From Acinetobacter sp. MB5 (lineage in GTDB: Bacteria; Pseudomonadota; Gammaproteobacteria; Pseudomonadales; Moraxellaceae): a stretch of DNA of 64,000 nt. A program made the translations under genes and the position numbers. The stretch spans positions 62,001 to 126,000 of the forward strand of contig NZ_POVU01000001.1 of NCBI RefSeq assembly GCF_003261585.1, given 5' to 3'. Positions 1-64,000 of the stretch are shown piece after piece; position 1 is the first letter of the stretch, and each line of letters opens with the position of its first letter. A model generated the notes under the pieces. The model worked only from the letters and a program-made list of their open reading frames with translations. It ran no database searches and had not been told where the DNA came from.

Positions 1-1307
1 GTGCTGCCTTCACGTTTAGCCAAGATCTAAAAGAACATCATCAGATTTCACAAGTGCACAACATCAAAATTGAGTTGTTTGGATCACTGTCATCAACAGG
101 CATTGGACATGGTACCGACAAAGCAACCATTTTAGGACTCATGGGATATGAGCCAGAAAGTATCGATACTCAACTCACTGAAAATTTAATCAAAACCACA
201 CTCGAACAAAAATACCTGACACTTAATGGTGAACAACGTATCGCATTTGATTATTCACAAGATGTGATCTTTATTGATGAGCCACTGACTTACCATCCTA
301 ACGCGATGCGTTTAACCGCATATGGTGCTCAAGATCAGGTTGTATATCAAAATACTTATTACTCTGTGGGTGGTGGTTTTATTGTGGATGAAAGTCAAAG
401 TCAACACGGAAACGTGGTCGATGACGATACTCCAATTCCTTTCCCATTTCGTACTGCCAAACAATTACTTGCACTCTGCAAACAGCATAATTTAAGTGTC
501 AGCCAGCTCATGCTCGAAAATGAGAAATGCTGGCGCAGTGAAACTGAGATTCGCAGTAAAATTATGCATATTTGGCAGGTGATGCAAACCTGTATTCAAA
601 ATGGTCTGCAAAATGAAGGGATTCTCCCTGGTGGACTCAATGTCAGACGACGCGCCAAAAAAATTCACCAACAGCTCATTCAAAAGAAAAATTCGAACCT
701 GATTGATACGACTTTTACTGCGATGGAATGGGTAAACCTATTTGCTTTAGCCGTCAATGAAGAAAATGCCGCAGGTGGTCGTGTCGTCACAGCACCGACC
801 AACGGCGCAGCAGGCATTATTCCTGCGGTTTTGTATTATTACGTGACTTTTTCACAAGATTTGTCCGAAGAAAAAATCGTGAATTTCTTCTTGAGTGCAG
901 CAGCAGTCGGCATTTTATGTAAGTTGCAGGCATCTATTTCAGGGGCTGAAGTCGGCTGCCAAGGTGAAGTCGGTTCAGCTTGCTCTATGGCATCGGCAGG
1001 TCTAGCCGAAATTTTAGGGGGAACCCCAGCCCAAGTCGAACATGCAGCGGAAATTGGTCTGGAGCATAACTTAGGTTTGACCTGCGATCCTGTTGGTGGC
1101 TTAGTCCAAATTCCATGTATTGAACGCAATGCGATTGCTGCGGTGAAAGCCATTAATGCGGCGCAAATGGCACTCCATGATGATGGTGAGCATTTTATTT
1201 CACTCGATAAAGTGATTCAGACCATGAAGGAAACAGGCAAAGATATGTCTGATAAATATAAGGAAACATCTAAAGGTGGTTTAGCCGTCAATGCGATTGA
1301 ATGTTGA
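1..1307 (+). CDS. sdaA: L-serine ammonia-lyase (iron-sulfur type), 5' end outside window
   Basis: Deaminates L-serine to pyruvate and ammonia in the cytosol. The reading frame is open back to base 3, so the gene begins before the window; the GTG at 54 is internal, because the family carries its N-terminal ACT-like segment before the visible [13 protein letters not shown] motif. The visible part shows the catalytic-domain signature [19 protein letters not shown] and the cysteines expected to hold the 4Fe-4S cluster ([14 protein letters not shown], then CDPVGG and IPCIERN). It ends with TGA at 1305-1307 and is followed by an intrinsic terminator, so it is the last gene of its transcript. The symbol sdaA is used by family; sdaB would be equally possible, since Acinetobacter may hold more than one paralogue. 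Confidence 0.93.
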
Positions 1308-1367
1308 TGGTTGCTCGCCTCATTCTATTTAAAATTTAAGCATTTCAATTTAGTGTAATAAAAACCT

Positions 1368-1399
1368 AAAAAAGCGAGTGATTTCCCACTCGCTTTTTT
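1368..1399. terminator. Bidirectional rho-independent terminator
   Basis: Inverted repeat AGCGAGTG / CACTCGCT with a six-base loop, A-run before and T-run after. It lies between the convergent serine ammonia-lyase and NIPSNAP genes and can serve both. Confidence 0.85.
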
Positions 1400-1420
1400 A
1401 ATAGATTCAATCTTTAATCA

Positions 1421-2038
1421 TCACTTCAACGGCGAAATTGCTGTTGGCAAAGCAATCATCGATTGCATTTCATGTGTCAACCACTGTGGCCCACCTTTTG
1501 GTGGCCAGATTCCATCTGCTACAGCTTTAGTACGTACTTCAGAGCGCTGATTCAATGAAGCATACGGCCAGATACTCACAATACGCGGTGTGCCGTCCAG
1601 TGCATACATTGCTACAGTCAATTTTGAATATTCGGTTCGTGTTGGCACGGCATTTTTCCATGCCTCAAGAACATGTGGTACGCCACCATGTTTTAACTCA
1701 TAGGTTCGAATTTCATACACAGGGCCAAATTCGCCAAGTTCAACCTCAGGCAAGAAGTCAAAACCTGCAAAATTTTCAACCGAATAACGAATGATATTTT
1801 CAGCCGCACCAAATAACTGCTCTTGCGCTGCCAAACGTGCATTCTCAGCATCCAGCTCAGATTGGGAAGCATAACTGCGTAGTATCACCACTTGGTTTAA
1901 TTGACCAATATCCGAAAAAAATACCCCCAAGAGCCGACCTTGTGCAGCAGCATCCTGATAAAAGCTCTGAATGCCTTGCGCAACAGCAGCCGTTGTTCCC
2001 ATTTTAATGGTGATATTGATGAGTTGATAAAGTTTCAT
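1421..2038 (-). CDS. NIPSNAP family protein
   Basis: A 205-residue soluble protein of the NIPSNAP family (dimeric alpha/beta-barrel-like fold). The family motif YEIRTYELKHG starts the second half, near residue 108, and is followed by a W and charged residues typical of these proteins. The first half (MKLYQLINITIKMG) has the same strand pattern, so it is a tandem of two related domains. The start at 2038 is chosen because GGAG lies nine bases upstream and the ATG overlaps the stop of the preceding flavoprotein as ATGA, which implies translational coupling. A longer frame to 2113 only extends into that gene. It is the last gene of the operon read from 8581. The biochemical role of such proteins in catabolic clusters is not known; a substrate-binding or accessory role is inference. 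Confidence 0.8.
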   Translation of the reverse strand: MKLYQLINITIKMGTTAAVAQGIQSFYQDAAAQGRLLGVFFSDIGQLNQVVILRSYASQSELDAENARLAAQEQLFGAAENIIRYSVENFAGFDFLPEVELGEFGPVYEIRTYELKHGGVPHVLEAWKNAVPTRTEYSKLTVAMYALDGTPRIVSIWPYASLNQRSEVRTKAVADGIWPPKGGPQWLTHEMQSMIALPTAISPLK

Positions 2039-3759
2039 GCGGATCTCCGTTGTTGCATGTTTGATATTGGTTGTTCGACAAGTTTTCCTGCGGCAAATTG
2101 AGCAATTCGCCACGCAAAGACCATGGCTGGGCCAAGCGTTGTTCCTGGACCAGGATATGTGCCTTTAAAAATTGAACTGAGATCATTTCCACAGGCAAAT
2201 AACCCAGAAATGACCTGATTATTGTGGTCGAGAACCCGACCATAAATATCTCCAGCCAAACCGCCACTGCTGGCGCAGTCCATCGGGGTTACTGCTAATG
2301 CGTAAAAAGGCCCTTGTTCGACTTTGCCCAGACACGGATTTGGCTTTACTTCTGGGTCACCGTTAAAGCGGTTCATAACCCCAGTCCCCTTGCCAAAATC
2401 GGTGTCTTCGCCTTGCTCTACTAAATGATTAAAACGCTGAACGGTATCCACCAGACCTTGGGGTTGAATGCCGACTTTTTTTGCCAGTTCGTCGAGTGTA
2501 TTGGCTGAATATAGATAGTTATTTTTTAAGTAATAATTGAGCTGTTTTGCACCAGGTAGAACAAAACCCAGACCGTATTTTTGTATCGCAGTATGATCAC
2601 AGATTAAATAGGACTGGATTTTATCTTTGCCCTGATTGCTGCGGATTTGTGCCATACAAAAATCATGATAAGAGTCAGATTCATTGACAAAGCGCTTGCC
2701 ATCGTCATTGACAGCAATCACACCTGGTTTGGCTCGATCTAAAATGATGTGTGGCCAAATCGCCTTATATCCGTTGGCATGGGTATGAATCGAACAAGGA
2801 AAATACAGCACACTACTGTCTACAGACGGGTCGAGTTTTGCACCTACTGCTATCGCCTGTGTCAAGCCATCACCTGTATTTGAAGTGGGTGATAAAGAAT
2901 CTTTCAGCATGGCTTTAGGAAATAATTGCTCACGAAGCTGCGTATTCCAGCCGACACCACCTGTTGCCAGTACCACCCCCTGACGCGTACGAATGGTTTG
3001 TAGCCCCTGTTCAGTCTGGATTTTTGCGCCGACCACCTTGCCATTTTCCAGCAGCAGTTCTTGCAACGGTGAATTGAACCAGACAGGTACATGCTGCTGT
3101 TTTAAATTATAAAACAGGCTACCCACCAAGGCATTCCCCATGACCAAACGTGTCCCGCGTGAAAAGCGTAGACGTGACAGAAAATATGGCAGCACCACTT
3201 TAAAAGTCGTCATCAGGTTTTGCAGGCTACTCAGCGGATTCAGCAAGGCATTCAGTTCACTGCGGTTAACCATCATCCCGCCCAAGCCCATAAATTCAGG
3301 ACGTGGTGGGCGGACATACTGAAAGTCTGCCCCCAAAACCCTACCATCGAATTCGGCAGGCGCTAAAGCTCGTCCACCCAATGCTTCACCTGGCTGATTT
3401 TTAATGTAATCTGGATGTGCCAGACAAGCATTCAGTTTGACTGTGGTTTTTTCATCCAGTTCACGAATCATGTCGGCACTAGATGCTAAAAATGCTTCGC
3501 GTAATTCTTCGCCACCGCGATTTCCAACCACGGACTTTAGAAAAATACGCGCCTGTTCTACATCATCAGGAACGCCTGCCTGTACGCTCAGATGCGACCC
3601 CGGTGCCCAAACAGTGCCTCCCGAGGTTGCCGATGTTCCGCCCACTTGCCCTGCCTTTTCACAGAGCAGCACTTCTAATCCGTTTAATTTGGCAAACAGC
3701 GCAGCCGACATGCCTGCCGCACCGCCACCAATCACCAATAAATCGACCTGTTTATCCAT
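2035..3759 (-). CDS. FAD-dependent oxidoreductase, 3-ketosteroid dehydrogenase-like
   Basis: A 574-residue flavoprotein of the fumarate reductase / 3-ketosteroid delta-1-dehydrogenase superfamily, which inserts or removes C=C bonds next to a carbonyl. Seen: the N-terminal dinucleotide fold VIGGGAAGMSAALFA (residues about 9-23), the GGTSATSGGTVWAPG flavin loop, and the C-terminal FAD motif FACGNDLSSIFKGTYPGPG followed by TTLGPAMVFAWRIA. No signal peptide or haem motif, so probably cytosolic. AAGGAG precedes the ATG. It lies 24 bases after a second flavoprotein of the same family; the two are divergent paralogues, perhaps acting in sequence on a hydroaromatic ring. The substrate cannot be read from sequence; steroid activity itself is doubtful because no other steroid genes are nearby. 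Confidence 0.82.
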   Translation of the reverse strand: MDKQVDLLVIGGGAAGMSAALFAKLNGLEVLLCEKAGQVGGTSATSGGTVWAPGSHLSVQAGVPDDVEQARIFLKSVVGNRGGEELREAFLASSADMIRELDEKTTVKLNACLAHPDYIKNQPGEALGGRALAPAEFDGRVLGADFQYVRPPRPEFMGLGGMMVNRSELNALLNPLSSLQNLMTTFKVVLPYFLSRLRFSRGTRLVMGNALVGSLFYNLKQQHVPVWFNSPLQELLLENGKVVGAKIQTEQGLQTIRTRQGVVLATGGVGWNTQLREQLFPKAMLKDSLSPTSNTGDGLTQAIAVGAKLDPSVDSSVLYFPCSIHTHANGYKAIWPHIILDRAKPGVIAVNDDGKRFVNESDSYHDFCMAQIRSNQGKDKIQSYLICDHTAIQKYGLGFVLPGAKQLNYYLKNNYLYSANTLDELAKKVGIQPQGLVDTVQRFNHLVEQGEDTDFGKGTGVMNRFNGDPEVKPNPCLGKVEQGPFYALAVTPMDCASSGGLAGDIYGRVLDHNNQVISGLFACGNDLSSIFKGTYPGPGTTLGPAMVFAWRIAQFAAGKLVEQPISNMQQRRSA

Positions 3760-3783
3760 TTTGATTTCTCCTTAAATCTGTTG

Positions 3784-5550
3784 CTATGACATTTCAAATG
3801 GAGCAGCAGCCTGAGCGTGTTCTGCAATTTTCTTCGCTGCCAAATAGCCAAAAGTCATGGCCGGCCCTAAGGTAATTCCGCCACTTGGATATTGCCCACC
3901 CATAATGCTGTTCAGGTCATTGCCCGCAGCATATAAGCCCTCAATGGGTTGTCGGGTTTGTTTGTGCAGCACACGTGCGGATTCATCCGTGATTAATCCA
4001 GCAAATGTCCCTAGACTGCCTGGTACCACTTCCACCGCATAAAATGGCCCGCTCTCAATCGGAGCAATACAAGGATTTGGTTTGTGATCAGCATCGCCTT
4101 GTGCCTTTTGGTACGGTGTTGTGCCACGTTGAAATTCAGGGTCTTGCCCTTTTCGGGCATGCAGATTGTATTGCGCTACGGTTTGCTGGAATTGCACAGG
4201 ATCAATCCCACATGCATTTGCTAGTGCTTGTAGATTCTCACCACACTTCAAATAACCGTTGTCCAGCCAAGTCTGCATGGAAATCGGAAATGGTTTGACT
4301 GCACCCAGACCATAACGGCGGATAAATTGATGATCACAGATTAGCCAGCAATGGGCCTGTTCACCCGATGCAGTCTGCTGAAACAAACTTTTGATAAAGG
4401 CTGGATAAGAATCGCCTTCATTGGTAAAACGGCGACCATTGGCTAAAACGGCGATCAGCCCTGGCTTGCCACGCTCGACCAAATGTGGAAATCGTCCTAA
4501 GGTTCCATCTAAACGCGGTATGAGAGAAACAGGTGCCCACGCACCCGACCACGGCAAATGCTGTTCAACTTCCGCCCCAATGGCTTCGGCAGCATTTAAA
4601 CCATCGCCTGTATTGGTTTCAGGTGCTGCCGAGTGATGTGGTGTACCTTCTGCCACATGCTTAAATAGACTGCGTTTGCGCTGTTCATCATGCGGAAAAC
4701 CACCCGTTGCCAAAACCACAGCATGCTTGGCAGTGATTTTGACGATACCTGTCGGAGTCGAGAAATATGCACCCGTCACTCGACCATTCACACAAACCAG
4801 TTCAGTCATGGCATGGTTTGCCAGAAGCTCGACCTGTTGATCAAATGCTGACTTGAGTAAACGTGCCACAAGCGCATTGCCGTTCACAATCTGGGTCGAA
4901 CGCTTTCTGAAAATCAGATCAATAAAATGTCGTAATACACGTTTGGTTGCATAAACAAAGGAAGAAATGGCACTAAACGTATTAATGAAGTGCTTCATGT
5001 CAGCACCCGAAGCAATTCCCATTCCCCACAAAGTGGTTTCAGGAATCGCTGGGCGCAACACATGCAAATGCTGTCCCAGCAGACGACCATCATAGGGTGC
5101 AGCCACTATTGAACGCCACCCAACACGTGACCCTGATACATCAAAGAAATCAGGCACTGCACGACCAATCTCGAATTTCACCTCCGTGTTTTTTTCGAAG
5201 AACTCGACCATTTTCGGTGCTTGAGTGAGATAGGTATGAATTTTGGTTTCATCATACTGTTCACCCAAAACATTCTTTAAATATTGCTTGGGTGCAGCAA
5301 TCGGTTCAGCCTGTCCTTCACGCTCGGCATGTGGCGTATTGGGAATCCATAACCAGCCCCCCGAAACGGCTGAAGTACCACCAAACACACTGGCTTTTTC
5401 CGCCACAATCACTTTCAGCCCATCATGTGCAGCGGTAACTGCACTAGACAGCCCGCCCGCTCCCGAACCAATGACCAGCACATCACATTCGTATTGTTTG
5501 CGGATCGGGAGCAATGGCATTTGCAATGAGTATTGGGTTGTCGCATTCAT
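3784..5550 (-). CDS. FAD-dependent oxidoreductase, second KSTD-like paralogue
   Basis: A 588-residue flavoprotein of the same superfamily as its downstream neighbour. The N-terminal FAD fold VIGSGAGGLSSAVTAAHDG begins near residue 27 after an extension that is not a signal peptide; GGTSAVSGGWLWIPN and the C-terminal AAGNDLNSIMGGQYPSGG complete the FAD site. The conserved G-[DE]-x-NAA-type loop of KSTDs is seen as NTGDGLNAAEAIGAEV. It begins five bases after the TIM-barrel gene ends, with a weak GGGG ribosome site, so translation is probably coupled. Family knowledge supports dehydrogenation of a cyclic ketone or acid; the actual substrate is unknown. Context (transporter of the aromatic-acid family, AroE-like enzyme) suggests a hydroaromatic acid. 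Confidence 0.82.
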   Translation of the reverse strand: MNATTQYSLQMPLLPIRKQYECDVLVIGSGAGGLSSAVTAAHDGLKVIVAEKASVFGGTSAVSGGWLWIPNTPHAEREGQAEPIAAPKQYLKNVLGEQYDETKIHTYLTQAPKMVEFFEKNTEVKFEIGRAVPDFFDVSGSRVGWRSIVAAPYDGRLLGQHLHVLRPAIPETTLWGMGIASGADMKHFINTFSAISSFVYATKRVLRHFIDLIFRKRSTQIVNGNALVARLLKSAFDQQVELLANHAMTELVCVNGRVTGAYFSTPTGIVKITAKHAVVLATGGFPHDEQRKRSLFKHVAEGTPHHSAAPETNTGDGLNAAEAIGAEVEQHLPWSGAWAPVSLIPRLDGTLGRFPHLVERGKPGLIAVLANGRRFTNEGDSYPAFIKSLFQQTASGEQAHCWLICDHQFIRRYGLGAVKPFPISMQTWLDNGYLKCGENLQALANACGIDPVQFQQTVAQYNLHARKGQDPEFQRGTTPYQKAQGDADHKPNPCIAPIESGPFYAVEVVPGSLGTFAGLITDESARVLHKQTRQPIEGLYAAGNDLNSIMGGQYPSGGITLGPAMTFGYLAAKKIAEHAQAAAPFEMS

Positions 5551-5555
5551 AAGAG

Positions 5556-6383
5556 TTACCCCGCAACAGCGTCCTGCTGGGCTTGCGCAACAAGTTGCTG
5601 TATGGCATTAAAATTGATTTGTGCACGTTCCAGTGCAGGTCGTGCTGCCAAAGCCTGATTCGGTACTTCCGCAGCGAACATTAAGTTCTCAGGCAAGGCG
5701 CGAATTAGCCCTACCAGATCAAGTTCGCCCTGACCTGGCACCAAACGATTGCCTCGGGCAATCTTGATGAGCCCTTCATCACTCGGATCATATTCAGCCA
5801 GTGCATCACAGAGCTGGACATAGTTCAGACGTGCTGGACCCAGTGCTTTCACCTGTTCAAGCGTTGAATCAGAACGAGCAAAATGCAGCGCATCAATCAA
5901 AATCGCAGCGTTGTCCTGCCCCGATGCCGACACGATTTGCTCGGCTTGCGCCAAGTTTTTGACATGAGTCCACGGCATAAATTCCAGATCACAACTCAAA
6001 CCATAGCGTTTGCTCAGTTCGCAAAATTCGGCAAAGTGCTGAATCAGGCGTGCCTGTTCAGGGTCATTGCCTGCAACCAAAATATGTTGAGCGCCAAGCT
6101 GCTGTGCCACGTCTAAAAATTGCAGATATTTTTTTGAATCAAAGTCTGGTGTGATTCGTACAATTTCAACATCTGCCACGCGCACCCCTGTATCCTTCAA
6201 GACTGCACGGGTTTCGCGAATCAGTTGACTCTGGGTCAATATCGGATAGTCAGCTTCATTGGGTGCCGCAGGCAGCAGGCGTAAGCCCACTGCTGCATAG
6301 CCACACTGCGCTGCAATTTTGACGGCTTCTACAGGGCTAACATCTGCCACCGTCAAAAAAGAAAGTGAGTATTCACGCGGCAT
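5556..6383 (-). CDS. Sugar phosphate isomerase/epimerase-like TIM-barrel protein
   Basis: A 275-residue protein of the xylose isomerase-like TIM-barrel superfamily (AP endonuclease 2 fold). Visible signatures are the N-terminal AVKIAAQCGYAAVGLRL, a mid-protein acidic ligand in CDLEFMPWTHVKN, ILIDALHFARS with the D and H of a metal site, YVQLCDALAEY, and a C-terminal FAAEVPNQAL with Glu. The ATG at 6383 is used, with GGAG seven bases upstream; it lies inside the end of the AroE-like gene (11-base overlap). Bacterial 3-dehydroshikimate dehydratases (QuiC/AsbF type) have this fold, and an AroE-like neighbour makes that a reasonable guess, but sugar or inositol isomerases look similar, so the reaction is left open. 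Confidence 0.78.
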   Translation of the reverse strand: MPREYSLSFLTVADVSPVEAVKIAAQCGYAAVGLRLLPAAPNEADYPILTQSQLIRETRAVLKDTGVRVADVEIVRITPDFDSKKYLQFLDVAQQLGAQHILVAGNDPEQARLIQHFAEFCELSKRYGLSCDLEFMPWTHVKNLAQAEQIVSASGQDNAAILIDALHFARSDSTLEQVKALGPARLNYVQLCDALAEYDPSDEGLIKIARGNRLVPGQGELDLVGLIRALPENLMFAAEVPNQALAARPALERAQINFNAIQQLVAQAQQDAVAG

Positions 6384-7188
6384 CCTGTTGCTCCTGTTCA
6401 CTTTTCAGTAAGTACGCCACCATCAGGTCACGTACCTGCACAAACATGTCTGTCCCCTTCACTGCGGTACAACCCAAAGCTTCAGCCTGCTGAATAAACG
6501 GCGTATTTTCGGGTTTAGTCACCACATCTGCCACCGACATGCTGACAGTCAGTTTGTCTAACTGAAATGCTGCTGATGAATCACCATTCATCCCCATCGG
6601 GGTTGCATTCACTACCACATCAAAACCTGTCGGGTCGTTGTCATGTGCTGTTACTTTGCCTTTACCCAACTGTTGCAGCTGCTCGACCAGTTGTTGTTGA
6701 CGGGTTTGATCGACATCAAAAATTGCCAGTTCAGCGACATCTGCAAGCAGCAATTCATAAGCAATGGCTTTACCTGCACCCCCAGCACCCGCCAAAATGG
6801 CACGCTTATCTTTCAGTTCAATTGACTGGTTACGAATCGCCTGCACCATGCCTTTACCATCGAGCATGTCGCCTTCCCAACCCTCTTCACAGCGACGAAT
6901 GGTGTTGACCGCTCCAATAAACTGCGCACGTGGCGTGAGTTTCTGACAGCAGCCCAAAGCTGAAATCTTGTGTGGCACAGTCACAATCAGTCCATCGGTA
7001 TTGTTCAAGTACAGATTTTGCTGAACAAAACTGGCAAAATGTTGAGGTGCAACATCGGCAGGTGCAACCAGTGCATTCAAGCCTTTTTTTGACAGTTCCA
7101 TAGTCACACCTTCAGGTGATTTCACTTGTACAATCGGGTGTCCGACCACAAAATAGAGACGAGTTGAGCCGTTCAATTGAATATCCAT
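6373..7188 (-). CDS. Shikimate/quinate dehydrogenase family protein
   Basis: A 271-residue member of the AroE family, which oxidises or reduces shikimate- or quinate-like substrates with NAD(P). Substrate domain: GHPIVQVKSPEGVT replaces the usual S-x-S motif (serine retained once), VTVPHK carries the catalytic lysine near residue 70, and MLDGKG keeps the catalytic aspartate of the NTDG motif although N and T are lost. Cofactor domain: GAGGAGKAIAYELL near residue 130. AAGGAG stands eight bases before the ATG. Divergent substrate motifs and its place in a catabolic operon argue against a role as the biosynthetic aroE; a degradative dehydrogenase acting on quinate, shikimate or an analogue is inferred. 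Confidence 0.85.
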   Translation of the reverse strand: MDIQLNGSTRLYFVVGHPIVQVKSPEGVTMELSKKGLNALVAPADVAPQHFASFVQQNLYLNNTDGLIVTVPHKISALGCCQKLTPRAQFIGAVNTIRRCEEGWEGDMLDGKGMVQAIRNQSIELKDKRAILAGAGGAGKAIAYELLLADVAELAIFDVDQTRQQQLVEQLQQLGKGKVTAHDNDPTGFDVVVNATPMGMNGDSSAAFQLDKLTVSMSVADVVTKPENTPFIQQAEALGCTAVKGTDMFVQVRDLMVAYLLKSEQEQQDAA

Positions 7189-7225
7189 TATTCAATCTCC
7201 TTGAAAATCTTAGACTTAGAAAATT

Positions 7226-8581
7226 TTAGATTTGAACTTTGTTCAGTTCTTGTTGACGCATTTTTTTAGGTGAATATGCCAGTTTCATAATGCACAGGGC
7301 GAGAATAATACCGACAGTAGGCAAACATAAAATCAGGAAAATTTTACTGGCTGCCCAACCTAAGCTGAGAAAATAAGCCCCTGCAAAAGCACTGCCCACA
7401 GCACCCAGGCGTCCGATACCGTGCATCCAGCTATTACCTGTTGCACGGGCAAATACTGGATAGAAAGAACTTGAAACGCTGTTCATGCCTGCATTCGCAC
7501 CATTCATCCACATCCCGATGAAAAAACACATCAAGCTATATAAGGTAAAGTTATGTCCCACTTCCCCCACTAACACCATGAAAATCACAGCCAATCCATA
7601 AGAAATGGCTAAACCAAAGTGCGGGCTGATCTTATCCATGACATAACCGCACACAATACATCCCACAGGCCCACCGAGTTGGTAAATGGCAGTAATCACA
7701 GATGCTTCACTGATGCTAAAACCAAATTCGTTACTCATCATTGGCAACCAGCTACCAAGCAAGTAAACAACGAACAGACCCGATGCATAGCTCCACCACA
7801 GTAAAAAGCTACCGAGTAAGTAAAATGGGCTGAGTACGGTTTTAACAGGATTATCTACGGTATCTGTTTTAGGTTGCGGTAAAACAAAGACCTTATTGCT
7901 GGTATCAAAATCTGGTGCAATCTGATGAATAATGGCATCAATTTCTGCTTTCGGATGGTGCTTGAGAACTTTATAACCAATGGATTCTGGCAATTTGAAA
8001 ACTGCAATCGTTGCCAAAATTAAAGGTAAAATCCCACCAATGATCATCATCGCATGCCAGCTAAAATGTGGAATTACCCATGCCGCAAGGAAGCCACCAA
8101 TTGCCGCACCAATGGTAAAACCACTCAAAATAATCGTCACTAAACGGGCATTCACTTTCATGGATGAGTAATCCGTTACCAAAGTCACCGCTTGAGGCAT
8201 TACACCCCCCATAAACAGGCCAGCGATAAAACGATAGATCATCAACTCATTGACATGGCTCGAAAGCGCAGCCAGTAAAGTAAATATTCCAAAACCAACC
8301 AAGTTGGTAATCAGCAGTTTTTTACGTCCAAATTTATCTGCAAGAGGGCCTGAGACCACTGCACCGACAGCCAGACCAATCAATGCCGCACTCATTACAG
8401 GAGCAAGGTCACTGGTCGTGATGCCCCATTCATGTTTGAGTACAGGAGCAACAAAGCCCATCACTGAAATATCAATACCATCGACAACGATGATCATTAA
8501 ACATAGAAAAATAACTAATCTTTGCAGCGGAGAAATCCGACTTTCATCGATAAACTCCCTTAAATTCACCTGTTGAGTCAT
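7226..8581 (-). CDS. MFS transporter, aromatic acid:H+ symporter (AAHS) type
   Basis: A 451-residue inner-membrane transporter with about twelve hydrophobic segments. It opens with a short cytosolic stretch (MTQQVNLREFIDES) and has the AAHS hallmark D-G-x-D in helix 1 (VVDGIDISVMGFVAP) and the loop 2-3 motif GPLADKFGRKKLL. This family (PcaK, BenK, VanK) takes up aromatic or hydroaromatic acids with protons. The ATG at 8581 is chosen because AGGGAG lies seven bases upstream; a frame to 8653 would enter the region facing the regulator. It is the first gene of the operon that continues to the AroE-like enzyme 37 bases on, and presumably imports the operon's substrate. Regulation is probably by the divergent IclR protein. 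Confidence 0.88.
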   Translation of the reverse strand: MTQQVNLREFIDESRISPLQRLVIFLCLMIIVVDGIDISVMGFVAPVLKHEWGITTSDLAPVMSAALIGLAVGAVVSGPLADKFGRKKLLITNLVGFGIFTLLAALSSHVNELMIYRFIAGLFMGGVMPQAVTLVTDYSSMKVNARLVTIILSGFTIGAAIGGFLAAWVIPHFSWHAMMIIGGILPLILATIAVFKLPESIGYKVLKHHPKAEIDAIIHQIAPDFDTSNKVFVLPQPKTDTVDNPVKTVLSPFYLLGSFLLWWSYASGLFVVYLLGSWLPMMSNEFGFSISEASVITAIYQLGGPVGCIVCGYVMDKISPHFGLAISYGLAVIFMVLVGEVGHNFTLYSLMCFFIGMWMNGANAGMNSVSSSFYPVFARATGNSWMHGIGRLGAVGSAFAGAYFLSLGWAASKIFLILCLPTVGIILALCIMKLAYSPKKMRQQELNKVQI

Positions 8582-8719
8582 GCACTTACTCCCTTGAGTG
8601 TCACCAGTAAAAATATGCGTTTTCCATCGCACGACTGGTTTTGTTGTTTTCATTCAGGTCATGAATTTTTAAAGCCAAGAAACCACCTTTTCTTGACGAA
8701 TCGATTTACCTCATTTGCA

Positions 8720-8783
8720 TTTCGGATAAAATCTACAGGTACTATAATTGGTTTTATTCATTTTTGGAACACTGTTCCAAAAA
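8720..8783 (+). promoter_or_regulatory. Promoter of IclR gene with perfect operator palindrome
   Basis: TTTCGG at 8720-8725, 17 bases, TATAAT at 8743-8748 forms a good sigma70 promoter towards the regulator. At 8761-8783 lies a perfect inverted repeat, TTTTTGGAAC and GTTCCAAAAA around ACT. The core TGGAAC-ACT-GTTCCA resembles known IclR-family boxes. Its place just after the start site predicts autorepression and control of the divergent transporter operon. Confidence 0.72.
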
Positions 8784-8800
8784 ATAATATTAGGATTTTT

Positions 8801-9571
8801 ATGCTCAGCAATAACGATCGTTCTTTACTCATCCTTGAAGCGTTATTAAAAGAAGTGCATGGACGTGCGCTCAGTGATCTTTCGGTTGAACTGGATATTC
8901 CCAAATCTGCCATGCATCGCATTCTGACTGCGATGAAAGACATGGGCTATATCTACCAAGACGAAGTTTCACAGCACTACAAACTCACCCTTAAAATTGC
9001 CTCAATGGGCTTGAGCTACCTGTCTTCTCGCTCAATTACTGAAACCTTCCAGCCTTATCTCAACGAACTTGCAGAAACCTCGTCTGAGTTGGTGCGTTTA
9101 GGTCTGATTGAAGATGAAAAAATTATCTGGATTGGCAAAGCTCAAGGCGCAAAGTCTGGTCTGAAATACGACCCTGATTCGGGCAATGTAGCCTATTTGC
9201 CAGCTTCTGCCTGTGGTTTAGCCTATCTATCTGCACTTGAATCGGAAGATTTCTCGCGGCTGGTTGAGCGTGAAGGTTTTGAAAAAGCCAAAAACTTCGG
9301 GCCGAACACGCCTAAAAACCTTGCTGAACTTGAGCAGATGGTACAAGCCTCACGACAACGCGGTTATGGTCTGATTAATGACACCTATGAACTTGGCATG
9401 TCTTCAATGGCGAGAATTGTTCTCAACCCTCAAACAGGCAAACCTTTTGCCACGGTCAGTATTGCAGGCCCTTCTGTGCGCTTAAATGCCAAACGCATTG
9501 AAGAACTTGCACCTGCACTCATCAGTACTGCAAACCACATCGCCTCAATTATTAACCTGATCCATATCTAA
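8801..9571 (+). CDS. IclR family transcriptional regulator
   Basis: A 256-residue regulator: winged helix at the N-terminus (SLLILEALLKEVHGRALSDL, then IPKSAMHRILTAMKDMGY as the recognition helix), followed by the IclR effector-binding domain with LGLIEDEKIIWIGKAQG, PASACGLAYL and ARIVLNPQTG. The ATG at 8801 has AGGA nine bases upstream and gives the usual family length; the open frame further upstream would overlap the divergent transporter and the operator and is not used. Relatives such as PcaU and PobR in Acinetobacter control aromatic and hydroaromatic catabolism from divergent positions like this one. Likely controls the operon 8581-1421; the effector is unknown. Confidence 0.9.
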   Translation: MLSNNDRSLLILEALLKEVHGRALSDLSVELDIPKSAMHRILTAMKDMGYIYQDEVSQHYKLTLKIASMGLSYLSSRSITETFQPYLNELAETSSELVRLGLIEDEKIIWIGKAQGAKSGLKYDPDSGNVAYLPASACGLAYLSALESEDFSRLVEREGFEKAKNFGPNTPKNLAELEQMVQASRQRGYGLINDTYELGMSSMARIVLNPQTGKPFATVSIAGPSVRLNAKRIEELAPALISTANHIASIINLIHI

Positions 9572-9588
9572 TTATTTTCTCCCTCATT

Positions 9589-9618
9589 CGACCTTCTTCC
9601 TTTAGAGCAAGAAGGTCG
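9589..9618. terminator. Hairpin after IclR gene
   Basis: CGACCTTCTT / AAGAAGGTCG inverted repeat with a ten-base loop, followed by a weak T-rich stretch. It separates the IclR gene from the convergent MFS gene. Confidence 0.65.
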
Positions 9619-9657
9619 TTCATCCTTTTTGTATCTTTCGTCCCTGTTTCTCCCGAT

Positions 9658-10866
9658 TTACTTGTGACAAGCCAACAATGGCTCAAGCTTCAATTTGATT
9701 TGATAAACCAACCAGATAATCGTGACCATCAACACCACCGCAATCAACAATAGCGTCTGTACCAATCCCACATATTCAATGAGATAACTGGAAAATATCA
9801 CGGGCCAGATCGTGCCCTGATAAGCAATAAACAGAAAACTGGAGAAGATCAGCGGATTTTTCTCACGGTCAATTATTTTGCCCATAAAATAATAAGCTGC
9901 ACTGAGTGAGAAGCCGTGCCCAATCCCTGTCAATAAAATACTCAGCAGCAAAAACCACACATAGTGCCCAATTTCAGCCATCACAAGGCTGACTGTACCC
10001 ATCATTAGTGCAGCTAGACCCCAGTACAACACATTGATTTCTTTGTATGATTTACACCAAACCTGACTCAAGACCGAGACAAATAAAATGATGGAAATCG
10101 ATACACCTGTCAGGGTTGCAGATGAGCGAATAGGCAATTCGTGTATAAATGTCCCTGCCAATGCCGCATATAAACTAAATGCCGCAAAGCTACAGAGCGC
10201 AGTAATACTACATATCAAAAACAGTTTGCTTGATGCTGTTTGAGGTAAAACCAAACCTTCAACTTTGAATAAATCCACTATCTTCTGCTGACGTGGTAAG
10301 ACCGTTTTTGGTCGAACCCAAAACACACTGACTAAAACCACAACCGAAAACAGTGCAATAATTCGATATGGGTCGACCAAAGGCTGTGACGTATGATCAG
10401 CCAATACACCACCAAGCAACGGCCCTAAAGCAAAACCTAAAATGGTAATCATTGAAGTCAGTTTTTCTGACAGCATGCGGTTTTTAAAAGGATATTGATC
10501 TTTCAAGCCCACCATGGCCGCTGTGGTAATCAACCCAGATGAAATCCCAATCAGAAATCGGGAAATGCCTAACAGCCAAACTGAGCCAGCGGAAGCCGAT
10601 AAAAATAGACCAACGATACTCAAGCCAAGGCTAAACACAATAATTTGCTTATAGCTATAAATTGCATTGAGCTTATTTAAAAACAGCAGCGAAAACACCA
10701 CGCCAAGCATGTAAGCAATAAATACATAACCGACTTGTGAGGTGCTAATCCCCCATGTGCGTTCATAAAGGGCATATAACGGGCTTGCCAGTGCGGTGCT
10801 TAATGCCGCAAGACATAACGCTAGACTGACAATGGCGTATTGCACACTGGATTTTGGTGTTTGCAT
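9658..10866 (-). CDS. MFS transporter
   Basis: A 402-residue polytopic membrane protein with about twelve hydrophobic helices and the usual two six-helix halves. Seen: ISRFLIGISSGLITTAAMVG in helix 4-5 (the R-x-x-x-G-x-x-x-G pattern), and LGFALGPLLGGVLADH resembling the antiporter motif C of drug exporters. The start is uncertain: ATG at 10866 or TTG at 10878, neither with a clear ribosome site; the ATG is preferred because the TTG lies in the AT-rich dyad region facing the TetR gene. Divergent pairing with a TetR regulator and motif C suggest drug or metabolite export under local repression. The substrate is not deducible. Confidence 0.82.
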   Translation of the reverse strand: MQTPKSSVQYAIVSLALCLAALSTALASPLYALYERTWGISTSQVGYVFIAYMLGVVFSLLFLNKLNAIYSYKQIIVFSLGLSIVGLFLSASAGSVWLLGISRFLIGISSGLITTAAMVGLKDQYPFKNRMLSEKLTSMITILGFALGPLLGGVLADHTSQPLVDPYRIIALFSVVVLVSVFWVRPKTVLPRQQKIVDLFKVEGLVLPQTASSKLFLICSITALCSFAAFSLYAALAGTFIHELPIRSSATLTGVSISIILFVSVLSQVWCKSYKEINVLYWGLAALMMGTVSLVMAEIGHYVWFLLLSILLTGIGHGFSLSAAYYFMGKIIDREKNPLIFSSFLFIAYQGTIWPVIFSSYLIEYVGLVQTLLLIAVVLMVTIIWLVYQIKLKLEPLLACHK

Positions 10867-10879
10867 TGGCTTAGCCAAA

Positions 10880-10915
10880 AATGACTTTTAGGTCGATTTT
10901 AGTCAAAAGTGACCC
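10880..10915. promoter_or_regulatory. Possible TetR operator region
   Basis: Between the divergent MFS and TetR genes, ATGACTTTT and AAAAGTGAC form an imperfect dyad around an AT-rich centre, with a further half-site-like GGTCA at 10919-10923. Position fits an operator for the TetR repressor, but the symmetry is weak. Confidence 0.35.
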
Positions 10916-10967
10916 CAAGGTCAATTTATGTTAGGCTATTTCGGTTAAGACGATGGTTGAATAAAGT

Positions 10968-11591
10968 ATGGAAAAACCAAGAACACGCGGCCCAAGCATT
11001 GAAAAAACACAGGAAACTCGCCATAAAATTCTCGAAGCCGCATTGCACCACTTTATTCAAGAAGGGTTTGCCCGTAGCAAGATTTCCGAGATCGCCAAGC
11101 GTGCAGAACTTGGCAAAGGTACAATTTATTCTTACTTTGAAACCAAAGAACAACTTTTTGAAGGTGTGATTGATGCCTTTCTTAATGAGTCTTTTCGCCC
11201 AATCAAAGCGCATGAAATTCAAGATCATGAAACAGTTTATGATTTTATTTGTAGGCAAATCATCCCGAGTGTTTTAACGCTAGAGTCAACAGGTCGTGCT
11301 GACATGGCGTTGTTAATTTTACGTGAAGGTCAAAATTTTCCGAGTATTCTCAATACTTACTGTCAGAAAATCTTTTTCCCGATTCAGCATGAATTACAAC
11401 AGTTGGTTGAACTTGCTATTTCGCGAAATGAATTGCCTGCACAGACTTCTGCAAAACAGTTTGCTTTGTTGATTGTTAGCCCGATGTGGACAGGTATGAT
11501 TCACAACCGAATTTTAAATCCGAATGATGTGCTAGAACTGGACTGTTTATTTAAAGATAACCTAAAGCTTTTATTTAATGCCGATCATTAA
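10968..11591 (+). CDS. TetR/AcrR family transcriptional regulator
   Basis: A 207-residue regulator. The N-terminal TetR helix-turn-helix is clear: TRHKILEAALHHFIQEGF (about residues 17-34), then ISEIAKRAELGKGTIYSYF and the downstream KEQLFEGVI. The C-terminal two thirds is helical ligand-binding domain with MALLILREGQNFPSI and a final MWTGMIHNRI, typical of the C-terminal domain of AefR-like repressors. It is transcribed away from the MFS pump with about 100 bases between them, and probably represses it. A strong terminator follows at 11655-11680. Confidence 0.9.
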   Translation: MEKPRTRGPSIEKTQETRHKILEAALHHFIQEGFARSKISEIAKRAELGKGTIYSYFETKEQLFEGVIDAFLNESFRPIKAHEIQDHETVYDFICRQIIPSVLTLESTGRADMALLILREGQNFPSILNTYCQKIFFPIQHELQQLVELAISRNELPAQTSAKQFALLIVSPMWTGMIHNRILNPNDVLELDCLFKDNLKLLFNADH

Positions 11592-11654
11592 AAATATGCG
11601 ATAGAAACAACCTTCACACTTTTCGGCATAAAAACCATGTAAGCTCAAATGTAA

Positions 11655-11680
11655 AAAGCCCGATCGATGAATCGGGCTTT
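11655..11680. terminator. Rho-independent terminator
   Basis: Perfect ten-base stem AAAGCCCGAT / ATCGGGCTTT with a six-base loop. It ends the TetR gene and may also serve the minus-strand zinc-ribbon gene. Confidence 0.85.
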
Positions 11681-11723
11681 ATGTTTAAAAACAGAAGGTA
11701 ACTGTTTTTAATGTTGTGTAGCC

Positions 11724-11867
11724 TTAAGCAATTTTATCGTTAAATTGGGTGCCTAGGCATTTGGTACACGGAGGTAAACGGTCTGTACCAATTTCTAAGT
11801 AAACGCGATGTCCGCATTGGACACAAAAATAGAAGCCTGTTCCAGGTTGAGAGCCAGCAATAACCAT
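11724..11867 (-). CDS. Small zinc-ribbon protein, 47 residues
   Basis: A very short gene with good support: GGAGAA seven bases upstream of ATG at 11867, and a protein with two CxxC knuckles, FYFCVQCGHRVYLEIG and PPCTKCLG. These four cysteines should bind one zinc or iron ion as in rubredoxin-like or zinc-ribbon domains. The ends are MVIAGSQPGTG and FNDKIA. There is no signal peptide. Such proteins are common in Acinetobacter and have no known role. A second, broken copy of the gene lies about 460 bases away (12184-12293), on the same strand. Confidence 0.8.
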   Translation of the reverse strand: MVIAGSQPGTGFYFCVQCGHRVYLEIGTDRLPPCTKCLGTQFNDKIA

Positions 11868-12130
11868 TTTTGTTCTCCATGATTTTAGAAATGGTGATCA
11901 AAGTATAGGCAAAACAAAAAACCTGTCTATACATTATTTTAAATATAAATGAGCATATAATTTAAATAAATAATTAAAGATGGAATTTTCACTAATTTAT
12001 TTTGTTTTATTTTTAATATTACTGTTATTTTTCAATATCTTGAATTTTTAGTTTTGCTTTTCTTGGTTGAGAAATTTGCAATTAAGAGTTTTGTAACTCA
12101 GCCTAAAGTCTTAAATTTTGATACAAATAA

Positions 12131-12148
12131 GCCCCGTGAGGTTGGGGC
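12131..12148 (-). terminator. Weak hairpin, possible terminator of nuclease transcript
   Basis: GCCCC / GGGGC stem with an eight-base loop, followed on the minus strand by TTATTTG. The rest of the AT-rich stretch 11868-12183 shows nothing else that I can name. Confidence 0.4.
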
Positions 12149-12183
12149 GTTGGTTAAAACAGTGGATTTTACATTTTGTATAG

Positions 12184-12293
12184 CTTAAGCAATTTTATCG
12201 TTAAATTGCTTGCCAAGGCATTTGGTATACGGAAGTAAAGTCTGTACCAATTTCTAAGTAAACGCGGTGTCTGCATTGAATACAAAATAGAAG
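12184..12293 (-). pseudogene. Degraded partial copy of the zinc-ribbon gene
   Basis: About 110 bases align with the 3' part of the intact gene at 11724-11867, with roughly nine substitutions and two gaps by eye. A two-base deletion (near 12240) and a one-base deletion (near 12285) break the frame, and the start codon region is missing. The stop-side sequence (CTTAAGCAATTTTATCG) is identical to the intact copy. It lies directly next to the end of the nuclease-like gene, so it may mark an insertion or recombination boundary. Confidence 0.75.
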
Positions 12294-12312
12294 TTATTCT
12301 ATGTTTATAGCA

Positions 12313-13737
12313 TTATTCATCTGCAACACTAGCTGATGGCTTAGGTATTGCATCGACATCTATCATTTTTAAATTAGATAAACCGCTATTTTGTGTGAGT
12401 TTTAAGAAGTCTTCCCATCGTTTATCTGAAATTTCTATATTATGAATGACTAAGTAAATACCTTTTTGAGATTTTTCTGCCTTTTGATAAATAGGTAATT
12501 GAGATTCAAATCCTTTTTTAAGCTTACTATTAGAGGTTAACTTAACTTCTACCAAGACCTTTGAATTAGAACCACTACTAAATTTGAAATCTACAGGTCC
12601 TCTGCCTGCATCAGATTCAGGACTAATATCTATATTATTTGCTAAACAATAAGCATTCGCTATACCAAAAAATAGAAGCTGGGCGGCCGCTTCTGGTTTG
12701 CGCTTTCCATCTTTATCATAAAGTAATTTACATAACTGATTATCTTCAATTAAGACTTTAAAATGTTCACATATTTTCTCTACAATCTTATAAATATCAT
12801 CAATTGTTGGTTGACTAGATAATTGTAAAATTAATGGATATTCTTTTGCATAGTTTTTTGAAGCTTCATACCAAATAGTTTCACCTTTTGGATCATCAGA
12901 AAAATTATAATATTCAGGTGATTGTTTCCTATAAGCTTCCAATATTTCTTTTAAAAACTCGGGATCATCAACTATTGCTTTTCTAATATGCCCTTTTTGC
13001 TCTTTGATTGTTATTTTTTTAAATGAACCCTCTATAACAGAATTTAGATATCTTCTTAATTGCTCATTATGTTTACAAATCCAATCAATATCCATAAAGC
13101 TATCAGCGATAGGTAAATCTCTCAAAAATTCTTTAGGAACAAGAATTACAGGTTTACCATTTAATAGATTTTTAGGTAATTTTTGTGGCTCATAGCTCTT
13201 AGAAAAATTCAATTCAGTTAAAGGAATTTTCAGTTCCAAACAAATACGTTGAGTATAAGTAATAAGATCATCAATTAATATATTTGAGATTAAGTCACTT
13301 ATTAAATCTGGTCCAACACCATCTTGGAATCCACCAATAAGTTCAAAAATCGTGGGATCATCAGTTCCAGCATCTAAAATTTGTTTTAGATTCTTTAATA
13401 TTTCTAATTTCTTTATTTTTCCGATTCCACCTCCTCCATCATTATCCTTACCATATCCAATTGATAGCCCACTAATTTCACTCGACTTAAAATTTTTAAA
13501 TGCCTGATTCCAAAAAATATCTTTTTCTTTTTGACTGGCTTTTAACAACGTTAGAATACTTTCAAAATATTTTTCTATTTTACTCGCTGCCGATTGGAAC
13601 TCTGGAATTTTTGTATTTTTGACCAATAAAGGATCAATAAATAATCTAGTATCGATACCCAAGATTGGGTCTAAAGCTCCCAATGCATCATATGCTGAGA
13701 ACTCAATATTATAAGAATCTGAAAAACTAGTTGTCAT
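12313..13737 (-). CDS. Hypothetical PD-(D/E)XK nuclease-like protein
   Basis: A 474-residue soluble protein that I do not recognise as a named gene. Near the C-terminus it has GRGPVDFKFSSG, then about ten residues on KVLVEVKLTSN, then a Q in ESQLPIYQKAE: the D...ExK...Q pattern of the PD-(D/E)XK nuclease fold, found in restriction enzymes and phage-defence proteins. The N-terminal part is helical with a glycine-rich GYGKDNDGGGGIGK loop near residue 95. ATG at 13737 is chosen (GGA seven bases upstream); the longer frame to 13797 would read through the terminator of acnD. It looks unusually AT-rich beside acnD. Single-gene context, apparent insertion behind the prp operon and a broken duplicate at its end suggest horizontal transfer; a defence role is inference. 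Confidence 0.6.
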   Translation of the reverse strand: MTTSFSDSYNIEFSAYDALGALDPILGIDTRLFIDPLLVKNTKIPEFQSAASKIEKYFESILTLLKASQKEKDIFWNQAFKNFKSSEISGLSIGYGKDNDGGGGIGKIKKLEILKNLKQILDAGTDDPTIFELIGGFQDGVGPDLISDLISNILIDDLITYTQRICLELKIPLTELNFSKSYEPQKLPKNLLNGKPVILVPKEFLRDLPIADSFMDIDWICKHNEQLRRYLNSVIEGSFKKITIKEQKGHIRKAIVDDPEFLKEILEAYRKQSPEYYNFSDDPKGETIWYEASKNYAKEYPLILQLSSQPTIDDIYKIVEKICEHFKVLIEDNQLCKLLYDKDGKRKPEAAAQLLFFGIANAYCLANNIDISPESDAGRGPVDFKFSSGSNSKVLVEVKLTSNSKLKKGFESQLPIYQKAEKSQKGIYLVIHNIEISDKRWEDFLKLTQNSGLSNLKMIDVDAIPKPSASVADE

Positions 13738-13752
13738 TTTAATTCCAAACAT

Positions 13753-13780
13753 AAAAAAACCCCACTTCACAGTAGGGCTT
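13753..13780 (-). terminator. Rho-independent terminator of the prp operon
   Basis: Read on the minus strand: AAGCCCTACT, GTGA loop, AGTGGGGTTTTTTT. It lies 28 bases after the acnD stop. Confidence 0.85.
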
Positions 13781-13807
13781 TTCTCAAACAATTTCAAACA
13801 CTTTTAA

Positions 13808-16432
13808 TTAAGCAGTCAATGGCTCTTTCTGCTCCTGACCTTCTAAAAAGTCCTGAGCAAAACGCTGCAACACACCACCCGCTTCATACACAGACACTTC
13901 TTCTTCTGTATCTAAACGGCAAGTCACAGGCACTTCCACAACTTCATTTTGCCCATCTGCCGTTGAACGCTCAATCACCAAAGTCAAGTCAGAACGTGGT
14001 GCAATACGACCAATCACACTGTATAGCTCAGTACCATCAAGCTTCAAAGTATTGCGGTTCACCCCTGCTTTAAACTCAAGCGGTAACACGCCCATACCTA
14101 CAAGGTTGGTACGGTGAATACGCTCGAAACCTTCTGCGACAATCGCTTCTACACCCGCAAGACGAACCCCTTTGGCAGCCCAGTCACGACTAGAACCCTG
14201 ACCATAGTCCGCCCCTGCGATGATGATCAGCGGTTGCTTACGGTTCATGTAAGTTTCAATCGCTTCCCACATCCGCATCACTTCGCCTTCAGGCTCGACA
14301 CGCGCTTTTGAACCCTGTTTTACCGTACCGTCAGAACGGCGTACCATTTCATTAAACAGTTTCGGGTTGGCAAATGTCGCACGTTGTGCCGTTAAGTGAT
14401 CGCCACGGTGCGTTGCATATGAGTTGAAGTCTTCTTCAGGTACACCCATTTTGTGGAGGTATTCACCTGCCGCAGAGTCCATCAAAATCGCATTGGATGG
14501 CGATAAATGATCTGTGGTGATGTTGTCACCCAAAATGGCAAGCGGACGCATATTTGCCAATGTGCGCGGAGCAGCCAAAGCACCTTCCCAGTATGGCGGA
14601 CGGCGAATGTAAGTACTTTTTGGACGCCAGTCGTAAAGTGGGCTTTTGGCTTGCTCAATTTCGCCCAAGTCAAACATTGGAATGTAGACTTTACGAAATT
14701 GTTCAGGCTTCACCGCTTCTTTAACCAGTGCATCAATTTCAGCATCACTTGGCCAAATGTCTTTCAGGTAAATCGGATTACCGTCTTTGTCTGTGCCCAG
14801 TGCATCTTTTTCGATGTCAAAACGCATGGTTCCTGCAATTGCATACGCAACAACCAGTGGTGGAGATGCCAAGAATGCCTGTTTTGCGTATGGGTGAATA
14901 CGACCATCGAAGTTACGGTTACCAGAAAGTACCGCTGTGGCATACAAGTCACGATCAATAATTTCTTGCTGAATCTTCGGATCAAGCGCACCTGACATGC
15001 CATTACAGGTTGTGCAGGCATACGCCACGATACCAAAACCCAGCTTTTCAAGATCGTGCAATACGCCTGCTTCTTCAAGATACAACGCAGCCGCTTTAGA
15101 ACCTGGGGCAAAAGACGATTTCACCCACGGTTTGCGAGTTAAACCCAATTCATTGGCTTTACGTGCTAACAAGCCTGCGGCAACTGTATTCCTTGGGTTT
15201 GAAGTATTGGTACATGAGGTAATTGCCGCAATGATGATTGCACCATCAGGCATTAAACCATCGGTACGTTGTTCAACCACACCTGCAATGCCTTTTTCTT
15301 TCAAATCAGCGGTAGAAACACGTGCATGCGGATTCGATGGCCCTGCAATGTTACGGGTCACTTTCGACAAGTCAAAACGTAAAACACGTGGATATTCAGC
15401 TTGTTTCAGGCTGCTTGACCATAAACCAACGTGTTTGGCATAGGTTTCAACCAATTCAACTTGAGCATCTTCACGACCAGTCAGGCGTAAATAATCAATG
15501 GTATTTTGGTCGATATAGAACATGGCTGCGGTTGCACCATATTCAGGAGTCATGTTGGAAATGGTAGCACGATCACCCACTGACATGCTGTCTGCGCCTT
15601 CACCGAAAAATTCGAGATAGCCACCGACCACACGTTCCTTACGCAAAAATTCCGTCAAGGCAAGTACGATGTCCGTCGCGGTAATACCCGCTTGACGTTG
15701 ACCTGTTAGCTCAACCCCAATAATGTCTGGCAGACGCATCCAAGATGCTCGACCCAACATCACGTTTTCAGCTTCCAAGCCACCGACACCGACCGAAATC
15801 ACACCCAAAGCATCGGTATGTGGCGTATGCGAATCTGTACCAACACAAGTATCTGGAAATGCCACGCCATCACGCACTTGGATCACAGGTGACATTTTTT
15901 CCAGATTGATCTGATGCATAATGCCGTTGCCAGCAGGAATCACATCGACATTTTTAAAAGCCGTTTTTGTCCACTCAATAAAGTGAAAACGGTCTTCATT
16001 ACGACGATCTTCCACCGCACGGTTTTTGGAAAATGCATCTGGGTCAAAACCACCATATTCAACTGCTAAAGAGTGATCGACAATGAGCTGAGTTGGCACA
16101 ACAGGATTGACTTTAGATGGATCTCCGCCTTTATCGGCAATCGCATCACGTAGACCTGCAAGGTCAACCAGTGCGGTTTGACCTAAAATGTCATGACAAA
16201 CCACACGCGCAGGAAACCACGGAAAGTCCAATTCCTGTTTGCCTTGAATAATTTGCAGCAAATAATCGTTGATTTTTTCAGGTTCAGCACAGCGTACAAT
16301 ATTTTCAGCATGCACACGGCTGACATACGGCAGTTTTGCCCAAGCCCCTGCTTGCAGGTCTTCCACTGCCTGTACCACATCAAAATAATCTAAGTTGCTA
16401 TTTGGCAACTTTTTACGGTACTGGGTGTTCAT
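13808..16432 (-). CDS. acnD: Fe/S-dependent 2-methylisocitrate dehydratase
   Basis: An 874-residue aconitase-family enzyme of the methylcitrate cycle, dehydrating 2-methylcitrate on the way to 2-methylisocitrate during propionate catabolism. Aconitase signatures include [27 protein letters not shown] (seen as [13 protein letters not shown]), [10 protein letters not shown] with the first cluster cysteine, [10 protein letters not shown] with the other two, and the C-terminal swivel domain with [13 protein letters not shown]. Its start overlaps the prpC stop by four bases, so the two are translationally coupled, and this partner marks it as AcnD rather than the housekeeping AcnA. AcnD normally works with the isomerase PrpF; no prpF is present downstream here. 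Confidence 0.9.
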
Positions 16433-17589
16433 GCATCACGCTCCGCAAGTGGCACAAATTTCAGGTTTTCTGGGCCTGTATAATGTGCGCTTGGTCGAAT
16501 AATCTTGCCATCTTGGCGTTGTTCAATCACATGTGCCGACCAGCCTGCGGTACGTGCAATCACAAACAATGGGGTAAACATGGCTGTTGGTACGCCCATC
16601 AGGTGATAACTCACTGCACTGAACCAGTCGAGGTTCGGGAACATGTTTTTCACTTCTTTCATCACGGATTCCAAACGCTCCGCGATGACATACATTTTTT
16701 TATTGCGCTGTGCATCGGCCAGTTCAGCAGCAATTTTCTTGATCACATCATTACGCGGGTCAGCAATGGTATAGACAGGATGACCAAAACCAATCACCAC
16801 TTCTTTGTTTTCAACACGTTTACGAATATCAGCTTCAGCTTCATCGGCAGAGTTATAACGCTGTTGAATGACAAATGCGACTTCGTTTGCACCACCGTGT
16901 TTTGGCCCACGTAATGCACCAATCGCACCTGAAATAGTCGAGTAAATGTCTGAGCCTGTGCCTGCAATCACACGCGAGGTAAATGTCGATGCGTTAAATT
17001 CATGCTCAGCATACAAAATCAAAGAGGTATGCATGGCTTGAATCCACTGCTCACACGGCTTTTCACCATGCAACAAGTGCAGGAAGTGTGCGCCAATTGA
17101 GTCGTCATCGGTTTCCACTTCAATGCGTTTGCCGTTATGACTAAAGTGATACCAGTACAGCAACATTGAACCCAAACTCGCCATGAGTTTATCGGCAATA
17201 TCGCGTGCGCCTGCATAATTATGGTCTTCATGTTCTGGCGTTAAACAACCGAGAACTGAAACCCCTGTACGCATCACATCCATCGGGTGCGCCGACGGTG
17301 GCAATTGTTCCAAGGCCGTTTTTAAACCTGCTGGCAAACCACGTAATGCCTTGAGCTTGGCTTTATAAGCACTCAATTCCGCAGTATTTGGCAGTTTGCC
17401 ATGCACCAGTAAATACGCCACTTCTTCAAACTGGCAATGTACCGCCAAGTCTAAAATGTCATAACCACGATAATGCAGGTCATTTCCGCTACGTCCTACC
17501 GTACATAGCGCGGTGGTGCCAGCAACTTGACCACTGAGCGCCACTGATTTCTTTGGTTTGAATTCTGTTTTTTCAACTTGTGTATTCAT
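16429..17589 (-). CDS. prpC: 2-methylcitrate synthase
   Basis: A 386-residue citrate-synthase-family enzyme that condenses propionyl-CoA with oxaloacetate. Seen: N-terminal [14 protein letters not shown] and [13 protein letters not shown], the catalytic-histidine regions [11 protein letters not shown] and [16 protein letters not shown], and the C-terminal [13 protein letters not shown] with RPSAHYTGP. The length is normal for PrpC and shorter than the hexameric GltA (about 425), and the family-specific GFGHPVYT fits methylcitrate synthases. It lies between prpB (66 bases upstream) and acnD (four-base overlap). Confidence 0.93.
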
Positions 17590-17655
17590 GACAGTTTCCT
17601 TTTGTCTGTTTGATCTTGTTGTAAAAATTAGGGGGTCAATTTGAGTGTCAGATGC

Positions 17656-18540
17656 TTATTTATTTTTAGCGAATGAGGCATCTAAATACTGTTCAAACTG
17701 ATGGTAGTTAATACGGTCATACAACTCCTGACGAGTTTGCATGGTATCAACCACATTTTTCTGTGTGCCTTCTTGACGCAAAGTCTGATACACATTTTCA
17801 GCCGCTTTGTTCATGGCACGGAATGCAGACAGTGGATACAGCGCAATGCTGACATCGGCAGAAGCCAGTTCTTCTGTGGTAAATAAAGGCGTAGAACCAA
17901 ATTCGGTAATATTCGCCAAGATTGGTACATGGACAGCATCGGCAAATTGTTTGTACATCGACAGTTCAGTAATCGCTTCAGGGAACAGCATGTCTGCACC
18001 CGCTTCAATATACGCCCCTGCACGATCAATCGCAGCTTGCAAACCTTCGACTGCCAAAGCATCGGTACGCGCCATAATCACAAACTTATCATCACCACGC
18101 GCGTCTACTGCGGCTTTAATACGATCAACCATTTCTTGTTGTGAAACAATCGCCTTGTTTGGGCGGTGTCCACAGCGTTTTGCTCCAACCTGATCTTCAA
18201 TGTGCATGGCTGCTGCGCCAAACTTGATTAAGGATTTGGTGGTACGTGCAATGTTAAATGCCGAAGCACCAAAGCCTGTGTCTGCATCGACCAATAACGG
18301 TAAATCACACACATCGGTAATACGACGCACATCGGTCAGCACATCGTCCAAGTTACTAATGCCTAAATCGGGCAAACCTAATGAGCCTGCGGCGACCCCA
18401 CCTCCTGATAAATAGATGGCTTTATAGCCTGCACGTTTTGCCAGTAAGGCGTGGTTGGCGTTGATCGTACCCACGACCTGTAACGGTTTTTCAGCCGCAA
18501 CAGCATCGCGGAAACGCTGACCCGCAGATAAATTAGACAT
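17656..18540 (-). CDS. prpB: 2-methylisocitrate lyase
   Basis: A 294-residue TIM-barrel enzyme of the isocitrate lyase / PEP mutase family, splitting 2-methylisocitrate to pyruvate and succinate. Seen: GRF-type start [38 protein letters not shown], the metal-binding [10 protein letters not shown], and the catalytic-loop motif [14 protein letters not shown] at 18540 is used, with AAGGAG eight bases upstream; the longer frame starts inside the regulator gene. It overlaps the end of the GntR regulator by eight bases, so regulator and pathway genes form one operon. Confidence 0.94.
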
Positions 18541-19234
18541 GTTTTTCTCCTTGAGCTTGAATCCAGTTGGATTCAATATTTTTATAAGATGCAGCGATAT
18601 GACGGCGCATCAACAATTCGGCAAGTTCGGCATCGCCATCGGCAATCGCATCTAAAATACGAATATGTTCGTTAAAGGCCTGATGCGGGCGATTTGGCGT
18701 TTTGGAAAATTGAATACGGTACATACGAATCAGGTGATATAACTCATCACACAGCATTTTTTCTAAGGTTTTGTTACCACTGGTTTTAATGATGCAATAG
18801 TGAAAGTCATCTTCACCTTCCTGCAAAAAATATCCCTTACCCGCTTTAAACGCATCGTCTTCAGCGTGACGCTTTAAAATATCTCTTAGAGTTAGTATCT
18901 GTTTTTTATCAATATGCTGTGCAGCGAGACGACACGCGAGACCTTCAAGGTTTTCGCGAATTTGATACAGTTCATGCAACTGCTGATGAGAGAGTGAAAC
19001 CACTCGTGCACCGACATGAGCAGTTCGTTCAACCAGTTTTTGCCCTTCTAGGCGGTGAATGGCTTCACGCAAAGGACCACGGCTAATTCCATAAACACGC
19101 GCAAGTTCTGGTTCAGAAATCTTGCTTCCTGCGGCAAGTTCACCACAAATAATCGCGGACTGGATTTTATCAAAAATCTGATCGGTCAGCGTTTGGTAGC
19201 CTTTCTCGATTGGGTTTTCTGACAAATTCTGCAT
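18533..19234 (-). CDS. GntR family regulator (FCD subfamily) of the prp operon
   Basis: A 233-residue regulator: winged helix in residues about 10-75 ([56 protein letters not shown]) and an all-helical FCD effector domain with the metal/ligand histidines in [26 protein letters not shown] and [15 protein letters not shown]. First gene of the regulator-prpB-prpC-acnD operon; its end overlaps prpB. A perfect ATATTGT-CA-ACAATAT dyad overlaps the -35 element upstream, so it most likely represses its own operon and is relieved by a methylcitrate-cycle intermediate (the effector is inferred). Confidence 0.88.
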
Positions 19235-19310
19235 AGTGTTGACAATTCTTATTAAAGATCTCTGAATGATGCCTATTTTTTAGCAAAAAACAAGATATTG
19301 TCAACAATAT
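19235..19310 (-). promoter_or_regulatory. prp operon promoter with two GntR-type operators
   Basis: On the minus strand, TTGACA at 19305-19300 and a -10-like TAAAAA 16 bases on form the promoter. The -35 lies inside a perfect dyad, ATATTGT and ACAATAT (19295-19301, 19304-19310). A second copy with one mismatch, AGTGT-TG-ACAATT, lies at 19235-19247, directly before the start codon. A third weak copy (ATTGTCGACA) is at 19380-19389. Confidence 0.7.
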
Positions 19311-19424
19311 AAATTATTCTCTACGACTAATGTGCTATGAACTGTCAAATTAGATTATTTTTTATACTAAAAATTCAGGATTGTCGACACGGATTAAGAA
19401 ACAACCAACACACAAGCCGAGCAT

Positions 19425-19458
19425 AAAAAAGCCCTTTGTCTGGACTAAAACAAAGGGC
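19425..19458 (-). terminator. Rho-independent terminator
   Basis: Minus strand: GCCCTTTGT, ten-base loop, ACAAAGGGC, then six T. It follows the 64-residue gene at once. Confidence 0.85.
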
Positions 19459-19478
19459 AGAAATAATTCAACAGGAGA

Positions 19479-19673
19479 TTAAAGTTTTGACCAAGTCACA
19501 TCTTCATCGGCCTTACGAATAGAAAATGAGAACTCGTCATCTGCTTTCACTAGGTAAGCATCTGTTGCTTCATGAATGACTTTTAGCAATGTCCCCTCAT
19601 GATAAAATTTTGGCTCATAGCCTTCTTTTTCATGTTTAATTGGCTGAAGGAGTTCAATTAGTATCTTATTCAT
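19479..19673 (-). CDS. Hypothetical protein, 64 residues
   Basis: Short acidic soluble protein beginning MNKILIELLQPIKHEKEGYE and ending DEDVTWSKL. I do not recognise a family. It has no signal peptide, membrane segment or cysteine pair. Support for being real: a plausible start, and a strong terminator 21 bases after the stop that serves only this transcript. It stands alone between the prp promoter region and the orphan 612-residue gene. The stretch 19674-19808 upstream is AT-rich and holds no other gene that I can see. Confidence 0.6.
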   Translation of the reverse strand: MNKILIELLQPIKHEKEGYEPKFYHEGTLLKVIHEATDAYLVKADDEFSFSIRKADEDVTWSKL

Positions 19674-19808
19674 GTTAAAAACCTACAAAAAAATCTTAAT
19701 GTCATAGTATACAAATTCAGCATTTTTTAAAATTTATTTTCGTGATTTAAAGTAATATGAAATTCATATTTTGATCACATTTTTGACTAAATATTATATT
19801 TATATATA

Positions 19809-21647
19809 TTAAATTAAAATATTTTTAGAATATGAAAGATGACCAAAAATAAATTCAACATACTGATCTCCTGCAAAAAAACCAGAGAATTCAGTAGAAT
19901 AATTTAAAGTAATCGAATCTCGCATAAGTTGTGCGTATCCACAAATAAATTGCTTACCGAGTCCAAATTTCTGATTGTTTTTTATTGTACTAATCATGTG
20001 CTGCCAAATCGAAATTTGATATGGTTGCGTATAGTCAAACTCATATAAATATGCAGTACTTACTGTCGGAACAAAACCTGAAATATACGCCACCTGATCG
20101 GCAGAAAAGCCTAACTTTTGCATGACAATATCGTGAATATGTGACTGTACCAAATTGAGCTGTGGTGGTTGGTGCAATGTCCACGCATACGTTTGCACTG
20201 TTATCGTATCAAAAGCAGGATGCATAAATTGATCAACAGGCAAATTAATCTCTTGTAAGACGTTTGGGATACTTTCGTTCATCGAAGCAAGATCAATCAA
20301 TAAACTCACTGTTGAACCTATAAAGTGAGTTTGAATTTCATTCCGAATCGCTAAACAGGCTTGTCCCAATTGATTGCTGAGCCATGCTCTAAATTCATCA
20401 TACGGTGCTCCACTTTTTTGTAATGACATATAAATCGTTCCAAGATCAGGAGCATAAAGGCCTGTCTCGGCATGAAAAGCCAAACGGGTATGATAGTCAT
20501 AGACACAAGGGTTTAAAGTATCAGAATTATGCCACCAGCAGGGTTCACCGATCTGCATATTTACAGTGCAGTCCGTATCTTGCAAAACTTGGGCAAATTC
20601 AAAAAAGACTTGTTTTAAGTAAGCAACCGCATGTTGATGTGTTGGGCTAAAGAAATTCCGTGATGGTTCATCAATCGTAGTCCCCAATGTATGGTCATGT
20701 TCACGTTGTAGCCATTCTGGAATAGCGACCGCTGCCGAGATTTCAAAACCGATTCTAAATATCGGCTCTAGCCCCGCTTTCTGCAATGCGTCGGCATAAG
20801 TACGATGCCATGACATGGCTGGTGCATTTACAACGCTTGATGGTGTCGTTAAGGGATCAACTGTATGAAATTTTTCAATTTGGCTATTCCAAACAATTTC
20901 TGGATAATGCCCACTTCCACAATCGTGATTAATTTGCCCCATATATCCTAGGGTCAATAAATTATCGACAATACGCTGTGGGTTTAAATCATAAACCTCA
21001 TCATAATCTGTCAATATGCCGATTTCGTGGATTGGAACAATTACCTCTTTCAGTTCCAGCATTGCACGTTCGCCTGAAACTTCACTATGGGTAATTTTTA
21101 AATATCCCGATTTTGGGGTGATCAATACTTTTGAATTCGAACTTTCCTCATTGTTGTTACAAATACAGGAAAAATAAATCTGATCTATCTGTGTGACTGG
21201 AAATGTCACATCTGCATTGAGCCCACTTTTAAGTGTATTCCAGTCAATATAAATATGTGCTGAGTGAAGATTTGACATATCTGCATAATTAAACAAAGCA
21301 ACTTCTGCCGTTTGTTGAATACCCTCGTCTTCATACACCACCATCAGCTTTGGACAAAACACAGGATCATTCAATTCAGGCATATTTTCAGATAACTCTA
21401 AGTCAAATTCCCAAATCAAGTTGCTGTAATCACGCTGGGTTGCATAACTCAAAAATTGATGATCTTTAACATCTTCACTGTCCCAAATAATTTCCAGCCG
21501 ATCGGTATTGGTTCGAGCAACAAATTCGACCTGAAAGCCATCCTCAATATTCGTCAGCGCAAAAGACATGTTTGGTGAGCCATCTACTCGCCAGTAGTTA
21601 CGATGAAATCTTGAAAGATCGACTGTATTGACTTGTAGGTTTGGCAT
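19809..21647 (-). CDS. Orphan 612-residue protein, possibly non-contractile tail sheath/TIM-barrel type
   Basis: A large protein without signal peptide or membrane segment. The N-terminal third looks like a beta-rich domain (LEIIWDSEDVKDHQFLSY, WEFDLELSENMPELNDP, AHIYIDWNTL); the middle and C-terminal parts have the strand-helix rhythm and W, E, H and D-rich loops of a TIM barrel (GQINHDCGSGHYPEIVW, IGEPCWWHNSD, then VQTYAWTLHQPPQ). This layout recalls phage proteins annotated as non-contractile tail sheath or glycoside-hydrolase-like tail proteins, but no other phage gene is near. It is alone beside the old end of the CRISPR array. The call rests on general resemblance only; a cryptic prophage remnant or a domesticated gene are both possible. 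Confidence 0.4.
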   Translation of the reverse strand: MPNLQVNTVDLSRFHRNYWRVDGSPNMSFALTNIEDGFQVEFVARTNTDRLEIIWDSEDVKDHQFLSYATQRDYSNLIWEFDLELSENMPELNDPVFCPKLMVVYEDEGIQQTAEVALFNYADMSNLHSAHIYIDWNTLKSGLNADVTFPVTQIDQIYFSCICNNNEESSNSKVLITPKSGYLKITHSEVSGERAMLELKEVIVPIHEIGILTDYDEVYDLNPQRIVDNLLTLGYMGQINHDCGSGHYPEIVWNSQIEKFHTVDPLTTPSSVVNAPAMSWHRTYADALQKAGLEPIFRIGFEISAAVAIPEWLQREHDHTLGTTIDEPSRNFFSPTHQHAVAYLKQVFFEFAQVLQDTDCTVNMQIGEPCWWHNSDTLNPCVYDYHTRLAFHAETGLYAPDLGTIYMSLQKSGAPYDEFRAWLSNQLGQACLAIRNEIQTHFIGSTVSLLIDLASMNESIPNVLQEINLPVDQFMHPAFDTITVQTYAWTLHQPPQLNLVQSHIHDIVMQKLGFSADQVAYISGFVPTVSTAYLYEFDYTQPYQISIWQHMISTIKNNQKFGLGKQFICGYAQLMRDSITLNYSTEFSGFFAGDQYVEFIFGHLSYSKNILI

Positions 21648-21839
21648 ATGTCTGTCCTTTTGTTATCGCACAGATTGTTTTATTGTTTTGTGGTAATGAG
21701 GAAGGCATTTAATTTTTATATTGCTCTTTTTTTAAGCTATTTCAAGTGTAGAAATATAATGAAACTTCAAAGACGCTTTTACAGTATTCATAGCTTTTGT
21801 TCCCTGTTACATAATCGTGAACATGAGTCATAACTTCTC

Positions 21840-24569
21840 TTTTTAAGCTGCCTATATGGCAGTGAACATCTTTCTTCCCACCTTTTAAAATCCCGCCCTT
21901 TTCTAAGCTGCCTATATGGCAGTGAACATTGTCGCTGACACAGGCAATTACTATTCATCTTTCTAAGCTGCCTATATGGCAGTGAACATTTGAAGCACAC
22001 CCTATTGGTCGTGATGTGCTTTTCTAAGCTGCCTACATGGCAGTGAACTACACGGAAATCATGTTGCTATCGTAAATCGTTTTCTAAGCTGCCTACATGG
22101 CAGTGAACTCGGCAATGCTTGGAGTTTCTGGGGGACAGTTTTTCTAAGCTGCCTACATGGCAGTGAACCTCGGCAGTTTGATTGGTTTCTAACGCGCTAC
22201 TTTCTAAGCTGCCTACATGGCAGTGAACCTTCATATTCACTTGGTCAATATCTTTGGCTGTTTCTAAGCTGCCTACATGGCAGTGAACACGGCAGCATTG
22301 AAATATTCAAATCTTCTTTATTTCTAAGCTGCCTACATGGCAGTGAACTCGGATGCCACTCTTAATCGTTCCTGTGTCCTTTTCTAAGCTGCCTACATGG
22401 CAGTGAACGATATTGCTGATGATGGTCAGAATGATTGGATTTTCTAAGCTGCCTACATGGCAGTGAACAGATTCCCAATAATGATTATGATCATTTGATA
22501 TTTCTAAGCTGCCTACATGGCAGTGAACAGGTTGGTGGATTGGCTTTATGTATTCCAAGATTTCTAAGCTGCCTACATGGCAGTGAACATCTTTGCTGCC
22601 ACAATAGACCATGCTTACGATTTCTAAGCTGCCTACATGGCAGTGAACAGTTTAATTTTGGCGGAGGTCATCTTTATGGTTTTCTAAGCTGCCTACATGG
22701 CAGTGAACCATTGTCAGCGCAAATAATAATGCGGTGAAGTTTTCTAAGCTGCCTACATGGCAGTGAACGCCCTGCGATGCTTACACTTACAACAGGTTCG
22801 TTTCTAAGCTGCCTACATGGCAGTGAACAAAACTAGATTTATTCGATCTTTTCTCTAAATTTTCTAAGCTGCCTACATGGCAGTGAACTTGTTCAAGGTT
22901 TAATGGATGCTGCGGCTACTTTTCTAAGCTGCCTACATGGCAGTGAACGGACTTGGGGTAATGAGTTACTTAGGTGTATTTTTCTAAGCTGCCTACATGG
23001 CAGTGAACCATCATTTGAAATTGAAAGTGTAATAGATTTTTTTCTAAGCTGCCTACATGGCAGTGAACTAGATGGAACGAAACACGTTATACATGTTGTT
23101 TTTCTAAGCTGCCTACATGGCAGTGAACCTCCCATTACCCCAAGAATTGTGCCTAAGATTTTTCTAAGCTGCCTACATGGCAGTGAACTCACCTTTACTA
23201 TTTTTGTACCATGTTCCGTATTTCTAAGCTGCCTACATGGCAGTGAACCTAAAATGATTGTCAGAAGATGTGCAGCCAGTTTTCTAAGCTGCCTACATGG
23301 CAGTGAACGCTTGTTTTTCTCATGCCTTATTTCGTGATTATTTCTAAGCTGCCTACATGGCAGTGAACCTAAATTAGCGGGCAAGGCTGGCATTTCCTTT
23401 TTTCTAAGCTGCCTACATGGCAGTGAACAGTATGAATCAGCTGCCATGTGGAACCTGTATTTTCTAAGCTGCCTACATGGCAGTGAACAAAGCTAACATC
23501 CGATACTGGGAAGATACCAATTTCTAAGCTGCCTACATGGCAGTGAACAAAGAGCGACTAAAAGAAGATAGGTACTATTCTTTCTAAGCTGCCTACATGG
23601 CAGTGAACCTTTTAAGCCATTTTCAGTTGCAGCTTGGTTTTTTCTAAGCTGCCTACATGGCAGTGAACAGTTGCAGGAGATATCGCAGGAGCAGGGCATT
23701 TTTCTAAGCTGCCTACATGGCAGTGAACGCCTGAGTTAATTCGTGCGGTTGAGGAGTCTGTTTCTAAGCTGCCTACATGGCAGTGAACATTTTTTAATAC
23801 AACTGCGTCCGCAGTAATCATTTCTAAGCTGCCTACATGGCAGTGAACTTGATGATTCATAATCGATGGCTAATTTGACATTTCTAAGCTGCCTACATGG
23901 CAGTGAACACGGCGTTATAGTCCTTGTATTTTTTTTGCTTTTTCTAAGCTGCCTACATGGCAGTGAACATAAAGGCAACTGGAAACGTCCCAATGGAAAA
24001 TTTCTAAGCTGCCTACATGGCAGTGAACGAAGTTGAATGGATGGGTTTTCAATAGCAGAATTTCTAAGCTGCCTACATGGCAGTGAACTGCTTGGGTGTT
24101 GTTAGCTTGGCTACTGGATTTTTCTAAGCTGCCTACATGGCAGTGAACAGAGAGTGCTTTCTCAAAGCTAATGATGACCTTTTTCTAAGCTGCCTACATG
24201 GCAGTGAACTTTCTTCCTCAGCAGGTAGACGGCACTGGACATTTCTAAGCTGCCTACATGGCAGTGAACCGATGGTGCTGTTTTACGTTGACTTCTCCAC
24301 ATTTCTAAGCTGCCTACATGGCAGTGAACTGTTTGTCGTTGAAGAAAACTCCGTGATTTGTTTTCTAAGCTGCCTACATGGCAGTGAACTACCTGTAAAA
24401 TTTGTCGGCAAAGATTCGTAATTTCTAAGCTGCCTACATGGCAGTGAACATTGGCTGTTTTATTTTATGGCATCACATTATTTTCTAAGCTGCCTACATG
24501 GCAGTGAACGCTTGGAAGTTTCTGAAGCTGCTGAATTGGCATTTCTAAGCTGCCTACATGGCAGTGAAC
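21840..24569 (-). CRISPR. Type I-F CRISPR array, 46 repeats and 45 spacers
   Basis: 28-base repeats every 60 bases. On the crRNA strand (minus) each begins GTTCACTGCC, has the stem CTGCC / GGCAG, and ends CTTAGAAA, the type I-F 8-base handle. Starts: 21840, 21900, 21960; then every 60 from 22021 to 24121; then every 60 from 24182 to 24542. Spacers are 32 bases, except two of 33 (21988-22020 and 24149-24181). All spacers appear different. The three repeats at the low-coordinate end have T for C in the loop, and the last also has one more change, so that is the old trailer end and new spacers enter at 24569 next to the leader. Transcription runs in the cas direction. Confidence 0.98.
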
Positions 24570-24700
24570 TATAAAATTAGCACAAAAAATAAAGCCATAA
24601 CAGTGAGTTAAACCTAAAATCTAGTAAAAGACCCAAGTTTTTACTCACCATTATAACTTATTGATTTTATTAAACTGTTAAAGAGTCAAAAAATATTGGG
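24570..24700 (-). promoter_or_regulatory. CRISPR leader
   Basis: 131 AT-rich bases between the first repeat and the cas6f stop, on the side of the unmutated repeats. This is the usual place of the I-F leader, carrying the array promoter and integration signals. Confidence 0.75.
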
Positions 24701-25318
24701 TTAAAATTCGGGTACAGATGCTTCTGAACTTAACCCATAGGTGCTAAAAACCTGAGTTTCAGATTTTTCAGCAGATTGCTTTTCAATGAACAGCTTAAAC
24801 CGCTTTTTATCATGCTCATCTGAAGTGCTTAAACTCAACATGTCAATATACGGTAAGTTGGTGGTCTTCACGACATGGCTATACCGAGCGAGTGCTTCAT
24901 CAAACCCAATATCTCCACGTTTTACTCGATGACGTGCCAAACGCTCAGCATTAGTTTTAAATTGCTTACGTCTATAAATGGTATAACCTGTGACTTTATT
25001 CTCAGGCACTTCACGTATAGAACTGACATGAACATAGTCAACCAAGCGTTCTAACCACTTACGAATATTTAACTGCTCTAAACTATTTTCAGATGTGGCA
25101 AACAAGCGAAGTTTTTTGCCCAAATTGACTTTAGATTTTTGATGATCTGTTTTTTCTTCATAAATATATTGGGGGAAAGACACACCAATATTGACCTTAT
25201 TATTTGCATCTTTAATTTCAGCTAAAGCTATATGCAATTGCTGATAGAGCTTTGACCAAATCACATAAGGAGAAATTTCAGCTTGATCAATCAAGGTAAT
25301 TTCTTGGTAATAATCCAT
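24701..25318 (-). CDS. cas6f: Type I-F CRISPR endoribonuclease Cas6f/Csy4
   Basis: A 205-residue RNase that cuts the pre-crRNA just after the repeat hairpin and stays bound to it. Seen: the N-terminal ferredoxin-like start (MDYYQEITLIDQAEISPY) and a histidine near residue 29 (YQQLHIALAEI) in the place of the catalytic His of Pseudomonas Csy4; an arginine-rich helix for the RNA stem groove (YRRKQFKTNAERLARHRVKRG); and the C-terminal FSTYGLS with Ser/Tyr residues. Last gene of the cas operon, three bases after csy3, followed by the leader. Confidence 0.95.
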   Translation of the reverse strand: MDYYQEITLIDQAEISPYVIWSKLYQQLHIALAEIKDANNKVNIGVSFPQYIYEEKTDHQKSKVNLGKKLRLFATSENSLEQLNIRKWLERLVDYVHVSSIREVPENKVTGYTIYRRKQFKTNAERLARHRVKRGDIGFDEALARYSHVVKTTNLPYIDMLSLSTSDEHDKKRFKLFIEKQSAEKSETQVFSTYGLSSEASVPEF

Positions 25319-25321
25319 TGA

Positions 25322-26335
25322 TTACTCCTTACCACTTTGACCAAATACTCCACCACGAACCAAAACAGCCATTACATAATGCTCTTGTTCAGCATTAGCT
25401 AATGATTCACCTAAAGCATACTTATCAAATAAGTTGAAAAAGTCGACTTTATCTTTAGGTGTTCTATACGCTTTTCCAAGATTAGTCACAGCACCATAGG
25501 GTTCAATTGCAATTGCCGATTTTTGCTCTGCGAAATCTGGATACCATGTATCAATTGTACGTAATGCATTCCCTACTTTTTGTGAGTGCATGGCAGCAAC
25601 ATGATTCACTTGGTAAAGAATTTTGCTCTTATCGCCTTTACCTTTATCTAATACAAGTTCTTCACTTGGATAAACTTCTTGTGCTTTACCCACAAGAGCA
25701 AATGCTTCCACTTTAATTAACAAATAAGCTGTTTCACCTTTTAAAGCTTTGGCAATTTGCTCAGCTAAAGCATTAACCTTTGTATCTGTGATATCAAAAT
25801 CATGTAGAGGATAATCAAACGCATTAAATGTCACAGACTCTTGCTCATTCACAGTTACAATCACTTCAACTTTTTCAGCACCCACACGGTTTCGCCACAA
25901 AAAACGTGCATTGGCAATATTGAGTGCATAGCGTTTAGCCAACTCTGTAAAACCATATTGCTGAATATAATTTTGAGCAACTTGCTGATAAGACTTTAAA
26001 AATATTTCATTATTACATGCCGAAGGTTGTTCAATCCCACCGAGTACTTTCAATGTAAATGAAAGCTTTAAAGTATCTTGATGTTCACCTAAAGCACATG
26101 CATCAACTTTTTGTAAATTTGCTTTCTCAACTTCTGCATTCAGCTTTAAAGGATCACTCGCAACCGCAGGTTTAAGGCGGTTTGAAATCGTTCCTCGAAC
26201 CGATTTTTCAATCAATTTTAATGCCGTTTGTTCTTCTCGATTATTCCAAGAAGTGCCATAAAAATAAGCATCCGATGGAACCAATTTCTTTTCAAAGGCA
26301 AGTACGCTTGCAACTGTTTTTTCATTCTTAGCCAT
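25322..26335 (-). CDS. csy3: Type I-F Cascade backbone protein Cas7f/Csy3
   Basis: A 337-residue subunit; six copies form the backbone along the crRNA in I-F surveillance complexes. Seen: start MAKNEKTVASVLAFEKKLVP, then SDAYFYGTSW, the RRM-like core with FLWRNRVGAEKVEV, and C-terminal WYPDFAEQKSAIAIEPYG. ATG at 26335 is chosen, with GAGGA upstream; the longer frame to 26386 overlaps the end of csy2. It sits in the conserved csy1-csy2-csy3-csy4 order. Confidence 0.95.
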   Translation of the reverse strand: MAKNEKTVASVLAFEKKLVPSDAYFYGTSWNNREEQTALKLIEKSVRGTISNRLKPAVASDPLKLNAEVEKANLQKVDACALGEHQDTLKLSFTLKVLGGIEQPSACNNEIFLKSYQQVAQNYIQQYGFTELAKRYALNIANARFLWRNRVGAEKVEVIVTVNEQESVTFNAFDYPLHDFDITDTKVNALAEQIAKALKGETAYLLIKVEAFALVGKAQEVYPSEELVLDKGKGDKSKILYQVNHVAAMHSQKVGNALRTIDTWYPDFAEQKSAIAIEPYGAVTNLGKAYRTPKDKVDFFNLFDKYALGESLANAEQEHYVMAVLVRGGVFGQSGKE

Positions 26336-26361
26336 GATGATTTTCCTCTTTATCGTATAAA

Positions 26362-27246
26362 TTAGATTGTTGTTTGATTTTGGCAAAGGTATAAATTTTT
26401 TTCTAAATCAAAATGATATTGCCATAACAGTTGATTTAGACTTTCAATTCGGTATGGCATCACAAATTCACCTAAGGTCAAAATACTTTCGGCAAAACGA
26501 TGTGGCGTATTGGCATCTCGTTGATTTTTAGCTTGTCCAAGTTCAGAAATCCCCTGAAAACCGACAGCAATTGGAACTAGCCAACCTTGGGCTTTACGTT
26601 TTGATGTCCAAGTGACTTTTTGATTTTCATCAATCTGTGAACTATGTGTCACTTTTAAATAATCTAATAAAGTATCAAGCGCATCTTGCCCTGTACACAT
26701 GCTTTCAACCATCAAATCACGGCGCTCAATGAGCACATGCCCAAGCATCAATTTATTTAAAATAGGACGAAGCTGCTGATCCTGATCTTCATCATCATCA
26801 AACTCTAAAATTTCTGGCTTTTTAAAAGACAAAACATCGCCACTGGCAAACTTCATACTGCCAATCAATTGATCAATACAACTCAGCACTTGCGCTCGCT
26901 TTTTATTACCACATTCTTCTAGTTCAATCAGCAACGAAACATCTAAATGACAACGTGCTTCTTCAATAAATGCAGGACGATTACCATCTTTATCTAAAGG
27001 GTTTGCGGTACTCACAATCGAGTGAACAAAGTCACCACGCCCCTTATAGGTCTGTAAATTAAAATCATGACAACTCACCGCAATTTTACTGAGTTCAACT
27101 TCACAACCTTGTGCATGTAACTTACGCTGCAAAGCATGCATTGCACCTAGCCAAGCTGTCATAGCAGGAAATCCAATCGAGTAAGGACTGCTCATGGCAT
27201 TGGCATTGTGAAGTTTTAAATGAGGAATTAAAAGAAAGTAACGCAT
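26362..27246 (-). CDS. csy2: Type I-F Cascade protein Cas5f/Csy2
   Basis: A 294-residue subunit that, with Csy1, caps the 5' handle of the crRNA and contacts the PAM region. The N-terminus MRYFLLIPHLKLHNANAMSS with SIGFPAMTAWLGAMHAL is typical of Csy2. AAGGAG stands eight bases before the ATG at 27246, whose A is the last base of the csy1 TGA (TGATG), so translation is coupled. A TTG at 27249 is possible in frame but not preferred. Confidence 0.94.
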   Translation of the reverse strand: MRYFLLIPHLKLHNANAMSSPYSIGFPAMTAWLGAMHALQRKLHAQGCEVELSKIAVSCHDFNLQTYKGRGDFVHSIVSTANPLDKDGNRPAFIEEARCHLDVSLLIELEECGNKKRAQVLSCIDQLIGSMKFASGDVLSFKKPEILEFDDDEDQDQQLRPILNKLMLGHVLIERRDLMVESMCTGQDALDTLLDYLKVTHSSQIDENQKVTWTSKRKAQGWLVPIAVGFQGISELGQAKNQRDANTPHRFAESILTLGEFVMPYRIESLNQLLWQYHFDLEKNLYLCQNQTTI

Positions 27247-28496
27247 CAAAAAAACTCCTTTGCCTGTTGTAGTGATTTTTCTACATGTTGTTTAACATCA
27301 AGCAACTCACTTGTTCCTAATGTATAAGCATCGCTAATGATTTTTTCATAACTCCGTAATATCCAACGAGCAATTTCTTTACTTAACTCATCACACCAGT
27401 CATTATCTGCTTCTCTTTCTTTTTGATGAATTTTATCTAACCAAATACGCTGTACTTTAGGTAAATTTGCGTAATAATCTTGATTTGACCAACCTTCAGT
27501 TGCATATTCTCTAGTTCTTAATGCCTGTAACAATATTTGATCTGTCACGAACTGAATGATGTTGTATATTGCTGTTCGAATATCAATATTATTTAAATCT
27601 AACTGCATAAACTTATGGAGTTGCATAAAACTTTCTTGATAATTTTTTCGATATAAACATTGCGCAAAAAAATCAGTTTTCGGCAATCGAATCATTCGCT
27701 TTTCTAAAATGGGTGGACAACTTGATAATAAATAAGCTCGTCCTGCATTTTGACTATTTAAAACACTGACATTTTGGGGTTGAGTACCACCATAAGCCGT
27801 TACCGTTAAATCATAAATATCAGCATAACCTTCAGCATCATGCTCATTTTTCTTACGCTTTTCTTTGGCTTGTTTGGTTTGCTCTGAAAAACGTAGAGCA
27901 TCAATTTTTTGCTTTAATTGAGTCATCAAACCAGAAGGTGTCAATATAGACAATAAATGATATTCAGCCTGTTTTATTGGAAAATAAACCTGTTTAATCA
28001 AATGATCCGTTTTATTAACATTTTCTCCATGCTTGATAACTAAAAATGCTTGCTTTAATGTTTTAAAATCAAGAGAAGCTTGCTCAATATGTTGAATCAA
28101 GTCTTGATGATCTTGTTCAAAACCATCTAAAACAGTGTATTGATCTGTCAATTGTAAAGATAGAAATTTATAAACATCCATTGCAGCGGCATTACCAAAT
28201 ACATCTAAAGGATAATCAACATTGCCACTACGTAAATACCCATCATTCGCCTGTTTTGCTCGAACAATGACACTCGATGTTCTGGCGCTCGGATGGCTAA
28301 ATTTACTTGGATGACTCACCATAGAAAGTTGTGTAACGCGCTTTGCAGCATCAGGTAGCCACTCGCTCAAATCAAATTTTTCATTCGCTTGTTGTTGCAA
28401 CTCTGCGATTGCAGTTTCATTTTCCGCCTTCTTTAATCGGTCTTTGAGCCACAGTTCTTTTCGTTCATTTAAAAAAGCGTCAATATTTTCTATCAT
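27246..28496 (-). CDS. csy1: Type I-F Cascade large subunit Cas8f/Csy1
   Basis: A 416-residue subunit that reads the CC PAM and starts R-loop formation. Seen: the charged helical N-terminus (MIENIDAFLNERKELWLKDR), then KFSHPSARTSS and the Csy1 motif SGNVDYPLDVFGNAAAMDVYKFL near residue 90 (written here with its ends only: SGNVDYPLDV...VYKFL), and later YGGTQPQNVSVLNSQNAGR, which is strongly conserved in Csy1. Nine bases after cas2-3. No frameshift seen. Confidence 0.95.
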   Translation of the reverse strand: MIENIDAFLNERKELWLKDRLKKAENETAIAELQQQANEKFDLSEWLPDAAKRVTQLSMVSHPSKFSHPSARTSSVIVRAKQANDGYLRSGNVDYPLDVFGNAAAMDVYKFLSLQLTDQYTVLDGFEQDHQDLIQHIEQASLDFKTLKQAFLVIKHGENVNKTDHLIKQVYFPIKQAEYHLLSILTPSGLMTQLKQKIDALRFSEQTKQAKEKRKKNEHDAEGYADIYDLTVTAYGGTQPQNVSVLNSQNAGRAYLLSSCPPILEKRMIRLPKTDFFAQCLYRKNYQESFMQLHKFMQLDLNNIDIRTAIYNIIQFVTDQILLQALRTREYATEGWSNQDYYANLPKVQRIWLDKIHQKEREADNDWCDELSKEIARWILRSYEKIISDAYTLGTSELLDVKQHVEKSLQQAKEFF

Positions 28497-28505
28497 TTTT
28501 TTCTC

Positions 28506-31500
28506 TTATTTTTTGTCTGAAATTACAAGCCCAAACTGCTCAGAATAAATCAATCGTTTATTTTCATCATATTCAGGTAGCATGATTTCCCCATAGCGTT
28601 TTGATAATTCTTCTATCTTTGCATCAATATCTTCATTTTCTTGCAATTGATCAACCGCCGTACGACATAAAATGTCGTAATAATTTCGATTTAACCATAG
28701 TCGTTGCTGCTCTATTTCATTTAACTTTAAGTATTCAATATGATAGAACCCTGCCCGATCAATATATTGCCCAAAATCATCTTTTAAACAAAATGTAAGC
28801 TTATTATTTTTCCATACTGCGAAAAGCTGAATATTGGGCGAACTTTGTCGAAACGGTGTAAATCGCTGTGGTAATGCTGTTAGAAACCAATACTGGGTTA
28901 ACCATGCATTTAAAGGCTTCGCCCCCAGTTTTTTATAACTGGTTAAAGCATCTGCCAACGCTGCATGTTCTAAATCAGCCAGTTTTTTTGTCGCTTGTAG
29001 CGGCTGATTTTCCTGAATACGCGGAATCGCATTAATTGCAAAATTGACATCACTACTATCGAGTAATTCAGTTAAATTTTTAGTCACTAGCTTAAATTTA
29101 TCGTTATTGATCTCAAAGCCTGGTTTCTCAAATGCTACTTTAGCGCCTTGAAGCCCTTTTAAGTTGTATTGCATCAGTGCAATATTGGGTTGCTGAATAT
29201 CTTGTTCTAACTTTCGATGCCGTAAAACTCGCCCAGCCAATTGAATAATCGAACGATAAGATGATGGCTCTATAATCGCCCAATCAAAATCATGATCTCG
29301 CCCAACTTCTTCCACAGGTGTCGCTACCAAAATAAAAATGACATTCTCGACATCTGTGCTGTCCAAATGCTGACGAATCACTTCATTTGAAAATGCAATA
29401 GGTTGTTCACCTTGTTTTTCTTTGCGTTTGAGTGCCTGATCTAAATGTCGCTCTTGTTCACTGCGTAATAGCATCACTTGTCGACTGTGGTATGCCATCA
29501 CACGTGGAGCTATTCCTTTTGACCATTCAGCATTCAGTAAATATCGAGTTAACCCAACACAAGGTTGGATATTGGCGACACGAATGACACCAAATGAAAC
29601 TTTCTTCCCTGTTTTTTGATCTAAGGTATGGTGTAATTGATGCAAATGTTCTGCTTGCTGCAACATTCTTTCAAAATATTGATTTTGTAAACTTTCATCA
29701 AGTTGCCGTTGCTCTTTTTCAGCCACTAAATCTGCACAATCCACAATATAAGCTTTATGTTTAATTATTTGTTTGACTAATGCATCGACTCGAAACTGGA
29801 CAAATTGATGATGTACCTGTTTATAAATTTCAATGCATTGTGCTTGGCTTGATAAAGGAATCATTTGAACTTGGGTTTTAAACTCATCCACCCACATGGC
29901 AACTGCATCAGTATTTTTTATTTTTTTAAATGCACAGTACAAAGCCCATCCTTGTTGATAAGCATTAAAAAAACCTTCAGCCAATGCAGGTGGAATAGTT
30001 GCTGAAGAAATCATGACTTTACGTCCAAGCATACCAGTCAAATGTACCAAGCGAGCAATCGCAATTAAATCTTGCCCGTTAAAATCATCAACTTCATCAA
30101 TCACCAAATCTGATGAAGATAACCGTAAACTTGGTAGAATATATTTTCCACCACGTTTAGTTTCTGTTGCAGCAATCATATGATCAATCGTGCAGGTTAA
30201 AACAGGTTTATATAAAAATGCCTTGTTTTTCTCTGCCTGATGCTGTGGAAATAAAGCATCTAAAAATTCAGCGTGTGGCATCGCCTCATAATTCAGCTCA
30301 TTTTCTAATAATTCTTCTAATGATTCTGAGCCAATTTCGTCTATTGCTATTTCTTCAGTTTCTTGGTTTTTATGATTTTGTGCATGTAATTCCTGTACAG
30401 CTTTAGAACCTACAAGAACTGCAAGCTCATCATTTTGCAAACCAATATCGTGACGATATGAGTCACCTGTTTGTAGGGTTAAGGTTCTTAAGCCTAAAGC
30501 CAAAATATAACGTAAAGAATCTGCATTTACGGAAAGTGCTTGCATGATTTTGGCATTGGCAATGGTTTTCCCTTTGCCTGTACTTGCCATATTGACAATG
30601 AACCAACCCTGTTTCTGTGCATCTTCATTCTTCTGAATAAACTGCTGAATTCCTTTAACAGCGTGATCTTGCCACTCAAAACCTAGTGGGCTTTTTTTCT
30701 TGAGTTTTTGAATATCATAGGCAAGTTCCATTTCATCGGCCAATCGACTTAAGGACTGTGCGACGCGCATCGCTTTTTCACTGACCCGAACCAAATGCTC
30801 ATCCAAATACTGTTTGGCTTTTTTGGTTTTAGGATCAGTATTTGCAATTAAACTCAACGACGTTGTCCAAGTTTTATCTGCATCACAGGATGAATAGTAA
30901 TGATCGCCCAACATCAAACATAAACGTGCATGGTGCAAAATGACTCGCCAACAGCCATCTTCAAAAATTATCCGATTGTTATGTGTTTCTTGTAATAAAC
31001 GAGCCGACCACTTCTGAATCTGTTTCATCCAGTGTTTAGATTGACTCAATAAGCCTTGCTCAAATTCAAAACACTGCTTTAATCGACGTTGATAGTCTTG
31101 TTCATCAAACTTATTTTGATACCCCCAACCTACCTCAATATACTCAAATAAATCAGATCTGTTTTGCATAGGTTCGGCACTAAAACCACTTCGTTGTTTT
31201 TCATCTTTTAAGTCGGGTAAACGATGATGCGATACGATTAGCCATGCCACCAATTGAGCAAATGGTGGTAGCTGTTCTAAAGCCTTCGCTTGGTCTGTAT
31301 GTTTTAAAATGATGTTCTTTAATATTTCTTCATCCCAAGTGTTTTCAATTAAAAGATTGAGCCAACCTTCATCCGTTTGCTGATTTCCCGATGATTTCAC
31401 CAAGGCATTGAGTAATAAACAGGAAATCCATTCATGTCGAATAGGATCACCTTTATGACTATTTCTACTTTTAGCATCTAATTTTTCTTGAAATAAAACT

Positions 31501-31886
31501 GTCGCCTTACCCCAATCATGTAAAAGTGCAGACACTGCTACTAACGCTTTTATCAGGGGTAAATAATGCCAATCATTTTCCCATTTATTTTGATCTAATT
31601 TTTTTTGCGTCGTATTCACAGGAACAATGCCCTGTGCATTAAACTTATTTCGATTGCCCACAATCCAGAGCAGCTCACTACGACGTCTACCACGAATCCA
31701 GTGACAACTCACTGCGGTACTTTTGGTCACGGTTTTACGCAGCAGTTTTTTAACTGCAATTAGCCCCTCTTCGGTAATGACTGTTTGCCATGTGTTATCT
31801 CCAATTCGGTCAGCAAAGGCATCCAACACACGGCGAGTACGCGGAATCGCTTTCTTTTCACATTGAGAAATAAACGTGACAATCAT
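28506..31886 (-). CDS. cas3: Cas2-Cas3 fusion, nuclease-helicase of type I-F
   Basis: A 1126-residue fusion, diagnostic of type I-F. Residues about 1-90 are the Cas2 domain (MIVTFISQCEKKAIPRTRRV) used in spacer integration with Cas1. Then the Cas3 HD nuclease, with HD at about 123 (SALLHDWGKATVLF); the helicase with Walker A STGKGKT at about 435-441, Walker B DEVD at about 597-600, SSATIPP, and motif VI QLAGRVLRHR. All key residues look intact. ATG at 31886 is used, with AGGA nine bases upstream; the frame to 31943 adds no Cas2 sequence. Between it and cas1, unlike the usual adjacent pair, lie a DUF2188 gene and a degenerate mini-CRISPR. Confidence 0.96.
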   Translation of the reverse strand: MIVTFISQCEKKAIPRTRRVLDAFADRIGDNTWQTVITEEGLIAVKKLLRKTVTKSTAVSCHWIRGRRRSELLWIVGNRNKFNAQGIVPVNTTQKKLDQNKWENDWHYLPLIKALVAVSALLHDWGKATVLFQEKLDAKSRNSHKGDPIRHEWISCLLLNALVKSSGNQQTDEGWLNLLIENTWDEEILKNIILKHTDQAKALEQLPPFAQLVAWLIVSHHRLPDLKDEKQRSGFSAEPMQNRSDLFEYIEVGWGYQNKFDEQDYQRRLKQCFEFEQGLLSQSKHWMKQIQKWSARLLQETHNNRIIFEDGCWRVILHHARLCLMLGDHYYSSCDADKTWTTSLSLIANTDPKTKKAKQYLDEHLVRVSEKAMRVAQSLSRLADEMELAYDIQKLKKKSPLGFEWQDHAVKGIQQFIQKNEDAQKQGWFIVNMASTGKGKTIANAKIMQALSVNADSLRYILALGLRTLTLQTGDSYRHDIGLQNDELAVLVGSKAVQELHAQNHKNQETEEIAIDEIGSESLEELLENELNYEAMPHAEFLDALFPQHQAEKNKAFLYKPVLTCTIDHMIAATETKRGGKYILPSLRLSSSDLVIDEVDDFNGQDLIAIARLVHLTGMLGRKVMISSATIPPALAEGFFNAYQQGWALYCAFKKIKNTDAVAMWVDEFKTQVQMIPLSSQAQCIEIYKQVHHQFVQFRVDALVKQIIKHKAYIVDCADLVAEKEQRQLDESLQNQYFERMLQQAEHLHQLHHTLDQKTGKKVSFGVIRVANIQPCVGLTRYLLNAEWSKGIAPRVMAYHSRQVMLLRSEQERHLDQALKRKEKQGEQPIAFSNEVIRQHLDSTDVENVIFILVATPVEEVGRDHDFDWAIIEPSSYRSIIQLAGRVLRHRKLEQDIQQPNIALMQYNLKGLQGAKVAFEKPGFEINNDKFKLVTKNLTELLDSSDVNFAINAIPRIQENQPLQATKKLADLEHAALADALTSYKKLGAKPLNAWLTQYWFLTALPQRFTPFRQSSPNIQLFAVWKNNKLTFCLKDDFGQYIDRAGFYHIEYLKLNEIEQQRLWLNRNYYDILCRTAVDQLQENEDIDAKIEELSKRYGEIMLPEYDENKRLIYSEQFGLVISDKK

Positions 31887-31950
31887 TATTATTATCCTAA
31901 TTTGAAATAAGTTGTGTTGAACCATTCTCAAATAATTCAACATAAGATTT

Positions 31951-32032
31951 TAATTAAGCTGCCTATATGGCAGTAGATATATCTATTAAAAGGAATACTT
32001 TATATTTCTAAGCTACTTATAAAACCAAGCAG
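31951..32032 (-). ncRNA. Degenerate two-repeat mini-CRISPR (CreA/CreR-like crRNA-like RNA)
   Basis: Read on the minus strand from 32032: a diverged repeat (17 of 28 positions by eye) that still folds as CTGCTT, eight-base loop, AAGTAG and ends in the intact 8-base handle CTTAGAAA (32012-32005); then a spacer of 26 to 30 bases (from 32004 down); then a second repeat with an intact ACTGCC-ATATA-GGCAG hairpin (31974-31959) and a lost tail. Cas6f should cut after both hairpins and release a short crRNA. Starts two bases after the DUF2188 stop. The spacer matches 24 of 30 bases of 32351-32380 beside a CC PAM. Degenerate crRNA-like genes of this form (CreA, CreR) are known regulators of toxins or cas genes in other type I systems. 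Confidence 0.75.
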
Positions 32033-32033
32033 A

Positions 32034-32261
32034 TTAACCCTTAGGTGGATATGGATCATTTCCATGACTATCTTTTCCTGAAATTTTGCCATCCTTGTTA
32101 TGAATGACTAATTCTGTCTTTTGATTTTGACTAATTGCTCTAGCTCTATCTGTAGCCTCTTTTTTAGTATCAAAATGCCCAGAGGAACGCTGTCCTCCAC
32201 TTTGTTTTACATCCCAGCCACCATCTTTATTCGGCACAACATGTGTTGATTTATTAGTCAT
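32034..32261 (-). CDS. DUF2188 domain protein inside the cas locus
   Basis: A 75-residue soluble protein made almost wholly of a DUF2188 domain: THVVPNKDGGWDVKQSGG, a helix FDTKKEATDRARAISQ, then ELVIHNKDGKISGKDSHG and NDPYPPKG. DUF2188 proteins are small, widespread and without known function. AGGTGA stands eight bases before the ATG. It splits cas1 from cas2-3, which normally adjoin in type I-F loci, and is followed at once by the crRNA-like gene whose spacer matches the promoter region of this gene. It is therefore the prime candidate for a gene repressed by the Cascade-crRNA complex, either as a toxin-like cargo or as a leader gene for cas2-3 expression. Both are inference. Confidence 0.8.
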   Translation of the reverse strand: MTNKSTHVVPNKDGGWDVKQSGGQRSSGHFDTKKEATDRARAISQNQKTELVIHNKDGKISGKDSHGNDPYPPKG

Positions 32262-32341
32262 AAGTTAGATCACCTATAAAAAAATTAGAACCAAATGAGT
32301 AAAAAACACTCAGTTTATGACTGTAAAATAACCTATAAATA

Positions 32342-32380
32342 AAATCAACCTATAAAGTTTTACTTTTAATAAGTAAATTT
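32342..32380 (-). promoter_or_regulatory. Putative promoter overlapped by crRNA-like target site
   Basis: Plus strand: CC (32349-32350) then 30 bases matching the mini-CRISPR spacer at all but positions 9, 12, 22, 23, 26 and 29, so the 8-base seed is perfect. Minus strand: TTTACT (32377-32372), 17 bases, TATAGG (32354-32349) is a weak sigma70 promoter wholly inside the site; TTGATT with TACAGT follows 3' of it. The site overlaps the last four sense codons and the stop of cas1. Confidence 0.65.
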
Positions 32381-33310
32381 TGAATTTTCCTTCACCTGAT
32401 CAAACATAAAGTCTAAGCATTTATGCTCGGTAAACTTCTGCAAAATCTGCTGACGAAACTCTTGTTCTGTCATTTTTTCTTTGGCACAGATAAATGCCCA
32501 CGGCAGCACAATCGCATCTTTAATTAAGTCCGCAACATCAAATACCAAAGCACCACGGCGGGTTTTGCCATGCATCACCGCAAAGCTATGCGAAATCCCC
32601 AGTACCCAAAGCGTGATCGCCGCCAACCCATAAGCCAAATAATTACCATGATTAAGAAAATCATTGGCCAAGTCGCCTTGTTCAGGATTACGCTCAAAAC
32701 CGAGTTTGCAACGTGTCGCAGCTACTTTGTACAGTTGCTTGGTGGTCTGAGCTTCAACAAGCAACAAGTCACCGACTTTTTCCTGATGTGGAATTTTCTT
32801 TTGAAACTGAGCAAGGGCTTGTTCGATATCAAGATCGTCGAGGTAAAACCCTTCTGCTTGTAGCTCTCGGTCTTTTGCCCAAATTTTTCGAATAAATTCG
32901 ATACGAGCGAACTGAAACTGTTTTGCGACTTGTAAGCGTTTCGCTTCATCAAACCAAAACTGCATCCAACCTTGCATATACTCCGTTGGGCGATATTCAC
33001 TTTGTGGTGTCATCCATTCAATTTCACAGCCCATAAATAAAGGTGTTCCACCACCGCCTGTAAAACCCACCAAAACACCTGCACTGGCAAGCATCCGCAT
33101 GGCAGCTTGAGTAATTGAAGTGCCTGTACCCAGTAAAATCACTGTCGTGTTAGCAATCGGAATATTCCAATATTGATTTTCATTTTTAGCTTCAGTCAGG
33201 TAAAGCACCCGACCATCTTTTTGCATAACACGCGCATGTTCAAGGTAATAGACATTTGCACGTTTCGAATGAAGAATTGCTTTTAAGTCTGATGGATTCA
33301 GTTGTTCCAT
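32366..33310 (-). CDS. cas1: CRISPR integrase Cas1, type I-F
   Basis: A 314-residue metal-dependent integrase that inserts new spacers with the Cas2 domain of Cas2-3. Seen: start LNPSDLKAILHSKRANVYYLEH as MEQLNPSDLKAIL..., the strand TTVILLGTGTSITQAAM, GVLVGFTGGGGTPLFM, and the catalytic triad region with Glu in LLVEAQTTKQLYK, His in GISHSFAVMHGKTRRG and Asp in LVFDVADLIKDA. First gene of the cas cluster. Its 3' end overlaps the target site of the crRNA-like RNA, so a bound complex could also affect read-through from cas1 into the downstream genes. The 225 bases upstream hold its promoter region and an sRNA-like element. Confidence 0.96.
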   Translation of the reverse strand: MEQLNPSDLKAILHSKRANVYYLEHARVMQKDGRVLYLTEAKNENQYWNIPIANTTVILLGTGTSITQAAMRMLASAGVLVGFTGGGGTPLFMGCEIEWMTPQSEYRPTEYMQGWMQFWFDEAKRLQVAKQFQFARIEFIRKIWAKDRELQAEGFYLDDLDIEQALAQFQKKIPHQEKVGDLLLVEAQTTKQLYKVAATRCKLGFERNPEQGDLANDFLNHGNYLAYGLAAITLWVLGISHSFAVMHGKTRRGALVFDVADLIKDAIVLPWAFICAKEKMTEQEFRQQILQKFTEHKCLDFMFDQVKENSKFTY

Positions 33311-33499
33311 TTATATTTTATCTTTTTAATAGGTTGTGAATTAGATTCTATGCAACCCTCATCATAAAGAAAACCTCTTCTCATTTTAAAGCGACACTCA
33401 ATGACGCTATCTTGTATGGATCTAGCATTAAAATTTTAAGTTTAATATTTTCTTCACGGTCCTGACCAACGCTGCTCCAGAGGGATCACCCATAAAACA

Positions 33500-33522
33500 A
33501 GCCCAACGAGTGGGCTTTTTTT
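33500..33522 (+). terminator. Plus-strand terminator, possibly of a small RNA
   Basis: AGCCCA, five-base loop, TGGGCT and seven T on the plus strand. No plus-strand protein gene precedes it (cas1 and the FabH-like gene are both on the minus strand). The preceding bases 33440-33499 could be a short RNA; the hairpin may also end the FabH-like transcript on the minus strand, though the T-run there is poorer. Confidence 0.55.
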
Positions 33523-33535
33523 GCAAGGCATTCAA

Positions 33536-34639
33536 CTAAGCAACTTTTCTGAGCAAGACTGTCCCGACCGAATAACCTGCACCAAATGAACTTAAAATTG
33601 CATATTGACCCTCACCAACTTCATGTGCCGTTTTATGCATGGCAATAATCACGCCTGCTGAAGAAGTATTGGCAAATTCATCTAAAATAATCGGGGCACG
33701 TTCAGCTTCTGCCTGTTTACCCGCGACATATTTCAAAATCAGTTCATTCATGTTGGCATTGGCTTGGTGTAACCAAAAGCGTTTTACTTGATCGGCAACC
33801 AACTGGTTTTTCTCAAGTTGCTGATTAATCATCTGCGCGACCAATGGACAGACTTCTTTAAATACCTTACGTCCATCTTGATTAAACAACAAAGCATCGC
33901 CAAAGGCATCTTCACAACGGTTTAAAAAGCCAAAGTTATTACGGATATTGTTCGAAAACTGGGTTTGCAAACTTAAATCCACCAGTTCAAAACCTGCTTT
34001 GTCCGAACTTTCTTCGATAATGGTCGCAGTCGCCACATCACCAAAAATAAAATGACAATCGCGTGATTTAAAGTTGAGATGTGCCGAAGTAATTTCAACA
34101 TTCACCATCAAGACACGGCGCGCACCTGCCTGAATGGCATCATGCGCCTGTTTCAAACCAAAAGTCGCTGAAGAACACGCCACATTCATATCATAGGCAT
34201 AGCCTTTGATGCCCAATGCCGACTGAATCTCAATTGACACCGCAGGGTAAGCACGCTGCATGTTGGAACATGCCAAGATCACCACATCAATCTCGTCAGC
34301 CGTGACACCCGCTTGCTGCATGGCCTGTTTGGCCGCAATAACGCCCCACTCCGCTTGTAATGACAATTCATCATTACTGCGTTCAGCCAAACGTGGATAC
34401 ATACGGTCGATATCTAAAATGCCAGATTTTTCGACCACATAACGGCTTTTAATGCCCGATGCTTTTTCAATAAACTCTGCACTTGAGCCATGCAGTTCTA
34501 CACGTTCACCTGCGGCAATTTGCTCAGCATGGGCTTGGTTGTAGCGTTCTACATAAGCATTCAAGCTTGCGACCAGTTCCTGATTACTGATTGCTTCGGC
34601 TGGATGAAATAACCCTGTCCCTGTAATACGAATGCTCAT
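33536..34639 (-). CDS. Beta-ketoacyl-ACP synthase III family protein
   Basis: A 367-residue thiolase-fold enzyme of the FabH family, which starts fatty acid synthesis by condensing an acyl-CoA with malonyl-ACP. The Cys-His-Asn triad is visible: [20 protein letters not shown] and [12 protein letters not shown]. It is longer than E. coli FabH (317) because of an N-terminal insertion ([20 protein letters not shown]). This long form is common in Acinetobacter and may be the main FabH or a FabY-like substitute; the symbol is left open. It starts 30 bases after hrpA on the same strand and may share its transcript. Confidence 0.85.
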
Positions 34640-34669
34640 GTCAAATTCCTCAATTATTCAAAAATCAAA

Positions 34670-37600
34670 TCAAAGACCCAACTGTTGCCAGTGTTTTTGC
34701 AAACGATTTTCAGAAATAGGCATCTTGGTTTTCATGGGCTGCGAAAATAATGAAATTCGCTGCTCTTCGACCATGGTGTACAATTCTCGCAATCTTGGGT
34801 CATTTTTATATTTGAATAATTTTTCCATCCAAGCATCGATCTGATCAATGGCAGCAGTATCTCTTTGCAAGTTATTTGGTAGACGCTCCAGTCGCATCAT
34901 GAGTGCCTTCAAATAGCGTGGGAACTCTTGCCATAAGCTCAAAGGTTGTGTATAGACAAAATTATCCAGTTGCATCAAGTCTAACTGGTCTTCAATATCA
35001 TCCATATTCTTGCCAAAAATGCTTTGATCAAGCGTAAGTAATTGACGGCGAATGTTTTGCCACGGAATAAGAACGTCATTGAGCACGCTTAAGATGTGCT
35101 GACCATGCGTCAAAAATTGTTTTTTCACCTGAGCCAGCAATTCTGCAAATGCATTGGCATCGACTGGCAATTCATTAATTGCTTCATCCAGAGTGGCATA
35201 AATCAACATTTGTTCCAGTTTGGCTTTATCACCGAGTGGCGAATATGCCAAAGCCAGTGGCTTGGAAATCTGTTTTTTCAACTGACGAATCGCATCGCCC
35301 AATTGTAAATGAATCAGACGAATCACCCCTTGCTTATGCTGATGCATCGCTTCAGCCTGATCATTAAAGGTCTGAATCACCACACCCGATTCATCTTTGG
35401 CATCTAGTTTAGAAAAAGCTTTGGTCGGAACCAGTGCCTGAAACTGCTTGACCACCACGCCCGTAACTTTCTGAGCCGCTTCAAACACAAATTGCTCAGG
35501 GAAAGTTTGGAACTCCCCTTTAGACTGCTTGACTGGTCGATGGGTTTCAGTACGACAACGCGCCTTAAGTTCAGACAGATCACGTCCTTTTTCAATGGTG
35601 CGACCTTTTTCATCCACCACCACAATAAATGGGATGAGGTACGGATCAACACGCTCAAATGAAAAATCTTTTTCAGTGATTTGCTCGCCACGTAGCGCAA
35701 ATGCCAAATACTTAAAAATATGCTCACGTAAATGCACCGCATCTACACCACTCAGCAATTTTTTAGCGGTATCTGGAATCGGCACGATATTACGGCGTTT
35801 ATCTTTTGGCAAAGCTTTCAGTAAAGCTTCGATCAAATCCAGACGCCAACCCGGAATTCCCCACGACCAGATATTTTCATCGACCTGCGGCAAGGCTTGT
35901 ACGGGAATTTTGACTGTTGCCCCATCCTGATCATGACTTGGGTCAAAACGGTAACTGGTCGCAAGACGTAGCTCGCCATTGTGCAGATAATCAGGGAATT
36001 GCTGTGTGGTTGGACGGTCACTTTGCCAAAGTGCATCATCTTCTACAAACAAATAACGTGGCTGTTTCGGTTCAACCGTTGCACGCCAGTCTTCAAAAGT
36101 ACGACGGCTGGCAATGTCCTCAGGCACTCGCGCTGCATAGAACTGGTAAATGGTTTCTTCATCCACCACCAAATCGCGACGGCGCAATTTATCTTCAACG
36201 CGCTCGACTTCTTCAAGTTTCAGTAAATTGTGCTTTAAGAATGGTGGTGTAATCCCCAATTGACCTGTTGTTAAAGCATCACGCAGGAAAATTTCATGCG
36301 CAGCCGCATGATCCACTTTTTCAAAATTAATCTGGCGTTTTGGCTCAATAATCAAACCAAACAATGAAATTTGTGCATAGGCATTCACAATGCCTGACTT
36401 CTTCGACCAATGCGGCTCAAAGTAGTGGTATTTCAGCAAATCACGCGCGGCAAGCAAAATCCATTCAGGATCAATCTTCGCCAAGGTACGCAAATACACC
36501 TGCGAGGTTTCGACCATTTCAAAGGCCATCACCCACGATGCACCTGCTTTATGCAGACTACTGGCAGGGAAAATTCGGGCTTTTTGCTGGCGTACTGCCA
36601 TATAAACATTACGTTCATCGGTTTTATTGGCAATAAACGATAACAATCCTGTCAATAAAGCACGATGCAGATTTTCATAACTGGCAGGCTTGTCATTCCA
36701 TGACAGTTTTAAACCTTCTGCAAGTTCAACCAACTGCTGATGGGTTTGTCGCCATTCACGTAAACGCAACCAACTTAGAAAATGCTGACGAGCGAAGTTA
36801 CGACGTTTGTTTTCCGTCATTGCTTCGCGATTGCTTTGTAGCGTGTCCCAAAGTTTCAAATAAAATAGAAAATCAGAATCTGCTTCTTTAAATAACGCAT
36901 GTTTCTGATCCGCTTGGGTTTGTTTATCGGCAGGACGTTCCCGTGGATCTTGCACCGCCAGTGCACTGACTACCACCAGAATTTCTTTGAGCACACCAAA
37001 ATGCGAACCTGCAACAATCATACGTGCCAGACGTGGGTCGATTGGCATTTTTGCCATCATTTGCCCGACTTTGGTCAGAGAATCTCCCCCAACCCCTCTT
37101 TTAGAAAGTGGGGCTTGTTCAAGTCCTCCTTGTTCAAAGGAGGATTTAGGAGGATTCTTCTCTGTCAGTGCCCCCAATTCCACCAATAATTTACGCCCAT
37201 CATTCACTAAACGATGATCAGGTGGTTCAATAAAATCAAAGTCTTCAAGGTTTCCCAATCCTAAACTTTGCATCTGTAAAATCACCGATGCCAAGTTGGT
37301 TCGTTTAATCTCAGGTTCGGTAAATTCTGGACGACTTTGGAAATCTTCTTCGCTATATAAACGAATACAGACACCCGCCGCAATACGACCACAACGACCT
37401 TTACGCTGATTGGCTGCCGCTTGTGACACCGCTTCAATTGGTAAACGCTGTACGCGTGAACGATAGCTATAACGCGAAATACGTGCAAAACCACTGTCAA
37501 TGACGTAGCGAATATTCGGTACAGTCAGTGCAGTTTCAGCGACGTTGGTGGCAATAATAATACGTCGACCTGCCCCACCGGGATTAAAAATCCTTTGCTG

Positions 37601-38590
37601 TTCAGACAGTGCTAAACGTGCATAAAGTGGCAAAATTTCGGTATGGCGTGGGCCGTATTTCTGCAAAGTTTCTTGCAGTTCACGAATTTCTTGTTCAGTA
37701 CTAGCAAAAATCAGAATATCGGCGTGTTCAGGATGCCCTTTTTCTGCGGCATCGGCAAAACATTCTTCAACAGCCTGAACAACGGCACGCGGCAAATTTT
37801 CTTCAAAATCATCAAAGGCATCGTCATCACTACCGCCAATATTCATTTCAGAAATTGGACGATAACGAACTTCTACAGGGAAGCTACGACCTTCGACTTC
37901 AAAGATTGGCGCTTGACGGAAATATTCACTAAAACGGTTAACGTCTAATGTCGCCGAAGTAATGATGACTTTTAAATCGGGGCGTTTTGGCAATAACTGC
38001 TTCAAATAACCCATGATGAAGTCAATATTGAGCGAACGCTCATGTGCTTCATCGATAATAATCGTATCGTATTTATTTAAAAATCGGTCATTTGACAGTT
38101 CTGCCAATAAAATCCCGTCCGTCATTAAACGGACGATCGAATCATTGGAACCTTGTTCATTAAAACGAACTTTAAAGCCAATCGACTCGCCCAGTTTTTC
38201 ACTAACTTCTTCGGCAATACGCTGTGACACACTACGTGCAGCCAAACGACGTGGCTGGGTATGCCCGATCATGCCTGTCAAGCCACGCCCTGCAAGCATG
38301 GCAATTTGTGGTAATTGTGTTGTTTTCCCCGAGCCTGTTTCACCCGCAACAATAATCACCTGATGTTTCTGAATGGCAGTAATCAGGCGTTCAGCATATT
38401 GGGTTACAGGAAGATCTTGATTCAGCTTAATTTTTGGTAAGCGCTGAAAACGCGCTTTGACTTGTGCATTGGATTTTTCAAATAATGCTTGGTACTGCTG
38501 TTGATCTGCATCCTTTGTCTTGCCTAGTCGATTTAAACGATGTCGGTCACGCACCATAACCAATTGATCTATATTTAAATCACTTTGCAC
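34670..38590 (-). CDS. hrpA: ATP-dependent RNA helicase HrpA
   Basis: A 1306-residue DEAH-box helicase of about the usual length (E. coli 1300). Seen: Walker A GETGSGKTTQLPQ near residue 81, DEAH in IIIDEAHERSLN, SATL, the helicase C domain with ATNVAETALTVP and QRKGRCGR, HA2 and OB folds, and the long C-terminal HrpA extension. E. coli HrpA helps rescue stalled ribosomes. Odd: residues about 476-503 carry an inserted proline/glycine-rich peptide (KNPPKSSFEQGG...RGVGGDS) between LVELGALT and LTKVGQMMAKMP, which are adjacent in relatives; it is encoded by a palindromic repeat. The insertion lies in a surface linker before HA2, and the frame is kept. Confidence 0.95.
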   Translation of the reverse strand: MQSDLNIDQLVMVRDRHRLNRLGKTKDADQQQYQALFEKSNAQVKARFQRLPKIKLNQDLPVTQYAERLITAIQKHQVIIVAGETGSGKTTQLPQIAMLAGRGLTGMIGHTQPRRLAARSVSQRIAEEVSEKLGESIGFKVRFNEQGSNDSIVRLMTDGILLAELSNDRFLNKYDTIIIDEAHERSLNIDFIMGYLKQLLPKRPDLKVIITSATLDVNRFSEYFRQAPIFEVEGRSFPVEVRYRPISEMNIGGSDDDAFDDFEENLPRAVVQAVEECFADAAEKGHPEHADILIFASTEQEIRELQETLQKYGPRHTEILPLYARLALSEQQRIFNPGGAGRRIIIATNVAETALTVPNIRYVIDSGFARISRYSYRSRVQRLPIEAVSQAAANQRKGRCGRIAAGVCIRLYSEEDFQSRPEFTEPEIKRTNLASVILQMQSLGLGNLEDFDFIEPPDHRLVNDGRKLLVELGALTEKNPPKSSFEQGGLEQAPLSKRGVGGDSLTKVGQMMAKMPIDPRLARMIVAGSHFGVLKEILVVVSALAVQDPRERPADKQTQADQKHALFKEADSDFLFYLKLWDTLQSNREAMTENKRRNFARQHFLSWLRLREWRQTHQQLVELAEGLKLSWNDKPASYENLHRALLTGLLSFIANKTDERNVYMAVRQQKARIFPASSLHKAGASWVMAFEMVETSQVYLRTLAKIDPEWILLAARDLLKYHYFEPHWSKKSGIVNAYAQISLFGLIIEPKRQINFEKVDHAAAHEIFLRDALTTGQLGITPPFLKHNLLKLEEVERVEDKLRRRDLVVDEETIYQFYAARVPEDIASRRTFEDWRATVEPKQPRYLFVEDDALWQSDRPTTQQFPDYLHNGELRLATSYRFDPSHDQDGATVKIPVQALPQVDENIWSWGIPGWRLDLIEALLKALPKDKRRNIVPIPDTAKKLLSGVDAVHLREHIFKYLAFALRGEQITEKDFSFERVDPYLIPFIVVVDEKGRTIEKGRDLSELKARCRTETHRPVKQSKGEFQTFPEQFVFEAAQKVTGVVVKQFQALVPTKAFSKLDAKDESGVVIQTFNDQAEAMHQHKQGVIRLIHLQLGDAIRQLKKQISKPLALAYSPLGDKAKLEQMLIYATLDEAINELPVDANAFAELLAQVKKQFLTHGQHILSVLNDVLIPWQNIRRQLLTLDQSIFGKNMDDIEDQLDLMQLDNFVYTQPLSLWQEFPRYLKALMMRLERLPNNLQRDTAAIDQIDAWMEKLFKYKNDPRLRELYTMVEEQRISLFSQPMKTKMPISENRLQKHWQQLGL
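37082..37163. repeat. Palindromic repeat inserted in frame in hrpA
   Basis: About 82 bases with two internal hairpins: CCCC-TCTTT / AAAG-T-GGGG (37093-37113) and CCTCCTT / AAGGAGG (37125-37143), flanked by GGAGATT- and AATCCTCC-like ends. Encodes NPPKSSFEQGG and LSKRGVGGD on the hrpA strand, a peptide type known from repeats scattered in bacterial genomes. Confidence 0.7.
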
Positions 38591-38928
38591 CGAATGCTAT
38601 CCTCATACATAAAAGAGGCTAGTTTACTCGACTCTGATCTTGATAGAAAGAATTACATTTCCAAGTTTTTTCAACAAAGCTCTTGAATTTAAAGCTGTCT
38701 ATCTTCATATTTAGTCACAGTGATGCGAAATAGGATTGTGACTGTCATCACCATGCAATAGATGACCCTAACAATCCTTGTTGTAATAGGTGAAAGGTGT
38801 TGCAAAAATCATCGATTTATTTTTCCGATTTATTGCATTAAAAAATACTATTTTACCAATGATGTTTTTTTTCTTATTCTAAATTTCGTAAACAGATTAC
38901 TACTTCCATCCATCTTACGGAGATAATG
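38591..38928. other. Intergenic region between divergent hrpA and ahpC
   Basis: 338 bases without a gene. AT-rich near ahpC; a -10-like TACTAT at 38846-38851 could serve ahpC. I see no clear OxyR site. Confidence 0.4.
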
Positions 38929-39492
38929 ATGAGCTTAATTAATACTGAAGTTAAACCATTTAAAGCAACTGCATACCACAACGGTCAATTTATCGACATC
39001 ACTGAAGCTGATCTTAAAGGCAAATGGTCTGTATTCTTCTTCTATCCAGCAGACTTCACTTTCGTTTGCCCAACTGAACTTGGCGACCTTGCTGACAACT
39101 ACGCTGAATTCAAAAAATTAGGCGTTGAAATCTTTGCAGTTTCTACTGACACGCACTTCACACACAAAGCTTGGCACGATTCTTCTGCTGAAATCAAAAA
39201 AATCGAATACCCAATGGTTGGCGATCCAACTTGGACACTTGCTAAAAACTTTGAAGTGTTAATTGAAGAAGCTGGTCTTGCTGACCGTGGTACTTTCGTA
39301 ATCGACCCAGAAGGTAAAATCCAAATCGTTGAAATCAACGCAGGTGGTATTGGTCGTGACGCTCAAGAACTTCTTCGCAAAGTTAAAGCTGCTCAATATG
39401 TTCACGCTCACCCAGGTGAAGTTTGCCCAGCTAAATGGAAAGAAGGTGACGCAACACTTGCTCCATCTATCGACCTAGTAGGTAAAATCTAA
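38929..39492 (+). CDS. ahpC: Peroxiredoxin, alkyl hydroperoxide reductase subunit C
   Basis: A 187-residue typical 2-Cys peroxiredoxin that reduces hydrogen peroxide and organic peroxides. Peroxidatic cysteine in [15 protein letters not shown] near residue 47; resolving cysteine in [13 protein letters not shown] near residue 166. Two ATGs are adjacent; the second (38929) is preferred, since it lies six bases after GGAG and gives the standard [11 protein letters not shown] start. The codon use is strongly biased (highly expressed gene). No ahpF follows; a strong terminator comes at once, so it is a single-gene transcript. Confidence 0.96.
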
Positions 39493-39513
39493 TCTTCTGA
39501 TTAGCTAATATCT

Positions 39514-39543
39514 AAAAAGCCCCTCATTTTGAGGGGCTTTTTG
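39514..39543. terminator. Strong bidirectional terminator
   Basis: AAAGCCCCTC, five-base loop, GAGGGGCTTT with A- and T-runs, between convergent ahpC and the SDR gene. Confidence 0.92.
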
Positions 39544-39545
39544 AT

Positions 39546-40349
39546 TTAAACCATTGCAACGCGTTTCTTAAACATTTTTGCGATCAAGTTGACCATAAAC
39601 TGACGCGACACAATCCGAGCCAGTTGCGCTGTCATATAATTCAATTTTCCTGTAATCACTACAGTTTTTTGCTTTTCTAAACCAAGAATTGCCAAACAAA
39701 TCACTTCGTCGACTGTCATAGCTTGCATACCTTGAGTATTGGCTTGGGCAACTTCTGCAAAATTGGTGCGGGTATTTCCAGGACAAAGCGCCAAAAATTG
39801 CACCCCTGAATTTTGATATTCACCTGCTAAGGCTTCTGTAAAATTCAAAACATAGCTTTTGGTCGCGCCATACACGGCAATATAGGGTAAAGGCTGAAAT
39901 GCACCTGTCGATGCAATATTGATGATAATCCCCTGTTGCCGCTGTAACATGCTTGGCAAAAACAACCGGGTCAATTGCGTCAATGTCAGTATGTTTAACA
40001 TGATCATCTGCTGATAACTTTCAGGACTTTGATCTAGAAAGTTTGTCCATTTACCAAAACCAGCATTATTAATCAGAATATCAACCGATAAATCTTGTTG
40101 GGTAATATGTTCAAAAAGTTGTAACGCAGCATCTGAGTGGGATAAGTCCAAACCAATTACCGTCACTCGAATCTGATAGTCACTTTGCCATTGCTGTGCC
40201 AATTGCTGTAACTTTTCAGTACTACGCGCCACAATAATCAGATGAATGCCTTGTTTTGCCAGATATTCAGCAAAACCATGTCCAATTCCAGAAGACGCAC
40301 CCGTAATCAACGCAGTTTTATTTTTGAATTGTTTTAAAATCTGACTCAT
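39546..40349 (-). CDS. Short-chain dehydrogenase/reductase (SDR) family protein
   Basis: A 267-residue classical SDR. Cofactor motif TALITGASSGIGHGFAEYLA near residue 13, NNAGFGKW, structural serine in IINIASTGAF, and the catalytic YGATK (Y-x-x-x-K). The C-terminal part has a hydrophobic, basic tail (RIVSRQFMVNLIAKMFKKR) as in membrane-associated SDRs of the YqjQ/DltE type. A basic residue after the glycine motif (VARSTEK) suggests NADP. The MerR gene upstream (64 bases) on the same strand may control it. Substrate unknown. Confidence 0.88.
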   Translation of the reverse strand: MSQILKQFKNKTALITGASSGIGHGFAEYLAKQGIHLIIVARSTEKLQQLAQQWQSDYQIRVTVIGLDLSHSDAALQLFEHITQQDLSVDILINNAGFGKWTNFLDQSPESYQQMIMLNILTLTQLTRLFLPSMLQRQQGIIINIASTGAFQPLPYIAVYGATKSYVLNFTEALAGEYQNSGVQFLALCPGNTRTNFAEVAQANTQGMQAMTVDEVICLAILGLEKQKTVVITGKLNYMTAQLARIVSRQFMVNLIAKMFKKRVAMV

Positions 40350-40413
40350 TTTTCTAACCTAATATGAATGAGTCATTACCATAAACCCTGCCCCTAAGGA
40401 CAGAGTCAAGTTT

Positions 40414-40806
40414 TTATTTTTGAGAAAATTCTGAACAAGATTGCTGTGCTTCACTCTGGTAGAGTTCAGATAGCTGTTGATCAAGCTGCAATAAATCATA
40501 TTGCAACTGAATAATCTGCTGTTTTTGTTGATCTAATTTTTGCCATTTTTTTGTTATCAGCAGTTTGGCAACATCTAAGGGAAAGCGTTGTTGTTGTGCT
40601 TTGATATGGGCTAGCTCTTGAATTTCAGCCAAGCTAAAACCTACCGCTTGAGCTTGGCGAATCATTTTCACCAAACGTACATCCATTTCAGAATAAATTC
40701 GGTATTTACCCAAACGCTTTGGTTCAGGTAATAAACCTAATTGTTCATAATGGCGAATCGCCTTGGGCGTAGTATTACAACAGATAGCCAATTGACCAAT
40801 ATACAT
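40414..40806 (-). CDS. MerR family transcriptional regulator
   Basis: A 130-residue regulator. The N-terminal winged helix is MYIGQLAICCNTTPKAIRHYEQLGLL with PEPKRLGKYRIYSE; then VRLVKMIRQAQAVGFSLAEI, and a long coiled-coil dimer helix rich in Q, L and K. A CxxxxS tail (QQSCSEFSQK) has only one cysteine, so it does not look like a metal sensor. Probably controls the SDR gene 64 bases downstream, or its own transcript. Confidence 0.88.
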   Translation of the reverse strand: MYIGQLAICCNTTPKAIRHYEQLGLLPEPKRLGKYRIYSEMDVRLVKMIRQAQAVGFSLAEIQELAHIKAQQQRFPLDVAKLLITKKWQKLDQQKQQIIQLQYDLLQLDQQLSELYQSEAQQSCSEFSQK

Positions 40807-40831
40807 AAATCTATATTTCTAAGTTAAGCCA

Positions 40832-41545
40832 TTAGCAATAACTTTGCACGAGTATCACCTGAAAAGGATGATGTGAATCGCTAAATTTTTGTGGTGGTTT
40901 TTCTTTAAATAATGCACCAGTACGATACTTTGATGTATTCGACAAAATAATTCGAGCATCATCGTTCGTGACAACCGCAGTTTGCTCAAGGGTTTTAAGC
41001 TTCGGCAATACCAATTGATCTAACGTTGAAACCAACAAATCAATCACAATGACCCCAACAAATTGCTGATCAATCATCACAGGATGCGAAAAGGTAATCG
41101 TATAAGCATGATTACAAATATAATCAACATAAGGCCCTTCAACATAAGGCTGTTTATTTTTCGCAGGATGGTTGAACCAGTCAAATAACCGAAAATCTAG
41201 ACGTTGTTGTAATTCTTGATAACTTTCCAGTTCTGCTTGCTGGATTTTTTGATCTTTTTTATACCACCATTCCAGTGTCCAGTAGCCTTGTTGCTGGTTA
41301 GTTGCAGCAGAGTAGCTTGCAAAACCCATTCCGTGACTATACTGACTCTTTTGTAATGCAGTCTGAATATGCGCTTGTAGTTGATGCCGATCAGTTTCAG
41401 TCAACTTAACGCCACCTTGAGTGAGTACCGAATCCGCTGATAACAACTGGCTTGCTTCAATTGCCAAATCCTGTGCAGCTTGGGTAATTTCATTAACGAC
41501 TTGGTTCAGTAAATTTTGAATCTGTTCGATTTGCATATCTTTCAT
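40832..41545 (-). CDS. Cache-domain (PDC-like) sensor protein without output domain
   Basis: A 237-residue protein. The N-terminus is a charged amphipathic helix (MQIEQIQNLLNQVVNEITQA), and the rest looks like a Cache/PDC ligand-binding fold: GMGFASYSA, YWTLEWWYKK, PYVEGPYVDYICNHAYTITF and VGVIVIDLLVSTLDQLVLP. No signal peptide, membrane helix, HAMP, kinase or methyl-accepting part is seen, so it would be a cytosolic stand-alone sensor. ATG at 41545 is chosen (AAGGA upstream). It follows a GntR regulator by 63 bases on the same strand; such FCD-GntR/Cache pairs suggest joint sensing of an amino or organic acid, which is inference. Confidence 0.7.
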   Translation of the reverse strand: MKDMQIEQIQNLLNQVVNEITQAAQDLAIEASQLLSADSVLTQGGVKLTETDRHQLQAHIQTALQKSQYSHGMGFASYSAATNQQQGYWTLEWWYKKDQKIQQAELESYQELQQRLDFRLFDWFNHPAKNKQPYVEGPYVDYICNHAYTITFSHPVMIDQQFVGVIVIDLLVSTLDQLVLPKLKTLEQTAVVTNDDARIILSNTSKYRTGALFKEKPPQKFSDSHHPFQVILVQSYC

Positions 41546-41608
41546 GCTTATTTCCTTCAATATACTTTCTCTTACCACAGCCAAACAGAATCAGAATTTT
41601 GTTTCACT

Positions 41609-42325
41609 TTACAATGTAAGCTTAAATTCAAGCATTTCATCTGTTAATCCATAAAGCAAATTCTGTGCCTGTTGCGCAGCGGCTTCAGCATCCTGCTGTT
41701 GCAAACATTCGAATAATTTTAGATATTCAGCAACGGTCTGCTTATGGATTTTATCGTTTTTATACAATGTCGCAACCAGTGGCAACCATTCTGTTTGAAT
41801 TGCAAGTTCCTGATTCGCCAATCTTGATGACTGAGCATAAGCAACAACCATTAACAAACAGCGCATGTCTGTCTGGGCACGTATATCTGGCTGCTCTGCA
41901 TCTTGAAAAGTTAAAATGAGTTCATGCAATTTAGCCAATTGTGGAAGCGTTGTTCGCTGGGTCGCAAGTTTGGCACTATGCGCTAAAATCGCACTATGCA
42001 GCTCAGATAAATCGGCGATATATTCATTACTGACTTGACGTAAAGGTTGTTGCTGTAACACCTGATTTGCTGAAAGCTCACAAACGAAGCTACCTCCGTT
42101 TCGTCCACGGCGAGTATCAATGAGGCCTTTTACACGCAATGTATTGAGTGCTTCGCGCACTGTTACAGGTGACACTCCCATAAGACGCGATAAATCAGCT
42201 TCATTTGGAAGCTGTTCATTTGCTTCAAGCAGCCCTGCAATAATTGCATTGCCTAATCGTTCTACGACCTGTTCAGAACGTGTCGCCTGACCGATTGGTG
42301 CATATATAACGGTGTGTGCTGTCAT
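41609..42325 (-). CDS. GntR family regulator (FCD subfamily)
   Basis: A 238-residue regulator. Winged helix: VVERLGNAIIAGLLEANEQL, PNEADLSRLMGVSPVTVREALNTL as the HTH (about residues 40-62, given in part), GLIDTRRGRNGGSFV. The helical FCD domain follows (ADLSELHSAILAHSAKL, then MRCLLMVVAYAQS), with fewer of the usual metal histidines. First gene of a unit with the Cache protein. A dyad 98 bases upstream (42423-42445) could be its operator. Confidence 0.87.
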   Translation of the reverse strand: MTAHTVIYAPIGQATRSEQVVERLGNAIIAGLLEANEQLPNEADLSRLMGVSPVTVREALNTLRVKGLIDTRRGRNGGSFVCELSANQVLQQQPLRQVSNEYIADLSELHSAILAHSAKLATQRTTLPQLAKLHELILTFQDAEQPDIRAQTDMRCLLMVVAYAQSSRLANQELAIQTEWLPLVATLYKNDKIHKQTVAEYLKLFECLQQQDAEAAAQQAQNLLYGLTDEMLEFKLTL

Positions 42326-42940
42326 CGCTCGTTCTCATCTAAATCAAGCTTCATACTTGATAAGGTAGGCTAAAAAATAAAAAGCTCTCCATAAAACCAG
42401 TCATCCCTATTGTTTCTAGGCACAATATGCAATTTGTCCATATTGCCGAAATTCCATTTCTGTTTGTGATGATGAGCGTAAATAACTTAACTGACTTGTA
42501 TTTAATCGCCTAACACATCATCTCTGAATGTTTTATGAATGCTGGGATTATAGCAAATCGTTTTTAAATTGATGTTGTTTCTTGAAAAATCAATGATAAA
42601 TTCCTCAAAATAAATCGAACAATTGCTTTAATCTCACACAAATGTGCAGACCATTGGCAAATATTTGATGTTATTTAGAGAAATCTTAAATTTTTCTTGT
42701 TTAGAAATATTATATTTTTTAATTCATATTAAATATAAGTTATTGTTTAATTTAATTTATTAATAATAAAATATGACTTATAATTTATTATATAAAATGT
42801 GAACAGAAACACTTATTTTCTAGTCAGTTAATCTTCATCTTCTTTATAGTTTTGTAAATAATGGACTTTCAACATAAATTCAAAATTTTATCTTTTTGAT
42901 CAGTTACTTTTTTTAAATTCAATTAAGAAGAAGTCTAGAT
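42326..42940. other. 615-base AT-rich intergenic region with one dyad
   Basis: No gene seen. At 42423-42445 stands CAATATG, nine bases, CATATTG, an exact inverted repeat that could be a regulator site. The stretch 42660-42900 is nearly pure A and T and shows no other structure that I can support. Confidence 0.5.
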
Positions 42941-43354
42941 TTAATCTAGACAATATCTTTTTTCAATCGCGTCAAAACAGCATTGAAATATAAAAGTATA
43001 AACAAGAATACACAAAGTAATACTCACATCAAGTAAGAGCGCATCTAAAAGACTTAGGTTTAAGCTATAAACAATCAAAGGTACGCTAATGAACAATAAT
43101 CCACCTTCAAAACCCACTGCATGTAAAATGCGTATTCTCACTCCACGCTCTAAGGTTAAAAAATGTTCCATTTTTTCAAAGAGATTGTTATACAGCATAT
43201 TCCAGAATACAGATATGATGGCCATTGCCAGTCCGAAACTACCTGTTAATTCCACTGGCATTTCAAACATATAGCTGAGCGCAAAAGTCATTATAAACAG
43301 TAAAATACCTTCATAACTTAATGCATGAACCCATCTTTTCTTTGACATCAACAT
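42941..43354 (-). CDS. PACE family efflux transporter (AceI-like)
   Basis: A 137-residue inner-membrane protein with four helices arranged as two bacterial transmembrane pair domains: RWVHALSYEGILLFI and then RIRILHAVGFEGGLLFI show the repeated H-A-x-x-(Y/F)-E-G motif. Glu15 matches the proton-coupling residue of AceI, the chlorhexidine exporter of A. baumannii. The start at 43354 has GAG seven bases upstream. Divergent from a LysR gene as aceI is from aceR. It probably exports a biocide or a short polyamine; which one is not known. Confidence 0.9.
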   Translation of the reverse strand: MLMSKKRWVHALSYEGILLFIMTFALSYMFEMPVELTGSFGLAMAIISVFWNMLYNNLFEKMEHFLTLERGVRIRILHAVGFEGGLLFISVPLIVYSLNLSLLDALLLDVSITLCILVYTFIFQCCFDAIEKRYCLD

Positions 43355-43442
43355 AAAAAACTCATTTTTTTGCTTGGCATGAATCTATTTTATTTTTATG
43401 ATTCTGATGAGTCTAATTAGATTCTTTCAGAAAAATTGATAG

Positions 43443-44336
43443 ATGAACATAAATCAAGAACAACTCAATATCTTCAAGACCGTAATCGAAACAGGCTCTT
43501 TCTCTGCTGCTGCACGACAGCTCGGCAAAGTCCCCTCTGCGGTCAGCATGTCGATTGCCAACCTTGAACTTGACCTGAATTTACAGCTATTTGAACGCGT
43601 TGGCCGCGAGCCAAAACCCACCGCACAAGCTCAGGTGTTATATGAAAAGACGCTTTTTTTACTCACTGAAATGCAGCAATGGGTGCAACATGCGCATGCA
43701 CTCAGTACAGGTCTAGAATCTACTTTAGGCATTGTCGTTGTTTCCGAACTTATTCATACGGAATGGACTGATTATATTGCGCTACTCGAACACCAGTTCC
43801 CAACCTTACAAATTGATATTTTTTCTGCACCGCAAGAAGATGCTTTACGCATGCTGATGCAGGGTGAAGTGCAGTTTGCATTAATGTTTGAACGTGAATC
43901 ACTTGATCATCGAGAGTCCTTTATTGAACTCAAACGCGAAACCATTGTCCCTGTGGTCAGCCTGCAACATACTCTGGCACAGCAACAGCAAATTAGCCTT
44001 GAAACGTTACAACGCTACCGACAGGTGATTGTGACTGCACGTGATCGGCGGATTGAGCCCGAATTACTCTTCTCAAAACAATACTGGCGAACCGATAACC
44101 ATCAATTGGCTTTGTCTCTTATTCTAAAAAACTTAGGTTGGGGGCTTTTACCCTTAACCATGCTCGAGCAAAACCCACATTTATATACCCAGCTTAAAAT
44201 TCTAGATATTTTAGACATTACCCCTCAACTCGATTACTACATTGATTTGGTTTGGAATAAAGAAGCCCAATTAGGGCAAGCCAGCCGATTTTTAATTGAC
44301 TATGTACGACAACAGCGCCTTAAAAAAGTGCTGTGA
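43443..44336 (+). CDS. LysR family regulator (AceR-like position)
   Basis: A 297-residue LysR-type regulator: N-terminal HTH NQEQLNIFKTVIETGSFSAA, RQLGKVPSAVSMSIANLE, LQLFERVGREPKPTAQAQVL; then a periplasmic-binding-protein-like effector domain with GIVVVSELIHTEW and MLMQGEVQFALMFE. Divergent from the PACE pump with an 88-base gap, the arrangement of aceR-aceI, so it likely activates that pump when an efflux substrate binds. Confidence 0.9.
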   Translation: MNINQEQLNIFKTVIETGSFSAAARQLGKVPSAVSMSIANLELDLNLQLFERVGREPKPTAQAQVLYEKTLFLLTEMQQWVQHAHALSTGLESTLGIVVVSELIHTEWTDYIALLEHQFPTLQIDIFSAPQEDALRMLMQGEVQFALMFERESLDHRESFIELKRETIVPVVSLQHTLAQQQQISLETLQRYRQVIVTARDRRIEPELLFSKQYWRTDNHQLALSLILKNLGWGLLPLTMLEQNPHLYTQLKILDILDITPQLDYYIDLVWNKEAQLGQASRFLIDYVRQQRLKKVL

Positions 44337-44405
44337 ACCTCTTTTTTTTTGAAAAGCTATGCTATAACTAGATAGATTCAAAACACGATTAAATAGTTTA
44401 AGACA

Positions 44406-45383
44406 ATGACAGATTCAGCTTTATCCCAATTAAAAAAATTAACCACAATTGTTGCTGATAGCAGCGATTTGAGCGCCATTGAACAATTCCGCCCTCTCGA
44501 TGCAACCACCAACCCATCTTTAATTACAGTAGCAGCTTCTCAGCCCAATAACCGTGAATTAATTGAAGCGGCTTATCATCAAGCCAAATCGGAAGGCTTG
44601 GTTCACGATGCCTTAATTGAACGTACAATTGATATTTTAACAGTCAAGTTTGGTGTTGAAATTCTCAAACTGATTGACGGCCGAGTTTCAACCGAGGTCG
44701 ATGCAAGCCTGTCTTACGATACCGAAGCTACAATTACAAAAGCCAAAGAATTATTAGCACTATATAAAGATTATGGTGTTGATCAAAATCGCATTCTCAT
44801 TAAAATTGCATCAACTTGGGAAGGTATTCAAGCTGCTAAAGCACTTGAAGCTGAGGGTGTGCATTGCAATCTAACGCTTTTATTTGGGTTACACCAAGCC
44901 AAAGCTTGTGCTGATGCCAAAGTTACGCTTATTTCACCATTTGTTGGGCGTATTTTAGACTGGTATAAAAAAGCAGAAAATGTTGACCACTATCCAATTG
45001 AGCAAGACCCTGGTGTTTTGTCCGTAAAGGCCATTTTTGACTACTATAAGACACATGGCGTTAAAACTGAGGTTATGGGTGCAAGCTTCCGCAGTACAGA
45101 ACAGGTATTGGCATTAGCAGGCTGTGATTTACTTACCGTTGCACCAAATTTATTGGCACAACTCTATGAAGATCAACGCACTGTAACCGAACAATTAATT
45201 GCACCAACTGCTATAGCTCAAATTACAACTGAATTGTCTGAATCCGAATTTAAAGAGTCGATTCAACACGATTTAATGGCTTCTCAATTACTTCAATCAG
45301 GAATTGATGGATTCATTAAAGCACGCGATCAACTGAGTGCATTATTGCGTCAATCTTTTGGTGAAAATGCTGAATTAAAGTAA
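44406..45383 (+). CDS. tal: Transaldolase
   Basis: A 325-residue TIM-barrel enzyme of the non-oxidative pentose phosphate pathway. Seen: TTIVADSSDLSAIEQFRPLD, DATTNPSLI, and RILIKIASTWEG with the Schiff-base lysine near residue 135; then NLTLLFGLHQAKACADA and TEVMGASFRSTEQVLALAGCD. Length and motifs match the E. coli TalB class. Single gene, closed by a terminator at 45408-45440. Important in Acinetobacter, which lacks a normal glycolytic route, for making pentoses. Confidence 0.96.
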   Translation: MTDSALSQLKKLTTIVADSSDLSAIEQFRPLDATTNPSLITVAASQPNNRELIEAAYHQAKSEGLVHDALIERTIDILTVKFGVEILKLIDGRVSTEVDASLSYDTEATITKAKELLALYKDYGVDQNRILIKIASTWEGIQAAKALEAEGVHCNLTLLFGLHQAKACADAKVTLISPFVGRILDWYKKAENVDHYPIEQDPGVLSVKAIFDYYKTHGVKTEVMGASFRSTEQVLALAGCDLLTVAPNLLAQLYEDQRTVTEQLIAPTAIAQITTELSESEFKESIQHDLMASQLLQSGIDGFIKARDQLSALLRQSFGENAELK

Positions 45384-45407
45384 TAATATAACCTTATCTT
45401 TTTACAC

Positions 45408-45440
45408 ACCGAAACAGGCTTAAACTGTTTCGGTTTTCTT
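45408..45440 (+). terminator. Rho-independent terminator of tal
   Basis: CCGAAACAG, seven-base loop, CTGTTTCGG followed by TTTTCTTT. Confidence 0.85.
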
Positions 45441-45454
45441 TATGGTCGTTTATT

Positions 45455-46123
45455 GTGCTCGGGATTATTGATCTCCCAAGATTTATTATTGGGACTATTT
45501 TAATTGTTTTACTGCCTGGTCCAAATTCACTTTATTTGCTAGCAATTGCTTCACGTTATGGCATTAAACGTGGCTATCAAGCTGCTTTAGGAATTCTGAC
45601 AGGCGATAGTATTTTAATTTTAGCAACTGTACTTGGTGCAGTTTCCTTAATTCATGCCTATCCCATTATTTTTACAGTCTTAAAAGTCTTAGGTGCAGGA
45701 TATCTGGGTTATCTCGGTATCAAGCTTTTTCTACATAGTATTGGTATTTGGAAAAATGCCAAGACCAAATCAAGTGTAATTGCTGATAGCACAGAGACGA
45801 ATATCAAGTCTGATCCAAAACAGATATCTCCCTTTCGTACAGCATTAACCATTAGCTTACTCAACCCTAAAGCTATTTTGTTTTTCCTGTCTTTTTTTGT
45901 ACAGTTTGTAGATCCGAGCAGCAGTGCGCCAATGCTCAGTTTTTTAATTTTGGCTGTGATTTTACAGTTGATTAGTTTTAGCTATTTAACCAGCCTGATT
46001 TTTGGTGGCCGTAAACTCGCAAGTTACTTTTCTCAGCAACAACGTCTTGCAAGTATTGCAACCTGTAGCGTAGGTTTACTTTTCTTAACATTTGGTGCAA
46101 AACTCGCATTTTCAACGATTTAA
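45455..46123 (+). CDS. LysE/RhtB family amino acid exporter, LeuE-like
   Basis: A 222-residue inner-membrane exporter with six hydrophobic segments. The family motif IVLLPGPNSLYLLAIASRYG with GIKRGYQAALGILTGD fits LysE/RhtB; a mid loop (residues about 105-130) is polar; TALTISLLNPKAILFFLSFF is the second family signature. The start is a GTG at 45455 with a poor ribosome site, 15 bases after the tal terminator. Closest in style to LeuE, but the substrate is not certain. Its stop overlaps the convergent SMR stop by four bases. Confidence 0.85.
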   Translation: MLGIIDLPRFIIGTILIVLLPGPNSLYLLAIASRYGIKRGYQAALGILTGDSILILATVLGAVSLIHAYPIIFTVLKVLGAGYLGYLGIKLFLHSIGIWKNAKTKSSVIADSTETNIKSDPKQISPFRTALTISLLNPKAILFFLSFFVQFVDPSSSAPMLSFLILAVILQLISFSYLTSLIFGGRKLASYFSQQQRLASIATCSVGLLFLTFGAKLAFSTI

Positions 46124-46464
46124 TGACCAAGTGTTTTTGAAAATAGATTCATGATCAAAACACCTGCAATGATAAATCCAATTCCAATCAGTGCAGGTGT
46201 GTCTAATGTTTGTTTAAAGGCGTAATAACCAATTAACGCCGTAAAAATGATACCGACCCCACTCCAAATCGCATAGACTACACCAATATTCAGCGTTTTG
46301 GTGACTTGTGATAAAACATAAAAAGATAGGCTATAACAAACGATAACCAGCAATGATGGAATCAATTTACTAAAGCCATCTGACTTAACTAAAAATGCCG
46401 TCCCTAAAACTTCGGCTACGATTGCAAAAGCAAGTAGTAAATATGCTGACAGCATGAGATTCAT
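46120..46464 (-). CDS. SMR family multidrug/quaternary ammonium exporter
   Basis: A 114-residue protein with four transmembrane helices. The membrane glutamate of SMR pumps is in LLLAFAIVAEVLGTAF; GVVYAIWSGVGIIFTALIG is the helix 3 signature, with W and G as in EmrE. ATG at 46464 gives normal SMR length, with GAG seven bases upstream; a TTG at 46488 would add eight residues. Works as an antiparallel dimer exchanging protons for cationic drugs. The A. baumannii AbeS pump is a relative, but identity is not high enough by eye to use that name. Confidence 0.88.
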   Translation of the reverse strand: MNLMLSAYLLLAFAIVAEVLGTAFLVKSDGFSKLIPSLLVIVCYSLSFYVLSQVTKTLNIGVVYAIWSGVGIIFTALIGYYAFKQTLDTPALIGIGFIIAGVLIMNLFSKTLGH

Positions 46465-46544
46465 TGATTTACTCAATTCTTTATTCAATGTGTGTATAGT
46501 ATTTTTTCAAAACATCTTTTTCAAATTTTGAATTTGTTTACAAA

Positions 46545-46570
46545 TAAAAAAAGCGCATGTTAGCGCTTTT
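46545..46570. terminator. Bidirectional terminator
   Basis: AAAAAAGCGC, six-base loop, GCGCTTTTTT; lies after the RcnB-like gene on the minus strand. Confidence 0.88.
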
Positions 46571-46599
46571 TTATCATTCCTTAGATTTAGATAATGGTA

Positions 46600-46977
46600 T
46601 TAACGACCATCATGTCCAGGTCCATAAATTGCGCCAAGTAAAATGGCACTAATGACACCTGTTGCAATCGCTGTGAGTACATATTCACCATTGATATACA
46701 TCCAGCGATGTCCACGTGGAGGTTCTGGTAAACCACGACCACGCCAGTCATCTACTTGATAACGACCATTATCATAACCATGAGGTAATGGCTGTCCACG
46801 CTGCCAGTCTTGAGATGGTCGTGCATCATGATGATCACGATCATTCATGTGCTGAGAACTATATCCTCCAGCATCGCGATCAGAATGATCATCATAAGGC
46901 GCTGCCATTGTTGCCATGCTTGAACCTAACATCGCAACTGAAAGAGCGGTCACTGCAAATAATTTTTTTGTAAACAT
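46600..46977 (-). CDS. RcnB family periplasmic protein
   Basis: A 125-residue exported protein. Signal peptide MFTKKLFAVTALSVAMLG with cleavage probably at ATMAA-PYDD; then a histidine- and aspartate-rich mature part (DDHSDRDAGGYSSQHMNDRD), and the RcnB-like module WQRGQPLPHGYDNGRYQVDDW, written in part as WQRGQPLPHGY...YQVDDWRGRGLPEPPRGHRW, and YVLTAIATGVISAILLG. RcnB in E. coli moderates periplasmic nickel and cobalt. ATG at 46977 is chosen by the signal peptide; upstream frame is not coding. His/Asp richness fits metal binding; the regulated metal is unknown. Confidence 0.82.
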   Translation of the reverse strand: MFTKKLFAVTALSVAMLGSSMATMAAPYDDHSDRDAGGYSSQHMNDRDHHDARPSQDWQRGQPLPHGYDNGRYQVDDWRGRGLPEPPRGHRWMYINGEYVLTAIATGVISAILLGAIYGPGHDGR

Positions 46978-47086
46978 GGCTTCATATCCAGTCTTGGAAT
47001 TTATGTTGTTATTAAGCCATACAATCCAAGAGAAAATATGAATAAATCGCCAATTTCTGTAGTTTACTTCTTCATAATATGAGCAA

Positions 47087-47110
47087 TAAAGCACCCGAAG
47101 GTGCCTTATT
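47087..47110 (-). terminator. Terminator of the 31-residue membrane peptide gene
   Basis: Minus strand: GCACC, TTCG tetraloop, GGTGC, then TTTATT. Seven bases after the stop codon of the small gene. Confidence 0.8.
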
Positions 47111-47116
47111 AGGTAA

Positions 47117-47212
47117 TTACATAGCCCAGTTAAACATCTGACCAAACGCATAAACAACAATAATTAGCGTTAATACAGATGATGAAGTTAATAATAATTC
47201 TAAAGTTGTCAT
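47117..47212 (-). CDS. Small membrane protein, 31 residues
   Basis: A short gene not seen by length filters. ATG at 47212 preceded by GGTGGGAT, TAA at 47119-47117, then a hairpin with TTCG loop and T-run. The peptide is MTTLELLLTSSSVL, then a hydrophobic segment TLIIVVYAFGQMFNW, ending WAM. It should be a single-span inner-membrane peptide. Family not recognised. A ribosome site, a full hydrophobic span and an immediate terminator together make coding likely. Confidence 0.6.
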   Translation of the reverse strand: MTTLELLLTSSSVLTLIIVVYAFGQMFNWAM

Positions 47213-47691
47213 ATCCCACCCATCTATCTTAGGCAAGTTGAATATTTTTTATACAATACTTTCAAAAACAATTCAACAACAAAAAACTATAATTTAATAA
47301 TTTATTAATACTCAAAGCATTATCTAAACGTCAATACACTTACAAAGTCATAAATTTAATTATATATTTGTATTATATGTAAAATTTTTATATCTTTATC
47401 ATATTAAAACCCATGTATCACACAAGCAAAATGTGACCAAATTCACATTAGCAAAATCTAACTCTGTAATTTTTTTTAAAAATTCCAATGTACTAATTAT
47501 TGTTTAGTTGATTTATCGCTTCATATTTACATAACAAACAAACCGTTCCTTACTCAGAAATTTTCTAGGAAAAACAATAAAAAAAGATAAAGGTTTAATA
47601 TGCTATCAAACATTCATTATTTTGTTATCTTTCAAAAATTAATATACGATTTATCAAGATAACGCGTTGAATGCCTTTTGGGATATGAAAA
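47213..47691. other. 479-base AT-rich intergenic region
   Basis: No gene or clear hairpin seen between the small membrane peptide and the HAD phosphatase gene. Must hold promoters for both directions; several -10-like TA-rich stretches prevent a single choice. Confidence 0.4.
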
Positions 47692-48381
47692 ATGAATGAA
47701 ACTATCGTCATGTTCGATATGGATGGCACACTACTAGATTTAGCATTTGACCAGTTCATATGGAACGAACATCTACCAAAGCATTATGCAAACCAACATC
47801 AATGCTCATTAGAAGACAGTCAAGCCAAGCTTTTTGAGTATTATCAAAAACATCAACATACACTTCAATGGTATTCATCTAAATTTTGGTCACAAGTTGT
47901 TGGTAGTGATGTTCTTCAGCTACAGCATCAATTTCGCCATAAAATTCAAACTCGATCGGGTTGCCATGAATTACTACAAGCATTAAGACAGCAACAACAC
48001 CTCTGCTGGCTTGTAACCAATGCTGATTGTGCAAGCCTAGAATTAAAACTCCAGATGACAGGTCTTGATGAGTATTTCCAACTCATTATTAGCAGTGAAA
48101 GTATTGGTTTCCCGAAGGAACATCCCGAGTTCTGGACAACCCTGCAACAACGCTATCCGTTTAACCCTGAACAGGCCATCTTTATTGATGACACCGTCCG
48201 TGTACTCGATAGTGCCAAACGCTTTGGAATTCAACAACTGTATAGCATTAGTCAACCCTCTAGTCTTGAGCCTGCTCGTGACAGTGCTACACTAGGTTAT
48301 CCAACACTCCAGCAACTCCCCGATTTACTGGATTTATTTTCATTAAATACAAACAAGGATATCCATGACAAAACAGCATGA
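47692..48381 (+). CDS. yrfG: HAD family nucleotidase, YrfG-like (GMP/IMP nucleotidase)
   Basis: A 229-residue HAD phosphatase. Motif I is MFDMDGTLLDL with the nucleophile Asp near residue 9; motif II LVTNAD; motif III Lys in GFPKEHPEFW; motif IV IDDTVRVLDS. The all-helical cap lies between. E. coli YrfG removes phosphate from purine mononucleotides and is encoded beside hslR, as here: the last 17 bases overlap the hslR start, so the two are co-translated. The assignment rests on the motifs and this conserved neighbourhood. Confidence 0.85.
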   Translation: MNETIVMFDMDGTLLDLAFDQFIWNEHLPKHYANQHQCSLEDSQAKLFEYYQKHQHTLQWYSSKFWSQVVGSDVLQLQHQFRHKIQTRSGCHELLQALRQQQHLCWLVTNADCASLELKLQMTGLDEYFQLIISSESIGFPKEHPEFWTTLQQRYPFNPEQAIFIDDTVRVLDSAKRFGIQQLYSISQPSSLEPARDSATLGYPTLQQLPDLLDLFSLNTNKDIHDKTA

Positions 48382-48808
48382 AACCCCTTCTGCTGATAGC
48401 ATGCGTGTTGACAAATGGCTTTGGGCAGCACGATTTTTCAAAACCCGTTCTCTAGCCAAAGCTGCCATTGAAGGTGGTAAAGTGCATCATCAGGGTGAAC
48501 GGGTCAAAGTCTCAAAAGAAATCCGTATTGGTATGGAATTAACAATTCAGCAAGGTTTTGACAAAAAAACCGTGATGGTGACTGCCCTGTCTGAGACTCG
48601 TGGTCCTGCGCCTGTTGCACAACAACTCTATGAAGAAACTGTCGTCAGCGTTGCTCGTCGGGAACTCATTGCAACGCAAAGAAAAATGAATAATCTTGCA
48701 AGACCAGATCATCGGCCAAGTAAAAAAGATCGAAGACAAATTGGTAAATTTAAACAAGAAAATGATCAGCAGTATGATGAATATTGGTCATATCAAGATG
48801 ATATTTAG
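48365..48808 (+). CDS. hslR: Heat shock protein 15, S4-domain RNA-binding protein
   Basis: A 147-residue protein. The S4 RNA-binding domain starts at MRVDKWLWAARFFKTRSLAK and continues AAIEGGKVHHQGERVKVSK; the rest is basic, ending RPSKKDRRQIGKFKQEND. Hsp15 binds free 50S subunits carrying a stuck nascent chain and helps recycle them. Overlap with yrfG mirrors the E. coli order. A CGACAT-ATC-ATGTCG dyad follows the stop codon at 48812-48826 and may be a weak hairpin end. Confidence 0.92.
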   Translation: MTKQHETPSADSMRVDKWLWAARFFKTRSLAKAAIEGGKVHHQGERVKVSKEIRIGMELTIQQGFDKKTVMVTALSETRGPAPVAQQLYEETVVSVARRELIATQRKMNNLARPDHRPSKKDRRQIGKFKQENDQQYDEYWSYQDDI

Positions 48809-48953
48809 GTACGACATATCATGTCGCCTAAACATCATTTACACATAGAAAATACACATGAATTCTGTCACTATGCGTTTTGTGGAAACGAGATTGATGA
48901 AAGACATCCACTTTGAGTATATAGTGACATTTACATCGTTTTGAGGTTGTAAG

Positions 48954-49994
48954 ATGGATGAGAATAAAAGTAAAGCGCTGAATGCCGCTTTAAGTCAAAT
49001 TGAAAAACAGTTCGGTAAAAACACCGTGATGCGCCTTGGCGACAACACTGTGCAAGCTGTTGAAGCTATTTCAACAGGCTCGCTAACTCTAGATATTGCT
49101 TTAGGGATTGGCGGTTTACCGAAAGGTCGTATTGTCGAAATCTATGGTCCAGAATCTTCTGGTAAAACCACCATGACTTTACAAGCAATTGCACAATGCC
49201 AACGTGCTGGCGGAACTTGTGCCTTTATTGATGCCGAGCATGCTCTCGATCCTCAATATGCGCGTAAGCTTGGCGTAGACATTGACAATCTTTTGGTTTC
49301 TCAGCCTGATAATGGTGAACAAGCCCTTGAAATTGCAGACATGCTCGTCCGTTCAGGCGCAATCGACCTGATTGTTGTCGACTCAGTTGCAGCACTGACA
49401 CCACGCGCTGAAATTGAAGGCGAAATGGGCGACTCGCATATGGGTTTACAAGCGCGCTTAATGAGCCAAGCCTTACGTAAAATCACAGGTAATGCGAAAC
49501 GCTCGAACTGTATGGTGATCTTCATTAACCAGATTCGTATGAAGATTGGCGTGATGTTTGGCAGCCCAGAGACCACAACTGGTGGTAATGCACTTAAATT
49601 CTATGCATCTGTCCGTCTAGACATTCGCCGAATTGGTCAAGTCAAAGAAGGCGACGAAATTATTGGTTCTGAAACCAAAGTCAAAGTTGTGAAAAATAAA
49701 ATGGCACCTCCATTTAAAGAAGCCATTTTCCAAATTTTGTATGGTAAAGGCGTGAACCAGTTAGGTGAATTGGTTGATCTCGCAGTACAACAAGAGCTTG
49801 TTCAAAAAGCAGGTGCTTGGTACTCGTATCAAGGCAATAAAATTGGTCAGGGTAAAAATAACGTCATTCGTTATTTAGAAGAAAACTCTGCAATTGCCCA
49901 AGAAATTGAACGTATGATTCGCGAACAACTTCTCACTACGACAAATGCTCCTGTGCAGGATGATGAAGAGCCTGCCGAGCTTCTAGAAAGCTAA
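48954..49994 (+). CDS. recA: Recombinase RecA
   Basis: A 346-residue RecA: Walker [17 protein letters not shown] near residue 66, [19 protein letters not shown] with the loop 1 region, [20 protein letters not shown] (loop 2), and an acidic tail [11 protein letters not shown]. Catalyses strand exchange and the SOS and DNA damage response. GAGG stands seven bases before the ATG. I see no LexA-type box upstream, which fits Acinetobacter, where lexA is missing and UmuDAb acts instead. Terminator follows, then recX. Confidence 0.98.
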
Positions 49995-50010
49995 TTCACC
50001 CGATAATGAA

Positions 50011-50030
50011 ACGCCCTACGGGGCGTTTTT
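50011..50030 (+). terminator. Terminator between recA and recX
   Basis: ACGCCC, TACG loop, GGGCGTTTTT. Probably leaks into recX, giving lower RecX expression. Confidence 0.88.
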
Positions 50031-50050
50031 GATTTTTATGGGATACCCAA

Positions 50051-50542
50051 ATGCAAAAGCGACATTTTAATACCGATCAACAACCTGCAAAAACCATGAA
50101 AGGCGCCCGCCTACGTAGTTATGCTTATGCTTTGCTGTGCAAGCGCGAATATTCAAAAGCTGAATTACGAGCTAAATTAAATCAGTATGCTGAAGATCCT
50201 GATGAAGTAGAACGACTGCTTGAAGAGTTTAGTCAATATCAGTATCAAAGTGACCAGCGTGTCGCCGAACAAGTTTTAGTGAGTCAAATACGCAAAGGCA
50301 AAGGCCCTCGACGAATTCTACAAACTTTACAGCAAAAGCAAGTTGATCAAGACTATATTCAAGAACAAGTACAAGAAACTGATTGGCTAGAGCATGCTTA
50401 CCAGCTTAAAGTGAAGAAATATGGAACAGCGGTCGAGAAAGATCCAAAATTACAGGCAAAGCAAATTCGGTTTTTGCAATATCGAGGATATGATATGGAT
50501 GTGATTTTAAAGGCTGTACGAAGAAGTGTACAAGAAGAATAA
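50051..50542 (+). CDS. recX: Regulatory protein RecX
   Basis: A 163-residue helical protein that caps RecA filaments and inhibits RecA. Typical repeats of three-helix modules: LRSYAYALLCKREYSKAELR, LLEEFSQYQYQSDQRVAEQV, LVSQIRKGKGPRRILQTL and the C-terminal RFLQYRGYDMDVILKAV. It stands right after recA and its terminator, the usual order. Confidence 0.93.
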   Translation: MQKRHFNTDQQPAKTMKGARLRSYAYALLCKREYSKAELRAKLNQYAEDPDEVERLLEEFSQYQYQSDQRVAEQVLVSQIRKGKGPRRILQTLQQKQVDQDYIQEQVQETDWLEHAYQLKVKKYGTAVEKDPKLQAKQIRFLQYRGYDMDVILKAVRRSVQEE

Positions 50543-50543
50543 T

Positions 50544-50657
<114 letters not shown>

Positions 50658-50668
50658 TTGCAAGGACA

Positions 50669-50696
50669 AGTATAGAGATTTTTAATCAACATGCAA
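50669..50696 (-). promoter_or_regulatory. Promoter of ffs
   Basis: Minus strand: TTGCAT (50696-50691), 16 bases, TATACT (50674-50669), with the RNA start about 11 bases on. Confidence 0.75.
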
Positions 50697-50924
50697 TATA
50701 AAATCAGCCAATTTCCACAAAATCCGAACCGTTTGATTATTAATAAAACATTTTTATGATTTTCGAACACATACAACGCAATTTATTTGAAAATTCATAG
50801 AAGAAATGCTGAATTATTGTAAAGCCTGCTTGCTTTAAACGAAGCAAAGTTGATAAATAAACGCTAAAATCTAAACAACCCTTCGGGCTTGTACTTCTTA
50901 TTCCGATTTCTTTAGGTTCTTCAT

Positions 50925-51785
50925 ATGAAGCTTAAAAAGTTAGCACTTGGATTGCTAGCCTGTACCACAACACTTGCGGTACTTGCTGCGCCAATTGAAA
51001 ATGTTTCACTAAGTCAAAATAACAGTAGCGGTTCAACTGGCAACACAACAACTAATCCTCCAACCAGTAACATTCCAACCAATGTGAACTGGGAACTTAT
51101 GCAGCGTATTGATCAACTTGAGAATCAAGTGCGCAACATGCGAGGAATGATCGAAGAACAACAACACACAATTGATCAGCAGCGCCAAGACCTAGACAAT
51201 CATTACAATGATTTAGACCAGCGCTTACAACTCCTTCAACAAAAAGTCGACGGAGATGATGGTTCAGCAGCTTCAGAAGATGCCACCAGTGACGATAGTA
51301 GTGCGTCTAATGCAACTCCAAGCAATAATGCAACAGCACCGAACAGTGTAACCCCAGCATCTCCAGCACCAGCCAAATCAACAACAGCTACAGGAGCACC
51401 CCCAGCAAAAAAGCCGCTGAGTGAGAAGGATGCCTATACCTTAGCACTCGATGCCTACAAACAAGGTGGCGCTAAACAAGCCATCAAACCGATGCAGAAT
51501 TTTATCAAGAACTATCCTGACAGCATTTATATTGGCAATGCACACTTCTGGCTCGCAGAGTTCTATTTAGCAATAGAACCTGCCAATTATTCAGAAGCAA
51601 AGAAAAACTATGAGGTTGTTGCGAAGCATTACCCTCAATCAGCGAAAGCACCGCATGCGTTGTATCAACTTTATAGCATTGCTAAAAATGTCGATCGAAA
51701 TAATGTCTCTGCCAATCTCTATCGCCAACAACTGCTGAAGCAATATCCCAAATCCAAAGAAGCTGGATATCTGAAAAAATCATAA
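50925..51785 (+). CDS. cpoB: Cell division coordinator CpoB (YbgF)
   Basis: A 286-residue periplasmic protein. Signal peptide MKLKKLALGLLACTTTLAVLA; coiled-coil trimer segment with heptads (WELMQRIDQLENQVRNMRGM, continuing to about residue 105); a Ser/Thr/Ala/Pro-rich linker; and C-terminal TPR repeats (DAYTLALDAYKQGGAKQAI, GNAHFWLAEFYLAIEPANY, APHALYQLYSIAKNVDRNN). CpoB links the Tol-Pal system to peptidoglycan synthesis at division. In many gammaproteobacteria it follows pal; here it is alone, downstream of the 4.5S RNA gene. Confidence 0.9.
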   Translation: MKLKKLALGLLACTTTLAVLAAPIENVSLSQNNSSGSTGNTTTNPPTSNIPTNVNWELMQRIDQLENQVRNMRGMIEEQQHTIDQQRQDLDNHYNDLDQRLQLLQQKVDGDDGSAASEDATSDDSSASNATPSNNATAPNSVTPASPAPAKSTTATGAPPAKKPLSEKDAYTLALDAYKQGGAKQAIKPMQNFIKNYPDSIYIGNAHFWLAEFYLAIEPANYSEAKKNYEVVAKHYPQSAKAPHALYQLYSIAKNVDRNNVSANLYRQQLLKQYPKSKEAGYLKKS

Positions 51786-51815
51786 TAAAAAACCGAGTAG
51801 CAACTCGGTTTTTTT
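51786..51815. terminator. Bidirectional terminator
   Basis: AACCGAGT, four-base loop, ACTCGGTT with A-run before and T-run after; between convergent cpoB and dld. Confidence 0.9.
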
Positions 51816-51832
51816 ATTCCTCTAAATCGCAA

Positions 51833-53533
51833 TTAGGACTTCCAGTATTTTAACTTTGAAGTATGCCCAATCCCGACATTAAAGCTATTGGTTGGATCAA
51901 GCTTCTGATAATGCTGTTTCAAGGCAGGCTTTGCGACATATAAGTGTCCGACATTGTGCTCTGCTGGATACTCAGCACCACGATGATCAAGCAGTTTCCA
52001 CATCTGATGTTCCATATCTAAAGGATCAACACCTTTTTTAACGATATAGTCTTGATGGAAGACATGACATAAGAAATGACCATAATAAAGTTTATGGATA
52101 ATCTGCTCATCCATCTCTTTAGGTAAAGTTTCTAGCCAATCACGGTCATTACGGCGTAACGCAATGTCCAATGCCACAATGTCTTCGACTTCGCTACGAT
52201 GGGTATCCCGATAACGAATCGCAGCGCCTGCAACAGCAAAACGATGCAAGAACGCTTTACGCCCTTCATCGGCATCACATAAGAAGTAGTTGCCAGTTTC
52301 ACGATGCTCAGCAAAGTAACCCGCTAAAAACTGCTGAACCTGAGCCACATCTTGATCTTCAATCCGTAAAATCAAATGATGCTCGTATAAATCACGGAAC
52401 TGGTTCATACGCTTCGGCAAATGATTCGGCATAAAATGGGTCATGATTTGCAAGACTTTATCCGTCAAGCCACGTATCCCAAATTTTTCCAAGAAACCAT
52501 CAACCTTGTCTTTCATGGCAAAGGCTTGTGGTACTTTAGCTGTGCCAAACTTCTCAATAAAAACAAAGGTATCTTTACCGTACTCAGCGCCAATGTCATA
52601 CGCAACACGGTGAATATATTCACCCGCAATCGGAATACGAGGTAAATCTTGCAACAAGAAACGACGAATTGCAGTCAAATCATTAATAGAGTTTGAACCC
52701 ACATAAAACACCTGACTTTTGATTTTTTCAAAGGTGTCTAGACGTACTGCAAAAACACAAACTTTACCTGCCGAGCCTGAAGCTTCAAACAAACGGCTTG
52801 GATCAGCATTGAAACGTGCAGGTGTTGCTTCGTCGACCTGACAAACATCATGCACATAATGCTGATCTGATGCACAGCGATGCTCCGAGTTTTCAACATC
52901 GCTCGATTGATATTGATTTTGCTGTAAGCGTGTCAAAATTTCTTCAGGGGTTTGACCCAAGTTCACACCCAAATGGTTCACTAACTCCAACTTGCCCTGC
53001 TCTGTCACACGTGCATAAAGTGCTAACTCAGTGTAAGCAGGCCCACGGCGTACCAAAGCCCCGCCCGAGTTATTACACACACCACCTAGAACCGATGCAC
53101 CAATACACGATGAACCAATCACAGAGTGAGGTTCGCGGTTATATTGAGCCAATTCACGCTCAAGGGCATCCAGTGTTGCACCTGGTAAACAAATCACTTG
53201 TTTGCCGTCATTAATGACTTGAATACCCGCCAAACGACGCGTGCTAATCAGCACTACAGGACGATCATAGTCATCACCATACGGTGTTGAGCCGCCTGTT
53301 AAGCCCGTATTGGCGGCCTGCATAATCACGATACAATCCGCATCTACGGCAGCTTGCAAAACTTGCCATTGCTCCAGCAAGTTTGCTGGCACAACCACTG
53401 CCAAAACTTTACCTTCACCGAAACGGCGTCCTTGACGGTACAAACGCGTGTGCTGATCATCGGTCAGCACATGTTGCTCACCCACGATTTTTTTTAACTG
53501 CTGAATCGTTTGAGCGTGATTTGCGTGTAACAT
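51833..53533 (-). CDS. dld: Quinone-dependent D-lactate dehydrogenase
   Basis: A 566-residue flavoprotein oxidising D-lactate to pyruvate with electrons to the quinone pool; peripheral on the inner membrane. N-terminal FAD-binding (PCMH) domain: VVVPANLLEQWQVLQAAVDA, ANTGLTGGSTPYGDDYDRPV and VIGSSCIGASVLGGVCNNSG (given in parts). The C-terminal half is the D-lactate dehydrogenase membrane-binding type (HRYDTHRSEVEDIVALDIAL-like region, seen as RYRDTHRSEVEDI; FHQDYIVKKGVDP). Ten bases after lldD; last gene of the lactate operon. Length matches E. coli Dld (571). Confidence 0.95.
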   Translation of the reverse strand: MLHANHAQTIQQLKKIVGEQHVLTDDQHTRLYRQGRRFGEGKVLAVVVPANLLEQWQVLQAAVDADCIVIMQAANTGLTGGSTPYGDDYDRPVVLISTRRLAGIQVINDGKQVICLPGATLDALERELAQYNREPHSVIGSSCIGASVLGGVCNNSGGALVRRGPAYTELALYARVTEQGKLELVNHLGVNLGQTPEEILTRLQQNQYQSSDVENSEHRCASDQHYVHDVCQVDEATPARFNADPSRLFEASGSAGKVCVFAVRLDTFEKIKSQVFYVGSNSINDLTAIRRFLLQDLPRIPIAGEYIHRVAYDIGAEYGKDTFVFIEKFGTAKVPQAFAMKDKVDGFLEKFGIRGLTDKVLQIMTHFMPNHLPKRMNQFRDLYEHHLILRIEDQDVAQVQQFLAGYFAEHRETGNYFLCDADEGRKAFLHRFAVAGAAIRYRDTHRSEVEDIVALDIALRRNDRDWLETLPKEMDEQIIHKLYYGHFLCHVFHQDYIVKKGVDPLDMEHQMWKLLDHRGAEYPAEHNVGHLYVAKPALKQHYQKLDPTNSFNVGIGHTSKLKYWKS

Positions 53534-53543
53534 AAGTATTCTC

Positions 53544-54695
53544 TTATTTTGCTAGACGATCTAAATTCACAAGGCAATCTGAATTGATGTCTTGGATGGT
53601 TTTCGCACCCGTTAAGGTCATTGCGACGCGCATTTCCTTATCAATCAGTTCCAGTAAGTTAGACACTCCCTGCCCACCTTCTGCGCCAAGTGCATAGACA
53701 AATGCACGTCCTAACATACACAGGTCTGCACCCATGGCCAGCATACGTACGACATCCAAGCCATTACGAATACCCGAGTCCACCAAAATTTTTAAATCAC
53801 CTTTCACGGCATCTGCAATCGCAGGTAAAGCACGTGTTGTTGATAACACACCGTCGAGCTGACGACCACCATGATTGGAGACCACAATCCCGTCTGCACC
53901 AAAACGTACCGCATCTTTGGCATCTTCAGGGTCTAAAATGCCTTTAATCACCATTGGGCCATCCCAGAAATCACGGATCCACTCTAGGTCTTTCCATGAA
54001 ATAGATGGGTCAAAGTTTGCACCTAACCAGCCAATGTAATCTTCCAAACCTGTCGGTTTACCCAAATATTTAGAGATATTACCTAAGTCATGCGGACGAC
54101 CGAGCAAGCCCACATTCCATGCCCAATGTGGATGTGCAAAAGACTGTAAATAACGGCGCATCGATGCATTTGGCCCACTCATACCCGAATGAGCATCACG
54201 GTAACGCGCCCCTGGTACTGGCATATCCACCGTAAAGACCAATGTTGAACAACCTGCCGCTTTAGCACGTTCCAAGGCATTTTTCATAAAGCCACGGTCA
54301 CGCAGTACATACAACTGAAACCACATTGGACGTTGAATCGCTGGAGTAACTTCTTCAATTGGGCAAACAGAAACTGTTGATAAGGTAAATGGAATGCCTT
54401 TTTTATCGGCAGCAACTGCAGCTTGCACTTCGCCACGGCGTGCATACATGCCTGTCAACCCCACAGGTGACAGCGCCACAGGCATAGATAATGTTTCATC
54501 AAAAATCTTGGTTTCAAGACTTAGTTGAGACATATCATTCAGCACGCGCTGACGCAGTGCAATTTGAGATAAATCTTCGACATTTCGCTTTAAAGTATAT
54601 TCGGCATAAGCACCACCATCGATATAGTGGAACAAAAATGGTGGCAAACGACGTCGTGCCGCTTCGCGGTAGTCATTTGAAGAGGAAATGATCAT
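53544..54695 (-). CDS. lldD: L-lactate dehydrogenase (FMN, quinone-linked)
   Basis: A 383-residue member of the FMN-dependent alpha-hydroxyacid oxidase family. Seen: [20 protein letters not shown] with the active-site Tyr, [55 protein letters not shown] with the FMN lysine, [11 protein letters not shown] with the catalytic His and substrate Arg, and [20 protein letters not shown]. Starts inside the end of lldR (four-base overlap), so the two are coupled. Confidence 0.97.
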
Positions 54696-55447
54696 TTTAA
54701 ATCGATCCTTTTTAAGCGAGATGAGCGTTTTAGACGAGCTTCAGCTTCGTCAATGGCGCGCACTTGTTGAATAATAAATTCGATATGCCCACAAACCGAT
54801 GAACGTGCCAATTCGGGATCTTGTTTATCAATGGCATCCATCACCTGAAAGTGCTGCAAATGTAATTGTCCAAATTGATGTGCATCGGTATAAATTTTTC
54901 GACGACCCAGCACTACGTTGTATTGCAACAAGTCAAACAGACTCCGCATCATTTGCGTCAATACAATATTGTGAGAGGCTTCAGCAATCGCCAAATGAAA
55001 GTTTGCATCCGATGCCGAGGCTTTATCTGCATCACCAATCGACTGGAAATGTAAAACCTGATCATAATAATGATGAATCTTGGCGCGATCTTCTTCAGTT
55101 GAACGCTGAGCTGCATACCAAGCTGTTCCACCTTCTAAAATCAGTCGTGCTTCCTGAACATCGAAACGATATAGCGGGTCTTGATCAATCAGATCACTGA
55201 GAGGCTGAATAATAAATTGGTCAGACCAATCACTTTGAGGGCGTTTTGCCAAATAGGTTCCCGCCCCCACACGACTCGCAATCACACCTTGGCTTGAGAG
55301 TTTTTGTAGTGCTTCACGTAATGAGGAGCGTGAAACACTAAGTTGTTCACACAATTGACGTTCTGAAGGCAGCCGATCACCCACCTGCATACTCTGCTTT
55401 TCTATCAAGTCATACAGGCTTTGTACTACGCGATCGGCTATTTTCAT
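54692..55447 (-). CDS. lldR: Lactate-responsive GntR/FadR family regulator LldR
   Basis: A 251-residue regulator. Winged helix: [63 protein letters not shown] effector domain with [32 protein letters not shown] and [14 protein letters not shown], holding the metal-binding D and three H. Between lldP (27 bases upstream) and lldD, as in lldPRD operons. Two TTGGT-type dyads upstream of lldP are its likely operators; L-lactate should relieve repression. Confidence 0.94.
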
Positions 55448-55474
55448 CTTACTTTCCTTCGGTCAATCTGCAAC

Positions 55475-57139
55475 TCATGGAATCATCCATGGAAAAACAT
55501 AGGCTTGAAGGGTAATGATAATACCAATCATCACAGTAAATGCGATACTGTGCTTCACCGTGAAACGGAATAAATCAGATTCTTTACCGACCAAACCTAC
55601 CGCAGCACATGCAATTGCAATCGATTGAGGTGAAATCATCTTACCTGTTACACCACCTGAAGTGTTCGCAGCAACGAGCAATACATCTGGCACGCCAATT
55701 TGATGTGCAGTAGTGGCTTGCAACGCACTGAACAAGGCATTTGCAGATGTATCCGAACCTGTCAAGAACACACCCATCCAACCTAAGAATGGCGAGAAGA
55801 ACGTAAATGCCTGACCTGTATGTGCTAAAGCCAATGCCAATGTTGCTGACATACCTGAGTAGTTCGCGATAAAGGCAAATGCAAGCACCATTCCAATTGA
55901 ATAGATTGGTGTTTTTAGCTCTTTTAAGGTTTCACCAAAAGTTGCAACTGCTGCTGCAGGACGCATTTTCAACACGATAATCGAGATAATTGCCGCAATA
56001 ATAATTGCTGTCCCTGTCGCCGAGAACCAGTCAAATTTAAAGATTGCATCATAATCAGTAGCCTTACCTACAACTGGTGGCATTTTTTGTACCAATTGAT
56101 GTAAATACGGCACTTTAATGGCAATAATCCAGTCATGCAAAGCCCCATCTTTTGCAAATAAGCTCTTAAATGGCTTAATACTCCATATTGTGACCATTGC
56201 TGTCAAAATCATGAATGGTGACCAAGCCTTAAAGATTTGACCCGCAGTATGTTGTTGCTTTTGCTGTTCTAGAATTGCACTGTCAACAGCACCATCTTCA
56301 TTCGAGAAACGGAAAATATGTTTTGGTTTCCAAAACTTAAGTAAGACAGTTAAGCTCACCAAAGATGCAATTGCAGCGGTAATATCTGGAAGTTCTGGGC
56401 CAACAAAGTTTGAAGTCAGGTATTGAGCCAAAGAAAATGCACCACCACCGACCAAGATCGCAGGCCATGTTTCTTTCACACCACGCCAGCCATCCATAAT
56501 CGCCATAATCCAGATTAAGACAATTGGCACAACAAACGGTAATTGACGACCGACCATTTGGCTAATTTCATGCGTTTCAACACCTGAAACCTGACCCGCA
56601 ACAATAATTGGAATCCCCATCGCACCAAACGCCACAGGCGCAGTATTCACAATCAGGCACAAACCAGCTGCGTAAATTGGTTTAAAGCCCAATCCAACCA
56701 ATAGTGCTGCTGTAATTGCAACTGGCGCACCAAAGCCCGCAGCACCCTCAAGGAAAGTACCAAAAGCAAAGCCTACCAAGAGCATTTGTAAACGCTGATC
56801 TTCGGTAATCGACAAAATACTAGAGCGAATTACATCGAATTGCCCAGTTTTTACCGAGACTTTATAAAGGAATACCGCACCAATGATGATCCAAGAAATT
56901 GGCCAAAGCCCATAAAAGAAACCATAAATGATGGATGCAAAAGCCATACTGATTGGCATATGGTAAGCAAATAGCGATACCAGCAATGCCAAAACGACAG
57001 TAATTGTCCCTGCTACGCTACCTTTCAGACGAAATACAGCTAAAGCAAGGAAAAAGAAAATAATCGGGATCAAGGCAACTAGACTGGATAGCCAGACATT
57101 ACCAACAGGATCATAAATTTGTTGCCATTGTTGTAGCAT
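55475..57139 (-). CDS. lldP: L-lactate permease
   Basis: A 554-residue inner-membrane carrier with about twelve to fourteen helices, importing L- and D-lactate (and glycolate) with protons. Family signatures are [21 protein letters not shown], written in parts [12 protein letters not shown] and [15 protein letters not shown], and the C-terminal [14 protein letters not shown] and [20 protein letters not shown]. The start has GGAG close upstream (AAGGAGAAGAG). First gene of lldP-lldR-lldD-dld. Confidence 0.96.
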
Positions 57140-57193
57140 TCTCTTCTCCTTGAAATGCTTCGGCGATATTTATAGACATCCAATGCTTTTAGT

Positions 57194-57208
57194 ATTGGTC
57201 ATACCAAT
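57194..57208. promoter_or_regulatory. LldR-type operator O1
   Basis: Perfect dyad ATTGGT-CAT-ACCAAT, 55 bases before the lldP ATG. It matches the known LldR/PdhR-type core TTGGT-N3-ACCAA. Confidence 0.8.
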
Positions 57209-57287
57209 TTATTTAGAAAAGCATTGATTTGTTGCCGAATAGTAATTATTCACACCAAAAAGATCAACATCGGTCTAAATATTTAAA

Positions 57288-57303
57288 TAATGGTCAGACC
57301 AAT
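57288..57303. promoter_or_regulatory. LldR-type operator O2
   Basis: AATGGT-CAG-ACCAAT, one mismatch from a perfect dyad, 95 bases from O1 centre to centre. Paired operators around a promoter are known for E. coli lldPRD. Confidence 0.7.
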
Positions 57304-57567
57304 ATAAATAGAGATTTATTTCACTTTTCTTTTAAAAGAATGATTTTAAATTTATAATTCATTGAATAATCATAAAGATAGAAAAAATATACGTTTAATT
57401 GACTATTTTTAAGAATGGTTTGCAACTTTAGTCTAAGAAGACACTCAATCATGCACTTTTTTTAATTTCTATATCGCCAATAAGGAAACTCAGGATTCAC
57501 AAATCCCATTCGATATCACAATTTTTTCAGTTAGTATGCAGTGATACTTTCCAAGACTTTTGGCACA

Positions 57568-58965
57568 ATGACTGATTCAGCAGAATACCTAGATCATATT
57601 TTCCAACAACAAAAAAAGGCTTTTTTAGCCGAACAATACCCCACGCTAGAACAACGCCGCACTTGGCTAAAACAATTAAAAACTGCATTGCTCAAGCACC
57701 AAAATGCCATTAATGCTGCGATTTCTGCCGATTTTGGACATCGAAGTAACGATGAAACCCTACTGGTGGAAATGCTGCCGAGCATTATGGGTATTCAGCA
57801 CAGTCTGAAACATCTTAAAAAGTGGATGAAACCAAGTCACCGTCAAGTCAGTATTTTGTTTCAACCTGCTCAGGCTTATGTGCTGTATCAACCTTTGGGT
57901 GTGGTTGGCATCATTGTGCCGTGGAATTACCCTTTGTTTCTGGCGATTGGCCCGCTTTGCCAAGCCTTAGCCGCAGGTAATCGGGCGATGCTGAAAATGA
58001 GTGAATTTACTCCCAATTTCTCAGCCTTATTTAAAACCATACTGGCTGAAGTTTTTCCTGAAGATTTGGTTCATGTCGTCATTGGCGATCATCAAATCGC
58101 TGCCAAGTTTTCTACACTGCCCTTTGATCACTTACTGTTTACAGGTTCAACCGTGATTGGTCGACAAGTGATGCAAGCAGCCTCGGAACACTTAACGCCT
58201 GTTACTTTAGAATTGGGAGGAAAATCACCGAGCATTTTAGGTAAAGATGCACCTTTTGAAGAATCTGTACGACGTATTGCGTTTGGCAAAGCCATCAATG
58301 CTGGGCAAACCTGTGTCGCACCTGATTATGTTTTTGTTCCAGAAAACTTGCTCAATCGCTTTATTGAAACCTATCAAAATGTCATGCGGGAATTTTATCC
58401 TGAACTCGCTCACAATCCAGATTGCAGTCAAATTATCAATGCACGTCAAGCCCATCGTCTACAGAGCTATTTAGATGATGCACAAGCACAAGGTGCAAAG
58501 ATTACCTCGCTTTACCCTGCAACTGAGCAGCATTTTGGATATTATCTGGTACAAAATGTACATGATGATATGTTACTGATGCAAAATGAAATTTTCGGTT
58601 CGATTTTGCCAATTTTAACTTATCAGCATATTGATGAAGTGATCGACTATATCAATCAGCGTCCACGCCCATTAGCGCTATATTATTTTGGTTACGACAA
58701 AAATGAGCAGCCGTACTTTATCAAGCACACACATAGCGGTGGGGTCTGTTTAAATGAAACCCTGGTTCACGTTGCACAGGACGACTTACCGTTCGGTGGT
58801 ATTGGAGCTTCAGGGCTTGGGCATTATCATGGACATGAAGGTTTCTTGACCTTTAGTCATGCCAAGTCCGTCTTTGTCCGTCCAAAATTCAGTTTGATGA
58901 AACTAATCTATCCACCGTATGGCACATGGTTACAAAAGCTGATTTTCCGTCTATTTTTACGTTAA
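57568..58965 (+). CDS. Aldehyde dehydrogenase, coniferyl aldehyde dehydrogenase type
   Basis: A 465-residue NAD(P)-dependent aldehyde dehydrogenase. Seen: PLGVVGIIVPWNYPLFLAIG with the catalytic Asn, FTGSTVIGRQVMQAA as cofactor loop, VTLELGGKSPSIL with the general-base Glu, and GQTCVAPDYVFVP with the catalytic Cys. The C-terminal part ends with a hydrophobic basic tail (IYPPYGTWLQKLIFRLFLR), as in membrane-associated class 3 ALDHs. ATG at 57568 is preferred over the GTG at 57541; neither has a strong ribosome site. Long-chain or aromatic aldehydes are plausible substrates. Confidence 0.88.
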   Translation: MTDSAEYLDHIFQQQKKAFLAEQYPTLEQRRTWLKQLKTALLKHQNAINAAISADFGHRSNDETLLVEMLPSIMGIQHSLKHLKKWMKPSHRQVSILFQPAQAYVLYQPLGVVGIIVPWNYPLFLAIGPLCQALAAGNRAMLKMSEFTPNFSALFKTILAEVFPEDLVHVVIGDHQIAAKFSTLPFDHLLFTGSTVIGRQVMQAASEHLTPVTLELGGKSPSILGKDAPFEESVRRIAFGKAINAGQTCVAPDYVFVPENLLNRFIETYQNVMREFYPELAHNPDCSQIINARQAHRLQSYLDDAQAQGAKITSLYPATEQHFGYYLVQNVHDDMLLMQNEIFGSILPILTYQHIDEVIDYINQRPRPLALYYFGYDKNEQPYFIKHTHSGGVCLNETLVHVAQDDLPFGGIGASGLGHYHGHEGFLTFSHAKSVFVRPKFSLMKLIYPPYGTWLQKLIFRLFLR

Positions 58966-58972
58966 TCATTCA

Positions 58973-60364
58973 TCAACCAAGCTGTTGCATCACACGTTGC
59001 AATACCTGATAAATCCGTTGATCTGCTGACTGTGCCACATTGAAACGTAAAAACTGGTCAGCCGATTGGCGCACACTAAACACATTTCCAGGCGCTAAAA
59101 TAATGCCTTCTTGCAAGCAAAGTTTAGAAATTTGCTGTGCTGAATACCCTTCTGGCAACTGACACCATAAGAACATTCCCGATTGAGGAATCAACCAAGG
59201 ACGAATACCTAAAGGGGCTAATTTCTGTATGGTTTTACTCATCGCCAATGCCAATTGCTGCTTTAACCACTCCACATGTTTTCGGTAAGCATTGTCGGTT
59301 AAGGCATGATAAATCAGTTCTGTACTGAGCTGATTATTGTTAAAACTGGTCGCGATTTTCAGATCAATTAATTGCTCAATCCACTGTTGTTGCGTCGCAA
59401 TATAACCACAACGCATTGAAGCAGAAAGTGTTTTAGAAAAACTCCCAATTTGGATCACCTGAGCAAAACCATTCAATGCCGCATAGCGCGGTGCAGGCAT
59501 ATATTCAAAGTCTGCAAAAATATCATCTTCAACAATAATTAAATCGGTTTGCTCGACCATTTTCAGAACTTGATAGGCTGTTGCAAGCGACAACTGACCA
59601 CCCGTTGGGTTATGAATACCTGAATTAGTGATATAAAGTCTCGGTTTATATCCTAAAGCCTCTCGAAACTGTTCCAGATCTGGGCCTGTCGCCGTCCAAG
59701 GAATCGAAATGGTTTTGACCTGATGAGTTTTTAGCAAAGCATGAAAATTAAAATAACAAGGGTCATCAATCAGTACAACATCATTCGGATTGAGAAAAAG
59801 TCGACAAACTAAATCAATGGCATGTGTACCACTATCGGTCAATAAAATTTGATCAGGATGCGCCGTTACACCTGTGGTCTGCATGCGCTGGGCAATTAAA
59901 TGTCGAAGCTCGGCAAAACCCAAAGGTTGACCATAACTCACCAAATACGATGTTGTCGATCTTGAAACTGTTCGTAAAGACTTACGAATCAGATCTTCTG
60001 GCATCCAGTGTTCAGGAAGCCAGCCACAGCCTGGTTTTAAATGACTTGCATCGGCCTCTAAAGACTGCCGAGAAATCCATAATGGATCGACATCACGGTC
60101 TAAACGGGGTGCGATTGCCGTAAAGGCATAAGATGCACGAATGCCAGTGACAAAATAACCAGACCCCGCTCTAGCCTCAATCCGTTGCTCTGTGACCAAA
60201 CGCGCATAGGCTTCTATGACCGTTGAAATAGACACATCCAGCTGCTCCGCAAGTTGCCTAAGTGATGGCAAACGTGACCCTGCAACCAAAATTCGGTTTT
60301 CAATTTGTTGATGAACATGGGCTTTTACCCGTTCAATTTTACTCGATGCAGCGAACTCATCCAT
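58973..60364 (-). CDS. MocR family regulator (GntR wing plus aminotransferase fold)
   Basis: A 463-residue PLP-binding transcription factor. N-terminal GntR winged helix: RVKAHVHQQIENRILVAGSR, LPSLRQLAEQLDVSISTVIE, IEARAGSGYFVTG; then a class I aminotransferase-like domain with TDSGTHAIDLVCRLFLNPND, YITNSGIHNPTGGQL and the PLP lysine in IGSFSKTLSASMRCGY. Divergent from the DMT transporter at 60476 with a 111-base gap; MocR proteins often control the adjacent divergent gene. Convergent with the aldehyde dehydrogenase. Confidence 0.92.
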   Translation of the reverse strand: MDEFAASSKIERVKAHVHQQIENRILVAGSRLPSLRQLAEQLDVSISTVIEAYARLVTEQRIEARAGSGYFVTGIRASYAFTAIAPRLDRDVDPLWISRQSLEADASHLKPGCGWLPEHWMPEDLIRKSLRTVSRSTTSYLVSYGQPLGFAELRHLIAQRMQTTGVTAHPDQILLTDSGTHAIDLVCRLFLNPNDVVLIDDPCYFNFHALLKTHQVKTISIPWTATGPDLEQFREALGYKPRLYITNSGIHNPTGGQLSLATAYQVLKMVEQTDLIIVEDDIFADFEYMPAPRYAALNGFAQVIQIGSFSKTLSASMRCGYIATQQQWIEQLIDLKIATSFNNNQLSTELIYHALTDNAYRKHVEWLKQQLALAMSKTIQKLAPLGIRPWLIPQSGMFLWCQLPEGYSAQQISKLCLQEGIILAPGNVFSVRQSADQFLRFNVAQSADQRIYQVLQRVMQQLG

Positions 60365-60475
60365 AACAGTTTTAATTTTTATACCCTAACAGTTTTATTC
60401 AATTGTATGGCTTTGTGACTGTTTCAACAAGCCTCTCATTTTATACATTCAGATCATTGGATGGAGAGTTTATCA

Positions 60476-61345
60476 ATGTTGAATATTTCACGTGGTTGGT
60501 TAAGTGGATTTTGTGGCGTGTGTATTTTTGCAGGTTCGTTGCCTGCAACACGTTTGGCTGTTGTCGGATTTAGCCCTGAGTTTTTAACGTCAATCCGCGC
60601 ACTAATTGCAGGCATTTTGGCTTTATGTACCGTACTTTGCTTTAAACAGCGTTTACCCTCTATCACTCAGTTTAGATCACTCATACTGGTCGCCATTGGA
60701 GTCGTATTGGGCTTTCCTTTATTTACAGCATTAGCGCTCAAACAAATGAGTGCATCTTATTCGATTGTATTCGTTGGATTATTGCCTTTAGCAACTGCTA
60801 TTTTTGCCATCCTATTGGGTGAGAAGAAACCTCCTTATCAATTTTGGCTGTTTGCAATGCTTGGCAGTTGTAGCATTATTGCTTTCATCTATATGTCACC
60901 GCAGACACAACACCCGATTTCTGCGGATTTGTATATGCTGGCAGCAATTTTACTTTGTGGACTAGGTTATGCCGAAGGTGGTCGTTTATCGAAAGATTTG
61001 GGTGGTTTACATGTTATTTCTTGGGCGCTGATCTTGACTCTTCCCTTTATGTTATTTGGCAGCATCTATTATTTCCCTCAGAGCTTTAGCCATGTCACAT
61101 TCAGCGCATCTTTAGGATTACTTTATGTGTCTCTATTTAGCATGTTTATTGGATTTATTTTTTGGTATCACGGCTTAGCCACAGGCGGTGTCGTTGCAGT
61201 GGGGCAATTACAACTACTACAGCCTTTTTTGGGTCTGGGTTTATCCGCAATTATTTTGCATGAACCTGTCGGCTGGTCAATGTTTCTAACCAGTTTACTG
61301 GTGGTAGGCTGTGTAAGCTTTGCCAAGAAATTTTCTGTTCGCTAA
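60476..61345 (+). CDS. EamA/DMT family transporter
   Basis: A 289-residue inner-membrane protein with ten predicted helices in two EamA halves (RGWLSGFCGVCIFAGSLPAT, PEFLTSIRALIAGILALCTV; then ADLYMLAAILLCGLGYAEGG and VGQLQLLQPFLGLGLSAIIL). ATG at 60476 has GGAGAG seven bases upstream and is preferred over the ATG at 60461. Probably exports an amino acid or related metabolite. Divergent MocR regulator suggests a PLP- or amino-acid-linked substrate, by inference. Confidence 0.86.
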   Translation: MLNISRGWLSGFCGVCIFAGSLPATRLAVVGFSPEFLTSIRALIAGILALCTVLCFKQRLPSITQFRSLILVAIGVVLGFPLFTALALKQMSASYSIVFVGLLPLATAIFAILLGEKKPPYQFWLFAMLGSCSIIAFIYMSPQTQHPISADLYMLAAILLCGLGYAEGGRLSKDLGGLHVISWALILTLPFMLFGSIYYFPQSFSHVTFSASLGLLYVSLFSMFIGFIFWYHGLATGGVVAVGQLQLLQPFLGLGLSAIILHEPVGWSMFLTSLLVVGCVSFAKKFSVR

Positions 61346-62118
61346 ATACATCTCTCGGTAAGTCATTTAGGGCTTACCAAGCTTAATTCTATTCAAGTAT
61401 TTAAATCCAGATCCATAAGAAAATCATTTAAAAATCATGTTCAAATATCAGTTCTTTAGATATTGGAAATGATATCATTCTACATGTAACAACTTATTGC
61501 ACATTCTATAAACACTTACACTGCTGTTTTATCACTCAACACACGTTCAATCTGAACAAAATGGTCAATGCCTTTTAGTTTATGAGGACAATTTGGTTCA
61601 GACAAAAGTACGCTTTCTGCAAGTTTTGTTCAGGACTCAAAGTCATTTTCAATAAAATACTTAGGCTATTACCCCTAATCAAGGGATTAATTTTGTGGAT
61701 ATCATTCTAAATATATCTTGTTAAAAATCTTGAAAATTATAAAATTTACTTAATTTATTCATATGCTTAATAATTTAAAACCTTGCAAATAGCTTAAAAT
61801 CAAAGTGACTACGAAACCCAACTTTGTTATAAATTCCACCATTCCAATTGTTTTTATTTAGTGTTAGTGTAAACAACCATAAGATTTCTAAACATTCCAA
61901 AAAATTAAAGATACATACAAGTTTTATGTTTTCAAAATGGCACTTTTTAACATTGTTAATTTTCCCAAAAATTTACAAGATATACGCATAATTTGATTTG
62001 TTTATTCTGTATAGATAAGTACAACTTGCAAAATAATTACAGAATTCAAAGCAAAAATCAGCCAACTTTGTAAAGATCTTGCAAAAAATGATTGCAATTT
62101 CTGACTGGAGCGCACTAT
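61346..62118. other. 773-base intergenic region, mostly AT-rich
   Basis: Apart from the gene remnant at 61516-61665 I see no coding or RNA gene here. The last 150 bases before aroQ should hold the promoter of the aroQ-accB-accC group. Confidence 0.5.
61516..61665 (-). pseudogene. Short gene remnant, perhaps nucleotide cyclase C-terminus
   Basis: On the minus strand about 50 codons read KYFIENDFES, a TGA stop, TKLAESVLLSEPNCPHKLKG, IDHFVQIERVLSDKTAV and TAA. Stops close the frame upstream. The LKG...V(Q/E)xxRVL pattern resembles the C-terminal end of adenylate/guanylate cyclase domains. Evidence is thin. Confidence 0.3.
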
Positions 62119-62556
62119 ATGACTTCACGTATTTTGGTCATTCACGGACCAAATCTAAATTTGCTAGGAAAGCGCGAACCTGAAGTATATGGGCACCTCA
62201 CTTTAAACGACATTAATCAAAGCCTGATTGAACAAGCCAAACAACAAGATTGCTCTTTAGATACATTTCAAAGCAACCATGAAGGTGCGATTGTCGACCG
62301 TATTCATTTAGCACAAGAACAAGGTGTGCAATTTATCATTATTAACCCAGCAGCATATACACATACATCGGTTGCATTACGTGATGCGCTGCTTGGGGTC
62401 AATATTCCATTTATTGAAGTGCATTTATCCAATGTGCATGCCCGTGAAGCCTTTCGTCATCACTCATACCTCAGCGATAAAGCCGTCGGTGTGATTTGTG
62501 GCCTAGGTGCGAAAGGCTATCACTTTGCACTCAATTATGCGATTTCTCAACTTTAA
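62119..62556 (+). CDS. aroQ: Type II 3-dehydroquinate dehydratase
   Basis: A 145-residue flavodoxin-like enzyme of the shikimate pathway, forming 3-dehydroshikimate; works as a dodecamer. Seen: [20 protein letters not shown] with the catalytic Arg and Tyr loop, [28 protein letters not shown], and [20 protein letters not shown] with the catalytic His. ATG at 62119 with GGAG eight bases upstream. The neighbour pair accB-accC on the 3' side is the widespread aroQ-accB-accC order. Confidence 0.96.
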
Positions 62557-62591
62557 CCTTCTCATTAATCTTCATAAGGAATACGAACACC

Positions 62592-63017
62592 ATGGATATT
62601 CGTAAAATCAAAAAACTCATCGACTTGATGATTGAATCTGATCTTCACGCGATTGAAGTAAAAGAAGGTGATCAATCGATTGCTTTAACTCGCCGTAGCC
62701 CAGCACCAATCCAAATGGGTGTTGCTGCAATGCCAGCACCTGCTGCTGAAGCTGCTGCTCCAAAAGCAAAAGCACCACGTGGTGTTGTTGAAACTGCACC
62801 GATGGTTGGCGTGTTCTATGCAGCGTCAAGCCCAGGCGAAGCACCATTTGTTCAAGTAGGTCAAACAGTTTCTGCTGGTGATACACTTGGTATTATCGAA
62901 GCAATGAAAATCATGAACCCGATTGAAGCAACTCAAAGCGGTGTAATTGAAGAAATCTTGGTAAAAAATGGCGAAGTGATTGAGTTTGGTCAACCGTTAT
63001 TCCGTTACCGCGCATAA
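62592..63017 (+). CDS. accB: Biotin carboxyl carrier protein of acetyl-CoA carboxylase
   Basis: A 141-residue carrier. N-terminal MDIRKIKKLIDLMIESDL, an Ala/Pro-rich linker (PAPAAEAAAPKAKAP), and the biotinyl domain with VGVFYAASSPGEAPFVQVG and the biotin lysine in EAMKIMN near residue 107. ATG at 62592 is chosen from homology, with AAGGA upstream; the longer frame starts inside aroQ. It lies 35 bases after aroQ and 16 before accC. Confidence 0.97.
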   Translation: MDIRKIKKLIDLMIESDLHAIEVKEGDQSIALTRRSPAPIQMGVAAMPAPAAEAAAPKAKAPRGVVETAPMVGVFYAASSPGEAPFVQVGQTVSAGDTLGIIEAMKIMNPIEATQSGVIEEILVKNGEVIEFGQPLFRYRA

Positions 63018-63033
63018 TTACGGGGACTCACAA

Positions 63034-64000
63034 TGTTGCAAAAAGTTCTGATTGCAAACCGTGGTGAGATCGCCTTGCGAATCACCCGCGCTTGTAAAGC
63101 CTTAGGCATTAAAACCGTTGGTGTGTATTCTAGCGCCGACAAAGACTTGATGCATTTGCGTTTTGTCGATGAAGCTGTATGTATCGGTCCTGGTACAACC
63201 AGCGAAAGTTATCTAAATATTCCAGCATTATTAACTGCTGCTGAAGTTACAGGTGCAGATGCCATCCACCCTGGTTATGGCTTCTTGTCTGAAAATGCTG
63301 AATTTGCAGAAATGGTTGAAACTTCGGGCTATATCTTTATTGGTCCACGCCCAGAACACATCCGTTTGATGGGTAACAAAGTTTCGGCAATTACCGCAAT
63401 GCGTAAAGCTGGTGTACCCACAGTACCAGGCTCTCAACACGCAGTAACACCTGCAAATGCAAAAGAAGAAGCAGCGAAAATCGGTTTCCCACTGATTGTT
63501 AAAGCCGCTTCTGGTGGTGGTGGTCGTGGTATGCGTATTGTTGAACGCATCGACACTTTGCTTGAGTCTGTACAAGCAGCTCAACGTGATGCTGAAATGT
63601 GGTTTGGTGATGACACGGTCTATATGGAACGTTTCTTACAAAAACCTCGCCACGTTGAAGTTCAAATCTTGGCAGATGGTCAAGGTCATGCGATTCACCT
63701 GTACGATCGTGACTGTTCTTTACAACGTCGTCACCAGAAAGTGCTTGAAGAAGCGCCTGCACCAGACTTGCCTGAGCAAGCACGTGCTGACATTCTTGAA
63801 GCTTGTGTACATGCATGTAAACTTATGCAGTACCGTGGCGCAGGTACGTTCGAATTCTTATTTGAAGATGGCGAGTTCTTCTTCATTGAGATGAACACAC
63901 GTGTTCAGGTTGAACACCCTGTGACTGAAATGGTCACTGGCGTTGACATCATTGAACAGCAAATTCGTATCGCATCTGGTTTAGGTTTAACCCTTAACCA
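63034..64000 (+). CDS. accC: Biotin carboxylase of acetyl-CoA carboxylase, 3' end outside window
   Basis: ATP-grasp enzyme that carboxylates the biotin on AccB. About 322 residues are visible: [37 protein letters not shown], the glycine-rich ATP loop [48 protein letters not shown] and [20 protein letters not shown], which holds catalytic residues. GGGGA stands before the ATG. The frame is open to the window end. Confidence 0.97.

Follow-up and report, generated by a model that had tools for sequence, protein, structure and literature searches.

What is a small gene doing between cas1 and cas3 of a type I-F CRISPR-Cas operon, next to a CRISPR of two repeats and one spacer that resembles a site at the end of cas1, and could the CRISPR machinery itself hold that gene in check? 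The operon lies on the minus strand of the 64,000-nucleotide Acinetobacter stretch that was analyzed as a whole (the window) and reads cas1, cas2/3, csy1–4 and then an ordinary array; cas1, the cas2/3 fusion, csy1–4 and the matching repeat identify it as type I-F. Between cas1 and cas3 there follow, in this order, the target, which overlaps the end of cas1, a promoter-like pair of hexamers, an ORF for a DUF2188 protein and the mini-CRISPR (Table 1). The reading developed here is that a crRNA-like guide encoded ~350 bases away would direct the Csy complex of the type I-F system to the target site.

Table 1. Features of the cassette and of its host locus, in window positions
Feature	Position	Strand	Basis
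cas1 (type I-F)	32366..33310	-	TIGR03637 E 4e-139
Predicted protospacer, 26 nt, overlapping the cas1 3' end	32351..32376	+	21/26 identity to the spacer; equalled over 20 nt by 0/2000 shuffles
CC PAM of the target (GG on the coding strand)	32349..32350	+	sequence; CC in 9/9 cassettes
Predicted cargo promoter, TTGATT (32348-32343) N17 TACAGT (32325-32320); -35 abuts the PAM	32320..32348	-	placement kept in 8/8
Cargo ORF, 75-aa DUF2188 protein	32034..32261	-	PF09954 E 1.3e-23; PADLOC PDC-S16 E 9.9e-38; translation
Mini-CRISPR repeat 1, degenerate; 8-nt handle CTTAGAAA intact at 32012-32005	32005..32032	-	11/28 differ from the array repeat
Mini-CRISPR spacer, 26 nt	31979..32004	-	array spacers 32-33 nt
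Mini-CRISPR repeat 2, conserved hairpin	31951..31978	-	7/28 changed relative to the array repeat; compensatory changes in its stem over ten sequences
Hairpin behind repeat 2, ahead of the cas3 start codon	31915..31942	-	12-15 bp hairpin here in 8/8; fold z -1.8 to -5.5
cas2/3 (type I-F)	28506..31886	-	TIGR02562 E 1.7e-276; PF21384 Cas2 domain
csy1, csy2, csy3, csy4 (effector complex and guide-processing nuclease)	24701..28496	-	PF09611, PF09614, PF09615, PF09618
Ordinary CRISPR array, repeat GTTCACTGCCATGTAGGCAGCTTAGAAA, extending below 23041	23041..24569	-	26 repeat starts in 23001-24700

Direct reading of the letters bears out the match described in an earlier, sequence-only reading of this DNA: the minus strand from 32004 downward equals 32351–32380 at 24 of 30 positions, the mismatches fall at 9, 12, 22, 23, 26 and 29, and the CC flanks the target as stated. 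The guide proposed there stands as a crRNA-like RNA with a PAM-flanked partial match, but its length does not, the spacer being 26 and not 30 nt long since repeat 2 starts at 31978; counted over these 26 nt the mismatches to the target are five. That a chance match of this quality is very unlikely, as had also been claimed, agrees with the null model, first-order Markov shuffles of the upstream DNA (n = 2000), none of which equalled the match over the first 20 nt whether or not a CC was required. The runner-up 26-nt match in the window has 8 mismatches and lacks the CC, versus 5 at the target. A whole-genome search with a pattern of CC plus 20 nt, the sixth positions being left free and up to 3 mismatches allowed, returned 6 matches, the target ranking best with 1 mismatch, the spacer itself having 2 and four others 3; since the reversed control pattern also yields 6, the matches at 3 mismatches are taken as background.

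The same slot was then surveyed in relatives. A cas3 match was obtained in 66 of 175 genomes of the genus, and 68 stretches (30 loci from the genus search plus 38 fetched additionally) were examined, in 48 of which the window Cas1 was found upstream, the other 20 being without a Cas1 match and left unjudged. The cas1–cas3 junction measures 14–23 nt in 40 of these 48 loci and 349–501 nt in 8, and all eight long junctions, the window included, have the same anatomy, i.e., a CC-flanked target, a small ORF and a two-repeat mini-CRISPR that fits its own target. The cargo is a DUF2188 gene in the window, L033 and L036 and a peptide of 36–39 aa in L034, L042, L050, L051 and L052. The Cas1 of L051 reads 47 aa before a stop, though its tblastn match spans residues 1–312, so that this genome may have a broken cas1. 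At the level of the order, 341 genomes were searched (cas1 in 57, cas3 in 52), gaps being read by hand and seven junctions fetched: L183, from another family, has an ORF for a peptide together with a mini-CRISPR whose match is flanked by CC, and constitutes a ninth cassette, and nothing clear was seen in four of the seven. In another genus (L182, 238–806) the cas1–cas3 junction contains, on the opposite strand, a VapB antitoxin paired with a PIN domain, no mini-CRISPR having been seen there, and the L184 junction gives, by eye, the impression of a decayed version.

The mini-CRISPR has the build of a type I-F crRNA-like repressor guide: two repeat-like units surround one spacer, the handle is kept and, in all nine cassettes, the spacer partially matches a nearby CC-flanked site. 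The handle CTTAGAAA recurs in all eight Acinetobacter cassettes, where it was also the anchor of the search script, and takes the form CTCAGAAG in L183. Repeat 1 begins directly behind the DUF2188 stop codon and its opening 20 nt fold into a hairpin; in the five-pair stem of repeat 2, three of the five pairs show a two-sided change over ten sequences, a result reached by none of 500 shuffles. The spacer is six nt shorter than the 32-nt spacers of the array, one of which has 33. In four of the five peptide cassettes a TATAAT-like hexamer lies no more than 60 nt ahead of repeat 1; none was found within that distance in L051 or in the three DUF2188 cassettes, which tells against the reading. As to the hairpin between repeat 2 and cas3, four of the eight Acinetobacter loci (the window, L033, L034, L036, L042, L050, L051 and L052) share a core of the GTTGAA...TTCAAC type and the other four differ in sequence; this element might cap the new 5' end of the operon mRNA after the predicted Csy4 cut at repeat 2.

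If guide and target work together, they should change together, and covariation among relatives, the test named by the sequence-only reading, gave a positive answer. Each of the eight Acinetobacter guides fits its own CC-flanked target with 1–5 mismatches in the first 19–20 nt; with the CC required, such a fit was reached in 0/2000 shuffles for seven cassettes and in 2/2000 for L033, whose match is equalled in 46/2000 when the CC requirement is dropped. Compared over 19 nt, spacers and targets of the same class differ at 1–6 positions and those of different classes at 7–13. Three seed families (TATAAAG/TATAAGG, ATAATAG/ATACTAG and CTATGCA) can be told apart, each fitting its own target, and L183 adds a fourth, ACTAAGT, which likewise fits its own target with 4 mismatches in 18, one of them outside the sixth positions (nulls 3/3000 and 0/3000).

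In a type I-F guide every sixth base is flipped out and unpaired. Over positions 1–15 of the nine cassettes, which are few and partly homologous, 7 of the 10 mismatches fall at 6 or 12 (1.3 expected, binomial probability 6e-5), and over positions 1–18 those at 6, 12 or 18 number 13 out of 20. This clustering would fit a guide lying inside a type I-F complex; because merging the homologous cassettes leaves 4 of 7 mismatches at 6 or 12 (probability 0.008), it is regarded as support, not proof. The published guide of Acinetobacter WCHA45 mismatches its own target at 6, 11 and 18, and the available text of PMC10097628 reports that single changes at 2–5, 7–9 or 13–17 abolished its function. Natural mismatches at positions sensitive in WCHA45 are present in the window (9), L034 (7), L183 (13) and L033, L042 and L050 (16), and those at 7, 9, 13 and 16 count against working guides because of the loss of function that such changes caused there.

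When the coding strands of the eight Acinetobacter cassettes are aligned at the PAM, a promoter-like pair can be recognized by eye 0–1 nt behind it in every one, consisting of a -35-like box after the GG (TTGATT or a relative, TGGATT in L051), a spacing of 17 nt and a -10-like box reading TACAGT, TATACT, TATTTT, TATTGT, TATGTT or TATGCT. The pair of the window is weak (8/12, counted by eye). An independent promoter scan of five loci reported the pair in L033, L034 and L052 and did not list it in the window or L050, L036, L042 and L051 being outside the scan; directly behind the PAM of L183 there is no such pair. The weakness of the window pair, its absence from the scan list and the lack of a pair in L183 weigh against the reading. 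The promoter favored by the earlier reading, TTTACT-N17-TATAGG, is present as letters but by eye is not conserved in relatives, nor is that reading's emphasis on cas1 supported; the conserved pair starts at the PAM and points away from cas1, towards the DUF2188 ORF, then the mini-CRISPR and then cas3. That finding also omits the DUF2188 ORF and the different cargo that other genomes carry in the same slot. Small hairpins were noticed by eye shortly after the point where the DUF2188 transcript is predicted to begin (TGAGT...ACTCA at 32312–32296 in the window), and also in the 5' leaders of L033 and L036 (GAACA...TGTTC and TAGAAC...GTTCTA). The scan of the window detected no terminator on the cargo strand in the interval from the cargo to cas3, so that cas3–csy may share the control of the cargo.

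How would the repression operate? Csy4 would cut the transcript at both repeats of the mini-CRISPR, the shortened guide would be loaded, and the Csy complex would bind at the edge of the -35 box and block RNA polymerase. The guides fit their targets best near the PAM and the match is lost distally, a distribution that binding without attack by Cas2/3 would fit, the distal mismatches presumably keeping Cas2/3 from cutting the chromosome. Repression rather than cleavage, the outcome forecast from the sequence alone, is supported as the likely one, as are the guide with its degenerate repeats and the PAM-flanked partial match. The DUF2188 gene would be silent while CRISPR works, and loss of csy, or an anti-CRISPR protein directed at Csy, is predicted to lift the block and free the cargo. 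Judged from the sequence comparisons, Csy-guided repression of the DUF2188 promoter is highly probable.

As to what is being held back, DUF2188 is the sole Pfam domain of the window cargo at E up to 0.001, and its PADLOC assignment, PDC-S16 (E 9.9e-38), is a candidate label and not a demonstrated function, PDC being the abbreviation of phage defence candidate. The family comprises 890 proteins at E up to 1e-5 and was matched in 474 plasmid records, 342 of them from Klebsiella, and in 31 phage records. Within the genus it occurs in 15 of 173 genomes and occupies the cas slot in 3 of them. A scan for exact repeat motifs within ~1.5 kb of 8 of the 12 copies outside that slot met with no repeat pair and with two stray 8-mers; since no guide was seen beside these scanned copies, a captured gene useful in itself is favored over a toxin tied to its guide. 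The peptides of the other five Acinetobacter cassettes have a hydrophobic stretch and two K/R among their first six residues; four of them, each 36 aa long, align with one another without gaps, which argues for coding.

Several other explanations must be weighed against this background. A self-targeting spacer of the ordinary kind, or a match arising by chance, is hardly credible as the explanation: both sequences are AT-rich, but the shuffle nulls, the covariation, the PAM in nine cassettes out of nine and the degenerate repeats all speak against it. It is also very improbable that the two arms act without Csy as an inverted repeat of RNA or DNA; a repeat search does list them as such (45 nt at 71%), but the conserved promoter-like pair is downstream of the target, so that the transcript would lack that arm, and the PAM, the handle and the sixth-base pattern would be left unexplained. 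An autoregulatory circuit like that of CreR, in which the same promoter feeds cas3–csy, Csy restricts its own production and DUF2188 rides along as a passenger, could draw on the position of cas3, which lies 72 nt beyond the predicted repeat 2 cut, on the same strand, without an intervening terminator found by the scan on that strand. It appears distinctly unlikely, given that the cargo ORF and not cas3 adjoins the promoter-like pair in all eight cassettes and that the operon does not need the cassette, as seen from the 40 of 48 loci with a 14–23 nt gap and from close sisters devoid of it.

The alternative that deserves more weight, if still rather unlikely, is an addiction module of the CreTA or CrePA type, the cargo (DUF2188, or the peptide in relatives) being a toxin that kills or stalls cells losing the Csy complex. 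The 36–39 aa hydrophobic peptides resemble small membrane toxins, and with the L052 peptide as query all matches under E 0.005 were in the cas slot (3 of 173 genomes), a search of short reach that missed more distant peptides; the VapB–PIN pair in the same slot of another genus points the same way, as does a translated 96-bp ORF located between cas genes in Citrobacter, described in PMC12055562 as toxic once freed. Against this, DUF2188 need not be toxic, considering its copies elsewhere in the genus, 8 of 12 of which were scanned with exact motifs and showed no mini-CRISPR pair alongside, and there are sister loci without the cassette. Standby defence, akin to CRISIS, is preferred over a pure addiction toxin because DUF2188 matches a phage-defence candidate and has copies elsewhere next to which no guide was seen, and the account as a whole, a CRISPR-repressed cassette with DUF2188 as a standby defence gene, is considered reasonably likely.

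The cassette does not seem to be a fixed part of the operon. A Cas3 tree of 22 close loci pairs L052 (peptide) as sister with L053, which has no cassette, L036 (DUF2188) with L037, which also has none, and L033 (DUF2188) with L034 (peptide), all three with starred support; inasmuch as sister loci differ in presence or cargo, the cassette appears to come, go and be re-loaded, its cargo being exchanged between sister loci. The cas3–csy1 junction is 9–21 nt in all eight cassette loci, none being long, and 225–469 nt in L055–L061 (7 of 30 loci, all of one distant cas3 clade), this junction being the slot in which the published CreTA sits; the mutual exclusion of the two arrangements is only suggestive, the clades being far apart. 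One may tentatively go further and regard the cas1–cas3 junction of type I-F loci as a docking place for exchangeable cargo under CRISPR supervision, a proposal somewhat short of an even chance, in which a small defence or toxin gene placed behind a CC-flanked promoter with its own mini-CRISPR would come under Csy control, and an anti-CRISPR blocking Csy would itself fire a second weapon, DUF2188 (PDC-S16) being one and the hydrophobic peptides another.

The class of mechanism is already known. Guides resembling crRNA have been described as repressing toxins (CreTA, CrePA), cas genes (CreR) and embedded defence genes (CRISIS) in the accessible portions of PMC10097628, PMC9458426, PMC12737573, PMC12055562, PMC12409349, PMC13131331 and PMC8501985. 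Within the literature searched, outside which the full CRISIS preprint lies, no DUF2188 cargo, peptide cargo, cas1–cas3 slot or cargo swap was found. If the present account is true, a defence-candidate protein and a peptide family join the genes leashed by CRISPR complexes, the cassette offers a handle on the function of the DUF2188 family, and the same slot with swapped cargo, covarying guide and target, and sixth-base mismatches provides a comparative signature for finding more.

The closest relative is CreTA of WCHA45, LoGeW2-3 and ANC3789, also of type I-F and from Acinetobacter, with two repeat-like units, a short spacer (20 nt in WCHA45) and a CC-flanked partial target by the promoter. 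In WCHA45, for which Csy-dependent repression is demonstrated, creT is repressed by CreA together with Csy at a site flanked by CC, and this takes csy but neither cas1 nor cas3 (PMC10097628). CreTA, a type VIII toxin-antitoxin, differs in lying between cas3 and csy1, in having guide and cargo divergent and in producing a toxic RNA with a 33-bp ORF (PMC10097628), whereas the window cassette lies between cas1 and cas3 on one strand and its nearest product is a conserved 75-aa protein (a 36–39 aa peptide in relatives). CrePA shares the protein-coding cargo under a crRNA-like guide, its cargo being a protein toxin, typically with a KilA-N domain, according to PMC12737573; the window cargo departs from this in that Pfam shows no KilA-N domain, only DUF2188 at E up to 0.001. 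CreR, the cas-regulating RNA (PMC12737573, PMC13131331), is likewise a crRNA-like guide that partially matches a site at a promoter in the cas locus, but it acts on the promoter of the cas effector operon, and here a cargo ORF is the nearest gene and intervenes, with no terminator seen before cas3; the consulted part of PMC13131331 names types I-B, I-E and V-A. The creTA of H. hubeiense, the guide of which is reported to autoregulate the creTA promoter with Cascade, differs in being archaeal and in its RNA toxin (PMC8501985, as accessible). CreT of Citrobacter rodentium resembles the present cassette in its small translated ORF between cas genes and in its target, which lies over a predicted UP element directly ahead of the core promoter, a placement likened to that in the window; it differs in belonging to type I-E, in lying between cas3 and casA and in having the guide on the opposite strand (PMC12055562, in the part drawn upon). 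Finally, the CRISPR-suppressed immune systems, CRISIS (Shu et al. 2024 preprint, as relayed in PMC12409349), are defence genes located between cas genes, held by CRISPR and released by anti-CRISPRs; their anatomy, a gene between cas genes under a CRISPR-guided target, is that of the window, L033 and L036, and as anti-phage cargo the window gene scores only as the PADLOC candidate PDC-S16.
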